Below are positions 1-64,000 of a stretch of DNA of 64,000 nucleotides, one piece after another. The stretch comes from Leclercia sp. LSNIH1. GTDB taxonomy: Bacteria; Pseudomonadota; Gammaproteobacteria; Enterobacterales; Enterobacteriaceae. The notes beneath the pieces are model-generated. The model was not told where the DNA came from and did not search any database. It was given only the letters and a program-made list of their open reading frames with translations. Positions within the stretch are counted from its first letter, which is position 1, and every line of letters begins with the position of its first letter. Made by a program: the position numbers and the translations under genes. The stretch is taken from positions 1,674,001 through 1,738,000 of the forward strand of contig NZ_CP026167.1 in the NCBI RefSeq assembly GCF_002902985.1, read 5' to 3'.

Positions 1-86
1 CCGTTGACTTCAACCATCCGCTTGCCGGGCGTACCGTTCATTTTGATGTAGAAGTGCTGGAAATCGATCCGGCACTGGAGGCCTGA
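1..86 (+). CDS. fkpB: FKBP-type peptidyl-prolyl isomerase FkpB, C-terminal end only
   Basis: The first 86 bases, read in the frame beginning at base 3, encode the last 27 residues of a protein ending [15 protein letters not shown] before TGA. This matches the C-terminus of the small FKBP-fold prolyl isomerase FkpB (SlpA), which sits directly before ispH in E. coli. The stop is separated from the ispH ATG by one base, so the two genes are cotranscribed. The body of the gene lies left of the window, so no catalytic residue can be checked. Confidence 0.85.
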
Positions 87-87
87 A

Positions 88-1038
88 ATGCAGATCCTGT
101 TGGCTAACCCGCGCGGCTTCTGCGCCGGTGTAGACCGCGCTATCAGCATTGTTGAAAACGCGCTGGAGATCTACGGCGCGCCGATTTACGTGCGCCATGA
201 AGTGGTACACAACCGCTACGTGGTCGACAGTCTGCGCGAGCGTGGGGCGATCTTTATCGAGCAAATCAGCGAAGTGCCGGACGGCGCTATTCTGATCTTC
301 TCTGCTCATGGCGTTTCCCAGGCCGTGCGTAACGAAGCCAAAAGCCGCGATCTGACCGTATTCGACGCTACCTGTCCGCTGGTGACGAAAGTGCATATGG
401 AAGTGGCCCGCGCCAGCCGTCGTGGTGAAGAGTCGATCCTGATTGGCCACGCCGGTCATCCGGAAGTCGAAGGTACCATGGGCCAGTACAGCAACCCGGA
501 AGGAGGGATGTATCTGGTTGAGTCCCCGGAAGATGTCCTGACGCTGAACGTGAAAAACGAAGCCCGTCTGTCGTTTATGACGCAGACCACGCTTTCGGTT
601 GATGATACGTCGGATGTGATTGACGCCCTGCGCCAGCGCTTCCCGAAAATCGTCGGGCCGCGTAAAGATGATATCTGCTATGCAACCACTAACCGTCAGG
701 AAGCGGTGCGTGCCCTGGCTGAACAGGCGGATGTGGTGCTGGTAGTCGGCTCGAAAAACTCCTCTAACTCCAACCGTCTGGCCGAACTGGCGCAGCGAAT
801 GGGCAAGGCGGCGTTCCTGATCGACGACGCGACGGACATCCAGGAAGCGTGGGTTAAAAACGCGGCCTGTGTCGGTGTCACCGCCGGGGCTTCCGCGCCG
901 GATATTCTGGTGCAGAATGTGATTGCTCGCCTTCAGGAGTTGGGTGGGGGTGAAGCCGTTCCGCTGGAAGGGCGCGAAGAGAACATCGTCTTCGAAGTCC
1001 CGAAAGAGCTGCGAATCGACGCCCGCGAAGTAGAATAA
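88..1038 (+). CDS. ispH: 4-hydroxy-3-methylbut-2-enyl diphosphate reductase
   Basis: Last enzyme of the MEP isoprenoid pathway: it reduces HMBPP to isopentenyl and dimethylallyl diphosphate in the cytoplasm, using a [4Fe-4S] cluster. At 316 residues it has the E. coli length. The three cluster cysteines are visible: Cys12 in [10 protein letters not shown], the cysteine of DATCPLV (about 96) and that of [11 protein letters not shown] (about 197). The HPEVEG motif carries the catalytic glutamate. It starts one base after the fkpB stop, so translation is probably coupled. A hairpin terminator follows immediately. Everything beyond this gene up to dapB is accessory compared with E. coli. Confidence 0.98.
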
Positions 1039-1043
1039 GGTTT

Positions 1044-1078
1044 AAAAATGCCAGTCATCAGGTGACTGGCATTTTTTC
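1044..1078. terminator. Bidirectional terminator between ispH and the LysR gene
   Basis: A perfect 10-bp stem (1048-1057 with 1063-1072) and a 5-base loop are flanked by A-rich and T-rich runs, so it can act on both strands. The stop codon of the convergent LysR gene (1058-1060 on the plus strand) lies in the loop. Confidence 0.85.
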
Positions 1079-1960
1079 ATTCAGATAGTTGATCATGGCT
1101 CGCATTCTGGCTGGCATATGCTTGTTACGCGTCCAGAGCAGCCATAAATCGCCCGAATAGCTGCTGATAAACGTCCACTCCGGCAGAACCTGTACTATTT
1201 CCCCTTTTTCAAGCGCCTCACGCGCCGTAAACAGCGGTAAACTCCCGATACCTACATGGTGTTTGACCGCATCCAGCCGCACGCCCGTGTGGTTAGCCGC
1301 GTAGCGGCCGTGTGTCTGTACCATCTCCGTTTTTCCCTGCGAGGTAAATTTCCAGCGTGAATCGGCCGGGGTTTCACCGAGCGAAATACAACTATGCCCC
1401 CGGAGGTCGTGCGGATGCTGAGGCGTGCCTGCGCGACGAAGGTATTCTGGCGTCGCGCAAATAATATGGGTTACCGGCATCAGCGGTTTTCCGTACAGGC
1501 CTGGCGAAGGGGTATCGGTGATCCGCAATGCCAGATCGACACCGTCATCGATCAGATCCATGTAGCGATCTTCTAGGCGCAGGCAGACATCTATTTGCGG
1601 ATAGCGCGCCAGGAATGCTGGCATCAGCGGATGGATCACGAACCGTCCCACGGCTTTCGGTACGCTTATCGTGAGCTTTCCCTGCGCAATGGTTTGCAGA
1701 CTGCTGCCGGAATCCATTGCCTGTTGGGCCGCGTCCAGCATATCCAGGGCATGTTCATAGACCGATTTTCCGGTTTCGGTAAGCGCCAGTTTGCGCGTGG
1801 TACGGTTCAGTAACTTACACCCCATCTCCTTCTCCAGGCGTGAAACACAGCGGCTGATCGCTGAGGGGGTCGCGCCCGTAATACGGGCTACGGTTGAAAA
1901 ATTGCCATGTTCGACAATGGTAACGAAGGTCGCGAGATCGGGAAGCAGTGCATGTTTCAT
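1058..1960 (-). CDS. LysR-family transcriptional regulator
   Basis: A 300-residue protein with the LysR layout. The N-terminal winged helix-turn-helix covers about residues 1-60 (FSTVARITGATPSAISRCVSRLE). A linker helix follows, then a periplasmic-binding-protein-like effector domain from about residue 90 to the end. It resembles the large DmlR/YafC-like clade with the NRTTRKLALTETG wing, but I cannot name an orthologue. It diverges from the alanyl-tRNA editing gene across about 92 bp, the usual arrangement for a LysR regulator and its target, so regulation of that neighbour is an inference. Its stop codon is embedded in the shared terminator with ispH. The effector is unknown. Confidence 0.9.
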   Translation of the reverse strand: MKHALLPDLATFVTIVEHGNFSTVARITGATPSAISRCVSRLEKEMGCKLLNRTTRKLALTETGKSVYEHALDMLDAAQQAMDSGSSLQTIAQGKLTISVPKAVGRFVIHPLMPAFLARYPQIDVCLRLEDRYMDLIDDGVDLALRITDTPSPGLYGKPLMPVTHIICATPEYLRRAGTPQHPHDLRGHSCISLGETPADSRWKFTSQGKTEMVQTHGRYAANHTGVRLDAVKHHVGIGSLPLFTAREALEKGEIVQVLPEWTFISSYSGDLWLLWTRNKHMPARMRAMINYLNEKMPVT

Positions 1961-2052
1961 TTGTGCATACCAGGCAAGAGTGCATTGATTGAAAGCCAGA
2001 TTATCGATGCTTAAGTGATGAATATACTGTCAGGGTACAGAGGAGAACAACC

Positions 2053-2694
2053 ATGACAGAACGACTTTATTACATCAGTGAAGCGACGGAAGGCCGCGCG
2101 AAAGTCATCCGTTGCACTGAAGAGGCGGATGGCCGTTACGCCGTCGAGCTGGATCAAACCCTTTTCCATCCGCAGGGTGGCGGACAACCAGCAGATCGGG
2201 GCTTCATCGCTGGGATCGCGGTGGAGAGCGTGAACCTGCGTGGAGAGCAGGTCATTCACATTCTGGCCCGGCCGCTTATGCCTGGTGAGGTGGACATTCA
2301 GGTGGATAAAAGTGCGCGGGTGCGACATTCCCGCTGGCACAGCGCAGGCCATTTGATCGGTTATGCCGGCGAGCGATGTGGTTGGGAACCGGTAAAAGCC
2401 CACCACTGGCCCGGTGAAGGACGAATTACCTTTACGGCCCGGGACCTTAATAGCGCAATGCCTGATGCTAGCGCGCTGACAGTTCTTATTAACGGCTGGA
2501 AAGCGGACAATCTGCCCCGTCATACAGCAATAGAAGCGGGCAGACGCCAGGTTCGCTTTGGCGATCTTCCTGCTTATGCCTGTGGCGGAACGCATGTTAG
2601 CCAGCTGGCGGAAATAGGTGAGATGGAGATCCTGGGGATGAAAATAAAAAAAGGGCAGTTGGTCGTCACTTATGCCCTTCACGAGCAGGCGTAA
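2053..2694 (+). CDS. AlaX-type alanyl-tRNA trans-editing protein
   Basis: A 213-residue free-standing relative of the alanyl-tRNA synthetase editing domain. Members hydrolyse mischarged Ser- or Gly-tRNA(Ala). The zinc-binding signature is complete: HSAGH at residues 96-100 (HxxxH) and CGGTH at 177-181 (CxxxH). The conserved FHPQGGGQPAD segment lies at residues 38-48. The ATG follows a GAGGAGAAC ribosome-binding site. It is divergent from the LysR gene. Such proteins are duplicates of an activity already present in AlaRS, so a role under serine/alanine imbalance is family knowledge, not visible here. Substrate preference (Ser or Gly) cannot be read from the sequence. Confidence 0.88.
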   Translation: MTERLYYISEATEGRAKVIRCTEEADGRYAVELDQTLFHPQGGGQPADRGFIAGIAVESVNLRGEQVIHILARPLMPGEVDIQVDKSARVRHSRWHSAGHLIGYAGERCGWEPVKAHHWPGEGRITFTARDLNSAMPDASALTVLINGWKADNLPRHTAIEAGRRQVRFGDLPAYACGGTHVSQLAEIGEMEILGMKIKKGQLVVTYALHEQA

Positions 2695-2744
2695 CTGGAG
2701 CGTGATTAACCCGACAGAGCGGAAGGCTTCGCGGGAGGGGGACA

Positions 2745-2760
2745 GGTTAATCTGGTAAGC
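2745..2760. promoter_or_regulatory. Operator-like site upstream of the cupin isomerase
   Basis: GGTTAATCTGGTAAGC matches the palindromic sites beside the LacI gene (reverse-strand reading GGTTAATCGAATAACC) at about 12 of 16 positions, with an intact left half. It lies 50 bp before the small open frame and about 140 bp before the isomerase start. This suggests that the plus-strand isomerase belongs to the same regulon as the PTS operon. The right half is poor, so chance similarity remains possible. Confidence 0.4.
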
Positions 2761-2794
2761 TTGTTGTGTTGTTCTCCTCGGGCCGGAGATAAAC

Positions 2795-2905
2795 ATGAAT
2801 CCTGATATTACCCCGCCACCCCAGGTGGCATCGGCCGGCGGTTATGCGCTTCGCGTATTTGCCGCTGAACTTCACCCACAGGGATGGGAGGTCAGCCATG
2901 CTTAA
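2795..2905 (+). CDS. Possible 36-residue protein coupled to the cupin isomerase gene
   Basis: ATG preceded by GCCGGAGATAAAC opens a 36-codon frame (MNPDITPPPQVASAGGYALR...). It ends 8 bases inside the following gene, so its stop (2903-2905) overlaps the start of the isomerase (2898). A good ribosome-binding site plus a stop/start overlap is typical of translational coupling. The peptide has no recognisable domain and no membrane segment. It could be a small protein, a coupling leader, or an accidental frame. Confidence 0.35.
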   Translation: MNPDITPPPQVASAGGYALRVFAAELHPQGWEVSHA

Positions 2906-3668
2906 CGTTGGGCTGGATATGACCATTACACACCGTCCATTGGGTTTTAGCTACGGAGGCGACGTCACTGGCCCGATGCCGGAGATCCGAACGCTGGATC
3001 AGATCCGTCCGTCGCTGCGCAATCCGGACTGCGAAGGGCCAGAGCAGGTGTATGCCATCGCGATGGACGTGGCGAGGCTTGCAGACAGAGAGGAGCTGGA
3101 AAAGCGGAAACTGCTGTTTGGCGTGGTCACCTATGCCGCGGGTACGCTCGGCGATGAGCCGGTGCGTAGCCAGGGGCATGTTCACCGTATCAGCCAACAC
3201 AGTGGATGGTCACCGCCCGAACTGTATGAGATCTGGCAGGGGAAAGCGATCGTCTACATGCAAGAGTATGTTGATGACGATCCCGGCCGCTGCTTTGCGG
3301 TGCTGGCGGGGCCGGGTGAAAAGGTACTGGTGCCGCCGGGGTGGGGCCATGCCACTATTTCCGCCTCGCCGGAGGAGCCCTTAACCTTTGGCGCCTGGTG
3401 CGACAGAGAATATGGCTTTGAGTATGAGGCCATTCGCGCCCGCAGGGGGCTCGCCTGGTATCCGCTGGTGCAGGGGAGGCATATCGTCTGGCAACATAAT
3501 AAGCATTATATGGCAGGCAGGCTGCAGATGATTACGCCGCGCTGCTACAGCGAGTTTGGCATCACCGATGCGCCTGTCTACCAGCAGTTTATTGACGATC
3601 CCGCCCGCTTTCAGTTTATCTCCCGCCCGGATAAAACGGCGGAGCTATGGCGCAACTTCCATCCGTAA
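2898..3668 (+). CDS. Cupin-type glucose-6-phosphate isomerase
   Basis: A 256-residue protein of the archaeal-type (cupin) phosphoglucose isomerase family, unrelated to the usual bacterial Pgi. It would interconvert glucose 6-phosphate and fructose 6-phosphate, or a related sugar phosphate, using a divalent metal. The cupin metal ligands are present: His94 and His96 in GHVH, Glu108 in PPELYE, and His151 in VPPGWGH. The ATG at 2898 is chosen over upstream in-frame starts because GGGAGGT lies just ahead and the homologous N-terminus begins here. It converges on the PTS operon, and the two share a terminator. Since enterobacteria already have Pgi, a dedicated pathway with the PTS next door is likely but inferred. 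Confidence 0.85.
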   Translation: MLNVGLDMTITHRPLGFSYGGDVTGPMPEIRTLDQIRPSLRNPDCEGPEQVYAIAMDVARLADREELEKRKLLFGVVTYAAGTLGDEPVRSQGHVHRISQHSGWSPPELYEIWQGKAIVYMQEYVDDDPGRCFAVLAGPGEKVLVPPGWGHATISASPEEPLTFGAWCDREYGFEYEAIRARRGLAWYPLVQGRHIVWQHNKHYMAGRLQMITPRCYSEFGITDAPVYQQFIDDPARFQFISRPDKTAELWRNFHP

Positions 3669-3672
3669 CGTA

Positions 3673-3693
3673 AGCCGGGGCATCGCCCCGGCT
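3673..3693. terminator. Hairpin between the cupin isomerase and the PTS IID gene
   Basis: A 9-bp GC-rich stem (AGCCGGGGC/GCCCCGGCT) with a 3-base loop lies between the convergent genes, followed by CGTTTAA. No long T run is seen, so strength is uncertain. Confidence 0.65.
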
Positions 3694-3696
3694 CGT

Positions 3697-4515
3697 TTAA
3701 CCGGCAAACAGACCGGATGCCACGCCAAGCGCGGCCAGCACCAGCAGTAGCAGCATGGCTTTCACCGGCGAGACCCCTTTTTTTGCCATCAGATACCAGG
3801 TGCCGAGCACGACCGCCAGCGGCAGCAACTGCGGGAAGATCCCATCGAGCATCTGCTGAACGTGGATATTCACCCCATCTTTAGTGATGAACTCCAGCCC
3901 GGTGCCCAGCTTCACGTAGCTTGCCGCCACGCCGCCCATGACGAAAACCCCTAGCAGCGAGAGCGCCTCACGCAGGCGTGCGGATTTGCTGCTTACCAGC
4001 ATCTCCACCGAGCCGGAACCCATCCGGTAGCCCTTAAGAAACAGGAACCAGGAGCCAGGGAGCACGATCGCCAGCCAGGCGATAGCATAAAAAAGCGGCC
4101 CGAGAATATTCCCCCCCGCCGCCAGCGCCATTCCGATACTCAGCAGAATGGGGATCAGCATGCCGGGGATCATTGAGTCGCCGATGCCGGCGATCGGCCC
4201 CATCAGGCCCACCTTCAGGGTATTGATGGTGTCGCCGTCAATGGGTTCACCGTTGGCTTTTTTCTCTTCCAGGCCCAGCACCATGCCGTTAACTATCGCG
4301 CCAATCTGCGGTTCTGTGTTGTAGAACGAGGCATGACGGCGCAGCATTTCGGTGCGCTGCGTTGCGTCCGGATAGAGCTTTTTTGCCACCGGCAGCATGC
4401 TCAGGCAAAAGCCGAAGGATTCCAGGCGTTCAAAGCTCATCGACGACAGGTTATGCATCATCCATGCCCGCCAGCAGCGGCGCAGATCCTTACGGGTGAG
4501 TTTACGTTCTTCCAT
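3697..4515 (-). CDS. PTS mannose-family transporter subunit IID
   Basis: A 272-residue inner-membrane subunit that, with IIC, forms the sugar channel of a mannose/fructose/sorbose-family phosphotransferase system. It starts MEERKLTRKDLRRCWRAW. The family features are visible: a soluble amphipathic N-terminal part with the LSSMSFERLESFGF stretch, then GLMGPIAGIGDSMIPGMLIPI, then hydrophobic segments in the last third. It is the last gene of a five-gene operon. Its start overlaps the IIC stop region by one base, so translation is coupled. The substrate cannot be told from this subunit alone. ManZ, SorM, AgaD and GfrD are relatives of the same architecture. Confidence 0.92.
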   Translation of the reverse strand: MEERKLTRKDLRRCWRAWMMHNLSSMSFERLESFGFCLSMLPVAKKLYPDATQRTEMLRRHASFYNTEPQIGAIVNGMVLGLEEKKANGEPIDGDTINTLKVGLMGPIAGIGDSMIPGMLIPILLSIGMALAAGGNILGPLFYAIAWLAIVLPGSWFLFLKGYRMGSGSVEMLVSSKSARLREALSLLGVFVMGGVAASYVKLGTGLEFITKDGVNIHVQQMLDGIFPQLLPLAVVLGTWYLMAKKGVSPVKAMLLLLVLAALGVASGLFAG

Positions 4516-5312
4516 CAGAATTCATCCTCGTCGTCGTGCGTCGGTCTTGCGGCAACGGGTTGCGGTGCCTCCGGCTTGTAGTTGTAATGGATCAGCGCCA
4601 GCAGCGCGCCGACAATCACCAGCGCCACCATGTTCAGCTTCAGAAAGACAATGCAGACGAAACCGACCAGGAAGTAGATGAGCATGGTATAGCTTTTGAT
4701 GATCTGCTTTAACAGAATGGCGATGCCCACGGCAGGCAGGATGCCGCCCAGCACGTTCATCGTGGAGAGCACGATTTGTGGCAGGCTATCCATAAAGCTG
4801 CTGATGTACTGGGCACCAAAATAGACCGCGATGAAGGCCGGAACAAAGCGCAGTACAAAGTTCATCGCCTGCGGCCAGATCGCGCTGTTGAGAAAGAGTC
4901 CCCGTTCGTCGCCGCGTTCCAGCGCAACATCCGCCCGGTGGTTCCAGTACGAATTCAGGACCATCATGGCGTTAAAGAGGATGGTGCCGGCGATGCCAAT
5001 GGTGGCCGCCAGGGCAACGGCGACTTCGGGACCTTTACCGGAGAGAATGCCAAGGGCTATCGCAGGCCAGGCGACGAAGTTTAAATCCGCTGGCATCGAG
5101 CCGCCCGGGGTGACCATGGCGATATAGACAGCCTGAACCGCCACGCCAATCATGATACCGGTTTTTACGTCGCCAAGGATAAGCCCTACCAGCATGCCCG
5201 AAATCAACGGCCTGGAGATGAGATACCAGCCGCCTGTCAGGCCGAACAGCCAGGGACTGCTGAGCGCCCCGAGATAGCAAAACAGGCCGATTAATGATGC
5301 TTCGACAATCAT
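4515..5312 (-). CDS. PTS mannose-family transporter subunit IIC
   Basis: A 265-residue polytopic membrane protein (about seven or eight hydrophobic stretches) that carries the sugar-binding path of the mannose-family PTS. Typical motifs are the N-terminal GLTGGWYLISRPLISGMLVGLILGD region and the VTPGGSMPADLNFVAWPAIALGI loop. The tail is hydrophilic and acidic, ending HDDEDEF. It lies 10 bp after IIB and overlaps IID by one base, consistent with equimolar IIC/IID production. No frameshift is seen. Confidence 0.93.
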   Translation of the reverse strand: MIVEASLIGLFCYLGALSSPWLFGLTGGWYLISRPLISGMLVGLILGDVKTGIMIGVAVQAVYIAMVTPGGSMPADLNFVAWPAIALGILSGKGPEVAVALAATIGIAGTILFNAMMVLNSYWNHRADVALERGDERGLFLNSAIWPQAMNFVLRFVPAFIAVYFGAQYISSFMDSLPQIVLSTMNVLGGILPAVGIAILLKQIIKSYTMLIYFLVGFVCIVFLKLNMVALVIVGALLALIHYNYKPEAPQPVAARPTHDDEDEF

Positions 5313-5322
5313 TTCTGGCTCC

Positions 5323-5817
5323 TTATTTTATTTTTTGTTTAGCGTCCTGCCAGCTAAAGAAGCTGGCATCCGGCACCAGGCGAAACTCAATCACATGGCC
5401 CCGTTCGGCAAGCCACTCAAAGGCTGCGGCCTCCTCAGCGCTGACGGACTGGTTAGGCCCGATGGTCGTGGTGTTGGCGCGGGCGCTCATTGGCCCGACA
5501 TTAATTTTCCCGTTGCTGTTTTTCAGGCTAATGCCCGCCTGTTCAATGCGCTGCAGCGTGACCGGTGATTTGCCGATCACGAAATAGCGTTTCTCGCTGG
5601 CAATGACCTTCGGCAGCTTCTCAATGGCCGTAGCGGTATCAAATAGCCACACTTTGGTATCGGATACCGCCCCTTTCATGACCGACGAGAGCAGTGGGTC
5701 GGCCGCGACGGCATCGTCAATGGCGACGATGCCGTCGCAGGGCAGCTCTTTTGCCCAGCGTGTGACCAGCTGGCCGTGGATTACCCTGTCATCAATGCGT
5801 ACGAAAGAAATCGTCAT
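5323..5817 (-). CDS. PTS mannose-family phosphotransfer subunit IIB
   Basis: A 164-residue cytoplasmic protein of the PTS-IIB sorbose/mannose family. It passes phosphate from IIA to the incoming sugar. The active-site stretch FVRIDDRVIHGQLVTRW is intact, with His14 as the predicted phosphorylation site. The rest of the family core (SVMKGAV, INVGPMSARANTT) follows. It is encoded as a separate gene rather than fused to IIA as in ManX. It sits 10 bp downstream of IIA in the operon. Confidence 0.93.
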   Translation of the reverse strand: MTISFVRIDDRVIHGQLVTRWAKELPCDGIVAIDDAVAADPLLSSVMKGAVSDTKVWLFDTATAIEKLPKVIASEKRYFVIGKSPVTLQRIEQAGISLKNSNGKINVGPMSARANTTTIGPNQSVSAEEAAAFEWLAERGHVIEFRLVPDASFFSWQDAKQKIK

Positions 5818-5827
5818 AGCTCTCTCC

Positions 5828-6256
5828 TTAAAAATCGTCTGTCTGTTCGGTCACCACGTGCCTGGCCTGGATGAGCGTGGGGAAAGTCAGTTCAAGAAGC
5901 TGTGCGGCGGCGTGTTGCACATCGTCCAGCTCAGTGACCTCATCGGTTTGCAGCAGCATCGGGAAATTCACCCCCGCTACCACGGCGATGGGCGGCTGGG
6001 TTAAGGGGTTAAACGCGGCTTCGCAGGCCACGTTCCAGGGCGTGCCGCTCTGCATATCGCACAGCACCAAAATGCCGCTGGCCCCCTCGCTGGCCTGCGC
6101 CAGAGCGGTAGTGAAATCATGGCGAAATCCTTCAATGCCTCTCTCTCCGGTGAGGCATACGGCGCGTAGATTTGGCAGTTCGCCATAGACCATCTCCCCG
6201 CTTTCCAGCAGCGCGGCGGCCAGGGGGCCGTGTGTGGCAACGATAAACTGAATCAT
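5828..6256 (-). CDS. PTS mannose-family phosphotransfer subunit IIA
   Basis: A 142-residue cytoplasmic EIIA domain that receives phosphate from HPr. The N-terminus MIQFIVATHGPLAAALLESGEM contains the phosphorylated histidine (His9) in the family's ATHG context. The DMQSGTPWNVA and VAGVNFPML motifs of the mannose family also appear. It lies two bases downstream of the isomerase fusion gene, so the enzyme and transporter are made from one message. As a free-standing IIA it resembles AgaF and GfrA more than ManX. Confidence 0.93.
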   Translation of the reverse strand: MIQFIVATHGPLAAALLESGEMVYGELPNLRAVCLTGERGIEGFRHDFTTALAQASEGASGILVLCDMQSGTPWNVACEAAFNPLTQPPIAVVAGVNFPMLLQTDEVTELDDVQHAAAQLLELTFPTLIQARHVVTEQTDDF

Positions 6257-6258
6257 GC

Positions 6259-7998
6259 TTACCCCCTTATCCAGGCTTTAACGGTGGCCAGTTGCTGGCC
6301 GATGCCTTTACCCCAGGGAGAGATGCGGTATTCGCCCACGGCAGCAGGGACGATAAAGGTTTCGGCGTAATGCACCACGAAGGGTTCAAAGGCGTTGTCA
6401 GGACTGTCCACTCGCGCTTCTGCCCCCTCCACCAGGTTCAGCACGTTTACGCCGCCTTCCGTGTTGTGCAGGACTGGTTCGCTGAACCAGTGACGGCGGG
6501 TTTCAATAAATTCGCGTTCGTGCAGGCCGGTGCGCTCTTCGCGCCAGCCCTTTCCTTCGCTGACAGGCTCAAACTGGTTCACGAGATGCTTCTGTACCCA
6601 GCGGGTGTCACGCTGCCAGTCAATGACCTGCTCGCCATGCTCGAGGTGAACAGGGCGGGGCAGACCGTCCATGCCGAGACGGCCCCAGTCCCAGAGTTTG
6701 AAGGTGAAAATGTAAGGCGTGGCGCTGATCTCCAGCACCATCGTGCCGGAACCTGAGCAGTGAACCGTGCCGGCGGGGATCAGGAAGTGATCGTGTTTAT
6801 GCGCCGGGATCTTGTTCACAAAGCGGGCGTCATCGAAGGCTTTTTCACCCTGAGCGGCGCGTTTGAGATCGTCCATCATTGCCTGTGGGTGGGTGCCGCT
6901 CACGGTGCCAAGGTAAACCACCGCGCCGGGCTCCGCCTCCAGAATGTAGTAACTCTCATCCTGGGTGTAGTGCATACCGAACTGCTGCTGGATGTACTCC
7001 GTTACCGGGTGCACCTGAAAGCTCAGGTTCTGCCCGCCGATGGTATCGAGAAAGTCGAAGCGGATTGGGAATTCTGCGCCAAACCGGGCGTGAACCTTTT
7101 CCCCCAGCAGCGAGCGGGGCTGAAGCAGAACCAGGTCCTGGGAGGGGATCTCGATCCGCACCGCGCCAAAACGCAGTAACAGGCTGTTTTCCTCGGGCAC
7201 GCAATCAAAACACCACGCGTAGTTGGGCGCGGCGGGATCGAGATCGAACTGTTGTTTCATCCACTGGCCGCCCCAGACGCCGGGATCGAAGAAGGGCACC
7301 ACGCGGAAAGGACGCCGGGTGGTGTGCGCCAGGCCCGCGCGCAGGGCGTCTCCGCAGACCATCGCCGGTGCGTTAGCGAGGGTGGTATCCAGCAGGAAAT
7401 CAGCGCGTTTAAGGAGCGGTGTTTTGTGGCGATCGAACACCCGCCACTCAATAAAGAAGGCGCGCTTATAACGGCGGAGCATATCTTCAGTCTGGTTTTC
7501 GACGCCCCAGTTGCCCAGCTCGCCTTTGCGCATACGCTGCTGAATTTCCCAGCGCGGCAGATCGGCGTAGACCAGCACGTCGCCCGGATGGACCAGGGCA
7601 GCGCCGGAGCCATAAATCACCACCAGCCCCTCTTCACAAGCGGTGACCTGCTCTTGCAGAACCTTTAGCCTCTCCCTGTCCATAAATTCCACTAGCTGGT
7701 GGCATGAAAGCACGCCAAAAACGCGGTCATCGGTGAGGTTACGCGCCAGCATCGCATGCAGCGCATCCTCATCGCGGCGGGCCCGTTCGGCATTAATCGT
7801 CAGCGCCGGACGGAGCGATGAGAACAACATCTGCTCCAGTTCGTCGAGACGTACGCCGGGATAGCAGTCGATAACCAGCACGGTGCGTTTCGGGAGCTGT
7901 TGCTGTGCAAGCGAACGTCCAATCGCCTCCCAGCCCTGCCAGGCGCGGTGGTCGAAGCCGCTTATGTTGACTTCAGGGTGTTTATCGTAGGTGGTCAT
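6259..7998 (-). CDS. Class I mannose-6-phosphate isomerase with N-terminal nucleotide-kinase-like domain
   Basis: A 579-residue protein, well over the roughly 390 residues of ManA. The C-terminal part (from about residue 215, RPFRVVPFFDPGVWGG) is a type I phosphomannose isomerase. Its metal-site motifs are recognisable: FQVHP (Gln and His), DESYYILEAEPG (Glu) and IPAGTVHCSG (His). The first 200 residues look like a uridine-kinase-type P-loop fold. However, the Walker A position reads VLVIDCYPGVRLDEL with no GKS/T lysine, so ATP binding is doubtful. It is the first gene of the PTS operon, with AAGGAGAGAGA before its ATG and an operator-like palindrome at 8024-8039. It probably isomerises the phosphosugar delivered by the PTS. 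Confidence 0.85.
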   Translation of the reverse strand: MTTYDKHPEVNISGFDHRAWQGWEAIGRSLAQQQLPKRTVLVIDCYPGVRLDELEQMLFSSLRPALTINAERARRDEDALHAMLARNLTDDRVFGVLSCHQLVEFMDRERLKVLQEQVTACEEGLVVIYGSGAALVHPGDVLVYADLPRWEIQQRMRKGELGNWGVENQTEDMLRRYKRAFFIEWRVFDRHKTPLLKRADFLLDTTLANAPAMVCGDALRAGLAHTTRRPFRVVPFFDPGVWGGQWMKQQFDLDPAAPNYAWCFDCVPEENSLLLRFGAVRIEIPSQDLVLLQPRSLLGEKVHARFGAEFPIRFDFLDTIGGQNLSFQVHPVTEYIQQQFGMHYTQDESYYILEAEPGAVVYLGTVSGTHPQAMMDDLKRAAQGEKAFDDARFVNKIPAHKHDHFLIPAGTVHCSGSGTMVLEISATPYIFTFKLWDWGRLGMDGLPRPVHLEHGEQVIDWQRDTRWVQKHLVNQFEPVSEGKGWREERTGLHEREFIETRRHWFSEPVLHNTEGGVNVLNLVEGAEARVDSPDNAFEPFVVHYAETFIVPAAVGEYRISPWGKGIGQQLATVKAWIRG

Positions 7999-8023
7999 AG
8001 TCTCTCTCCTTCAATATTGATTA

Positions 8024-8039
8024 GGTTATTCGATTAACC
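8024..8039. promoter_or_regulatory. LacI-type operator in the leader of the PTS operon
   Basis: GGTTATTCGATTAACC is palindromic except at two positions and is centred on TCGA, as in LacI/GalR-family operators. It lies about 25 bp before the isomerase-fusion ATG. The enclosing 17-base string (8021-8037) is repeated exactly at 8143-8159. Confidence 0.7.
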
Positions 8040-8054
8040 GGCTTTGAAAAGAGT

Positions 8055-8071
8055 GGTTAACGCGATTAACC
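8055..8071. promoter_or_regulatory. Third palindromic operator-like site in the divergent region
   Basis: GGTTAACGCGATTAACC has perfect 6-bp arms (GGTTAA/TTAACC) around a 5-bp centre. The arms match the half-sites of the two flanking operators, though the spacing is one base longer. It could be an auxiliary operator or overlap one of the divergent promoters. Confidence 0.5.
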
Positions 8072-8145
8072 CGGCATTCCGCGGCATTTACGGGTAATCT
8101 GCGGCGGTTCTGTGAAGGAGGTCACAGGGAAAAATGCAAAAATTA

Positions 8146-8161
8146 GGTTATTCGATTAATC
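8146..8161. promoter_or_regulatory. LacI-type operator in the leader of the repressor gene
   Basis: GGTTATTCGATTAATC is the second copy of the operator. It differs from the first only in the next-to-last base and ends 9 bp before the AAGGAG ribosome-binding site of the repressor gene. The two copies are 122 bp apart and point to autoregulation plus control of the operon, possibly with looping. Confidence 0.7.
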
Positions 8162-8181
8162 TAAAGAAAAAAGGAGTCACC

Positions 8182-9189
8182 ATGACGGGAATAACGCTGG
8201 CGGACGTGGCAAAACGGGCAGGCGTATCAACTGCAACGGTATCAATGGTGCTGTGCAACAAGGGGCGGATCTCCCAGGCCACGCGGGAGAAAGTACTCCG
8301 GGCGCTGGACGAGACGGGCTACGTCTATAACCAGACGGCGGCTAATCTGCGCAACCGGCGAAGTAACCAGGTCGGGCTGCTGCTTCACGATATTACCAAC
8401 CCCTTCTACGGCGAAATGACGGCGGGGCTGAGCCACGAGATGGAGCGCCACGACCTGCTGCTGTTCCTGGCCAACAGCGAAGAGTCTTCATCGCGCCAGC
8501 AGAAGTTTGTTGATTCACTGATGCGCAACAACGTCTGCGGCATGGTGCTGTGTGCCGCGCGCGAAACGCCGCAGGCCTTTTTTGATGGCCTGAAGCGCCG
8601 CACTATTCCGGCCATTATGGTGGTGCGCCCGCTGAACGATCCAGATTTTGATTTCGTTGGCACTGATAACTTCCTCGGCACCCAGTTAGCCACGGAGCAT
8701 CTGTTGCGGATGGGCCATCGCCATATCGCCTTTATCGGAGGAAGCGCGCGCTCCGGCTCGCGGGCGCAGCGCCTCGGGGGATTTACCAGCAAGCTGCTGG
8801 AGTATGGCGTAACGCCGAATCCGGAGTGGATCGTCACCGCCCAGGCCAGCCAAAGTGACGGGGCGCGCGTTGCGCTGGCACTATTGTCGCGCCATCCGCA
8901 GATCACAGCGGCTATCTGTTACCAGGACATCGTGGCGCTGGGCGTTATGCAGAGTTTACGCAAGCTGGGGCGCGAGCCGGGCAGTGATTTTGCGCTGGTC
9001 GGGTTCGATGACATTACCGAAGCGGGACTGGTTCAGCCTGCGTTAACCACGGTCTCCGTGGCCGCCAAAGAGATCGGTCGTAAGGCGGGCGAGCTGCTCT
9101 TTAGCCGCATTCAGGGGAATGACGAGCCGCCAAAGCGGATCATCCTGCCCCCTACGCTGGTAGTGCGTGAATCGTGCGGTTTTCGCTGA
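8182..9189 (+). CDS. LacI-family transcriptional repressor of the sugar locus
   Basis: A 335-residue repressor. The N-terminal helix-turn-helix and hinge helix (ITLADVAKRAGVSTATVSMVL, about residues 4-60) are followed by a sugar-binding-protein-like effector domain from about residue 60 to 330 (VGLLLHDITNPFYGE, VGFDDITEAGL). Overall it is MalI/GalR-like. The ATG at 8182 is preferred to the upstream in-frame start at 8134 because AAGGAG lies 6 bases before it and the conserved N-terminus begins there. It is divergent from the PTS operon, with two near-identical operators between, so it is very probably their local repressor. The inducer is unknown. Confidence 0.9.
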   Translation: MTGITLADVAKRAGVSTATVSMVLCNKGRISQATREKVLRALDETGYVYNQTAANLRNRRSNQVGLLLHDITNPFYGEMTAGLSHEMERHDLLLFLANSEESSSRQQKFVDSLMRNNVCGMVLCAARETPQAFFDGLKRRTIPAIMVVRPLNDPDFDFVGTDNFLGTQLATEHLLRMGHRHIAFIGGSARSGSRAQRLGGFTSKLLEYGVTPNPEWIVTAQASQSDGARVALALLSRHPQITAAICYQDIVALGVMQSLRKLGREPGSDFALVGFDDITEAGLVQPALTTVSVAAKEIGRKAGELLFSRIQGNDEPPKRIILPPTLVVRESCGFR

Positions 9190-9307
9190 CACCTATGTTT
9201 TTTACTGATATCTGTCCCGTTTTATCATTAAATTCTAATTATCGGCGTTTTCAGATGGCGGCAATCTTGCTGGCTGGTTACTCTGGAAACGATTTACATC
9301 ATTTTAA

Positions 9308-10144
<837 letters not shown>

Positions 10145-10197
10145 TCATAGTTACCCTTCGTGATGTGGTTATTGCAGTCGTAATTAATTGATTGCAC

Positions 10198-10226
10198 AGG
10201 GCAATATTTTATTGCCCTTTAATTTT
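10198..10226 (+). terminator. dapB terminator
   Basis: The stem AGGGCAAT/ATTGCCCT with a short AT loop is followed by TTAATTTT, 54 bp after the dapB stop. Confidence 0.8.
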
Positions 10227-10306
10227 GAAGTCTTTGGCATAGTTTTTATATTAACTTCCCATAAATCTTCTTTTTCACCTCTATTTTTGTTTCAAACTTG
10301 TGAATT

Positions 10307-10322
10307 TTGACCAAATGGTCCA
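10307..10322. promoter_or_regulatory. RutR-type operator upstream of carAB
   Basis: TTGACCAAATGGTCCA fits the RutR palindrome (TTGACCANNTGGTCAA) at 14 of the 14 defined positions bar one, and sits where E. coli carAB carries its RutR site. RutR senses uracil and activates the upstream car promoter, so pyrimidine control appears conserved. Confidence 0.75.
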
Positions 10323-10363
10323 CTTTTTTGGACCGCAACGGCAGTTCTAACAATAAAATGGGT

Positions 10364-10379
10364 TAGCAAGCGTTTTCCC
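10364..10379. promoter_or_regulatory. PurR box upstream of carAB
   Basis: TAGCAAGCGTTTTCCC matches the PurR consensus core (GCAANCGNTTNC) and lies about 100 bp before promoter P1, as in E. coli. It links carbamoyl-phosphate synthesis to purine status. Confidence 0.65.
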
Positions 10380-10465
10380 AGGTGATTTAGTTGATCTTTT
10401 TGCCCGTTAACAACTCTCTCTCCCACCAGTGGCATAAAAATGACAGACAAAACCCACTTTTTGAG

Positions 10466-10505
10466 TTGACTTTCCCCTGCTTAATCTCCAGAATGCCGCC
10501 GTTTG
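10466..10505 (+). promoter_or_regulatory. carAB promoter P1 with UTP-sensitive start
   Basis: A -35 TTGACT (10466-10471) and a -10 CAGAAT (10489-10494) are spaced 17 bp apart. The initial transcribed sequence GTTTGC begins near 10501. In E. coli the run of U in this start allows reiterative transcription when UTP is high. The same string is present here. Confidence 0.7.
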
Positions 10506-10550
10506 CCGAAAATCCACTGGCAGCAGATTTGCATTGATTTGAACCCTGGT

Positions 10551-10589
10551 TATGAATTAATATGCAAATAAAGTGAGTGAATATTCTCT
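10551..10589 (+). promoter_or_regulatory. carAB promoter P2 region with tandem ARG boxes
   Basis: Two ArgR-type half-palindromic boxes lie in tandem (TGAATTAATATGCAAATA at 10552-10569 and GTGAATATTC at 10577-10586), just ahead of the carA ribosome-binding site. The block is nearly identical to the E. coli region where ArgR represses P2. Confidence 0.75.
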
Positions 10590-10599
10590 GGAGGGTGTT

Positions 10600-11748
10600 T
10601 TGATTAAGTCAGCGCTATTGGTTCTGGAAGACGGAACCCAGTTTATCGGTCGGGCCATTGGGGCAACAGGTTCGGCGGTTGGGGAAGTCGTTTTCAATAC
10701 TTCAATGACCGGTTATCAAGAAATCCTCACTGATCCTTCCTATTCCCGCCAAATCGTCACTTTAACTTATCCCCATATTGGTAATGTCGGCTCCAACGCC
10801 GCTGATGAAGAGTCCTCCCAGGTCCACGCACAAGGTCTGATCATTCGTGACCTGCCGCTGATTGCCAGTAACTACCGCAGTACTGAAGACCTCTCTTCCT
10901 ACCTGAAACGCCATAACATCGTGGCGATTGCCGATATCGATACCCGTAAGCTGACGCGTCTGCTGCGTGAAAAAGGTGCCCAGAACGGCTGCATCATCGC
11001 TGGCGACAACCTGGATGCGGCTCTGGCGCAGGAAAAAGCCAAAGCCTTCCCGGGTCTGAACGGTATGGATCTGGCAAAAGAAGTGACCACCGCTGAGTCC
11101 TACAGCTGGACGCAGGGTAGCTGGACGCTGGCTGGCGAACTGCCGGAAGCGAAAAAAGAGGAAGAGCTGCCGTTCCACGTGGTGGCCTACGACTACGGCG
11201 CCAAGCGCAACATCCTGCGTATGCTGGTGGATCGCGGCTGCCGCCTGACCGTTGTGCCGGCCAAAACCCCGGCAGACGAAGTACTGAAGATGAACCCGGA
11301 CGGGATCTTCCTCTCTAACGGCCCGGGTGACCCGGCACCGTGCGATTACGCTATCGACGCGATTAAAACTTTCCTTGAAACCGACATTCCGGTATTCGGC
11401 ATCTGCCTCGGCCATCAGCTGCTGGCGCTGGCGAGCGGTGCGAAAACCGTGAAGATGAAGTTCGGTCACCACGGTGGCAACCACCCGGTGAAAGATATCG
11501 ACAACAACACGGTAATGATTACCGCACAGAACCACGGTTTTGCTGTCGATGAAGCCTCCATGCCTGCCAACCTCCGCGTCACGCACAAGTCGCTGTTCGA
11601 TGGCACCTTGCAGGGCATTCATCGTACCGACAAACCGGCGTTCAGCTTCCAGGGACACCCGGAGGCAAGCCCAGGCCCGCACGATGCCGCGCCGCTGTTC
11701 GATCACTTCATCGAACTTATCGAGCAATACCGTAAGACCGCTAAATAA
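10600..11748 (+). CDS. carA: Carbamoyl-phosphate synthase small subunit (glutaminase)
   Basis: Glutamine amidotransferase subunit: it hydrolyses glutamine and channels ammonia to CarB for pyrimidine and arginine synthesis. The start is TTG at 10600, behind CTGGAGGG. This gives 382 residues beginning (M)[11 protein letters not shown], the same unusual TTG start and length as E. coli; the in-frame GTG at 10573 lies inside the ARG boxes and is rejected. The class I triad is present: the Cys of GICLGHQ and the His and Glu of [11 protein letters not shown]. It lies 18 bp from carB in a two-gene operon controlled by the P1/P2 region upstream. Confidence 0.98.
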
Positions 11749-11766
11749 TCAGGAGCCGAGAAGACC

Positions 11767-14991
<3,225 letters not shown>

Positions 14992-15001
14992 CAAGCCTGT
15001 T

Positions 15002-15072
15002 ATCGTAGGGCGGGTAAGCGAAAGCGACGCCGGGCAAATGGCGGGTGGCGCTTCGCTTACCCGCCCTACGAT
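15002..15072. repeat. Perfect 21-bp inverted repeat with REP-like core after carB
   Basis: Bases 15002-15022 and 15052-15072 are exact reverse complements (arms ATCGTAGGGCGGGTAAGCGAA). They enclose 29 bases, including GACGCCGGGCAAATGGCGGGTGGCGC. The GC-rich GCCGGG/GGCGGGTGGCG wording resembles enterobacterial REP/BIME units. There is no following T run, so a role in 3'-end protection of the carAB message is more likely than simple termination. Confidence 0.85.
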
Positions 15073-15179
15073 GGCTGCCTCCCTCTTCAGAACCTTCTGC
15101 TTTCTCATCTCCTATCAGTCAGTTAGCCTAAAATTATCAGGTCGATAATTAAATCCAACTGAAAAGCAGGGAGAACACC

Positions 15180-15413
15180 ATGCGTAAGAATCTTTTGCTG
15201 ACTTCAATTTTTACTGCCGCAGCACTATTTACCGTTGCAGGTTGTTCCTCTAACCAGGCGGTGAAAACTACTGACGGTAAAACCATCGTCACCGACGGAA
15301 AACCGCAGGTAGATGACGATACTGGAATGATGTCTATTGATAATGCCGAAACCGGTCAGACGGAACAGATTAACCGCGATCAGGTGAAATCCATGGGTGA
15401 ACTGGATAACTGA
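15180..15413 (+). CDS. YgdI/YgdR-family small lipoprotein
   Basis: A 77-residue precursor with a signal peptide and a clear lipobox: the hydrophobic stretch LLTSIFTAAALFTVAGC places the lipidated cysteine at residue 22. The mature part (SSNQAVKTTDGKTIVTDGKP...) has the short SH3-like beta layout of the YgdI/YgdR (DUF903) lipoproteins, with the terminal region QINRDQVKSMGELDN. It lies alone between carB and the convergent autotransporter gene, with a GGGAGA ribosome-binding site. Function in this family is unknown; the location would be the inner leaflet of the outer membrane unless a retention signal applies. The Ser-Ser after Cys favours the outer membrane. Confidence 0.88.
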   Translation: MRKNLLLTSIFTAAALFTVAGCSSNQAVKTTDGKTIVTDGKPQVDDDTGMMSIDNAETGQTEQINRDQVKSMGELDN

Positions 15414-15446
15414 TAAAAAAATGCAGTGGCCTGCGCCACTGCATCG
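15414..15446 (-). terminator. Terminator of the autotransporter gene
   Basis: A perfect 10-bp stem (ATGCAGTGGC/GCCACTGCAT, 15421-15430 with 15435-15444) and a 4-base loop are followed on the minus strand by seven T. It lies about 20 bp beyond the autotransporter stop. On the plus strand it has no T run. Confidence 0.85.
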
Positions 15447-15464
15447 GTTGTTGCGGTAACAGGA

Positions 15465-18320
15465 TTACCAGCGGTGATTTAACAGGATATGACCGCCATA
15501 GGCGTCGTAGCTGTTTTCGCCCCATTCGCCGCTGGCGCGCAGCGAGATCAGGGTGGTCTCGTTCAGCTTGCCCGTTACGCCCAGCTCCAGCTGTGCGCGG
15601 TCGTCCGGGGTATCGTTGCTGAAGGTTTCGCCGTTGAAAGCGATGTCGTTCTGTCCTGCCCCTTTCAGCCAGTTAACTGCCACATAAGGCTGCCACGCCT
15701 GAACATCTTTCTGGTCAAAGTAGCTGGATTTCACCCCTACGCGGCCAAGTACGCTGTCGTTATCAAGGGTAGAGATCCGTACGCCGTCGGCATCCTTATG
15801 ATTTTCCTGGTCCAGGTAGCTGTAAATCGCCTGAATTTGCGGCTCGATTTTCCAGGTTCTCTCGTTTTCTGAATCAACAATCCAGGCATGGCCCGCTTCC
15901 AGCGACACGGCAAAACCGTGGCTGTTGTAAGATTCATTGTCGCGCCCATCGCTTCTCAGGCCGTTGTGATACCAGCCGTAAGAGGCCCAGCTGTCGATAT
16001 AGCTGCCTTTACGCAGCTTCTGATCTTCCTGCCAGGTGGCGTAGACGCCAACGTTCACACCATCGACCTTGCCGTGCGCGGAACGGTGGCTGCCGGTAGA
16101 GGTGGAGTCGGTTTTCGCCTGGCCTGCGCCAAACATCATCCCACTATGCAGAACACCAGTATCCATCTGCTTGCTGATGAAATCGCTGCCAACCTGCATG
16201 ACGTACTGGGTCGTGTCATAGTTTACTTTTCCGCCTGCCACGTCATTGTCGTGATAGCGGCCTTTGACATACATCCAGGTATTGAGATCCTCACCATCGC
16301 GCAGCGTCAGCTGATCGCGATCGTCACGTTTGTGCAGGAACATCCCCTGGGCTGCCAGGTAGTTACCCATATAGGCGCCGACTTCAGGGGCCATGTTAGA
16401 CGGTGCTGGTGGGGTATAGCCACCATCATCAGGGTTGGTATTGTTGCCGTTATCATCCGGCTCTGGTGCCGGCTGAGGGGCTGGCGTTGGGTCTGGCGTT
16501 GGATCGGGTGTTGGCTCGGGCGCAGGGGAAGGCGAAGTGTTCGCAGATTCCAGGTACCAGTTACCGTCGGTGTGCTTGTTCAGGCTGTATTCCCAGGCAC
16601 CGGCAACAACAGGTCGGGAAAGGGAGAATGCGGCGTCGGAGTTACCACTAACTTTGACAACCTGCATACCGTTAACGGTTTGCGCACCCAGACCACCGAT
16701 ATTCGAGATGCGGATACCGGACTGGCCGGCGCTATCACCGGTAATGGTCAGGTGATCGGTAGCAGAATCATCCTCTCCCAACACGCTGTTCATCAGGATC
16801 TGGCTACCGCTCGTCCCGGTATAGTTGCCGTTAATGACGAATCTGTTGCCGACGTGGTCATTAAGACCATTGACCTGCAGCGTACCGCTGTTGGTCACAT
16901 TACCGTTGATGGTATTCGCAGTTGAAGGCGTTACGCTATTGCCAGAGATGGCATTCCAGGAGGCGAGGGTACCGCCGTTAAGAATATTGATGTTGTTATT
17001 AACGGTTCCGGCGCTGGCAAAGGTTGCTCTATTGCCAACGGTGACGGTAGCGGTATTGCCGCTGGTGCCCAGGGTTGCGCCTTCTGCGATCAGGGTGGTA
17101 CCGCTATTCAGTAGGGTATTGCCGGTATAGCTGTTATTGCCGGTCAGGGTTAACAGATTAGCATCGATTTTTTTAACGTTGCCGCTGCCGGTAATATCCC
17201 CTGCGAAAACAGAGTCGGAGCCCTGGTTGAACGTGAAGGTGCCGTTATTGGTCAGGGTGCCGGTCAGAAAGCCTGTTTGGTCACCATTACCCAGCTGAAG
17301 ATGGCCTGCCTCTGAAATCAGGGTATTACCGGCGTCGTTTTTTACGATGCCCGCCAGAGTCAGTTTACCTGAGTTGATCTTAATTGAGTCACCCGCGCCG
17401 ATAATATCGATGTTGCCGGTCAGTGACCAGTCAGTACCGTCCATAGACAGCGAAGCAAAGCCATCACCTGCGTTCAGGCCGCGGAAATTGCTGTCTTCTG
17501 AGCCGCTATTCAGTAACGCTAAGGTGTTTGTTGTGGAATTGGTGGAGATAACATCGCCATCAAGCACAGATCCTTGCCCCAAAGTCAGCGTATTAGCCTG
17601 GGTACTCTCAAAGGTAATTGCACTTTCTGAACCTTTTATCAGGCCATTATTTCCTATATTAAGTCTGTGATTACCCGTGACGACAACACCGTTAACATCA
17701 GCCTCGATCTGCCCCCGATTATTAAGATTACTTTTGCCTGAAGCATCAAGCAGGATACCGTTATCGGTGCCGCCTTTTAACATTCCATCATTATCAATGA
17801 TGACACTGGCACCGGAGGTGAACGCGGTTTTACCCTGGATCGTACCGGTATTTGCGATGTTGACGTTACTTGAATCTTCATGAATTTTAATACCGTATTC
17901 TGCCCCCAGAATTTTACCGGCGTTGTTTATGTCCCCACCCATATTTTCGACATAAATTCCGGTGGCACCCGTGGATTCGATTAATCCACTTTGCTGGTTA
18001 TTTATGATTACTTTTTGTGAGCCAGTAGCGATAAGCATTCCATCGCCTACGCCAGACACTTTCCCATAGTTCGTGACACCGTCAATTACCTGCCCTTTGA
18101 CCGTAACAGTGGGCATGTCAGTGGAATTGGTAATGCTGACATCTTCAGGAATGATGTATGTATTATCTGATGAAAAAGTCTGTGGGGCATCCGTGTTGTC
18201 ATTAATTATGATTTCTGCGGATACCATTAACGGGGTAAATACTATTAATGCTGATAAAGCTGGAAAAATATTTTTCAACGATGCCGTTGTCTTATTTAAT
18301 TGAGGGGTTTTGCTTGTCAT
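15465..18320 (-). CDS. Type Va autotransporter (pertactin-like passenger, beta-barrel translocator)
   Basis: A 951-residue secreted surface protein. A signal peptide (hydrophobic IFPALSALIVFTPLMVSA) is followed by a long beta-helix passenger, rich in N-G-T/N-N-G repeats (about residues 30-600). A proline-rich linker (PAPEPTPDPTPDPTPAPQP) follows, then a C-terminal autotransporter barrel of about 280 residues ending in the outer-membrane signature HILLNHRW. The ATG at 18320 is chosen; an in-frame GTG two codons upstream is possible. It is monocistronic and flanked by an AT-rich upstream region, as is common for horizontally acquired surface proteins. It may mediate adhesion or autoaggregation, but no specific family is recognised. 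It replaces the cai/fix genes found here in E. coli. Confidence 0.9.
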   Translation of the reverse strand: MTSKTPQLNKTTASLKNIFPALSALIVFTPLMVSAEIIINDNTDAPQTFSSDNTYIIPEDVSITNSTDMPTVTVKGQVIDGVTNYGKVSGVGDGMLIATGSQKVIINNQQSGLIESTGATGIYVENMGGDINNAGKILGAEYGIKIHEDSSNVNIANTGTIQGKTAFTSGASVIIDNDGMLKGGTDNGILLDASGKSNLNNRGQIEADVNGVVVTGNHRLNIGNNGLIKGSESAITFESTQANTLTLGQGSVLDGDVISTNSTTNTLALLNSGSEDSNFRGLNAGDGFASLSMDGTDWSLTGNIDIIGAGDSIKINSGKLTLAGIVKNDAGNTLISEAGHLQLGNGDQTGFLTGTLTNNGTFTFNQGSDSVFAGDITGSGNVKKIDANLLTLTGNNSYTGNTLLNSGTTLIAEGATLGTSGNTATVTVGNRATFASAGTVNNNINILNGGTLASWNAISGNSVTPSTANTINGNVTNSGTLQVNGLNDHVGNRFVINGNYTGTSGSQILMNSVLGEDDSATDHLTITGDSAGQSGIRISNIGGLGAQTVNGMQVVKVSGNSDAAFSLSRPVVAGAWEYSLNKHTDGNWYLESANTSPSPAPEPTPDPTPDPTPAPQPAPEPDDNGNNTNPDDGGYTPPAPSNMAPEVGAYMGNYLAAQGMFLHKRDDRDQLTLRDGEDLNTWMYVKGRYHDNDVAGGKVNYDTTQYVMQVGSDFISKQMDTGVLHSGMMFGAGQAKTDSTSTGSHRSAHGKVDGVNVGVYATWQEDQKLRKGSYIDSWASYGWYHNGLRSDGRDNESYNSHGFAVSLEAGHAWIVDSENERTWKIEPQIQAIYSYLDQENHKDADGVRISTLDNDSVLGRVGVKSSYFDQKDVQAWQPYVAVNWLKGAGQNDIAFNGETFSNDTPDDRAQLELGVTGKLNETTLISLRASGEWGENSYDAYGGHILLNHRW

Positions 18321-18698
18321 TGTCACATCCGTTTTGTGATTTAAGAAAGCGTATTTTAGTAATGAGGTGATTTTTTGTAAATCACTGCTTTTTAATGGTG
18401 TATTATTAATATTAAGTTAACCAATTGAGTTGTCAGAGGTTTTTTATGAATGGTGTTTTTAAATTATGGATTAAATTCATTTTATTGATAATGTTTTTGC
18501 ATTAATCCAAAGAGAATAATCTTAATGCTAAATATGATGTTTATTTTTTATGGAATTAATAAAAATAATAGATTTCCAAGCAAAGCCATTTACCAATCTT
18601 TGCGGTTAATGCCAGCAAGGCCAGAGACCCCTTCAAACGCCTCGCTTTCCTGACTACACTGACAGTCACAACAAGAAAGCCGTTTACCCAGGTTAATC
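18321..18698. other. AT-rich intergenic region between the autotransporter and kefF
   Basis: These 378 bases are strikingly AT-rich up to about 18590 (long TTTTT, ATTATTAATATTAAG runs) and become ordinary in the last 100 bases before kefF. They must hold the divergent promoters. Such DNA is a typical H-NS target, which would silence the autotransporter; that is an inference. One tiny open frame is noted separately. Confidence 0.6.
18446..18505 (+). CDS. Possible 19-residue hydrophobic peptide
   Basis: ATG preceded by CAGAGG opens a 19-codon frame with sequence MNGVFKLWIKFILLIMFLH, which could form one short membrane-spanning helix with two lysines near the N-side. It lies in the AT-rich region, where hydrophobic codons arise easily by chance (TTT, TTA, ATT). 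The ribosome-binding site and tight composition make it worth recording, but no homologue is recalled. Confidence 0.2.
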   Translation: MNGVFKLWIKFILLIMFLH

Positions 18699-19229
18699 AT
18701 GATACTCATTATCTACGCCCATCCTTATCCGCACCATTCGCATGCGAATAAGCGAATGCTCGATCAGGTAAAGACGCTGGAGGGTGTAGAAATCCGCTCG
18801 CTCTATCAGCTCTATCCTGACTTTAATATTGATATCGCCGCAGAGCAGGAGGCGATTTCCAGAGCCGATCTCATCGTCTGGCAGCACCCGATGCAGTGGT
18901 ACAGCACGCCTCCGTTGCTGAAACTGTGGATCGATAAAGTCTTCTCGCACGGCTGGGCGTACGGTCATAACGGCAGAGCGCTCAAGGGTAAAAGCCTGCT
19001 GTGGGCGGTGACCACCGGTGGCGGCGAAAGCCATTTCGATATCGGTTCCTTCCCCGGCTTTGAGGTGCTGGCGCAGCCGCTGCAGGCGACCGCGCTCTAC
19101 TGCGGGCTCAACTGGCTCCCGCCATTTGCTATGCACTGCACCTTCGTTTGCGACGACGAAACCCTTCAGGCGCAGGCGCGCCACTACAAACAACGTTTAC
19201 TCGACTGGCAGGAGGCGCACCATGGATAG
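18699..19229 (+). CDS. kefF: KefC ancillary quinone oxidoreductase (flavodoxin-like)
   Basis: A 176-residue FMN-binding NAD(P)H:quinone reductase. It binds the C-terminal domain of KefC and is needed for full activity of that glutathione-gated potassium efflux system. The flavodoxin-like N-terminus ([20 protein letters not shown]), the [19 protein letters not shown] stretch and the TTGGGESHF loop are all present. Length equals E. coli. It overlaps kefC by 8 bases, so the two are translationally coupled. Confidence 0.96.
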
Positions 19230-21087
19230 CCATACGCTGATTCAGGCGCTGATCTATTTGGGGGCCGCGGCGCTGATTGTGCCGGTTGCGGTTCGTCTGG
19301 GGCTGGGGTCGGTGCTGGGCTATCTGATTGCCGGCTGCGTCATTGGTCCGTGGGGTTTCCGGCTGGTCACCGATGCCGAGTCGATTCTGCACTTTGCGGA
19401 AATTGGCGTGGTGCTGATGCTGTTCGTGATTGGTCTGGAGCTGGATCCGCGTCGCCTGTGGAAACTGCGCGCCTCGGTATTTGGCGGCGGGGCATTGCAG
19501 ATGCTGGCCTGCGGTCTGCTGCTGGGCGGATTCTGCATCCTGCTGGGCATGGACTGGAAAGTGGCGGAGCTGATCGGTATGACGCTGGCGCTCTCATCCA
19601 CGGCGATCGCCATGCAGGCCATGAATGAACGTAACCTGACGGTTTCGCAGATGGGTCGCAGCGCCTTCTCAGTGCTGCTTTTTCAGGACATCGCCGCCAT
19701 TCCGCTGGTGGCGATGATCCCGCTGCTGGCCGCTTCCGGGGCGTCAACTACCCTGGGCGCCTTTGCCCTTTCGGCCCTGAAAGTTGTCGGGGCGCTGGCG
19801 CTGGTGGTCCTGCTCGGGCGGTACGTCAGCCGACCGTTGCTGCGTTTTGTCGCCCGCTCCGGCCTGCGTGAAGTCTTCAGTGCCGTGGCCTTATTCCTGG
19901 TCTTCGGCTTTGGTCTGATGCTGGAAGAGGCCGGGCTCTCTATGGCGATGGGGGCGTTTCTGGCAGGCGTTCTGCTGGCGAGCTCCGAGTACCGCCACGC
20001 CCTGGAAAGCGATATCGAGCCCTTTAAGGGGCTGCTGCTGGGGCTGTTCTTTATTGGCGTGGGGATGTCGGTTGATTTCGGGACGTTAGTCACCCATCCG
20101 CTGCGCATCGCGATCCTGCTGGTGGGCTTCCTGGCCATTAAAATGCTCATGCTCTGGCTGGTAGCTCGCCCGTTGAAGGTTCCCGCGAAACAGCGGCGCT
20201 GGTTTGCGGTGCTGCTGGGGCAGGGGAGTGAGTTTGCCTTTGTGGTGTTTGGCGCGGCAAACATGGCAAACGTGCTCGATCCCGAATGGGCGAAGGCGCT
20301 GACGCTGGCGGTGGCGCTGTCAATGGCGGTAACCCCGCTGCTGCTGGTGGTGCTGACCCGTCTCGACGCTGCCAACAGTGGTCAACAGCACGAGGCTGAT
20401 GAAATTGATGAAGAGCAACCGCGGGTCATCATCGCCGGGTTTGGTCGCTTCGGTCAGATTGCGGGCCGTTTGCTGCTCTCCAGTGGGGTAAAAATGGTCA
20501 TCCTCGATCACGATCCCGATCATATTGAAACCTTGCGTAAGTTTGATATGAAGGTCTTTTATGGCGATGCCACCCGCGTGGACCTGCTGGAATCCGCCGG
20601 GGCGCACAAGGCCGAAGTGTTGATCAACGCGATAGACGATCCGAAGAACAGCCTGCAGCTGGTTGAGCTGGCGAAGACGCACTTCCCGCATCTGAAAATC
20701 ATCTCCCGCGCGCGCGATATCGATCACTACATCAAACTGCGTCAGACAGGTGTCGATGCCCCGGAGCGTGAAACCTTTGAAGGCGCGCTCAAATCCGGAC
20801 GGCTGGCGCTGGAGAGCCTTGGCCTCGGGGCATATGAAGCCCGGGAGCGGGCCGATCTGTTCCGTCGCTTTAATATTGAGATGCTGGAGGAGATGGCGGA
20901 AATGGCGGAGAACGATGCCAAATCCCGCGCGGCAGTGGTTAAACGCACCAGCGCCATGCTGACCGAGATCATCAATGAGGATCGTAATCACCTCTCACTG
21001 ACCCAGCGTCATGGCTGGCAGGGAACGGAAGAGGGTAAGCATACCGGCGATCCGCACGATGAGCCGGAGAGCAAACCTGTAGCGTGA
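19222..21087 (+). CDS. kefC: Glutathione-regulated potassium-efflux antiporter
   Basis: A 621-residue inner-membrane K+/H+ antiporter that protects against electrophiles such as methylglyoxal. The CPA2-type membrane domain covers about residues 1-380 ([33 protein letters not shown]). The cytoplasmic RCK/TrkA-N domain (from about 400, [18 protein letters not shown]) binds nucleotide and glutathione, and a C-terminal tail follows. The start is the ATG at 19222, preceded by AGGAGG inside kefF; longer in-frame readings upstream are not supported. The acidic regulatory stretch [10 protein letters not shown] before the RCK domain is conserved. Confidence 0.97.
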
Positions 21088-21198
21088 AGAGGGGTTGCCA
21101 GCAAATATAAAAAATTTCCTGTTCTTTACTCTGCCGCCAGTCGACGAAAGATTAAGCTTTCCGTATAGTGGCGGCAATTTTTTGCATCCGGGAAATAA

Positions 21199-21681
<483 letters not shown>

Positions 21682-21689
21682 TGTGGTTA

Positions 21690-21718
21690 CTGCACCTTTC
21701 CCGCCGGGAGAGGTGCAG
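21690..21718. terminator. Hairpin between convergent folA and apaH
   Basis: A long stem (CTGCACCT/AGGTGCAG extended by TCCC/GGGA) has a GCCG loop. It lies 9 bases after the folA stop and 8 before the apaH stop. No clear T run, so it may act mainly as a 3' stabiliser. Confidence 0.55.
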
Positions 21719-21725
21719 CGCTCTT

Positions 21726-22574
21726 CTACGACGCTACGGCTTCATTTTCATCCAAATCCAGATGCCGGTTCGAAGGCTGCATAAACCAGGCTTTATCTTC
21801 CCAGCGCAGACAGGTGAGTTCTCCCCCCCAGCAGCAACCCGTATCCAGCCCATAAATGCCTTCAGGCGTGCCTTTCCCTTCCAGCGATGCCCAGTGGCCG
21901 AAGACGACACTGTACTGCTCCGTTACCGGGCCAGGGATTGCAAACCACGGCTTGAGCGGCGTCGGCGCGTTTTCCGGCACATCCTTGCAATACATATCCA
22001 GCTGACCATTCGGGAAGCAGTAACGCATGCGGGTGAAGGCGTTCGTGATAAAACGCAGGCGCGCAACGCCGCTGAGCTCCATGCTCCAGTTGTTGGGCAT
22101 GTCGCCATACATCGCATCGAGGAAGAACGGGTAAGAGTCGCTGGCGAGCACCGCTTCGACGTCCCGGGCACACTCTTTGGCGGTTTGCAGATCCCACTGC
22201 GGGGTAATGCCCGCGTGCGCCATCACCACTTTTTTATCTTCGTCGATCTGCAGCAGCGGCTGGCGACGTAGCCAGTTAATCAGCTCATCGGCGTCGGGCG
22301 CTTCCAGCAACGGCGTGATCCTGTCTTTCGGTTTATTGCGGCTGATCCCGGCGTAGACCGCCAGCAGATGCAGGTCGTGGTTGCCGAGGACGATCCGCAC
22401 GCTGTCGCCGAGCGATTTGACATAGCGCAGGACTTCCAGCGAGCCAGGGCCACGGGCAACGAGATCGCCCGTGAGCCACAGCGTGTCTGTACCTGGGGTA
22501 AAATCCACCTGCTTTAGCAAGGCGATCAGTTCATCGTAGCAACCGTGAACGTCGCCAATGAGATATGTAGACAT
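21726..22574 (-). CDS. apaH: Diadenosine tetraphosphatase (symmetrical)
   Basis: A 282-residue metallophosphoesterase that splits Ap4A into two ADP and also removes Np4 caps from RNA. The calcineurin-like motifs are in order: [10 protein letters not shown] at residues 8-17, [14 protein letters not shown] near 36, and [10 protein letters not shown] near 62, with downstream histidines. It is the last gene of the lptD-surA-pdxA-rsmA-apaG-apaH operon and lies two bases after apaG. Confidence 0.97.
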
Positions 22575-22576
22575 GT

Positions 22577-22954
22577 TTAGTGAATGAGTGTTGGTACAGC
22601 CAGACGGAAAACAGGAATGGCAACGCGGAATGCATTGCCCTCGGTATCGACCATTTCATAATGGCCCTGCATGGTTCCCAGCGGCGTCTCGATTACTGCA
22701 CCGCTGGTATACTGATACTCTTCGCCGGGCGCAATGTGCGGCTGTTCACCCACCACACCTTCGCCCTGCACTTCAATTTCACGGCCATTGCCGTTAGTGA
22801 TAAGCCAGTAACGCCCCAGCAGCTGGACAGGGGTTCGCCCGAGATTGCGAATGGTCACGGTGTAAGCAAAAACAAAACGTTCTTCATCCGGTGTGGATTG
22901 AGACTCGATGTAAAGGCTTTGCACCTGAACACATACGCGGGGCGAATTAATCAT
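22577..22954 (-). CDS. apaG: ApaG protein (DUF525, Co2+/Mg2+ efflux-associated)
   Basis: A 125-residue protein with an immunoglobulin/fibronectin-III-like beta sandwich (DUF525). The family core [27 protein letters not shown] and the [20 protein letters not shown] stretch are visible. Biochemical function is not settled; mutants in Salmonella affect cobalt resistance. It is embedded in the surA operon with gaps of two and three bases to its neighbours, so expression is tied to rsmA and apaH. Confidence 0.95.
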
Positions 22955-22957
22955 GGC

Positions 22958-23779
22958 TTAGCTCTCCTTCGGCGGCGCATTTTCGCTGATGTAGTTAGCC
23001 AGCTTGCAGTACTGCTCTACGGAAATGTTCTCCGCGCGCATCGCCGGGTCGATACCCAACTGAGCTAACACGTCAACAGTAAACAGATTGCCAAGGCTGT
23101 TACGAATCGTTTTACGACGCTGGTTAAAGGCTTCGGTGGTGATGCGGCTCAGCACGCGCAGATCCTTCACCGGATACGGCTTCGTTTTATGCGGCACCAG
23201 GCGCACAACCGCTGAGTCAACTTTTGGCGGCGGCGTAAATGCCGATGGCGGTACTTCGAGTACCGGGATCACGTTACAGTAGTACTGTGCCATCACGCTT
23301 AAACGACCATACGCTTTACTGTTCGGCCCTGCAACCAGTCGATTAACGACCTCTTTTTGCAACATGAAGTGCATGTCAGCAATGGCATCAGTATAGCTAA
23401 ACAGGTGGAACATCAGCGGCGTGGAGATGTTATACGGCAGGTTGCCGAATACGCGCAGCGGCTGGCCCATTTTCTCCGACAGTTCGCCGAAGTTCATGGT
23501 CATGGCATCCTGCTGATAAATGGTCAGTTTCGGCCCGAGGAACGGGTGCGTCTGCAGGCGCGCTGCCAGATCGCGGTCCAGCTCGATGACGGTAAGTTCA
23601 TCCAGACGCTCGCCAACCGGTTCGGTCAGAGCGGCGAGGCCCGGCCCGATTTCGACCATTGCCTGGCCTTTCTGTGGATTGATAGCCGAAACAATACTTT
23701 CGATCACGAACTGATCGTTGAGGAAGTTTTGCCCGAAACGTTTACGGGCTAAATGGCCCTGGTGGACGCGATTATTCAT
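22958..23779 (-). CDS. rsmA: 16S rRNA dimethyladenosine transferase (KsgA)
   Basis: A 273-residue SAM-dependent enzyme that dimethylates A1518 and A1519 of 16S rRNA late in 30S assembly; loss gives kasugamycin resistance. The SAM motif [12 protein letters not shown] (near residues 41-52) and the catalytic NLPYNIST motif (about residue 113) are intact. The C-terminal rRNA-binding domain ends near [13 protein letters not shown]. Its start overlaps the pdxA stop by 4 bases (ATGA), indicating coupling. Confidence 0.97.
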
Positions 23780-24762
23780 TGAGTATTAACAATCATTTTG
23801 ATGGCGAGATTAAGCGCCGTAATAAAACTGCCGACATCTGCTTTTCCCTGGCCTGCTAAATCGAGCGCAGTACCGTGGTCAACAGAAGTACGAATAAAGG
23901 GTAAACCGAGGGTAATATTCACCCCGCGGCCAAATCCCTGGTATTTTAGCACGGGAAGGCCCTGATCGTGGTACATCGCCAGCACGGCGTCTGCATGATC
24001 CAGGTATTTCGGTTGAAACAGGGTATCGGCAGGCAGCGGCCCGCTGAGATTCATGCCTTTCGCGCGCATCTCTTCCAGCACCGGAATGATGGTGTCGATC
24101 TCTTCCATACCCATATGCCCACCTTCACCCGCATGTGGGTTCAGGCCGCATACCAGCACGTGCGGATCGGCAATACCGAATTTGGTGCGTAAATCGTGGT
24201 GCAGGATGGTAATGACGTCGCGCAGCAGATCCGGCGTAATGGCGTCGGAAATGGCTTTGATGGGCAGGTGCGTCGTCGCCAGGGCGACCCGCAGCTCCTC
24301 GGTTGCCAGCATCATCACCACTTTTGCGCTGTGCGACCGCTCTTCAAAAAACTCGGTATGACCGGTAAAGGCCACGCCGGCATCGTTGATCACCCCTTTA
24401 TGGACCGGGCCGGTGATCAGCGCGGCAAATTCCCCGCTCAGACAGCCATCGCAGGCGCGCGCCAGCGTCTCCACCACATAATGACCATTTTCAGTGCTCA
24501 ACTGGCCGGGGATAACCGGCGTGCGTAGCGGGACAGGTAGCAGCGTTAAGGTGCCTGCTTGCTGGGGAAGGGGAGCGTTTTCTGCCTGATACGGCAGAAG
24601 CGTGAGCGGGAGATTAAGCTGTTTCGCTCGCGCTTCGAGCACGCTGGCATCGGCGCAGATCACCAGTTCGACCGGCCAGCTGCGCTGGGCAAGCTGGACG
24701 ACCAGGTCGGGACCAATCCCGGCGGGTTCGCCGGGAGTGATGACAACACGATGTTGTTTCAT
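23776..24762 (-). CDS. pdxA: 4-hydroxythreonine-4-phosphate dehydrogenase
   Basis: A 328-residue NAD-dependent enzyme of the DXP-dependent pyridoxal-phosphate pathway. It is metal-dependent: the histidines of [20 protein letters not shown] and [12 protein letters not shown] correspond to the zinc ligands and active site. Its start overlaps the surA stop by one base (TAATG), and its end overlaps rsmA by four, which shows tight coupling. Confidence 0.97.
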
Positions 24763-26048
24763 TAGTTGCTCAGGACTTTGACGTAGGCGCTGGCGCGTTG
24801 TTCCTGCATCCAGGTCGCTGCTTCTTCAGAGAACTTACGGTTGAACAGCATACGGTATGCACGATCTTTTTGCGCCGCATCGGTTTTATCCACATTGCGG
24901 GTATCCAGCAGCTCGATGAGGTGCCAGCCGAAGGTGGAGTGAACCGGTTCGCTCATCTGACCTTTGTTCATTCTCATCAGCGCATCGCGGAAGGCCGGAT
25001 CGTAAATATCCGCAGCCGCCCAGCCCAGATCGCCGCCCTGATTCGCGGAACCTGGATCCTGAGAGAACTCTTTCGCGGCGTTGGCGAAGGAGGTTTTACC
25101 GCTGCGAATATCGGCGGCAATTTGCTCCAGCTTGGTACGCGCCTGCGTATCAGACATGATCGGCGAGGTTTTCAGCAGAATGTGGCGGGCGTGCACTTCC
25201 GTCACGGAGATGCTCTGGCTCTGGCCGCGCAGATCGTTCACTTTCAGAATATGGAAGCCCACGCCGGAACGGATTGGACCCACGATGTCGCCTTTCTTCG
25301 CCGTGCTCAGCGCCTGGGCAAAGATAGAAGGCAGCTCCTGAATACGACCCCAGCCCATCTGGCCGCCTTTCAGCGCCTGCTGGTCAGCGGAATAGGTGAT
25401 CGCCAGTTTGCCGAAATCACCGCCATTACGCGCCTGATCGACGATGGAACGTGCCTGGCTTTCCGCCTCGGCCACCTGGTCAGAAGATGGGTTTTCTGCC
25501 AGGGGGATCAGGATGTGGCTCAGGTTCAGTTCGGTGCTGGCATCGTTCTGGTTGCCCACCTGTTTCGCCAGGGCATCCACTTCCTGCGGCAGGATGGTAA
25601 CGCGGCGACGCACTTCGTTATTGCGCACTTCTGAAATCAGCATCTCTTTGCGGATCTGATTACGGTAGGTCGAATAGCTGATGCCGTCATAGGCCAGACG
25701 GCTGCGCATCTGGTCCGGGGACATATTGTTCTGCTTCGCAATGTTGGCGATAGCCTGATCGAGCTGCTCATCAGAGATCTTCACACCCATCTTCTGACCC
25801 ATCTGCAGAACGATTTGATCCATGATCAAACGTTCAAGGATCTGATGACGCAGCGTGGAATCGTCCGGAAGTTGCTGACCTGCCTGACCCGCGTTGAGCT
25901 TCACAGACTGCATTAAACCATCAACGTCGCTCTCAAGTACCACACCGTTGTTCACAACGGCAGCGACTTTGTCGACAACCTGTGGGGCCGCGAAGCTGGT
26001 ATTCGCGACCATAGCGATACCGAGCAGCAGCGTTTTCCAGTTCTTCAT
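24762..26048 (-). CDS. surA: Periplasmic chaperone / peptidyl-prolyl isomerase SurA
   Basis: A 428-residue periplasmic chaperone for outer-membrane proteins including LptD, encoded just upstream. A Sec signal peptide ([20 protein letters not shown]) is cleaved before APQ. The N-terminal chaperone domain is followed by two parvulin domains (about residues 171-272 and 282-382), recognisable by [10 protein letters not shown] and [10 protein letters not shown] with GGQMGWG and GGDLGWAA. The C-terminal helix packs back on the core domain. Length equals E. coli. Confidence 0.97.
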
Positions 26049-26101
26049 ACTTTTTCCATATCAATTAACCGCAAAGCGGATTACGTGTTAAATCAAGTAC
26101 A

Positions 26102-28456
26102 TCACAATGAACTACGGTACGGCAGAATCGGTGAGCGCAGCATCTGCTGAGTACCCAGACCATAGTTGGAACTCAGGCCACGGAGTTCGATGTTAAAGCC
26201 GATGACGTTATCGTACTCGCTCTGATTTTTGTCTGGATCCCAGCCGTTAAGCTTACGTTCGTATCCAACGCGAATCGCATAGCAGCAGGAGTTGTACTGC
26301 ACACCCAGCATCTGATCTGCAGACTTATTCTGGTTGGTATCGAAGTAGTAGGCTCCCACCACCGACCAACGATCGGCAATTGGCCAGCTTGCGATGCCTC
26401 CCACCTGCGAAATGCCCTCTTTCGTTTGTTCGGACGTGGCAAAGTTAGGTAACGTCGCCTGGATATATTCCGGGCTGGCGTAACGATAGCTGAGCTGTAC
26501 CATTCGGTCTGCATCACGACGGTACTCGATTGAACCGCTACCGGTGGCAACATTGTTCAGCCGCGTGTCATATTGCACGCCGCTGCGCAGACCCCAACGA
26601 TCGGTTATGCGCCAGTAAGTATCTCCGGCCCATACCAGCGATCCTTTTTTGTCGTCCTTCTCCCACTGGATATTGTCATCACCGGTACGTGCTTCGGTGA
26701 AGTAGTAGATTTGACCCACAGAAGCATTAAAACGTTCAACTGCAGCATCATCATAAATACGCGTTGTGACCCCGGTGGTCACCTGGTTGGCCGATGCAAT
26801 ACGGTCCAGACCACCGTAAGTACGGTCGCGGAACAGGCCGCTGTAATCAGATTGCAGGAATGAAGAGTCATAGTTCTGGATATTGCTCTGATCGCGGTAC
26901 GGCACATAGAGATACTGGGCGCGCGGCTCCAGCGTCTGGGTATAGCCCTCGCTCCAGTTCATGTCGCGCTCGAAGACGAGCTTGCCGTCCACTTTAAACT
27001 GCGGCAGCACGCGGTTAACGGAATCTTCCAGACGCGTGCCATGATTGGCATTGTACATTTCCAGATTATCCTGCTGATAGTGGGTCGCCATCAGCTTCAC
27101 TTCGGTATCGAGGCTGGCCCAGTCGTTTGAAACAGGCAGGTTAATCGTTGGCTCAAGGTGCAGACGCGTTGCTTCAGGCATGTCAGAGTCAGTATTGACG
27201 AAATGCACCGCCTGGGCGTAGACCCGGGTGTCAAAAGGACCCACATTATTCTGGTACCAGTTAACATCAAGCTGTGGCTCTGCAGCATAGGTGCTCTGCG
27301 TTTGGTCGCTAAAGACCTGGAACTGTTTGGTGGAAACGGTCGCGTCAAAATTCTGTACTACATAGCCCGCGCTGAATTTCTGCGTGGCGTAGCCATCGGT
27401 ACTTGAGCCGTATTTAGAGGTAAAGTCGTTAAAATAGCTCGAGTCGCTGACTTTGGTGTAGTCGACGTTAAAACGCCACACCTGATCCATTACGCCCGAG
27501 TGCTGCCAGTAGTACAACCAGCGATGGCGATTATCCCCGGAGGTGTTTCTTGGATCATCCTCATACACTTTATCCGATGGCAGATAGTCCAGCTCCATCA
27601 GACCCGAACCCGCATGCGTCAGATAGCGGAACTCGTTCTCCCACATGATGTTGCCGCGCTTGTGGATATAGTGCGGCGTGATCGTCGCGTCCATGTTGGG
27701 CGCGATATTCCAGTAGTACGGCAGGTAGAACTCAAAGTAGTTTGAGGTGCTGTACTTGGCGTTCGGGATCAGGAAGCCGGAGCGACGTTTGTCACCCACG
27801 GGCAGTTGCAGATAGGGGCTATAGAAGACCGGCACCGGGCCGAGCTTAAAGCGGGCGTTCCAGATCTCCGCAACCTGCTCTTCGCGATCGTGGATCACTT
27901 CGCTACCTACCACGCTCCAGGTATCCGAGCCTGGCAGACAGGAGGTAAAGGTCCCGTTTTCCAGAATGGTGTAGCGGTTTTCACCGCGCTGTTTCATCAG
28001 GTCCGCTTTACCGCGACCCTGGCGGCCAACCATCTGGTAATCACCTTCCCAGACGTTAGTGTCTTTGGTATTCAGGTTCGACCAGGCTTTCGGACCTTTC
28101 AGGATGACCTGATTATCGTCATAGTGCACATTACCCAGCGCATCGACCGTACGTACCGGTTCGGCTGCGCCTTCTGGCTGTTTCTGGTGCAACTGCACTT
28201 CATCGGCCTGCAAACGGCTGTTGCCCTGGTTAATATCCACATTCCCGCTAAACAGGGCGTCGTCAGGATAGTTCCCTTTTGCGTTGTCAGCGGTGATGGT
28301 AACCGGTAGCGTGTTCGTATCACCCTGTACCAGCGGGCGATCATAGCTGGGGATACCCAGCATACATTGCGAGGCGAGATCGGCTGCCAGACCCTGTTGA
28401 CTGTACAGAGCCGTAGCTATCATCGTGGCCAGAAGGGTGGGGATACGTTTTTTCAT
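26102..28456 (-). CDS. lptD: LPS-assembly outer-membrane protein LptD
   Basis: A 784-residue outer-membrane barrel that, with LptE, inserts lipopolysaccharide into the outer leaflet. A signal peptide ([24 protein letters not shown]) precedes the N-terminal beta-jellyroll (about residues 25-200), which takes LPS from LptA. The C-terminal 26-strand barrel follows. The four cysteines needed for the two interdomain disulphides are seen: SQCMLG, FTSCLPG and the CC pair in NSCCYAI. It is first in the operon with surA. It diverges from djlA over 240 bp, where the sigma-E-dependent promoter would lie; I did not identify it. Confidence 0.97.
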
Positions 28457-28696
28457 ACGTTTTATTTATTGTTCCGTCATCAGTGGCTTATCGCTGGCAA
28501 ACGGTCAGAGACTATCTTACTCATCATCACAGTGCCAGCGTTAATCCTGCCCGTAAACGAGCCATGGTGATAGGCTCGTTATTGAATGACGAGTATGATA
28601 ATGCAAATTATAGGCGATGTCCTTCACTTGACCGTGGCCAGGCCACCGGAATGATGGCGTTGCGCTGGATCAAATCGATCACCATTTGGGGAGTAT

Positions 28697-29515
28697 ATGC
28701 AGTATTGGGGAAAAATTATCGGCGTAGCGTTCGCTTTACTGATGGGCGCGGGCTTCTGGGGTATCGTTCTGGGGCTGCTTATCGGCCATATGTTTGATAA
28801 AGCGCGCAGTCGCAAGATGGCCTGGTTCGCTAACCAGCGTGAACGCCAGGCGCTTTTTTTTGCGACAACCTTCGAGGTAATGGGCCATCTGACCAAATCG
28901 AAAGGGCGTGTCACCGAGGCCGACATCCATGTCGCCAGCCAGTTTATGGATCGCATGAACCTGCACGGTGACTCCCGGGCGGCCGCGCAAAACGCATTTC
29001 GTATCGGTAAGGCGGATAACTATCCCCTGCGCGAAAAAATGCGTCAGTTCCGCAGCATCTGCTTCGGGCGCTTCGACTTAATTCGGATGTTTCTGGAGAT
29101 TCAGATCCAGGCGGCGTTTGCCGATGGGTCGCTCCACCCGAACGAACGTGAAGTGCTGTATGTTATCGCCGAAGAGTTGGGCATTTCCCGCACCCAGTTC
29201 GATCAGTTCCTGCGCATGATGCAGGGCGGCGCACAGTTTGGCGGCGGCTATCAGCAACAGCAGGCGGGCGGTGGCGGCTGGCAGCAGGCGCAGCGTGGTC
29301 CTACCCTGGAAGATGCCTGTAATGTGCTGGGCGTGAAGCCAACCGATGAACCGACAACCATCAAGCGGGCCTACCGTAAGCTGATGAGCGAGCATCACCC
29401 GGATAAGCTGGTGGCCAAAGGTTTACCGCCAGAGATGATGGAGATGGCGAAGCAAAAAGCGCAGGAAATTCAGAAAGCCTACGAGCTTATCAAAGAGCAG
29501 AAGGGCTTTAAGTAA
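28697..29515 (+). CDS. djlA: Co-chaperone DjlA (membrane-anchored J-domain protein)
   Basis: A 272-residue DnaK co-chaperone in the inner membrane. An N-terminal glycine-rich transmembrane segment ([21 protein letters not shown], about residues 9-30) precedes a TerB-like helical domain (to about 190). A Gly/Gln-rich linker ([18 protein letters not shown]) leads to a C-terminal J domain with the essential HPD in SEHHPDKL. When overproduced in E. coli it activates the Rcs phosphorelay. The start follows TTGGGGAG. Confidence 0.97.
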
Positions 29516-29526
29516 GGAAGCGGTTG

Positions 29527-29553
29527 GCCCGGCGGCAAGGGGTGCTGCCGGGC
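29527..29553. terminator. Hairpin between convergent djlA and rluA
   Basis: An 11-bp stem (GCCCGGCGGCA with TGCTGCCGGGC, one G-T pair) spans the 44-bp gap between the two convergent stops. T runs are absent on both sides. Confidence 0.5.
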
Positions 29554-29559
29554 AACGGA

Positions 29560-30219
29560 TCAAAAGTCTGCCGGTGCCTTAAAGGTCATCGGCGTACCGT
29601 ATTCCGGGTGGGTGATGGTGAGCATCTGTGCATGCAGTTGCAGACGCGGCGCCATCGCCCGGGCTTCCGGCGTGGCATAAAAGCGATCCCCCAGAATCGG
29701 GTGACCCAGCGCCAGCATATGCACACGCAGCTGGTGCGAGCGGCCGGTAATCGGTTTTAGCAGCACGCGGGCGCTGTTGTCCGCCGCGTACTCCAGCACT
29801 TCATACTCGGTTTGCGCCGCCTTGCCGGTCTCGTAGCAGACCTTCTGCTTCGGGCGGTTAGGCCAGTCGCAGATCAGCGGCAGATCAACCAGCCCTTCCG
29901 CCGGTTGTGGATGACCCCAGACGCGCGCCAGGTACTGCTTCTTCGGCTCACGCTCTCGAAACTGACGTTTCAGCTCGCGCTCTGCCGCCTTGGTCAGCGC
30001 CACTACAATCACTCCGCTGGTGGCCATGTCCAGACGGTGGACGGACTCCGCCTGCGGATAATCGCGCTGAACGCGCGTCATCACGCTGTCTTTGTGCTCA
30101 TCCAGCCTGCCCGGCACGGACAACAGGCCGCTTGGCTTGTTGACCACCATAATATGCTCATCCTGATAGAGAATGACCAGCCACGGATCCTGCGGCGGAT
30201 TGTAGGGTTCCATCAACAT
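29560..30219 (-). CDS. rluA: Dual-specificity rRNA/tRNA pseudouridine synthase
   Basis: A 219-residue enzyme that makes pseudouridine at 23S rRNA position 746 and tRNA position 32. The catalytic aspartate is Asp64 in HRLDMATSGV. The KQYLARVWG, PITGRSHQLRVHM and GDRFYATPEA motifs of the RluA family follow. It has no S4 domain, as expected for RluA. It lies 12 bases downstream of rapA and is probably cotranscribed with it, as in E. coli. Confidence 0.97.
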   Translation of the reverse strand: MLMEPYNPPQDPWLVILYQDEHIMVVNKPSGLLSVPGRLDEHKDSVMTRVQRDYPQAESVHRLDMATSGVIVVALTKAAERELKRQFREREPKKQYLARVWGHPQPAEGLVDLPLICDWPNRPKQKVCYETGKAAQTEYEVLEYAADNSARVLLKPITGRSHQLRVHMLALGHPILGDRFYATPEARAMAPRLQLHAQMLTITHPEYGTPMTFKAPADF

Positions 30220-30231
30220 GTTTCGCTCCGC

Positions 30232-33138
30232 TTACTGATGCGTCACAACGATAAGGCGCAGCGCATCCAGACGCCATCCCGCCTGATTCAGGCTCTCAAG
30301 CACCTGCTGACGATTGGTTTCAATCGCCGCCAGTTCATCGTCACGAATATTGGGGTTCACCGCACGCAGGGCCTCGAGACGAGAGAGCTCCGCAGACAGT
30401 TTTTCATCCGCCTCGCTGCGCGCCGCGTCAATCAGGGCGCGCGCTGCTTTCTCAACCTGAGACTCACCCTGCTGGAGGATGGCGTAGACATCCTGCTGCA
30501 CCGCATTCACCAGCTTGCTGCCGGTATGGCGATTCACCGCGCTCAGCTGGCGGTTAAAGCTCTCAAACTCGACCTGCGCCGCCAGGTTGGTACCGTTTTT
30601 GTCCAGCAGCAGACGCACCGGCGTGGCAGGCAGGAAACGGTTGAGCTGCAGCTGTTTCGGTGCCTGGGCCTCTACCACGTAGATCAGCTCCAGCAGCAGG
30701 GTACCCACCGGCAGCGCCTTGTTCTTCAGCAGCGAAATGGTGCTGCTGCCGGTGTCGCCGGAGAGGATCAGATCCAGACCGTTGCGGATCAGCGGGTGTT
30801 CCCAGGTGATGAACTGCGCATCCTCGCGGGACAGCGCCACATCACGCTCGAAGGTGATGGTGCAGCCATCTTCCGGCAGGCCCGGGAAGTCCGGCACCAG
30901 CATGTGATCGGACGGGGTCAGCACAATCAAGTTCTCGCCGCGATCGTCCTGGTTGATACCGACGATATCAAACAGGTTCATGGCGAAGCTGATCAGGCTG
31001 GTATCGTCATCCTGCTCTTCAATGCTCTCTGCCAGCCGCTGGGCTTTCTCGCCGCCGTTGGAGTGGATCTCCAGCAGGCGGTCGCGGCCCTGCTCCAGCT
31101 GCGCTTTCAGGGCGTCATGCTGTTCACGGCAGGTTTTGATCAGCTCATCAAAGCCGTCGGTGTTTTCCGGCGCCGCCAGATAGCCTGTCAGCTCGTTATG
31201 CACGCTATCGTAAATGGTACGACCGGTCGGGCAGGTATGTTCAAACGCATCCAGCCCTTCGTGGAACCAGCGCACCAGCACCGACTGGGCGGTTTTTTCC
31301 AGATACGGAACGTGGATCTGAATGTCGTGCGCCTGACCGATACGGTCCAGACGACCGATACGCTGCTCCAGCAGATCCGGGTTGAACGGCAGATCGAACA
31401 TCACCAGACGGCTGGCGAACTGGAAGTTACGCCCCTCGGAGCCGATTTCGGAGCAGAGCAGCACCTGGGCGCCGCTGTCCTCTTCGGAGAACCATGCCGC
31501 CGCGCGGTCGCGCTCGATAATGGACATGCCTTCATGGAACACCGCCGCGCGAATACCTTCCCGCTCGCGCAGAACCTGCTCAAGCTGAAGCGCGGTGGTA
31601 GCTTTGGCGCAGATGACCAGCACTTTCTGGGAACGGTTGGCGGTCAGATAGCCCATCAGCCATTCAACGCGCGGGTCGAAGTTCCACCAGGTGCCGGTAT
31701 CGCCTTCAAACTCCTGATAAATCTGTTCCGGATAGAGCATGTCCCGGGCGCGCTCTTCCGCTGTTTTACGCGCGCCCATGATGCCGGAGACCTTGATCGC
31801 CGTCTGATACTGGGTGGGCAGCGGCAGGCGAACGGTATGCAGCTCGCGTTTCGGGAAGCCTTTCACCCCGTTACGGGTATTACGGAACAGCACGCGGCTG
31901 GTGCCGTGCCTGTCCATCAGCATGGAGACCAGCTCCTGGCGTGCGGCGTCGGCGCCTTCACGATCGCTGTTGGCCGCCTGGAGTAGCGGCTCGATATCCT
32001 GCTCGCCAATCAGATCGCTCAGGGTGTTGAGCTCGTCGTTGGAGAGGTGCTTGCCCGCCAGCAGCAGGGCAACGGCATCCGCCACCGGGCGATAATTTTT
32101 CTGCTCTTCGACAAAGAGGTCAAAGTCATGGAAACGGTTTGGATCCAGCAGGCGCAGACGCGCGAAGTGGCTCTCCAGACCCAGCTGTTCCGGCGTAGCG
32201 GTGAGCAGCAGTACGCCAGGTACGCGCTCGGCCAGCTGTTCAATCGCCATATATTCACGGCTCGGCGCGTCGACATTCCACACCAGATGGTGCGCTTCAT
32301 CGACCACCATGATGTCCCACTCGGCATCACAGAGGTGCTCAAGACGCTGCTTGCTGCGGCGGACGAAGTCCAGGGAGCAGATCACCAGCTGTTCGGTTTC
32401 GAACGGGTTATCGGCGTCGTGCTGGGCTTCGGCGTAGCGCTCGTCGTCAAACAGGGAGAAACGCAGGTTGAAGCGACGCAGCATCTCCACCAGCCACTGG
32501 TGCTGCAGGGTTTCTGGCACCACAATCAGCACGCGCTCGGCCGCGCCGGAGAGCAGCTGCTGGTGCAGGATCATGCCCGCTTCGATGGTTTTACCTAAAC
32601 CGACTTCATCCGCCAGCAGGACGCGCGGCGCATGGCGGCGGCCAACGTCATGGGCGATGTTGAGCTGATGGGGGATCAGGCTGGTGCGCTGGCCACGCAG
32701 ACCGCTCCACGGCATGCGGTACTGCTCGCTCTGGAACTTGCGCGCACGGTAGCGCAGCGAGAAGCGATCCATACGGTCGATCTGACCGGCGAACAGGCGA
32801 TCCTGAGGTTTGCTGAAGACCAGTTTGCTGTCGAGCAGCACTTCGCGCAGCATGACACCCGTCTCTTCGGTATCCAGTCGGGTTCCGATATAGGCGAGCA
32901 GTCCATTCTCTTCTTTTACGTCTTCAATCTTCAGCTGCCAGCCTTCATGGCTGGTAACGGTGTCGCCCGGGTTGAACATCACGCGGGTGACAGGGGAATC
33001 ATTGCGAGCATACAGACGGTTTTCACCGGTGGCGGGGAAAAGGAGAGTCACCATACGCGCATCCAGCGCCACTACAGTTCCTAACCCAAGTTCGCTTTCT
33101 GTGTCGCTGATCCAGCGTTGACCAAGTGTAAAAGGCAT
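30232..33138 (-). CDS. rapA: RNA polymerase-recycling ATPase RapA (Swi2/Snf2 family)
   Basis: A 968-residue RNA-polymerase-associated ATPase that helps free enzyme trapped after termination. Tudor-like N-terminal domains (about residues 1-107) are followed by the Snf2 helicase core. Walker A is [14 protein letters not shown] near residue 175 and the DEAH-type box is [10 protein letters not shown]. The helicase C-terminal lobe includes [18 protein letters not shown] and [10 protein letters not shown]. Length equals E. coli. It is preceded by 129 bp separating it from polB. Confidence 0.98.
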
Positions 33139-33267
33139 ATTTGTTCGGCTCTAATCTTTAATTGCAGGCAATAGTTCAACCACCGTTCAGGAATGACGGT
33201 CGTCGAATAATGGGTCCGGGAATGGAAAGGGCGCTATGGTACTGGATGGCAGCGATTTCGTCACCTG

Positions 33268-35625
33268 TCAAAATAGCCCCAACTGACCTGTCATCAGTGT
33301 AGCAAAGTCGTCGTCCATGAACGGTAAAATTCCCTCTGCGACGGGCTGTAGCTGGCGCGTGAGGTAGTGCTCATAGTCAAGGGGCGAACGCTGATAATCC
33401 ACCGGCTCCGGGCCGCTGGTGGTCCAGACATACTTGATGGTGCCTCGGTTCTGGTATTGCGGCGCGCGCCCAAGACGGACGTTCTCTTCATCGGCAAGCC
33501 GGGCGGCACGAACGTGGGGCGGCACGTTGCGCTGATACTCCGCCAGCGGGCGACGCAGGCGCTTGCGGTAGACCAGCTGGTCATCCAGTTCGCCCGCCAT
33601 CAGGCTGGCGATGGTCTCGCGCACAAACTCCTGGTAGGGTTCGCGCCGAAAAATTTTCAGATAAAGCTCCTGCTGGAAACGCTGCGCCAGCGGGGTCCAG
33701 TCGGTACGGACGGTTTCCAGCCCTTTAAATACCATCCGCTGCTTTTCCCCCTCCTGGATAAGCCCGGCATAGCGCTTCTTGCTGCCCTGATCGGTTCCCC
33801 GAATGGTGGGCATTAGAAAACGGCAGAAGTGGGTCTCATACTCCAGCTCCAGAGCGCTGGTCAGGCCAGCCTGTTGCAGATGCGTTCGCCACCAGCTGTT
33901 AACAAATTCCACCAGCGACTGGCCAATGGCGGCAGCCTCCGCTTCGGCGTGGGCGCCCCTGAGCCAGACGAAGGTCGAATCGGTATCGCCATAAATCACA
34001 TCATAGCCCTGGGATTCCACCAGCACTTTGGTCTGGCGCATGATCTCGTGGCCGCGCATGGTAATCGACGAGGCCAGGCGCGGGTCGAAGAAACGGCAGG
34101 CGCTGGTGCCGAGCACGCCATAAAAGGCATTCATGATGATCTTCAGCGCCTGGGAAAGCGGCTTATTGCCGTGGCGCTTGGCCTCTTCGCGCCCGTACCA
34201 GATCTGGCTGACGATCTCCGGCAGGCAGTGTTTTTCCCGGGAGAAACGCGCCCCGAGGAAGCCCTCAGTGCTGTGCTGCTCATCCGGCTGGGCGAGCCCT
34301 TCCACCAGGCCGACCGGATCGATAAGAAAGGTGCGAATGATCGACGGATAGAGGCTTTTGTAATCCAGCACCAGCACCGAGTCGTACAGGCCGGGGCGGG
34401 AGTCCATCACATAGCCGCCGGGGCTGGCCTGGGGCGGCACGTCACCGAGATTGGGGGCTACATAGCCCGCCCGGTGCATGCGCGGAAAGTAGAGATGGCT
34501 GAAGGCGGCCACGGAGCCGCCGTGGCGGTCGGCCGCCAGGCCATTGACCGTGGCGCGCTCCAGCAGAAACGGCATGATCTCGGTTTTGTGGAAAATCCGC
34601 GTCACCAGCTCGCAGTCTTTCAGGTTATAGGTCGCCAGGGCCGGTTTATCTTCGGCGAAGCGGCGGTCAATTTCGTCCATCCTGTCCCAGGGATTGTCGA
34701 TGGATTTACCTTCCCCGAGCAGCTCCTGCGATACCGATTCCAGCGAGAATGACGAGAAGCTCCAGAAGGCAGATTTCAGCGCCTCGATGCCGTCGATAAT
34801 TAAGCGCCCGTTCGCCTGGGCAAAGAAGACGCCGTTTTTAAAGCCGTGCTCGCGCCACTCCAGCTCGCTGTTGCCGCGTCCGAGCAGCAGAGGGATGCGG
34901 TAGCGCTCGGCATGTTTTTGCAGAATGCGCAAATCAAACTGCACTACGTTCCAGCCGATGATGACGTCCGGGTCGTGCCGGGCAAACCAGGCATTCAGTT
35001 TTTCGATCAGCTGCGGGCGGCTGTTGACGTACTCCAGCTGGAAATCGAGCCCCGAGGCATCGCCGTTGGCCGGGCCCAGCATATAGACAACCCGCTGGCC
35101 GCAGCCTTCGATGCCGATGCAGTACAGCTCCCCGTGCCGGGTGGTTTCAATGTCCAGCGACGCCCATTTCAGGGGCGGGCGATAGTGCGGATTGGGTTTG
35201 AGACGGGCGTTGATCAGCCGTGCGCCCTGGGGCGTACCGTCCACCCAGACCGGGGCGGTGATAAAGCGCTCCATCAGAAAGCGCTCCGGGGGGCGAATAT
35301 CGGCCTCAAAGAGGGTCACGCCCGCCTCGCGCAGCAGCTTTTCATAACGCATCAGCTGGCGGTGGGCACGGCAGTATAGGCCGTAAACCGGACGACGGTG
35401 GAAATCTTTCAGCTCAAGGGGCGTCAGCCGCCAGCCGTTTTCACCCTGCAGCAACTGGCGGGCTTTTTCGACGTCAGGCTCGGGAATAAAGGCAACGGAC
35501 TCCTGGACAGACAGGGTGACGTTTAGCGGGCCGGTATCTGTCGCCAGCCAGAATTCAACTTCGGTACCCTGGGGCGTATCCCGCCAGTGCCGGGTGAGTA
35601 AAAAGCCTTGTTGCGCCTGCGCCAC
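33268..35625 (-). CDS. polB: DNA polymerase II
   Basis: A 785-residue SOS-inducible family B polymerase for replication restart and translesion synthesis. The exonuclease motif I is [10 protein letters not shown] (about residues 155-165). The polymerase motif A is [11 protein letters not shown] and motif C is [10 protein letters not shown], both with the catalytic aspartates. It is two residues longer than E. coli. A LexA-type box lies about 60-73 bp upstream. It follows the arabinose operon on the same strand, insulated by two REP units. Confidence 0.98.
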
Positions 35626-35645
35626 GCCGTTCTCTCATAAAACAA

Positions 35646-35670
35646 AACCAGGCCTGATTATAGCCTGGTT
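35646..35670 (-). terminator. Hairpin with TATAAT loop in the polB leader
   Basis: AACCAGGC and GCCTGGTT form a perfect 8-bp stem around a 9-base loop that, on the minus strand, reads TATAATCAG, followed by TTTGTTTT. It looks like a terminator for readthrough from the arabinose operon, yet it stands between the LexA box and the polB start. The TATAAT could itself be the -10 of the polB promoter. Confidence 0.5.
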
Positions 35671-35682
35671 AAGGGGGGGGTG

Positions 35683-35698
35683 CTGGGGTTTTATACAG
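35683..35698. promoter_or_regulatory. LexA box of polB
   Basis: CTGGGGTTTTATACAG has the CTG-N10-CAG form of SOS boxes. On the minus strand it reads CTGTATAAAACCCCAG, close to the known E. coli dinA/polB box. It supports SOS induction of polB. Confidence 0.8.
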
Positions 35699-35707
35699 GT
35701 ATGCTTT

Positions 35708-35774
35708 GCCGGATGGCGCTGCGCTTATCCGGCCTGGGAGACCTGTAGGCCCGGTAAGCGTAGCGCCACCGGGC
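35708..35774. repeat. Pair of inverted REP units (BIME) between araD and polB
   Basis: Two palindromic REP units, GCCGGATGGCGC...CCGGC (35708-35733) and GCCCGGTAAGCG...CCGGGC (35749-35774), lie in opposite orientation with a 15-base linker. They sit directly after the araD stop, a usual BIME position protecting operon 3' ends. Confidence 0.85.
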
Positions 35775-35779
35775 GGGTT

Positions 35780-36475
35780 TTACTGCCCGTAATAGGCCTT
35801 CGCGCCGTGCTTACGCAGATAGTGTTTATCCAGCAACGTCTGCTGCATATCCGGCAGCTGCGGCGCCAGCTGGCGGCAGAAGATGCCCATATAGGCCACC
35901 TCTTCCAGCACGATAGCGTTATGCACCGCATCCTCGGCATTTTTACCCCACGCAAACGGGCCGTGAGAGTGAACCAACACCCCCGGCATCTGCGCGGCGT
36001 CGATACCCTGTTTCTCGAAGGTTTCAACAATCACGTTGCCGGTTTCCCACTCATACTCGCCGTTGATCTCGGCATCGGTCATCTTGCGGGTGCAGGGGAT
36101 GGTGCCATAGAAGTAGTCGGCGTGGGTGGTGCCGGTCGCCGGGATCGGCTGGCCTGCCTGCGCCCAGATAGTGGCGTGGCGGGAGTGAGTGTGGACGATG
36201 CCGCCGATGGACGGGAAGGCCTGATAGAGCAGGCGATGCGTTGGCGTATCGGAGGAGGGCTTTTTCTTCCCCTCAACCACTTCACCGGTGGCGATGCTCA
36301 CCACCACCATATCGTCGGCAGTCATTACCCGGTAGTCGACGCCGGACGGTTTAATGACGAACACCCCTGCTTCGCGGTCCACGGCACTGACGTTGCCCCA
36401 GGTCAGGGTAACGAGATTATGTTCCGGCAGGGCGAGGTTGGCTTCAAGCACCTGACGTTTGAGATCTTCCAGCAT
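35780..36475 (-). CDS. araD: L-ribulose-5-phosphate 4-epimerase
   Basis: A 231-residue zinc enzyme converting L-ribulose 5-phosphate to D-xylulose 5-phosphate, the exit of arabinose catabolism into the pentose phosphate pathway. The class II aldolase-like zinc site is visible: [10 protein letters not shown] carries two histidines and [12 protein letters not shown] a third. It is third in araBAD, separated from araA by 51 bp containing a terminator-like hairpin. Confidence 0.97.
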
Positions 36476-36487
36476 GTATCCTCCAGG

Positions 36488-36513
36488 AAAAAAGGCCCGC
36501 CCTGCGGCAGGCC
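36488..36513 (-). terminator. Terminator-like hairpin between araA and araD
   Basis: On the minus strand GGCCTGCC and GGGCGGCC-like bases pair (8-bp stem with one G-T, loop GCAG) and are followed at once by six T, just before the CCTGGAGG ribosome-binding site of araD. It could lower distal expression or stabilise the araBA part after processing. Confidence 0.55.
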
Positions 36514-36526
36514 AAAGGTTCCCCTG

Positions 36527-38029
36527 TTAACGTTTTGAACCGTAGTAGACTTCGTTCCAGCGCAGCGCTTCTTTAAAGGCTGGCAGACGGGTGTCGTTAT
36601 CAATGACCGTCAGTTCGATATCGTGCAGTTCCGCGAACTGACGCATGTCGTTGAGATCCAGCGCATGGCTGAAGACGGTATGGTGCGCGCCACCTGCTAC
36701 GATCCAGGCTTCGGAAGCGGTTGCCAGATCCGGCTGGGCTTTCCACAGGGCGTTCGCCACCGGCAGTTTCGGCAGGGAATGCGGCGTTTCAACGGCGTCG
36801 ACGCAGTTCACCAGCAGGCGGAAGCGATCGCCCAGATCGATCAGGCTGGCGTTAATGGCCGGACCGGTACGGGTGTTGAAGATCAGACGCGCTGGATCGG
36901 CTTTGCCGCCGATGCCGAGATGCTGAACGTCGAGGATTGGTTTTTCATCCACGGCGATCGACGGGCAGACTTCCAGCATGTGCGAACCCAGCACCAGATC
37001 GTTGCCGTCCTCGAAGTGGTAGGTGTAATCCTCCATAAAGGAGGTGCCGCCCTGCAGACCGGTCGACATCACTTTCATGATGCGTAGCAGAGCGGCAGTT
37101 TTCCAGTCGCCTTCACCGGCAAAGCCGTAGCCCTGCTGCATCAGACGTTGTACCGCCAGGCCCGGAAGCTGCTTCAGGCCGTGAAGATCTTCAAAGGTGG
37201 TAGTAAAGGCATGGAAGCCGCCCTGTTCCAGGAAGCGTTTCATGCCCAGCTCAATACGGGCTGCATCCAGCACGTTCTGGCGCTTATCACCATTCACCTG
37301 TGCCGCCGCCGTCAGGCGATAGCTGCTTTCGTACTCATCCACCAGCGCATTGACGTCGCCATCGCTGATTTCATTGACGACCTGCACCAGATCGCCCACC
37401 GCCCAGGTGTTGACGGAAAAACCAAATTTGATCTGCGCGGCCACTTTATCGCCGTCCGTTACCGCCACTTCACGCATGTTGTCGCCGAAGCGCACCACTT
37501 TCAGCTGGCGGGTATCCTGCTTCGATACGGCCTGGCGCATCCAGGAACCAATCCGCTGGTGCGCCTGCTTGTCCTGCCAGTGGCCAGTGACGACAGCATG
37601 CTGCTGGCGCATACGCGCGCCGATGAAGCCGAACTCACGGCCGCCGTGCGCGGTCTGGTTCAGGTTCATAAAGTCCATATCAATGCTGTCCCACGGCAGC
37701 GCCGCGTTGAACTGGGTATGGAACTGCAGCAGCGGTTTGTTGAGGATGGAGAGGCCGTTGATCCACATCTTGGCCGGAGAGAAGGTGTGCAGCCACACCA
37801 CCAGACCCGCGCATTTATCGTCGTAGTTAGCATCGCGACAGATATGGGTAATTTCATCCGGGGAGGTGCCCAGCGGCTTCAGCACCAGCTTGCACGGCAA
37901 TTTTGCTTCCGCATTCAGGGCGTTTACGACATGTTCTGCGTGTTGAGTCACCTGGCGCAGGGCTTCCGGCCCATAAAGATGCTGGCTACCAATCACAAAC
38001 CACACTTCATAATTATTAAAAATCGTCAT
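36527..38029 (-). CDS. araA: L-arabinose isomerase
   Basis: A 500-residue manganese enzyme converting L-arabinose to L-ribulose. The family residues are recognisable in [24 protein letters not shown] (Glu and His of the metal site) and in the C-terminal [12 protein letters not shown]. Length equals E. coli. It follows araB by 10 bases and shares its CRP- and AraC-controlled promoter. Confidence 0.98.
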
Positions 38030-38039
38030 TATCGTGTCC

Positions 38040-39749
38040 TTAATGTGTCAGGGTTGCCGTAGATTCCGGGATGTTCTTAACCGGGGCGGCGACAGGGAGA
38101 TAGTGCTGCTCAGCGCTCTTCGCCCACTGCTGGTAGCGCTGATAAAGCTGTTCAAAACGTTGCGCCTGCTGCGCGCGCGGCTGCAGGGTACTTTCCACCT
38201 TGCTCGCCATATGCTGCTGCGCTGTCGGAATGTCGGTGTGTACGCCCGCCGCCACCGCCGCGAAGATCGCCGCGCCCAGGGCACAGCACTGATCCGAGGC
38301 GACAATCTGCAGCGGACGGTTCAGCACGTCGCAGCAGGCCTGCATGATCACCGGGTTCTTACGGGCGATACCGCCCAGCGCCATCACCTCATTGACGGCG
38401 ATCCCCTGTTCGGTAAAGCACTCCATAATGGCGCGCGCGCCAAAGGCGGTAGCCGCTACCAGCCCGCCAAACAGCGCCGGGGCGTCGGTGGCGAGATTCA
38501 GATCGGTAATCACCCCTTTCAGGCGCTGGTTGGCATTCGGCGTACGGCGGCCGTTAAACCAGTCGAGAACGACCGGAAGATGATCGAGGGAAGGATTCTT
38601 CGCCCAGGCGTCGGTCAGCTGCGGCAGGAGCTGTTTTTTGCTCTCTGCGATCTGGGTTTTCAGTTCCGGATGGGCGGCGGTCAGTTGATCCAGCGGCCAG
38701 CCCAGCAAGCGGCCAAACCAGGCGTAGATGTCGCCAAAGGCGGACTGACCCGCTTCCAATCCGATAAAGTCCGGTACCACGCTGCCGTCAACCTGGCCGC
38801 AGATACCTTTTACGGCGCGATCCCCGACGCTGGCTTTATCCGCTGTCAGGATGTCGCAGGTGGAGGTGCCGATCACTTTCACCAGTGTGTTGGGCTGTGC
38901 GCCCGCGCCGACTGCGCCCATGTGGCAGTCAAAAGCGCCGCCGGAAATGGCCACCGTCTGGGGCAGGCCCAGGCGTTCCGCCCACTCGGCGCAGAGCGTG
39001 CCGACCGGGATATCAGCGGTCCAGGTATCGGTAAAGAGCGGGTAGTCGAGGTTCTGGTTGATGATCGGGTCGAGTTCGTCAAAGAAGGCGGCAGGCGGCA
39101 GGCCACCCCAGCTTTCATGCCAGAGGGATTTGTGCCCGGCGCTACAGCGACCGCGACGGATATCCTGCGGACGGGTAGTGCCGGAGAGCAGGGCCGGAAC
39201 CCAGTCACACAGCTCAATCCAGGAGACTGCCGCTTTTGCCACCTGCGGATCCTGACGGGTAACGTGCAGGATCTTCGCCCAGAACCACTCGCTGGAGTAA
39301 ATGCCGCCGATGTAGCGGGAGTAGTCGTTTTTGCCTGGCTGATGGCACAAACGGGTGATGGCTTCGGCTTCTTCCACCGCGGTATGGTCTTTCCACAGCA
39401 CAAACATGGCGTTCGGGTTATCGGCGAATGCCGGATGCAGTGCCAGAACGTGACCATCGGCGTCAATCGGCGCCGGGGTAGAGCCGGTGCTGTCCACGCC
39501 AATCCCGACGATCTGAGCGCGCTGCGCCTCGCTTAACTCTGCCAGCACGGTTTTGATTGCCGCTTCCATCGACTCGATATAGTCACGTGGATGATGGCGG
39601 AACTGATTGTTTGGCGCATCGCAATAGCGCCCCTCTTGCCAGCGCGGATACCACTCGACGCTGGTTGCTATCTCCTGACCCGTAGTGCATTCCACTGCCA
39701 GGGCGCGTACTGAGTCACTGCCAAAATCGAGGCCAATCGCAATTGCCAT
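38040..39749 (-). CDS. araB: L-ribulokinase
   Basis: A 569-residue FGGY-family kinase that phosphorylates L-ribulose to L-ribulose 5-phosphate. The N-terminal ATPase-fold strand ([19 protein letters not shown]) is followed by [15 protein letters not shown]. The C-terminal [15 protein letters not shown] and [11 protein letters not shown] stretches belong to the ATP-binding lobe. It is the first gene of araBAD, downstream of the I1/I2 operator half-sites. Confidence 0.98.
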
Positions 39750-39808
39750 GGTGTTGCTCCATCAAAAAACAGATATGAATGAACATTAGAGAGTGAGGGG
39801 GAAAATCG

Positions 39809-39846
39809 TCAGGCGGGATCCGCTAATCTTATGGATGATTTTGCTG
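39809..39846. promoter_or_regulatory. araI1 and araI2 half-sites of the araBAD promoter
   Basis: On the minus strand the order is I1 (CAGCAAAATCATCCATA, 39830-39846) and then I2 (TAGCGGATCCCGCCTGA, 39809-39825). Both are very close to the E. coli half-sites, with I2 overlapping the promoter -35. AraC dimers on arabinose occupy both and activate araBAD. Confidence 0.85.
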
Positions 39847-39857
39847 TGACATGGGAA

Positions 39858-39876
39858 AGTGTGACGCCGAGCAAAT
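39858..39876. promoter_or_regulatory. CRP site between araBAD and araC
   Basis: GTGTGACGCCGAGCAAA keeps the left TGTGA half of a CRP site and lies just upstream of I1, in the same position as in E. coli. It supports cAMP-CRP control of both divergent promoters. Confidence 0.7.
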
Positions 39877-39881
39877 AATCC

Positions 39882-39916
39882 ATGTGGACATTTCTGCCGT
39901 GGTTATAGACACTTTT
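39882..39916. promoter_or_regulatory. araO1 operator overlapping the araC promoter
   Basis: TGGACATTTCTGCCG and TATAGACACTTTTG match the two halves of E. coli araO1, through which AraC represses its own synthesis. Only a few bases differ. Confidence 0.7.
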
Positions 39917-40035
39917 GTTACCGCCGACCCGCTCGATGTTACGGATAAATCGCAACGGAAGCGTTATGATGGCGGATCTGAAAGCGGGCTGATACCTTTT
40001 CGATCTTTGTGTAGCCCGTTTTTATGCCGCTTTTG

Positions 40036-40056
40036 ATGATATGGACAAATGGTTTC
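40036..40056. promoter_or_regulatory. araO2 looping half-site in the araC leader
   Basis: ATATGGACAAATGGTTTCC sits 30-50 bp before the araC start and matches E. coli araO2 (GGACAATTGGTTTC). About 190-210 bp separate it from I1, so arabinose-free DNA looping should operate. Confidence 0.7.
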
Positions 40057-40084
40057 CTTCAGGACTGCCAGGAGGACTGAAAAT

Positions 40085-40930
40085 ATGGCTGAAACGCAAA
40101 GCGATCCGCTGCTGCCGGGCTACTCGTTTAACGCGCATCTGGTGGCGGGACTGACGCCCATTGAGGCTGACGGCTATCTCGATTTTTACGTTGACCGACC
40201 GCTGGGGATGAAGGGCTATATCCTCAACCTGACCGTGCGCGGAGAGGGGGTGATCAAGAATGGCGATCAGACCTTCGTCTGCCGTCCGGGCGATATTCTG
40301 CTCTTCCCGCCGGGTGAAATTCATCACTATGGCCGTCATCCCGATGCCCGGGAGTGGTATCACCAGTGGGTCTACTTCCGCCCGCGCGCTTACTGGCAGG
40401 AGTGGCTGGCCTGGCCGTCGATGTTTGCCCATACCGGCTTTTATCGCCCGGATGAAGCGCATCAGCCGCAGTTTCGGGAGCTGTTTGCCCAGATCATCGA
40501 GGCCGGGAAGGGCGGGGGGCGCTATGCCGAGCTGCTGGCCATCAACCTGCTGGAACAGCTGCTGCTGCGCCGGATGGAGGCGATCAATGAATCGCTCAAC
40601 CCGCCGCTGGATCACCGGGTGCGCGAAGCCTGCCAGTACATCAGCGACCACCTGGCGGACAGCCAGTTTGATATCGCCAGCGTCGCCCAGCATGTCTGCC
40701 TGTCGCCGTCGCGTCTGTCGCACCTGTTCCGCCAGCAACTGGGGGTGAGCGTACTGAGCTGGCGCGAGGATCAGCGCATCAGCCAGGCCAAGCTGCTGCT
40801 CAGCACCACCCGCATGCCAATTGCCACCGTCGGGCGCAACGTGGGCTTTGAGGATCAGCTCTACTTTTCCCGGGTCTTTAAAAAATGCACCGGCGCCAGC
40901 CCCAGCGAATTTCGCGCAGGGTGTGAATAG
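40085..40930 (+). CDS. araC: Arabinose operon regulator AraC
   Basis: A 281-residue dual regulator of the arabinose genes. The N-terminal cupin-like arabinose-binding and dimerisation domain covers about residues 1-170 and starts [20 protein letters not shown], whose arm is needed for the light-switch mechanism. The C-terminal pair of helix-turn-helices ([22 protein letters not shown] and [21 protein letters not shown]) covers about 175-281. It is eleven residues shorter than E. coli AraC at the C-terminus, ending EFRAGCE. The ATG at 40085 is chosen by homology and by AGGAGG upstream. Confidence 0.98.
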
Positions 40931-41059
40931 AAAGTAAATAAAACTAAACAAGTTCGCTGGATCCTGTTCACACCCGGTAAACTATTCAGACAATTGTTGT
41001 CTTGACGCAGCAGGGCGCTCTTCGCAGAATCCCTGCTTCGTCACCTGACCGGAACTGTT

Positions 41060-41827
41060 ATGCAGGCATTGCTGGAACATTTTATTACCCAGTCCGTTAC
41101 CTATTCGCTCGTCGCCGTCGCGCTCGTGGCCTTCCTGGAATCTCTGGCGCTGGTTGGACTGATCCTGCCCGGCACGGTGATGATGGCCGGGCTCGGCGCG
41201 CTGATTGGCAGTGGCGAGGTTAACTTCTGGCAGGCGTGGCTGGCGGGGATCGTCGGCTGTCTGCTGGGCGACTGGATCTCATTCTGGCTGGGCTGGCGCT
41301 TTAAAAAGCCGCTGCACCGCTGGTCATTCATGAAAAAGAACAAAGCCCTGCTCGATAAAACCGAGCATGCCCTGCATCAACACAGCATGTTCACCATTCT
41401 GGTGGGGCGATTTGTTGGCCCGACGCGCCCCCTGGTGCCGATGGTGGCGGGGATGCTGGATCTGCCGGTGGCGAAATTTATCGTGCCGAACCTGATTGGC
41501 TGTCTGTTCTGGCCGCCAATTTACTTCCTGCCGGGCATCCTGGCCGGCGCGGCAATCGATATTCCTGCCGGTGTACAGAGCGGGGGCTTCCGCTGGCTGC
41601 TGCTGGCGACCGCGCTGCTGCTGTGGCTGGCGGCCTGGCTCTGCTGGCGGCTGTGGCGCAGCGGGAAAGCGTCCTCGGATCGCCTCAGCCGCTATCTGCC
41701 GCGTGGACGCTTATTCTGGCTGGCTCCCGTCACCCTGGGCGTGGCGCTGGTGGCACTGGTGATGCTGGTCCGTCACCCGATGATGCCGGTGTATGGCGAG
41801 ATCCTGCTTAAGGTTGTCAGCCGCTGA
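41060..41827 (+). CDS. yabI: DedA-family inner-membrane protein YabI
   Basis: A 255-residue polytopic membrane protein of the DedA family, thought to help flip or transport undecaprenyl phosphate or other lipids. Visible features are the ESLALVGLILPG motif in the first re-entrant region and the GRFVGPTRPLVPMVAGML motif with the conserved arginine. Several hydrophobic helices fill the C-terminal half. It is convergent with thiQ, the stops being six bases apart. Confidence 0.95.
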   Translation: MQALLEHFITQSVTYSLVAVALVAFLESLALVGLILPGTVMMAGLGALIGSGEVNFWQAWLAGIVGCLLGDWISFWLGWRFKKPLHRWSFMKKNKALLDKTEHALHQHSMFTILVGRFVGPTRPLVPMVAGMLDLPVAKFIVPNLIGCLFWPPIYFLPGILAGAAIDIPAGVQSGGFRWLLLATALLLWLAAWLCWRLWRSGKASSDRLSRYLPRGRLFWLAPVTLGVALVALVMLVRHPMMPVYGEILLKVVSR

Positions 41828-41833
41828 TCGGCA

Positions 41834-42529
41834 TCAGTGGATCCCCAGCAGGCGCGACGCGCTCGCGTTTCCGCTTGCCAGCTGTTCCGTATCGCCATCC
41901 CAGGCGATACGGCCATCGGCAATCACCACCGACCGGGGGGCGATCCTGAGCGCATCTTCCACACTGTGCGATACCATCAGCATCGTCAGCTGCTGGCGCC
42001 CGCACACCTCTTTGACCAGCAGCAGCATCTCCTGGCGTAAGGCGGGATCGAGTGCCGAAAAGGGCTCGTCCAGCAGCAGGACAGGCTGCTCACGCACCAG
42101 ACAGCGCGCGAGCGCGACGCGCTGACGCTGACCGCCCGAAAGCTCACCAGGCAGACGTTCCAGCAGATCGCCGATCCCCATCTGCAGCGCGATGTCGCTT
42201 AGCTTCTGCTGTTGCACTGCGTTGAGCCTGAGGCCGGGATGCATGCCCAGGCCAATGTTCTGGCGCACGTTCAGATGAGTGAAGAGATTGTTTTCCTGAA
42301 ACAGCATCGACACCGGGCGCGCAGCAGGCGGCGTGCGGGTGTGATCGTGACCATTAAGGATGATGCTGCCGTTGGCCGGTTGCAGAAAACCGGCGATCAG
42401 ATTGAGAAGGGTGCTTTTCCCGGCGCCGCTGGGGCCGAGCACGGCGATAAGTTCGCCCCGGCGCACGGACAAGTTGAAGCGCATCGGCAGGTGCTGATAA
42501 AGCCAGGTTACATCAGTCAGTTTTAACAT
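41834..42529 (-). CDS. thiQ: Thiamine ABC transporter ATP-binding protein
   Basis: A 231-residue ATPase of the thiamine/TPP importer. Walker A is GPSGAGKST, the signature is [12 protein letters not shown] and Walker B is [11 protein letters not shown], with the H-loop in [10 protein letters not shown]. The ATG at 42529 ([15 protein letters not shown]) matches E. coli. A longer in-frame reading runs back into thiP and is rejected. It overlaps the end of thiP by 17 bases, so translation is coupled. Confidence 0.97.
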
Positions 42530-44123
42530 CACGCCCCGGTAGTTTTTCGATAACGGTAAATAACGCAAAGCAGAGCAGCAGCAGCAGTAGCGCTGTGACG
42601 GCCCCGTCCTGGCTGCGATACGAGCCGATCTGCTGATAGAGCCAGAACGGCAGGGTGCGGAAATCATCATTGCCAAACAGCGCCACCACGCCGAAATCGC
42701 CGATCGACAGTACGCAGGCAAAGGCCAGCGCCTGGGCCAGCGGGCGCTTCAGGGCGCGCAGCTCTACCACCTTCAGCCGCTGCCAGCCGTGCATCCCCAG
42801 CGAGTCGCAAAGCAGGGTATAGCGGGCGCTGAGGTCGCGCATCGGATTTTCCAGCACTTTCAGCGCGTAGGGGATCGCCATCAGGGCGTTGGTGAAGATG
42901 ACAATGCCATCGGCCGATTCGGGCAGGCCAATGGTGCTGTTGAACAGCAGGAAAAAGCCGCTCGCCAGCACGATGCCGGGCATCGCCAGGATCAGCATGC
43001 CGCTGAGATCCAGCGCCTGTCCGGCCACAATCGCCTGACGGGCATAGAGCTCCCGGCTGCTCCACAGCAACATCATGGTCAGCAGCACGCAAAGCAGCCC
43101 GGCGCCCAGGGCAATGCGCAGCGAAGTGCCCAGCGCCTGCCACAGCACCGGCTGTTGCAGCACCGACAGCAAATTCAGGTTCAGACCATCGACCACCACC
43201 GCCAGCAGCGGCGGGAGCAACAGCAGCAGGGCGAGGGTGATGAGCAGGCCATCGGTCAGACGGCTGCGCAGGCTATCCTGCGGATCGCGCCAGCCGGCAA
43301 GCTGGCTGGCGCCGATGGGGATCGCTTTTCCCAACCGCTGGCTCAGCATCACCAGCCCCAGACAGCAGACCATCTGCACCATCGCCAGTAGCGCCGCGCG
43401 GCCCGGATCGTAGTCGTAACTCAGGGCCTGATAGATGGCGAGCTCGATGGTGGTGGCCTGCGGCCCGCCGCCGAGTGAGAGCACGGTGGCGAAGCTGGCA
43501 AAGCAGAGCATAAAGATCAGCGCGGCGACGGGGGGGATCTGGCGGCGCAGCCATGGCCATTCGACAAAACGGAAAAATGACCCGCCGCGCATCCCGAGCT
43601 GGGCGGCAAGCTGGCGCTGTTCGCCGGGGATATTTTCCAGCGCCTGTAAGAGCAGGCGCGTTGCCATCGGCATGTTGAAAAAGAGGTGCGCCAGCAGTAT
43701 CCCCTGCAGGCCATAGGGCGAGAAATTCCACTCCAGCCCGAGCGCCTGGAATAGCGCGGCCAGCCAGCCCTGACGCCCGTAAACGCTGAGAATGCCAAAT
43801 ACCGCCACCAGTACCGGCAGGATCAGGGTCATGGCGCACAGGCGTAGCAGCGCCTGCCTGCCAGGGAAGCGACGCCGGTAGAGCGCGCGGGCAAGAAATA
43901 TCGCGGGCACGACGGAGAGCAGGGCGGAGAGAAACGCCTGCCAGAACGAGAAGCGGATAACGTGCCACAGATAGCTGTCGTGCAGAAGCGCCGCGACGTC
44001 GGTGGCTGGCGCGTTAAACCACAGCGCCAGAAATGCGCCCAGGGCGACGGCCACCATCAGCGTGGCGGCCAGCAGCCCCGGCAGCAACCAGCCGGCGATT
44101 AACGGCTGACGGCGCGTTGCCAT
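42513..44123 (-). CDS. thiP: Thiamine ABC transporter permease
   Basis: A 536-residue inner-membrane permease with about 12 transmembrane helices made of two fused permease domains, as usual for ThiP. Each half carries an EAA-type loop that contacts ThiQ: around [20 protein letters not shown] in the first half and [21 protein letters not shown] in the second. It overlaps thiB by 25 bases at its start and thiQ by 17 at its end. Confidence 0.96.
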
Positions 44124-45082
44124 TCACTGACCCATGCTGCACGTTTCCCGGCCACTTCCTGCGGGGTAAATTCCAGCGTGGTTTGCGGTTTCACCAGGGT
44201 GTCAAAACCTGCCGGTAACGTCACATTGGTCACCGGGTACATCCAGTTGCCGGTCGGGATGGCGTTCTGGAACGACGGAGAAACCATAAATTTCAGGAAC
44301 TTCTCAGCCAGCTCCGGCTGTTTGCTGGCTGCGGTCCGGGCGGCGACCTCAACCTGCAGATAGTGACCTTCAGCAAAGTCAGCGGCGGCATAGTTCTCTT
44401 TTTTCTCGGCGATGATGTGGTACGCCGGGGAGGTGGTATAGCTCAGCACCAGATCGCTTTCCCCTTTCAGGAACAGACCATAGGCTTCGCTCCAGCCTTT
44501 GGTCACGGTGACCGTTTTGGCGGCCAGTTTCTGCCAGGCTTCCGGGGTCTTGTCGCCGTAGACCTTTTGCATCCACAGCAGCAGACCCAGCCCCGGGGTG
44601 CTGGTGCGGGGATCTTCGTAGATCACCCGCCACTTCTGGTCGCTCTCAACCAGCTCTTTCAGGCTCTTTGGCGGATTTTTCAGCTTGTTTTTGTCGTAGA
44701 CGAAGGCGAAATAGCCGTAATCGAAAGGCACAAAGGTGTCGTTCTTCCAGCCGCCAGGGACGTTAACCGCCTCGGCCGCCACACCGCTTTTGGCGAACAG
44801 CCCGGTCTGGGTGGCTGCTTCCAGCAGATTGTTATCCAGCCCCAGCACCACGTCGGCTTTGCTGTTTTTGCCTTCCATGCGCAGGCGGTTCAGCAGCGAG
44901 ACGCCATCCTCCAGCGCCACGAACTTCAGCTCGCACTTGCAGTCGGCCTCAAAGGCTTTTTTGACCGCCGGGCCCGGGCCCCAGTCGGCAGCGAAAGAGT
45001 CATAGGTGTAGACCGTCAGGACAGGACTGGCAACGGCAGGCAGCGCAACCAGCGCCAACAGGGGAAGAACAGTTTTGAACAC
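44099..45082 (-). CDS. thiB: Thiamine-binding periplasmic protein
   Basis: A 327-residue periplasmic substrate-binding protein that delivers thiamine, TMP or TPP to ThiPQ. I place the start at the GTG at 45082 (MFKTVLPLLALVALPAVASPV). An AGGTG ribosome-binding site precedes it, and this start gives exactly the E. coli length and signal peptide. An upstream ATG (MRCK...) overlaps that ribosome-binding site. The mature start SPVLTVYTYDSFAADWGPG and the TSTPGLGLLLWMQKVYG motif are typical. A TPP riboswitch lies just upstream. Confidence 0.95.
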   Translation of the reverse strand: MFKTVLPLLALVALPAVASPVLTVYTYDSFAADWGPGPAVKKAFEADCKCELKFVALEDGVSLLNRLRMEGKNSKADVVLGLDNNLLEAATQTGLFAKSGVAAEAVNVPGGWKNDTFVPFDYGYFAFVYDKNKLKNPPKSLKELVESDQKWRVIYEDPRTSTPGLGLLLWMQKVYGDKTPEAWQKLAAKTVTVTKGWSEAYGLFLKGESDLVLSYTTSPAYHIIAEKKENYAAADFAEGHYLQVEVAARTAASKQPELAEKFLKFMVSPSFQNAIPTGNWMYPVTNVTLPAGFDTLVKPQTTLEFTPQEVAGKRAAWVSEWQRAVSR

Positions 45083-45127
45083 TTTGCACCTCATTGTTTG
45101 AGAGTGGCAAAGGATTTTGAGCAACAG

Positions 45128-45212
45128 CCTCAAATCCCTTCGCCGGCGTTATCCGGATCAGGTTCGACGGGTATTTTCTCAGCACACGCTTTCACGCAGC
45201 ACCCCGTTGAGA
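45128..45212 (-). promoter_or_regulatory. TPP riboswitch (thi box) in the thiBPQ leader
   Basis: On the minus strand the leader holds the conserved thi-box parts: GGGGTGC near the 5' end, then CTGAGAAAATACCCG, AACCTGATCCGGATAA and CCGGCGAAGGGATTTGAG. It ends about 45 bases before the thiB GTG. In E. coli this element (sroA) represses translation when TPP binds; the same mode is likely here. Confidence 0.95.
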
Positions 45213-45252
45213 ACGGCAGTATTGTAATGATTTGGTGAATATTACGAAAGTG

Positions 45253-46908
45253 TTATGGTTCCGGCGGCGCAAACCACGCCGATTTAAAATCAAACCACCC
45301 CAGCGTATTCATACGCAAGCCGCGCATACTGCGCTGCCCCTGGATCATCAGCCAGTGGTGGATCAGCGGGACGATCGCCTGCTGGGCGAGCAGCTGCTGG
45401 CACCAGACCGCAAGATTCATCTCACCCGCGCGCCACTCGGCGGCGTCCTGTTGCCAGTCCCGCTCAATACAGTTTTGCAGAAGCGGCACCTCATAGAGAT
45501 GTGAGAACAGCGAGAAATCCAGCGGCAGGGTGAAGTTGACGCTGTTGAGCCAGATGTCGCTCACGATCTCGCCGCGATGCCACTCCTCATAGCTGACCTC
45601 CTGAATGTTCAGCGTCACCTGTTCGGCGGCGAGCAGCTCGCTCATCATTCTGGCGATCACCCGATGTTCGATATGTTCGCGGTAGAAGGTCAGGGTGAGG
45701 CTCTCCAGCCCGGCCGGTTGGTCGCCGCGTCCCGGACGGGCATGGTGCCAGCGCGGCAGCAGGCCATACGCCGGGAACCAGTAGGACTGATATACTTCCT
45801 CAGCCTGATAGATCAGGTTCGCCGGGGAGAGGATCCGGCTTACCCACTGGCGCACCTCGGCGCTGGCCCCGAGGTGGGAGCGGGCGTCAAACAGCAGATA
45901 GTAACAGCCCTCTTCGAGGCGGCTCTCCACTGCCTTTTCCCCCTCGGTTGGCCCCTCCAGGGTCAGGCCGACGCTAAGCTCTTCGTTGATATCCGGCAAC
46001 ACCCAGACGTTCACCTCGTCAATCAGCGCCCGGTAGCCGAAGTAATCATCGAAGGCGCGGATCTTCAGCTGGTTATTGTTATTACGGGAAACCGCATACG
46101 GCCCGGTGCCCACCGGCAGGCTGGCAAAGTTGTGCATGGTTTCCCACTCCCGCGGCAGGATCATAGATGGCACATACCCCAGCAGCCACGGCAGCCAGCG
46201 GTCGGGCTGCGTAAGCTGAATATCGAGCGTCCAGGCGGTGGGCGACTGGACCCGGCTGATGTGTGAATAGAGGGGCAATTCGCGGGCGCGCTGTAGCGAG
46301 GCGATAACATCAGCCATCTCCAGCTCGCGGCCATGATGGAAATGGATACCAGGCCGCAAAAAAAATCGCCAGTGCAGAGGAGAAAGCTGCTGCCAGTGGT
46401 GGGCAATGTCGGCTTCCAGTTCCCCATTTTCCTCATTTATGCGCGTCAGCCCGCTAAAGATTTGCCGCGCCATATGGGTTTCGGAGCGCCGTAATGCACT
46501 CCCCGGCAACAGGTTTTTCATCGGGCGATAATAGAGTACCCGCAGGATGTGCTTGCCCTGGCGGAAGCTGCGCCCGAGGTGGGAGACCAGCATCTGGCGC
46601 ACCGCGGCTTTATCGCCGACCAGCTGCACCAGCTGCTCGATGCGATCCTGCTCCAGCAGATCCTCCGCCCGCTGCTGCTGAAGCGCCAGGCCGGTATACA
46701 AAAAGGTGAGACGCGAGCGCTTGCCGCGCCCGGCCTCCGCTTCCCAGCTCAGCCACCCCTGCTGCTGCATGGTGTTGAGCAGGGTGCGCATATGGCGGCG
46801 TGAACAGCTGAGCAGGTCGGCCAGTTCGCTGAGCGTGGTCTCCCGGGTCTGGCCGTCACAGCACTGCCACAGGCGAATGAATTGTTGTTGCAGACGACCA
46901 GAGGGCAT
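45253..46908 (-). CDS. sgrR: Glucose-phosphate stress regulator SgrR
   Basis: A 551-residue transcriptional activator of the sRNA gene sgrS. The N-terminal winged-helix domain (about residues 1-110, with [25 protein letters not shown]) is joined to a solute-binding-protein-like domain (SBP family 5) that presumably senses a small molecule. Length equals E. coli. It is divergent from sgrS across 67 bp and negatively autoregulated in E. coli. Confidence 0.96.
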
Positions 46909-46975
46909 AAAAGAGGAACTCCTGACAAAAAATCAGCAATTTATTAATCCCTATATTAAGCCAATAATTCACTTC

Positions 46976-47222
46976 GATGAAGCGAGGAGGTAAATATGAA
47001 GAGGTCTGCCACAAATCAGTTTTACCAACAGTACTTCTCAGCGACAAAGGGAGTGTCCTGGCTGGCCCGCCGGTGCGCAGAGCAGCGGCTGAAAATACTG
47101 GAAGAGCTGATGCAGTGGGAGGTGACAACGTCGACCTCGGAACGCTGAATTGCTTCGATCATGTGTGACTGAGTATTGGTGCTAATCACCACGCCAGCAG
47201 GTATCATCTGCTGGCTTTTTTC
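46976..47222 (+). ncRNA. sgrS: SgrS small RNA (dual-function, encodes SgrT)
   Basis: Hfq-dependent RNA that blocks ptsG and manXYZ translation during glucose-phosphate stress. The 5' end GATGAAGCGAGG matches E. coli SgrS. The pairing region TGTGTGACTGAGTATTGGTG (47162-47181) is identical to the segment that base-pairs with ptsG mRNA. A terminator hairpin (GCCAGCAG/CTGCTGGC) with TTTTTT closes it. The total of about 247 nt is some 20 nt longer than in E. coli, because the coding part is longer. The 5' end is inferred by similarity. Confidence 0.93.
46996..47148 (+). CDS. sgrT: SgrT peptide, inhibitor of glucose transport
   Basis: A 50-residue peptide encoded inside SgrS. In E. coli the 43-residue SgrT binds PtsG and stops glucose entry. 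Here it reads MKRSATNQFYQQYFSATKGV and then SWLARRCAEQRLKILEELMQ, ending WEVTTSTSER. It keeps the QFYQ-YF, WL and LMQW positions of E. coli and adds about five residues at the N-terminus. The ribosome-binding site GAGGAGG is stronger than the E. coli one, suggesting good translation. Confidence 0.85.
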   Translation: MKRSATNQFYQQYFSATKGVSWLARRCAEQRLKILEELMQWEVTTSTSER

Positions 47223-47249
47223 GTTTTCTCGTGCGCTAAAGGAACAGTG

Positions 47250-48428
47250 ATGCTCTGGTTAATGACGATGGGACGCCGTCTCAACGGTGTGTATGCCGCT
47301 TTTTTGATGGTGGCGTTTATGATGGGCGTAGCCGGGGCACTGCAGGCGCCGACCCTGAGTCTGTTCCTGAGCCGCGAGGTGGGCGCCCAACCGTTCTGGG
47401 TGGGGCTGTTCTATACCGTCAACGCCGTCGCCGGGATCCTGGTCAGCCTGTGGCTGGCGAAGCGTTCAGACAGCCAGGGCGATCGCCGCAAGCTGATCCT
47501 CTTTTGCTGCGCGATGGCGATTGGCAACGCGCTGCTGTTTGCTTTTAACCGCCACTATCTGACCTTATTAACCTGCGGTGTGCTGTTGGCCTCGATTGCC
47601 AACACCGCCATGCCGCAGCTGTTTGCTCTGGCGCGGGAATATGCCGACAGCTCTGCGCGTGAGGTGGTGATGTTCAGCTCGGTGATGCGTGCGCAGCTTT
47701 CGCTGGCGTGGGTCATCGGTCCGCCGCTGGCGTTTATGCTGGCGCTGAATTACGGCTTTACCACCATGTTCTCTATTGCGGCGGCCATTTTTGCCATCAG
47801 CCTGGCGCTGATCGCCTTCGCGCTGCCCTCTGTGGCCAGGGTGGATTCAGCGGCCGCCGTTCCGGTGACGGAGGTCAGCGGCTGGAAAGATAAAAATGTC
47901 CGCAGGCTGTTTATCGCGTCCACGCTAATGTGGACCTGCAACACCATGTATATCATCGATATGCCGTTATGGATCAGCAGCGATCTGGGGCTGCCGGACA
48001 AGCTGGCCGGGATCTTAATGGGGACTGCCGCCGGGCTGGAGATCCCGGCAATGATCCTTGCGGGATATTACGTCAAACACGTTGGTAAACGGCGGATGAT
48101 GGTGATGGCGGTGGCGGCAGGGGTGCTCTTTTATCTGGGGCTGATCCTCTTCCATAGCCGCGAGGCCTTGCTTGGCCTGCAACTCTTTAACGCGATTTTT
48201 ATTGGCATCATCGCCGGGATTGGGATGCTCTGGTTCCAGGATTTGATGCCGGGCAGGGCAGGATCGGCGACCACGCTCTTTACCAACAGTATCTCTACCG
48301 GCGTGATCCTGGCGGGGGTGATTCAGGGCGCGCTGGCACAAAGCTACGGCCACTCTGCGGTTTACATGGCTATTGCGGGGATTTCGCTGGTGACGCTGGT
48401 GCTCACCTGGCGAGTTAAAGATGTCTGA
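47250..48428 (+). CDS. setA: Sugar efflux transporter SetA
   Basis: A 392-residue major-facilitator-family exporter of glucose, lactose and analogues, in the inner membrane. The ATG at 47250 (MLWLMTMGRRLNGVYA) matches E. coli length. Twelve hydrophobic helices and the loop LAKRSDSQGDRRKL between helices 2 and 3 are visible. It lies just downstream of sgrS in the same orientation and is part of the glucose-phosphate stress response, helping recovery when metabolism is blocked. Confidence 0.96.
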   Translation: MLWLMTMGRRLNGVYAAFLMVAFMMGVAGALQAPTLSLFLSREVGAQPFWVGLFYTVNAVAGILVSLWLAKRSDSQGDRRKLILFCCAMAIGNALLFAFNRHYLTLLTCGVLLASIANTAMPQLFALAREYADSSAREVVMFSSVMRAQLSLAWVIGPPLAFMLALNYGFTTMFSIAAAIFAISLALIAFALPSVARVDSAAAVPVTEVSGWKDKNVRRLFIASTLMWTCNTMYIIDMPLWISSDLGLPDKLAGILMGTAAGLEIPAMILAGYYVKHVGKRRMMVMAVAAGVLFYLGLILFHSREALLGLQLFNAIFIGIIAGIGMLWFQDLMPGRAGSATTLFTNSISTGVILAGVIQGALAQSYGHSAVYMAIAGISLVTLVLTWRVKDV

Positions 48429-48433
48429 ATAAA

Positions 48434-48465
48434 AAAGAGTCCATTGACTGTGCAATGGACTCTTT
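48434..48465. terminator. Bidirectional terminator between setA and leuD
   Basis: A 13-bp stem (AAAGAGTCCATTG/CAATGGACTCTTT) with a 6-base loop lies between the convergent stops. An A run on the left gives a T run for the minus-strand leu operon. Confidence 0.85.
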
Positions 48466-48483
48466 AGCGTGAGGGCTAAGCCA

Positions 48484-49089
48484 TTAGCCCATAAAGGCTG
48501 GCTGCTTGCTCTCGTAGGCGGCAATGGCCTCTTCGTGCTGCAGGGTCAGTCCGATGCTGTCAAGGCCGTTAATCATGCAGTGGCGGCGGAACGCGTCGAT
48601 GTTAAAGCTGTAGATTTTATCCCCGGCTTTTACGACCTGCGCTTCCAGATCCACTTCAAAGGTCATGCCCGGGTTGCCCTGCACCAGGGTAAACAGCTCG
48701 TCGACCTGTTCATCACTCAGCGTGACCGGCAGCAGCTGGTTGTTGAAGCTGTTGCCGTAGAAGATGTCGGCAAAGCTCGGGGCAATTACCACTTTGAAAC
48801 CGTAATCGGTCAGCGCCCACGGCGCATGCTCGCGCGATGAGCCACAGCCGAAGTTTTCCCGCGCCAGCAGGATAGATGCGCCTTTGTACTCAGGAAAGTT
48901 CAGCACGAACTCCGGGTTCGGCTGCTGGCCTTTGTCATCCAGAAAACGCCAGTCGTTAAACAGGTGCGCGCCAAAACCGGTGCGGGTTACCTTCTGCAAA
49001 AACTGCTTTGGAATGATGGCGTCGGTGTCGACGTTAGCCGCGTCCAGAGGGACCACCAGGCCAGTATGTTGGGTAAATTTCTCTGCCAT
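48484..49089 (-). CDS. leuD: 3-isopropylmalate dehydratase small subunit
   Basis: A 201-residue partner of LeuC in the isomerisation of 2- to 3-isopropylmalate. The swivelling aconitase-like domain shows [14 protein letters not shown], the substrate-contact loop, and the N-terminal [23 protein letters not shown]. It is last in leuABCD, 10 bases after leuC. Confidence 0.97.
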
Positions 49090-49099
49090 GATGGTCTCC

Positions 49100-50500
49100 T
49101 TATTTCAGGCTGCGAATATCGGCGAAGTGGCCGGTCACTGCGGCTGCCGCGGCCATCGCCGGGCTGACCAGATGCGTGCGTCCACCGCGCCCCTGACGAC
49201 CTTCAAAGTTACGGTTACTGGTGGAAGCGCAGCGCTCGCCCGGGTTCAGGCGGTCGTTGTTCATCGCCAGACACATGGAGCAGCCCGGCAGACGCCATTC
49301 AAAGCCTGCTTCAATGAAAATCTTATCCAGACCTTCAGCTTCCGCCTGCGCTTTGACCGGGCCGGAGCCTGGAACCACCAGCGCCTGCACACCCGGCGCC
49401 ACTTTACGGCCTTTCGCCACTTCTGCCGCGGCGCGCAGATCTTCGATGCGCGAGTTGGTGCAGGAGCCAATAAAAACTTTATCAATGCTCACGTCGGTCA
49501 ACGGTACGCCCGGCTTCAGCCCCATATAGGCCAGCGCTTTCTCTGCGCTGGCGCGCTCAACCGGATCGGCGAACGAGGCCGGATCGGGAACGCTGTCGTT
49601 AACGGAGATGACCTGCCCCGGATTCGTGCCCCAGGTGACCTGCGGCGCAATCGCTTCGGCCCGCAGGGTGACCACGGTGTCGAATACCGCACCCTCGTCG
49701 GTTTTCAGGGTTTTCCAGTACGCGACCGCGTCGTCAAAATCCTGGCCTTTCGGGGCGTGCAAACGCCCCTTCACATAGTTGAAGGTCGTTTCGTCAGGCG
49801 CAACCAGACCAGCTTTCGCACCCATTTCAATCGCCATGTTGCACAGGGTCATACGGCCTTCCATGCTCAGGGCCTGGATTGCGCTGCCGCAGAACTCCAC
49901 CACATGTCCGGTGCCGCCTGCGCTACCGGTTTTACCGATGATCGCCAGCACGATGTCTTTGGCAGTGATGCCCGGTGCGGCCTCGCCGGTCACCTCAATT
50001 TTCATGGTCTTCGCACGGCCCTGTTTCAGGGTCTGGGTCGCCAGCACATGTTCCACTTCGGAGGTGCCGATACCAAAGGCCAGGGCACCAAACGCGCCGT
50101 GGGTCGCGGTGTGGGAGTCGCCGCAAACGATGGTCATGCCCGGCAGGGTGATACCCTGTTCAGGGCCCATCACATGGACGATGCCCTGGTAAGGGTGGTT
50201 CAGATCGTACAGCTCAACGCCAAACTCGTTGCAGTTCTTGATCAGCTCCTGCATCTGAATGCGCGCCATCTCACCGGAGGCGTTGATGTCTTTAGTCTGG
50301 GTTGAGACGTTATGGTCCATCGTCGCGAAGGTTTTGCCCGGCTGGCGCACCGGACGCTTGTGCGCGCGCAGGCCATCGAACGCCTGCGGCGAGGTCACTT
50401 CGTGCACCAGATGGCGATCGATATAGAGCAGCGGGGTTTCGTTCTGCGCTTCATAGACCACGTGAGCATCATAAATTTTTTCGTACAACGTCTTCGCCAT
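49100..50500 (-). CDS. leuC: 3-isopropylmalate dehydratase large subunit
   Basis: A 466-residue [4Fe-4S] aconitase-family enzyme of leucine synthesis. The three cluster cysteines are visible: [11 protein letters not shown] near residue 347 and [12 protein letters not shown] near 407-410. [20 protein letters not shown] is the conserved substrate region. It lies two bases after leuB and is translated with LeuD as a complex. Confidence 0.98.
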
Positions 50501-50502
50501 GA

Positions 50503-53165
<2,663 letters not shown>

Positions 53166-53208
53166 GGGTTAGGTCCTTGTCTGAATTTGGGCGCCTTGCT
53201 ACGAGCAT

Positions 53209-53239
53209 AAAAAAACCCGCGCAGTGGCGCGGGTTTTTT
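53209..53239 (-). terminator. Leucine attenuator terminator
   Basis: A GC-rich stem (CCCGCGC/GCGCGGG) with an AGTG-type loop has long A/T runs on either side. It lies between leuL and leuA. On the minus strand it is followed by seven T and forms the terminator arm of the attenuator. Confidence 0.9.
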
Positions 53240-53258
53240 GTCTTAACCAGAGAACGAT

Positions 53259-53345
53259 TCAACGCTGAATTTCGCCCGCCAGTCTACCGCGCACAGTGGA
53301 TGCGTTTAGTAGTAGTAGACCTGTGAAACGAATGCTGCGAATCAT
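53259..53345 (-). CDS. leuL: Leucine operon leader peptide
   Basis: A 28-residue leader peptide, MIRSIRFTGLLLLNASTVRG and eight more residues. It has four leucines in a row encoded by rare CTA codons. When charged leucyl-tRNA is scarce, the ribosome stalls here and the downstream terminator does not form. Length and layout equal E. coli leuL. The SD-like CTGGAGC lies seven bases before the ATG on the minus strand. Confidence 0.95.
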   Translation of the reverse strand: MIRSIRFTGLLLLNASTVRGRLAGEIQR

Positions 53346-53379
53346 GAATCAAGCTCCAGATAAATAAGATATGCTTTTA

Positions 53380-53408
53380 GTGGTACTGGATACGCGGAAT
53401 GATGTCAA
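53380..53408 (-). promoter_or_regulatory. Promoter of leuLABCD
   Basis: On the minus strand TTGACA (53403-53408) and TACCAC (53380-53385) are 17 bp apart, in the same positions as the E. coli leu promoter. The downstream leader AAAAGCATATC is conserved. Confidence 0.75.
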
Positions 53409-53962
53409 CCCCTGCCAAGCGAAAACACCTCTTCGCCTTCGCGACCCGGGCAGAAAGAATTAGCTTATTGTGCTGGTTTTTCCCTTTTTTGCCATTTTCT
53501 TATTCTGAGTTATGTGTGCGAATTTATCAGTTGAATCGTTTGCATATACTTTATTGCAATTGTTTAAAATCCAGGAATAATAAGCCAGCGTTTTGAATTC
53601 CTTAACTTTCATCACGTTACCATAATAATTTGGGTGTTGCAGGTTAGAAGGTGATTGGTCTGATAAGAGAATGTTAACTAATTTAATTAAGTCACTGTTA
53701 ATATTTCATTAAAACTTAAATAGGCCTTAACGAAATGCCATATTGTTTATTTATGAAATCTATGGTTTCATTCGCAATATAAACTAATCGATATGCTTTC
53801 TCGCTTTTTTAAGCATGTTTTCTTATCTTATGCCTGAGCTCTGTCACGGCTGGCGGGTATTTATATATTCCTAATTTGTAACATTTCTCTTTAGCTTGTT
53901 TTATATGCGTGATAAATCATATTTTCTAAATTTATTGTTACACACGAGGAAAGGAGTTCAGC
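53409..53962. other. AT-rich control region between leuL and leuO
   Basis: About 550 bases with no convincing gene, very rich in A and T (for example GTTAACTAATTTAATTAAG). In E. coli and Salmonella the equivalent region carries AT-rich gene-silencing elements bound by H-NS and by LeuO itself. I infer the same here. Individual sites were not assigned. Confidence 0.6.
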
Positions 53963-54925
53963 GTGACAGTGGAGCAGGGTATGTGTGAAGAAAGTAGCGA
54001 AAAATCGTCTGTGTCAGAGGGGGCAAAACCACAGCTCCGTACGGTGGACCTGAATCTTTTAACGGTTTTCGATGCGGTCATGCAGGAACAAAATATTACG
54101 CGTGCCGCCCAGTCGCTGGGAATGTCTCAGCCCGCTGTCAGTAATGCCGTTGCAAGACTCAAGGTTATGTTTAATGACGAGTTATTCGTTCGTTATGGCC
54201 GCGGTATCCAGCCTACTGCCCGTGCCTATCAGCTGTTTGCATCGGTACGTCAGGCGCTTCAGCTTGTGCAGAATGAACTTCCGGGCTCCGGGTTTGATTC
54301 AAGCAGCAGCGAGCGTGTTTTCCATCTGTGCGTTTGCAGCCCTCTGGATAATTATCTGACCTCACTTATTTATAATAAAGTCGAGGAAGTTGCGCCCAAT
54401 ATACATTTGGTTTTCAAGTCATCCCTTAACCAGAATACGGAACATCAGCTGCGATATCAGGAGACGGAGTTTGTTATTGGCTACGAAGAATTTCGTCGCC
54501 CCGAATTTTCTTGCGTACCATTATTTAAGGACGAAATGGTACTGGTTACCAGCAAAGCGCATCCGCGCCTTAATGGTATGTTGCAGGAGAGCGATATTTA
54601 TCGCGAACAGCATGCGGTTGTTGCCCTCGATCGCTACGCCTCTTTTAGCCAGCCGTGGTACGACACGCCAGATAAGCAGGCCTGTGTAGCCTATCAGGGG
54701 ATGGCAATGGTCAGCGTATTAAATGTTGTCTCGCAAACTCACCTGGTTGCCATCGCCCCGCGCTGGCTGGCTGAAGAGTTTGCCGATCCGTTGAACCTGC
54801 GAATTATGGTGTTGCCGCTGAACCTTAACTCACGCACCTGCTATCTCTCATGGCATGAAGCAGCCGGTCGCGATAAAGGCCATCAGTGGATGGAAGAGCT
54901 GCTGGTTAACGTCTGCCGGCGATAA
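53963..54925 (+). CDS. leuO: LysR-type global regulator LeuO
   Basis: A 320-residue LysR-family regulator that antagonises H-NS silencing and controls stress, virulence and CRISPR-cas genes in relatives. The helix-turn-helix lies at about residues 38-60 ([22 protein letters not shown]). The effector domain runs to the C-terminus [18 protein letters not shown] use the GTG at 53963, six bases after AAGGAG. The N-terminal tail (about 25 residues) is longer and different from E. coli. It is monocistronic with a strong terminator. Confidence 0.95.
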
Positions 54926-54930
54926 ATGCG

Positions 54931-54975
54931 GTCAGGATAAATTTCAGTGTTATTGCTATTTATCCTGACTTTCTT
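54931..54975 (+). terminator. leuO terminator
   Basis: A perfect 12-bp stem (GTCAGGATAAAT/ATTTATCCTGAC) with a 15-base loop is followed by TTTCTTATC, six bases after the leuO stop. Confidence 0.8.
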
Positions 54976-55310
54976 ATCGTTTCTGAAATATTATTCTGCT
55001 GAAGATATTTTCATTGCCTTTTCCTGGCCGTAAAAATGGATGAATTACTGTGGCGCCGCCTTTTTAAATGATGAACGCTCACTCCCTCCCGTTCTCGCAG
55101 TAGATTTATCCATAACAATTATTAATACCTTATCTTTCTTCTTTTGGGATCCCGCGCCAGCCGAGGTTTGCTAATTGCCTGCCTCACGGCTAGCGGTTAT
55201 GGTAACTGTCACTCTGCACAATAAAAATCGCCAGGGGTAACCCTGACAAAAAAGACGGCGCAGTGCATATTTCTCCTGTCCGTCTGAAACGATAAGCCTG
55301 GAGGCAAATC
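54976..55310 (+). promoter_or_regulatory. Upstream control region of ilvIH
   Basis: These 335 bases between the leuO terminator and ilvI hold no gene. In E. coli this region has multiple Lrp sites that activate ilvIH and relay supercoiling from leuO. Here it is mixed AT-rich, with the segment ACAAAAAAGACGGCGCAGTG conserved in type just before the start. Individual Lrp sites were not assigned. Confidence 0.55.
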
Positions 55311-57035
55311 ATGGAGATGTTGTCTGGCGCCGAAATGGTCGTCCGATCGTTAATCGATCAGGGCGTGAAGCAAGTGTTCGGTTACCCGGGAGGCGCGGTC
55401 CTCGATATTTATGACGCACTACATACCGTTGGCGGTATCGATCACGTCCTGGTGCGTCATGAGCAAGCTGCCGTGCATATGGCTGATGGACTGGCACGCG
55501 CGACAGGTGAGGTGGGGGTCGTGCTTGTAACATCCGGTCCTGGCGCGACGAACGCCATTACGGGTATCGCCACCGCCTATATGGACTCCATTCCAATGGT
55601 GGTGCTCTCCGGTCAGGTTGCAACCTCGCTGATTGGCTATGATGCCTTTCAGGAGTGTGACATGGTCGGCATCTCCCGTCCGGTAGTGAAACACAGTTTC
55701 CTGGTCAAGCAGACGGAAGATATTCCGGGCGTGCTCAAAAAGGCCTTCTGGCTGGCGGCCAGCGGGCGTCCCGGGCCGGTGGTAGTTGACCTTCCGAAAG
55801 ATATTCTCAACCCGGCCAATAAATTGCCTTATGTCTGGCCGGAGTCGGTCAGCATGCGTTCGTATAACCCCACGACCCAGGGACATAAGGGACAGATTAA
55901 GCGCGCCCTGCAAACCCTGATGGCGGCTAAAAAGCCGGTGGTCTATGTTGGCGGCGGGGCGGTGAACGCCCAGTGTGAAGCACAGCTGCGCGCGCTTATC
56001 GAAAAGCTGAACCTGCCGGTGGCCTCTTCATTAATGGGGCTCGGGGCGTTTCCTGCCACCCATCGACAGGCGCTTGGCATGCTCGGTATGCACGGCACAT
56101 ATGAAGCCAATATGACGATGCATAACTCCGATGTCATTTTTGCCGTTGGGGTGCGCTTTGACGATCGCACCACCAATAACCTGGCGAAATATTGCCCTGA
56201 TGCCACGGTGCTGCACATTGATATCGATCCCACCTCGATTTCCAAAACCGTGCCGGCGGATGTGCCCATTGTGGGCGATGCGCGTCATGTGCTGGATCAG
56301 ATGCTGGAGCTGCTGGCGCAGGAAAATTATGCTCAGCCGCTGGATGAGATTCGTGACTGGTGGCTGCAGATTGAGCAGTGGCGTGCGCGTCAGTGCCTGA
56401 AATACGATACCCAAAGTGAGAACATTAAGCCGCAGGCGGTGATCGAAACGCTCTGGCAGCTGACCAAAGGCGACGCTTATGTGACCTCGGATGTCGGCCA
56501 GCACCAGATGTTTGCCGCCCTCTATTACCCGTTTGATAAGCCACGTCGTTGGATCAACTCCGGTGGTCTGGGCACTATGGGCTTTGGCCTGCCTGCCGCG
56601 CTGGGCGTGAAGCTGGCATTACCGGAAGAGACAGTGGTTTGCGTGACCGGCGATGGCAGTATCCAGATGAATATTCAGGAACTCTCCACCGCGCTGCAGT
56701 ACGAACTGCCGGTGCTGGTGCTCAATCTGAATAACGGCTATCTGGGGATGGTGAAGCAGTGGCAGGATATGATCTATTCCGGTCGCCATTCGCAATCCTA
56801 TATGAATTCATTGCCGGATTTTGTGCGTCTGGCAGAGGCTTACGGCCACATTGGTATGCGTATCAGTCATCCGGCAGAGCTGGAAGCGAAGCTCAGTGAA
56901 GCCCTTGAGCACGTTAAAAATAACCGCCTGGTCTTTGTCGATGTGGTTGTGGATGGCACCGAGCATGTTTATCCGATGCATATTCGCGGCGGCGGTATGG
57001 ATGAAATGTGGTTAAGCAAAACGGAGAGAACCTGA
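55311..57035 (+). CDS. ilvI: Acetolactate synthase III large subunit
   Basis: A 574-residue catalytic subunit of AHAS III, making acetolactate or acetohydroxybutyrate for valine, leucine and isoleucine. It needs ThDP, FAD and Mg. The catalytic glutamate lies in [11 protein letters not shown] near residue 48. The ThDP motif begins [17 protein letters not shown]. Residue 476 is Gly in [15 protein letters not shown], where E. coli has Arg. The stop overlaps the ilvH start by one base (TGATG), which couples the subunits. Confidence 0.98.
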
Positions 57036-57526
57036 TGCGCCGGATATTATCTGTATTACTGGAAAACGAGTCCGGTGCGCTGTCGCGCGTGATTGGGCTC
57101 TTTGCACAGCGTGGCTACAATATTGAAAGCCTGACGGTAGCGCCGACGGACGATCCCACGCTTTCCCGCATGACCATCCAGACGGTGGGCGATGCCAAGG
57201 TGCTGGAGCAGATCGAAAAGCAGCTGCATAAACTGGTGGATGTCTTGCGCGTCAGCGAGCTGGGGCAGGGAGCCTATGTTGAACGTGAGATTATGCTGGT
57301 GAAAATTCAGGCCACCGGTTATGGGCGTGAAGAGGTGAAACGCAATGCGGATATCTTCCGCGGGCAGATCATTGATGTCACCCCCTCTATCTACACCGTT
57401 CAACTTGCCGGCACCAGCGATAAGCTGGATGCTTTCCTCGCCTCGGTGCGGGATGTGGCAAAAATTGTCGAAGTGGCGCGTTCAGGCGTTGTGGGACTTT
57501 CCCGCGGTGACAAAGTGATGCGTTAA
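57035..57526 (+). CDS. ilvH: Acetolactate synthase III regulatory subunit
   Basis: A 163-residue regulatory subunit that binds valine through an N-terminal ACT domain ([33 protein letters not shown]) and activates IlvI. The C-terminal domain ends [12 protein letters not shown]. The ATG at 57035 is chosen because it overlaps the ilvI stop and gives the E. coli length. A strong terminator follows. Confidence 0.98.
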
Positions 57527-57550
57527 AGATAAAAAGTTCGCCTCTCTATT

Positions 57551-57580
57551 GCCCGGTGCGATTTACCGGGCTTTTTTTTG
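57551..57580 (+). terminator. ilvIH terminator
   Basis: A 7-bp stem (GCCCGGT/ACCGGGC) with a 7-base loop is followed by eight T. It lies 24 bases after the ilvH stop. Confidence 0.9.
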
Positions 57581-57705
57581 CGCACCGATGCCGGAGTCGC
57601 GACAAAAGCGGTTGCCGCACAGACTATTCTGCGTTTAGATGTTACAAGATTAAGTCATAACCCTGACAAGGTCATGGACTCTTTTATATTTTTTAAGGGG
57701 CAATT

Positions 57706-58710
57706 GTGAAACTGGATGAAATCGCCAGGCTCGCCGGCGTGTCACGAACTACGGCAAGCTATGTGATTAACGGTAAAGCGAAGCAGTATCGGGTCAGCGA
57801 CAAGACCGTTGAGAAAGTCATGGCAGTGGTTCGTGAACATAACTACCATCCGAATGCTGTCGCCGCGGGCCTGCGTGCCGGACGCACCCGTTCGATCGGC
57901 CTGGTGATCCCGGATCTGGAAAACACCAGTTACACCCGGATCGCAAACTATCTTGAGCGCCAGGCGCGTCAGCGCGGCTATCAACTGTTGATCGCCTGCT
58001 CAGAAGATCAGCCCGATAACGAAATGCGTTGCATTGAACATCTGCTCCAGCGTCAGGTCGATGCCATTATCGTTTCAACCTCGTTACCCCCGGAGCATCC
58101 TTTCTATCAGCGCTGGGCCAATGATTCATTCCCGATTGTCGCCCTCGACCGTGCGTTAGATCGCGAGCATTTCACTAGCGTAGTCGGTGCCGATCAGGAC
58201 GATGCTGAAATGCTGGCGGCGGAGCTGCGCACCTTCCCGGCGGAAAATGTCCTTTACCTGGGGGCGTTGCCGGAACTCTCCGTGAGCTTCCTGCGCGAGC
58301 AGGGTTTCCGCACCGCCTGGAAAGACGATCCCCGTAAAGTGGATTTCCTCTATGCCAATAGCTACGAGCGCGAAGCCTCGGCGCAGCTGTTTGAGAAGTG
58401 GCTGGAAACTCATCCGATGCCGCAGGCGCTGTTCACCACCTCTTTTGCCCTGTTGCAGGGCGTGATGGACGTGACGCTGCGCCGCGAAGGTAAGCTGCCT
58501 TCCAATTTGGCAATTGCGACCTTTGGCGATCACGAACTGCTCGATTTCCTGCAGTGTCCGGTGCTGGCAGTCGCCCAGCGTCATCGTGACGTGGCAGAGC
58601 GGGTGCTGGAGATTGTGCTGGCGAGTCTCGATGAGCCGCGTAAGCCTAAACCGGGGCTGACGCGCATCCGTCGTAACCTCTATCGTCGCGGCATATTGAG
58701 CCGGTCATAA
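57706..58710 (+). CDS. cra: Catabolite repressor/activator Cra (FruR)
   Basis: A 334-residue LacI-family global regulator of carbon flow, released from DNA by fructose 1-phosphate. The helix-turn-helix is [26 protein letters not shown]. The effector domain includes [23 protein letters not shown], identical in type to E. coli. The start is GTG at 57706, behind AAGGGGCAATT, as in E. coli. It may act on the PTS and sugar genes found earlier in the window, but no site was checked. Confidence 0.98.
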
Positions 58711-58716
58711 GGGACG

Positions 58717-58738
58717 CAGGGCAGTGGAAACTGCCCTG
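58717..58738 (+). terminator. Hairpin after cra
   Basis: A 9-bp stem (CAGGGCAGT/ACTGCCCTG) with a GGAA loop lies six bases after the cra stop, followed by AATTTATT. A weak intrinsic terminator. Confidence 0.65.
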
Positions 58739-59227
58739 AATTTATTGCATTTATCCACTCAGCAATTCCCCTACTCTTTTTAAGATAATTCTTTAAAAAG
58801 TATCGCCTGAGCGCCTTTTTATTTCACTTTGCTATTTAAAACTTCTTTTCATGTTTATTTAATTGTCATTAATGAGATTATTTGTATTATTTTGTTACAT
58901 AACCGATCATCATTTCTGAATTATCAGCCATTTTTACCCCGCAAATTTGCCGCCATCCGCTTGCCAGCGTTCGACGCGGCGTCAGCGTTGAATCTGGCGC
59001 TGTTCACCCCTGACGATATGGCTTAAAATGCCGCCCGCGTCGCAAACTGACACTTTATATTTGGTTGCGGCGAGATGAGTGATTTTTAACGCTGGTCTGC
59101 ATATTCGAGTTTTTTCTCACAAATATTCATCACGTTAATTTTGCCTCGCCAGTTGTACGGTTAATAGCCTGATTAACTTCCGTTCGTAAATCAGTAACAT
59201 TTAGACTGATGTCGCGGAAGTCCTGGC
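58739..59227. other. Gene-free region between cra and mraZ
   Basis: About 490 bases with no supported gene. The first part is AT-rich and the second ordinary. Open frames here lack ribosome-binding sites and family resemblance. The region leads into the division-cluster promoter and may contain further upstream promoter elements. Confidence 0.5.
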
Positions 59228-59290
59228 TTGACAAGCTTTTCCATCGCTCCGTAAACTCCCTTAAGTGGGAATTTGTGGGTAAAAGTGGTG
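59228..59290 (+). promoter_or_regulatory. Pmra promoter with MraZ operator repeats
   Basis: A -35 TTGACA (59228-59233) and a -10 TAAACT (59252-59257) are 18 bp apart. Downstream lie three repeats spaced by five bases: TGGGA (59266-59270), TGGGT (59276-59280) and TGGTG (59286-59290). In E. coli MraZ binds TGGGN repeats spaced this way and represses its own operon, which drives much of the division cluster. Confidence 0.8.
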
Positions 59291-59308
59291 AGGAGGGGTG
59301 AGACTGGC

Positions 59309-59767
59309 ATGTTCCGTGGAGCGACGTTAGTCAATCTCGACAGCAAAGGGCGTTTGTCGGTACCAACCCGATATCGCGACCAGCTGAACGAGAGCGCTTC
59401 TGGTCAAATGGTCTGCACCATTGACATCAACCACGCCTGCCTGCTGCTTTACCCCTTGCCTGAATGGGAAATCATTGAGCAAAAGCTGTCTCGACTGTCG
59501 AGCATGAACCCGCAGGAGCGTCGCGTACAGCGGCTGTTATTGGGTCATGCCAGTGAATGTCAGATGGATAGCGCGGGGCGTTTATTGATTGCGCCAGTGC
59601 TGCGGCAGCATGCGGGTCTGACAAAAGAAGTGATGCTGGTCGGACAGTTCAATAAGTTTGAACTGTGGGATGAAACGGCCTGGTATCAACGGGTCAAGGA
59701 AGATATCGACGCTGAGCAGTCTGATTCCGCGACATTGTCGGAACGATTGCAGGATTTGTCTCTATAA
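59309..59767 (+). CDS. mraZ: Transcriptional regulator MraZ
   Basis: A 152-residue AbrB-like DNA-binding protein, made of two repeats of the SpoVT/AbrB fold, that forms a ring and represses the mra promoter. It starts [25 protein letters not shown] second [18 protein letters not shown] motif marks the repeat. The ATG at 59309 is chosen by homology and GGAGGGGTGAG upstream; earlier in-frame starts lie inside the operator. First gene of the cluster, two bases from rsmH. Confidence 0.96.
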
Positions 59768-59769
59768 AT

Positions 59770-60711
59770 ATGATGGAAAATTATAAACATACGACGGTGC
59801 TACTGGATGAGGCCGTCAATGGCCTGAATATTCGTCCTGATGGCATCTATATTGATGGCACTTTTGGCCGGGGTGGCCACTCACGTTTAATCCTCTCCCA
59901 ACTGGGCGCGGAAGGCCGTTTGCTGGCGATCGATCGCGATCCGCAGGCGATTGCGGTGGCAAAAACTATTGATGACCCACGCTTTTCTATCGTTCATGGT
60001 CCTTTCTCCGCGCTGGCTGATTACGTCAGCGAGCGCGATTTAACCGGCAAGATCGACGGCATTCTTCTCGATCTTGGCGTCTCCTCACCGCAGCTTGATG
60101 ATGCTGAACGTGGCTTCTCCTTTATGCGCGACGGTCCGCTGGATATGCGTATGGATCCGACGCGCGGCCAGTCCGCCGCCGAGTGGCTGCAAACGGCTGA
60201 TGAAGCGGATATCGCCTGGGTGATCAAAACCTTCGGCGAAGAGCGTTTTGGCAAGCGTATCGCGCGCGCCATCGTTGAGCGCAACCGCATTGAGCCGATG
60301 ACGCGCACCAAAGAGCTGGCTGAAGTGATCGCGGCGGCAACGCCGGTGAAGGATAAGTACAAACATCCCGCCACCCGTACTTTCCAGGCAATTCGCATCT
60401 GGGTGAACAGCGAGCTCGAGGAGATCGAGCAGGCGCTGAAAAGTTCGCTTGGCGTACTCGCGCCGGGTGGTCGCCTGTCGATTATCAGCTTCCACTCGCT
60501 GGAAGATCGCATCGTGAAGCGTTTTATGCGCGAGCAAAGCCGTGGTCCGCAGGTGCCGGCCGGGTTACCGATGACGGAAGAGCAGCTCAAAAAGCTGGGG
60601 GGCCGTCAGCTGCGCGCATTGGGCAAGTTAATGCCGGGCGAGGCAGAAGTGGAAGAGAATCCCCGCGCCCGTAGTTCAGTGCTGCGCATTGCAGAAAGGA
60701 CGAGTGCATGA
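59770..60711 (+). CDS. rsmH: 16S rRNA m4C1402 methyltransferase
   Basis: A 313-residue SAM-dependent enzyme (formerly MraW) that methylates N4 of C1402 in 16S rRNA. The SAM motif [16 protein letters not shown] lies at about residues 27-42. The [20 protein letters not shown] stretch and [17 protein letters not shown] are typical. Length equals E. coli. Its stop overlaps the ftsL start by four bases (ATGA). Confidence 0.98.
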
Positions 60712-61073
60712 TCGGCAAAGTGGCAGGCACCTTAAGCAAGGTCAAAGAGACGTTAGGCAGCAACGAGCGTCATGCGTTGCCGGGCGTGATCTGGGACGAT
60801 CTGTTGCGTTTCGGCAAGCTGCCACTGTGCCTGTTTATTTGCATCATTGTGTCGGCGGTCACCGTTGTGACCACCGCTCACCATACCCGTTTGTTAACGG
60901 CGCAGCGCGAACAGCTGGTGCTGGAGCGTGATGCGCTGGATATCGAGTGGCGAAATCTGATCCTCGAAGAAAATGCGCTCGGCGATCACAGCCGGGTGGA
61001 ACGGATCGCAACGGAAAAGCTGCAGATGCAGCATGTTGATCCCTCTCAGGAAAATATCGTAGTACAAAAATAA
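60708..61073 (+). CDS. ftsL: Cell division protein FtsL
   Basis: A 121-residue bitopic inner-membrane protein of the divisome, forming a complex with FtsB and FtsQ and activating FtsWI. The cytoplasmic N-terminus (about 35 residues) is followed by one transmembrane helix ([20 protein letters not shown]). A periplasmic coiled coil ([22 protein letters not shown]) follows. It overlaps rsmH by four bases, ensuring coupled translation. Confidence 0.97.
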
Positions 61074-61088
61074 GGAAAAACGCGACGC

Positions 61089-62855
61089 ATGAAATCCGCG
61101 GCGAAGGCGCTAAAACCAAAACGTCAGGAAGAACAGGCCAGCTTTATCAGCTGGCGTTTTGCGTTGCTGTGCGGCTGCATTTTACTGGCGCTGGGTTTCC
61201 TGCTGGGACGCGTGGCGTGGCTGCAGATCATTGCCCCCGACATGCTGGTGCGCCAGGGCGATATGCGCTCTCTGCGCGTTCAGGAAGTCTCGACATCGCG
61301 TGGCCTGATTACCGACCGTTCTGGTCGTCCGCTGGCGGTCAGCGTACCGGTAAAAGCGATCTGGGCGGATCCTAAAGAGCTGCATGACGCTGGCGGGATC
61401 TCACTGGATAACCGCTGGAAGGCGCTATCGGATGCGCTGAAAATGCAGCTCGATCAGCTGGCCGCTCGCGTCAATGCTAACCCGAAAGGGCGCTTTATCT
61501 ATCTGGCACGTCAGGTTAACCCTGACATGGCCGACTACATCAAAAAGCTGAAGCTGCCCGGCATTCACCTGCGTGAAGAGTCGCGTCGCTACTACCCGTC
61601 CGGGGAAGTGACCGCCCACCTGATTGGCTTTACCAACGTCGACAGCCAGGGGATTGAAGGCGTTGAGAAGAGTTTCGATAAATGGCTGACCGGTCAACCG
61701 GGCGAGCGCGTGGTGCGTAAAGACCGTTATGGTCGCGTGATTGAAGATATCTCTTCAACCGACAGCCAGGCGGCGCACAATCTGGCGTTGAGTATTGACG
61801 AGCGTTTACAGGCGCTGGTCTACCGTGAGCTGAATAACGCCGTCGCCTTTAACAAAGCGGAATCCGGCAGCGCCGTGCTGGTGGATGTCAGCACCGGTGA
61901 AGTGCTGGCGATGGCCAACAGCCCGTCTTACAACCCGAACAATTTTACCGGCACGGCCAAAGACGCCATGCGTAACCGTGCCATCACCGACGTCTTCGAG
62001 CCGGGTTCCACGGTGAAACCGATGGTGGTGATGACCGCCCTGCAGCGCGGTATCGTCAATGAAAACACCGTGCTGAATACCGTGCCTTACCGCATCAACG
62101 GTCACGAGATCAAAGACGTGGCGCGTTACAGCGAATTGACCCTCACCGGGGTTTTACAGAAGTCGAGTAACGTTGGTGTTTCTAAGCTGGCGTTAGCGAT
62201 GCCGTCCTCAGCGTTAGTAGAAACTTACTCACGTTTTGGGCTGGGAAAGGCGACCAATTTGGGGTTGGTCGGAGAACGCAGTGGCTTATATCCTCAAAAA
62301 CAACGGTGGTCTGACATAGAGAGGGCCACCTTCTCTTTCGGCTACGGGCTAATGGTAACGCCGTTACAGTTGGCGCGTGTCTATGCAACGATTGGCAGCT
62401 ATGGCGTCTATCGCCCGCTCTCAATTACCAAAGTTGATCCCCCGGTTCCCGGTGAGCGTATCTTCCCGGAATCGATCGTCCGTACCGTCGTTCACATGAT
62501 GGAAAGCGTGGCGCTGCCCGGCGGCGGCGGCGTGAAGGCGGCGATCAAAGGCTATCGCATCGCCATCAAAACCGGTACGGCGAAAAAAGTCGGGCCAGAT
62601 GGCCGCTACATCAATAAATACATTGCATATACCGCAGGCGTTGCGCCTGCGAGTAATCCGCGTTTTGCGCTGGTGGTCGTCATCAACGATCCACAGGCGG
62701 GTAAATACTACGGTGGCGCCGTTTCCGCGCCGGTCTTCGGTGCCATCATGGGCGGCGTACTGCGCACCATGAACATCGAGCCGGATGCGCTGGCAACGGG
62801 CGAGAAAAGTGAATTTGTAATTAATCAAGACGAGGGAACAGGTGGCAGATCGTAA
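61089..62855 (+). CDS. ftsI: Peptidoglycan transpeptidase FtsI (PBP3)
   Basis: A 588-residue septal class B penicillin-binding protein. The N-terminal cytoplasmic part and one membrane helix (about residues 20-40, [17 protein letters not shown]) precede the pedestal domain. The transpeptidase domain carries the active-site Ser in GSTVKPM (about 307), SSN in KSSNVG (about 359) and KTGT (about 494). No insertion typical of beta-lactam-resistant FtsI variants is seen. The C-terminal tail [11 protein letters not shown] matches the segment removed by Prc in E. coli. It overlaps murE by 14 bases. Confidence 0.98.
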
Positions 62856-64000
62856 TTTGCGCGACCTTCTTGCTCCGTGGGTAACAGGCTTACCTGCGAG
62901 AGAACTGCGAGAGATGGTACTCGACAGCCGTGTGGCTGCCTCGGGCGATCTTTTTGTGGCAGTCGTAGGTCATCAGGCGGACGGGCGTCGCTATATCCCG
63001 CAGGCGATAGCGCAAGGTGTTGCTGCCATTATTGCTGAGGCAAAAGATGAGGCCACTGACGGTGAAATCCGTGAAATTCACGGCGTGCCGGTCATCTATC
63101 TCAGCCAGCTGAATGAACGTCTCTCTGCGCTGGCGGGACGTTTTTATAACGAACCTTCTGACCGGTTGCGTCTGGTTGGCGTGACCGGCACTAACGGTAA
63201 AACCACCACCACGCAGCTGATGGCGCAGTGGGCGCAACTGCTGGGTGAAACCAGCGCGGTAATGGGTACCGTGGGCAATGGTCTGCTGGGCAAAGTGAAC
63301 CCAACGGAAAATACCACCGGCTCTGCCGTTGACGTACAGCACGTGCTGGCCGGTCTGGCGGGGCAGGGTGCGACCTTTGCGGCGATGGAAGTCTCTTCTC
63401 ACGGGCTGGTACAGCACCGTGTCGCGGCGCTGAAATTTGCCGCCTCTGTGTTCACTAACCTGAGCCGGGATCACCTCGACTACCATGGCGACATGGAGAA
63501 CTACGAAGCGGCGAAATGGCAGCTCTATGCCACGCATCACTGCGGTCAGGCGATTATCAACGCCGATGACGAAGTGGGTCGCCGCTGGCTGGCTAAACTG
63601 CCGGATGCCGTTGCGGTCTCCATGGCCGATCGTATCAACCCGAACTGCCACGGCCGCTGGCTGAAGGCCACCGACGTGACCTATCACGATAGCGGCGCGA
63701 CCATTCGCTTTGCCTCGAGCTGGGGCGAGGGCGAAATCGAAAGCCGTCTGATGGGGGCGTTCAACGTCAGCAATCTTCTGCTGGCCCTCGCGACCCTGCT
63801 GGCGCTCGGCTATCCACTGGCGGAACTGCTCCGTACCTCCGCGCGCCTGCAGCCGGTTTGTGGCCGCATGGAAGTCTTCACCGCCCCAGGCAAACCGACG
63901 GTGGTGGTGGATTATGCCCACACGCCGGATGCGCTGGAGAAAGCGCTGGAAGCCGCGCGCCTGCACTGCGCCGGTAAACTGTGGTGCGTCTTTGGCTGCG
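62842..64000 (+). CDS. murE: UDP-MurNAc-tripeptide synthetase (meso-DAP adding), 3' end outside window
   Basis: Mur ligase adding meso-diaminopimelate to UDP-MurNAc-L-Ala-D-Glu. The start is GTG at 62842 ([13 protein letters not shown]), after GAGGGAACA, inside the end of ftsI. The visible 386 codons hold the N-terminal UDP-binding domain and the central ATPase domain with [14 protein letters not shown]. They also hold [12 protein letters not shown] and [13 protein letters not shown], with the carbamylated lysine region beyond. The DAP-specificity DNPR motif and the stop lie to the right of the window. No frameshift is seen up to base 64000. Confidence 0.96.

Follow-up and report, generated by a model that had tools for sequence, protein, structure and literature searches.

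Organization of the locus

The window analyzed here is a 64,000-nucleotide stretch of the Leclercia sp. LSNIH1 genome. In this Leclercia-like genome the locus under study sits between ispH and dapB. Open reading frames (ORFs) together with Pfam and NCBIfam profiles place seven genes in the range 2898..9189: the IIA, IIB, IIC and IID subunits of a PTS, a ManA-like fusion protein that we call ManAf, a cupin protein (CupB) and a LacI-family repressor. The reverse strand carries the five-gene PTS-ManAf operon, composed of ManAf (6259..7998, 579 amino acids), IIA (5828..6256; PF03610, 63.9 bits), IIB (5323..5817; PF03830, 125.5 bits), IIC (4515..5312; PF03609, 220.2 bits) and IID (3697..4515; PF03613, 296.8 bits). 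Convergent with this operon, on the forward strand, is cupB (2898..3668, within ORF 2844-3668), which encodes a divergent protein of the cupin glucose-6-phosphate isomerase (GPI) family of 256 amino acids from the likely start at 2898 and passes PF06560 with 64.2 bits (cut-off 20.7). The reading frames of cupB and of all five operon genes are open. In relatives a second, canonical cupin phosphoglucose isomerase gene, cupA, lies upstream of cupB and is intact in, for example, L005; in the window it is represented by an in-frame remnant of 36 codons (2795..2905, forward strand). The repressor gene occupies 8182..9189 of the forward strand, within ORF 8134-9189.

The separate PTS genes, the ManA-like fusion and the cupin isomerase facing them had been described in a first-pass annotation of this DNA, and the ORFs and Pfam families show all of them to be real. 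Its expectation that housekeeping isomerases would be found elsewhere was also borne out, as the genome contains one classical manA (PF20511, C1:3068061) and one pgi (PF00342, C1:1207034). Elsewhere in the genome are three more IID genes of the mannose family, including one that is ManZ-like. The ORF and Pfam survey agrees that the locus has no hydrolase, kinase, deaminase or aldolase, and it revealed no epimerase and no polysaccharide genes there either; GH38 was not found in the whole genome. These results support the view of the locus as a dedicated, repressor-linked uptake-and-isomerization unit that duplicates housekeeping functions and encodes no further conversion enzyme. The LacI repressor, the cupA remnant at 2795-2905, the operator links and the recurrence of ManAf across phyla had not been mentioned.

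The PTS subunits form a distinct branch

All four subunits score above the gathering scores of their mannose-family Pfam models (PF03610, PF03830, PF03609 and PF03613). No NCBIfam subunit model for a named-substrate subfamily reaches its cut-off for IIA, IIB, IIC or IID, and the nearest named model for IIC is that of the N-acetylgalactosamine transporter AgaW (148.5 bits, cut-off 300), not a mannose model. Rather than grouping tightly with a PTS whose known substrate calls for no isomerases, which would have spoken against the first-pass annotation, IIC and IID form their own clade with other ManAf-linked PTSs, with a support of 1.000 in both trees (12 proteins each; one tip in each, L022, extends a few codons beyond a stop). 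ManYZ, AgaCD and two further man-type PTSs from this genome fall outside the clade. The gene set offers an entry point to a branch of the mannose-family PTSs that has no assigned substrate.

ManAf combines an altered isomerase-like site with a kinase-fold domain

The second part of ManAf is predicted to adopt the type I phosphomannose isomerase (PMI) fold and resembles B. subtilis ManA (Foldseek TM-score of 0.83 by target length to 1qwr). In a profile alignment, ManA residues Q97, H99, E134, H255 and E264 correspond to Q328, H330, E348, H413 and E423 of ManAf, all of which are invariant in 50 sequences. ManA Q97, H99, E134 and H255 are the residues that we take to hold the zinc, and the zinc site of type I PMIs is kept in ManAf as Q328, H330, E348 and H413. 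ManA K86, K132 and R274, taken as active-site positions from the titles of mutant structures, are replaced in ManAf by D315, Q346 and K434, each again invariant among the 50 sequences. ManAf also falls below the PMI Pfam cut-off (PF20511, 15.9 bits versus 22), and no NCBIfam model matches it at an E-value of 0.01. Given these profile misses and the charge reversal of K86 to D, ManAf need not be an ordinary PMI.

A Foldseek search with full-length ManAf gave a list taken up by PMI and other cupin chains, and the N-terminal domain (residues 1 to about 225) was therefore modelled by itself. The model of these 225 residues has a P-loop kinase fold of the PanK/uridine kinase group. The Walker A motif GxxxxGK[ST] is absent from ManAf; the loop reads CYPGVRLDE, there is no GK[ST] in the consensus, and Y46 is invariant and G48 nearly so. 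Further invariant positions are R149, W150, K178 and R186. Since there is no ATP-binding P-loop, this domain is more likely to serve in ligand binding or assembly than as a kinase. The existing annotation of the ManAf family, 'class I mannose-6-phosphate isomerase', is testable now that a kinase-fold domain without a P-loop, an altered active site and a steady cupin partnership have been recognized.

Predicted operators link the repressor to the operon

The repressor passes NF007449, the model for the MalI subfamily of LacI proteins (320.2 bits, cut-off 310). Its start is probably at 8182, which is preceded by AAAGGAG, and not at 8134, because the latter would put an operator inside the gene. 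Two putative LacI operators lie between the divergent genes, GGTTATTCGATTAACC upstream of ManAf (8024..8039) and GGTTATTCGATTAATC upstream of the repressor gene (8146..8161). No other site in the genome matches GGTTAWTCGATTAAYC without a mismatch. When up to two mismatches are allowed, the LacI-ManAf interval has a predicted site in 28 of the 29 loci with LacI and man-PTS. At the same threshold, a predicted site precedes cupA in 22 of the 23 loci where LacI and man-PTS co-occur with both cupins. The PTS operon and the repressor, joined in relatives by the two cupin genes, are connected by predicted LacI operators.

The site 5' of the cupin genes in the window (2737..2752) is degenerate in alignment with the intact L001 site, with only the half GGTTAATC (2745-2752) retained. 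The half degraded here has also been lost in the nearest relative, G423, whose cupA is intact, which weakens the argument that operator degradation signals a decaying cupin arm. For mannose and mannosides, a study of LacI regulons (PMC4052901) has a group called 'ManR', to which the locus repressor could not be linked.

ManAf recurs beside mannoside genes in other genomes

The context of ManAf was surveyed in the best 80 of 578 confirmed loci, a best-scoring and not a random sample. Within 6.5 kb of ManAf, these 80 loci contain man-PTS genes in 32 cases, cupA in 39, cupB in 33 and both cupins in 32; GH38 is present in 22/80 and ROK in 32/80, although the GH38, ROK and LacI counts derive from tblastn at an E-value of 1e-15 and may include non-orthologues, such as the LacI proteins of L028 and L057. 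One of the 80 loci, L040, lacks all of the marker genes. No published study of this gene set was found among open-licence papers.

ManAf recurs across phyla next to GH38 alpha-mannosidases, ROK kinases and MngA/MngB-like genes. In two Enterobacter (L010 and L011) the same ispH-dapB locus encodes GH38 and EII proteins that score best against the NCBIfam models for mannosylglycerate hydrolase and the mannosylglycerate PTS, respectively, in every case below the equivalog cut-offs. Aeromonas L027 and L029 keep LacI and ManAf with a glucose-type EIIBC as the transporter, Photobacterium L026 keeps them with an MngA-like EIIABC, and all three have GH38. In view of these neighbors, the pathway more likely centers on mannose-6-phosphate than on a rare hexose. 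Other substrates are possible given the GlcNAc-2-epimerase-family gene that accompanies cupA, without cupB, in L028 and L031, and the GH1 glycosidase found with a lactose/cellobiose-type EIIC in L009.

The PTS, GH38 and ROK partners are catabolic, and this bears on the direction of the pathway. Isomerases are reversible, and a cupin PGI and a PMI connect glucose-, fructose- and mannose-6-phosphate, so that the locus could instead make mannose-6-phosphate from fructose-6-phosphate for GDP-mannose and polysaccharides. With such partners, and with polysaccharide genes missing from the locus, we regard this reverse route as highly improbable.

cupA has been deleted in Leclercia sp. LSNIH1

The cupA gene of this strain has lost 453 bp in frame, with the overlap with the cupB start retained, and no other copy was found elsewhere in the genome. 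The route is consequently one gene short of the relatives' set and not the complete one suggested by the first-pass annotation. Among the 50 genomes sampled from the genus, 16 carry ManAf. All of these but Leclercia sp. LSNIH1 also have cupA (15 of 16), whereas cupA was found in none of the 34 ManAf-negative genomes. Strong ManAf matches occur in 55 genomes, 50 of which have a cupA match and 52 a cupB match. That a gene kept in the genus sample's other 15 genomes with ManAf is deleted here calls for caution in reading a locus from a single genome. The cupin metal ligands HxH, E and H are invariant in all cupB (35/35) and cupA (39/39) sequences. Cluster c7, considered as an antisense artefact, was found to be cupA.

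The deletion, and the position of this strain as the lone cupA-less genome among the 16, could mean that the locus is decaying, with cupA and the operator half lost, the cupin arm dead and only the PTS and ManAf still of consequence. However, cupB and the five operon genes remain open, the deletion is in frame and preserves the cupB start overlap, and G423 lacks the operator half while its cupA is intact. Among the best 80 of 578 ManAf loci, moreover, seven have cupA without cupB and one has cupB without cupA, and the existence of such loci suggests that one cupin may suffice. Decay is thus very unlikely in our view.

A proposed catabolic unit centered on mannose-6-phosphate

C1-C2 isomerases feed only the 6-phosphates of glucose, mannose and fructose into glycolysis; for allose, altrose, galactose, talose, gulose and idose, an epimerase or a kinase plus an aldolase would be required in addition. 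This limits the proposal of the first-pass annotation that an unusual hexose or derivative is imported and that both isomerases act on its 6-phosphate. The IIC/IID branch without an assigned substrate, the departure of the ManAf active site from ManA at three positions, and the presence of manA, pgi and manXYZ-type genes in the genome are all consistent with such a sugar. C1-C2 isomerases alone could not route it into glycolysis, however, and the absence of an epimerase, kinase and aldolase from the locus, together with the GH38 and MngA/MngB-like neighbors in relatives, points instead to mannose-6-phosphate and leaves the unusual hexose a poor prospect.

We propose, with about an even chance of being right, that the locus is a LacI-repressed catabolic unit centered on mannose-6-phosphate. 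IIABCD would import and phosphorylate a gluco-series hexose, most likely D-mannose, and ManAf, through its conserved zinc site, would convert mannose-6-phosphate to fructose-6-phosphate. CupA and CupB would normally interconvert fructose-6-phosphate and glucose-6-phosphate; of the pair, this strain retains CupB alone. The repressor would bind both operators in the interval separating its gene from ManAf, and a pathway intermediate, probably mannose-6-phosphate, would release it. The N-terminal domain of ManAf would act in ligand binding or assembly, and the cupins may be kept beside Pgi to sustain isomerase flux at high mannose-6-phosphate, which is a guess. A study of Gilliamella reports that mannose use requires MPI (PMC5090037).

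No item in the window itself proves mannose, and a second mannose route would be redundant given the manXYZ-type system and manA already present. The PTS could instead import another gluco-series sugar (fructose or glucose) or a small mannoside, the hydrolase for the latter being encoded at another site or having disappeared from this lineage. This agrees with the nearness of IIC to a non-mannose model, with the GH1 gene of L009 and with GH38 in the same locus of the two Enterobacter, where the L011 gene is aligned with those of the man-PTS. In contrast, GH38 is absent from this genome, and in four of the best 80 of 578 loci LacI and man-PTS are accompanied by neither cupins nor GH38, which suggests that the PTS and ManAf can stand alone. 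We consider this option unlikely.

Returning to the mannose-6-phosphate unit, we tentatively raise a further idea, which is speculative and more likely wrong than right: ManAf may be an enzyme class of its own, with a rebuilt PMI-like site (K86 to D, K132 to Q and R274 to K) gated by a P-loop-less, sugar-phosphate-sensing kinase-fold domain. With CupA and CupB it might form a self-contained shunt between mannose-, fructose- and glucose-6-phosphate that operates separately from ManA and Pgi. This shunt would have spread across phyla and been combined with many kinds of transporter.

Comparison with known systems

The locus shares with E. coli ManXYZ and ManA a one-family set of IIA, IIB, IIC and IID, the predicted type I PMI fold and the expected conversion of mannose to mannose-6-phosphate and fructose-6-phosphate. 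It differs in that its IIC and IID are only 22% and 34% identical to ManY and ManZ, respectively, IIA and IIB are separate genes, and it has its own LacI repressor and cupin GPI genes; ManAf differs from ManA in its extra N-terminal domain and altered active-site positions. That domain in turn differs from the pantothenate kinase, uridine kinase and phosphoribulokinase fold that it is predicted to share in lacking Walker A and in being fused to a PMI-like domain.

The MngA/MngB system for 2-O-alpha-mannosyl-D-glycerate would likewise deliver mannose-6-phosphate, and MngA/MngB-like genes lie inside the same locus (L010 and L011) or beside ManAf (L026). The window locus, in contrast, has neither a fructose-type EIIABC nor a GH38 hydrolase, while the E. 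coli system has a GntR-type regulator and, to our knowledge, lacks ManAf and the cupins. The metal-ligand pattern of the cupins is that of the Thermococcus/Pyrococcus cupin PGI (PF06560). L001 CupA matches over residues 16-169 of 187 (3.9e-36), whereas CupB, the divergent cupin to which the window is reduced, matches at 6.9e-5. Characterization of a cupin PGI from Salmonella has been reported. The repressor resembles MalI in passing NF007449, but its neighboring genes differ from malX and malY, the neighbors of MalI.

Gene content of the ispH-dapB interval

Between ispH and dapB the gene order is LysR, AlaX-like, cupB, IID, IIC, IIB, IIA, ManAf and LacI. The LysR regulator gene (1058-1960, - strand) and the AlaX-like editing-domain gene (2053-2694, +) separate ispH from the cupin genes; both had closely related matches in 4 of the best 80 of 578 related loci (L001, L004, L005 and L017). 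The cupin GPI-family gene cupB (likely 2898-3668, +) is followed by IID, IIC, IIB and IIA of a mannose-family PTS (3697-6256, -), the gene for the 579-residue ManA-like protein ManAf (6259-7998, -) and a LacI-family repressor gene (likely 8182-9189, +). The closest named ManAf proteins, at 99% identity, are from Leclercia. The first-pass annotation described the genes it observed correctly, but missed the LacI repressor and a deleted second cupin gene, cupA. Its proposal that the locus duplicates housekeeping functions is borne out, since the same genome carries one classical manA, one classical pgi and, counting the window copy, four mannose-family IID genes, one of the other three being ManZ-like.

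Elsewhere in the window, Rfam places DapZ at 10150-10227, a TPP riboswitch at 45117-45216 and a leucine operon leader at 53209-53359. SgrS, a small RNA known for glucose-phosphate stress, lies at 46976-47222 (155.1 bits).

Deletion of cupA

In relatives, cupA encodes approximately 187 aa and lies immediately upstream of cupB. It is the canonical member of the pair: the match to an archaeal phosphoglucose isomerase of solved structure stands at 3.9e-36 for cupA of L001, compared with 6.9e-5 for cupB. Our reference for the deletion was G423, whose ManAf is the most similar among the genus relatives (95%) and whose cupA is intact. Relative to G423, 453 bp are gone from the window between short similar stretches, and a remnant of 36 in-frame codons persists at 2795-2905. 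A genome-wide search found no other cupA match in the source genome.

Among 50 genomes of the genus, ManAf occurs in 16 and cupA in 15, every one ManAf-positive; the source genome is the sole ManAf carrier lacking a cupA match, and the 34 ManAf-negative genomes gave none. The family sample comprised the 55 genomes of 66 with a strong ManAf match, the 11 weak ones being left out. Counting matches at any genome position, cupA was found in 50/55 and cupB in 52/55 (one of these, G171, at just 7.5e-4). G000 and G355 have cupB without cupA, and G004, G054 and G107 have neither. As phosphoglucose isomerase can be inhibited by mannose-6-P, our guess is that the cupin isomerases might be kept for tolerance of high mannose-6-P.

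Predicted LacI operators

The sequence GGTTATTCGATTAACC lies in front of ManAf (8024-8039), and a one-base variant lies in front of the repressor gene (8146-8161). The operator pattern gave 4 matches over two strands versus 0.30 in shuffles. Genome-wide, these two sites are the only zero-mismatch matches to GGTTAWTCGATTAAYC; allowing 2 mismatches gave 11 strand-matches, versus 2 for the backward control. With at most 2 mismatches, an operator lies between LacI and ManAf in 28/29 related loci with LacI and the PTS (exception L028), and upstream of cupA in 22 of the 23 that also have both cupins (exception L032). One half of the cupin-upstream operator is lost in both the window and G423. The LacI protein would presumably bind these predicted operators. 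In L009 (12443-17736), a lactose/cellobiose-type EIIC and a GH1 glycosidase lie between IID and cupB; past cupA is an EIIA-IIB frame cut by the locus end, with two LacI operator sites between.

ManAf neighborhoods and a proposed common intermediate

We surveyed marker genes within 6.5 kb of ManAf in the best 80 of 578 confirmed loci. The mannose-family PTS was present in 32, LacI-type genes in 35, ROK kinases in 32 and GH38 alpha-mannosidases in 22; cupA was present in 39, cupB in 33 and both in 32. Eight loci combine ManAf and both cupins without this PTS: L036 (Priestia), L037 (Spirochaetes), L039 (Clostridia), L048 (Chlorobiota), L050 (Hymenobacter), L066, L069 and L073. L048 reads GH38, cupA, ROK, ManAf, cupB, sugar transporter. 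Enterobacter L011 carries, in sequence, LacI, an MngA-like EII fragment, GH38, ManAf and IIABCD; the fragment is a single 314-aa frame (4383-5327), comprising EIIA and the end of EIIC, and adjoins a full-length GH38. In Enterobacter L010 an MngA-like EIIABC and GH38 are oriented divergently from cupA, and two operator sites lie in the intervening stretch; Aeromonas L027 and L029 carry a LacI relative (69%) and ManAf with a glucose-type EIIBC and GH38.

Retention of regulator and isomerase across transporter swaps points to a common intermediate, and the neighboring alpha-mannosidases and MngA/MngB-like genes suggest that this is mannose-6-P. Against mannose-6-P stand the GH1 glycosidase with lactose/cellobiose-type EIIC of L009, a GlcNAc-2-epimerase-family gene in L028 and L031, L040 with zero marker genes, and AgaW as the closest named model for IIC. 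The unusual hexose initially proposed is a weaker reading than mannose-6-P, because C1-C2 isomerases on their own serve only glucose, mannose and fructose. The uncommon part of the locus is the ManAf family with its cupin partners.

Comparison with known mannose-family PTSs

No substrate assignment for the ManAf-linked PTS branch was found within the sources searched. Two more mannose-family PTSs of the genome, L083 (C1:2432151) and L084 (C1:849231), fall below every NCBIfam cut-off; a 353-aa frame lies immediately downstream of IID in L083. In their two small trees, IIC and IID each form a clade with ManAf-linked PTSs of proteobacteria and Firmicutes (support 1.000 in both), apart from ManYZ, AgaCD and the genome's other two systems. 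Compared with E. coli, the window IIC is 22% identical to ManY and the IID 34% identical to ManZ.
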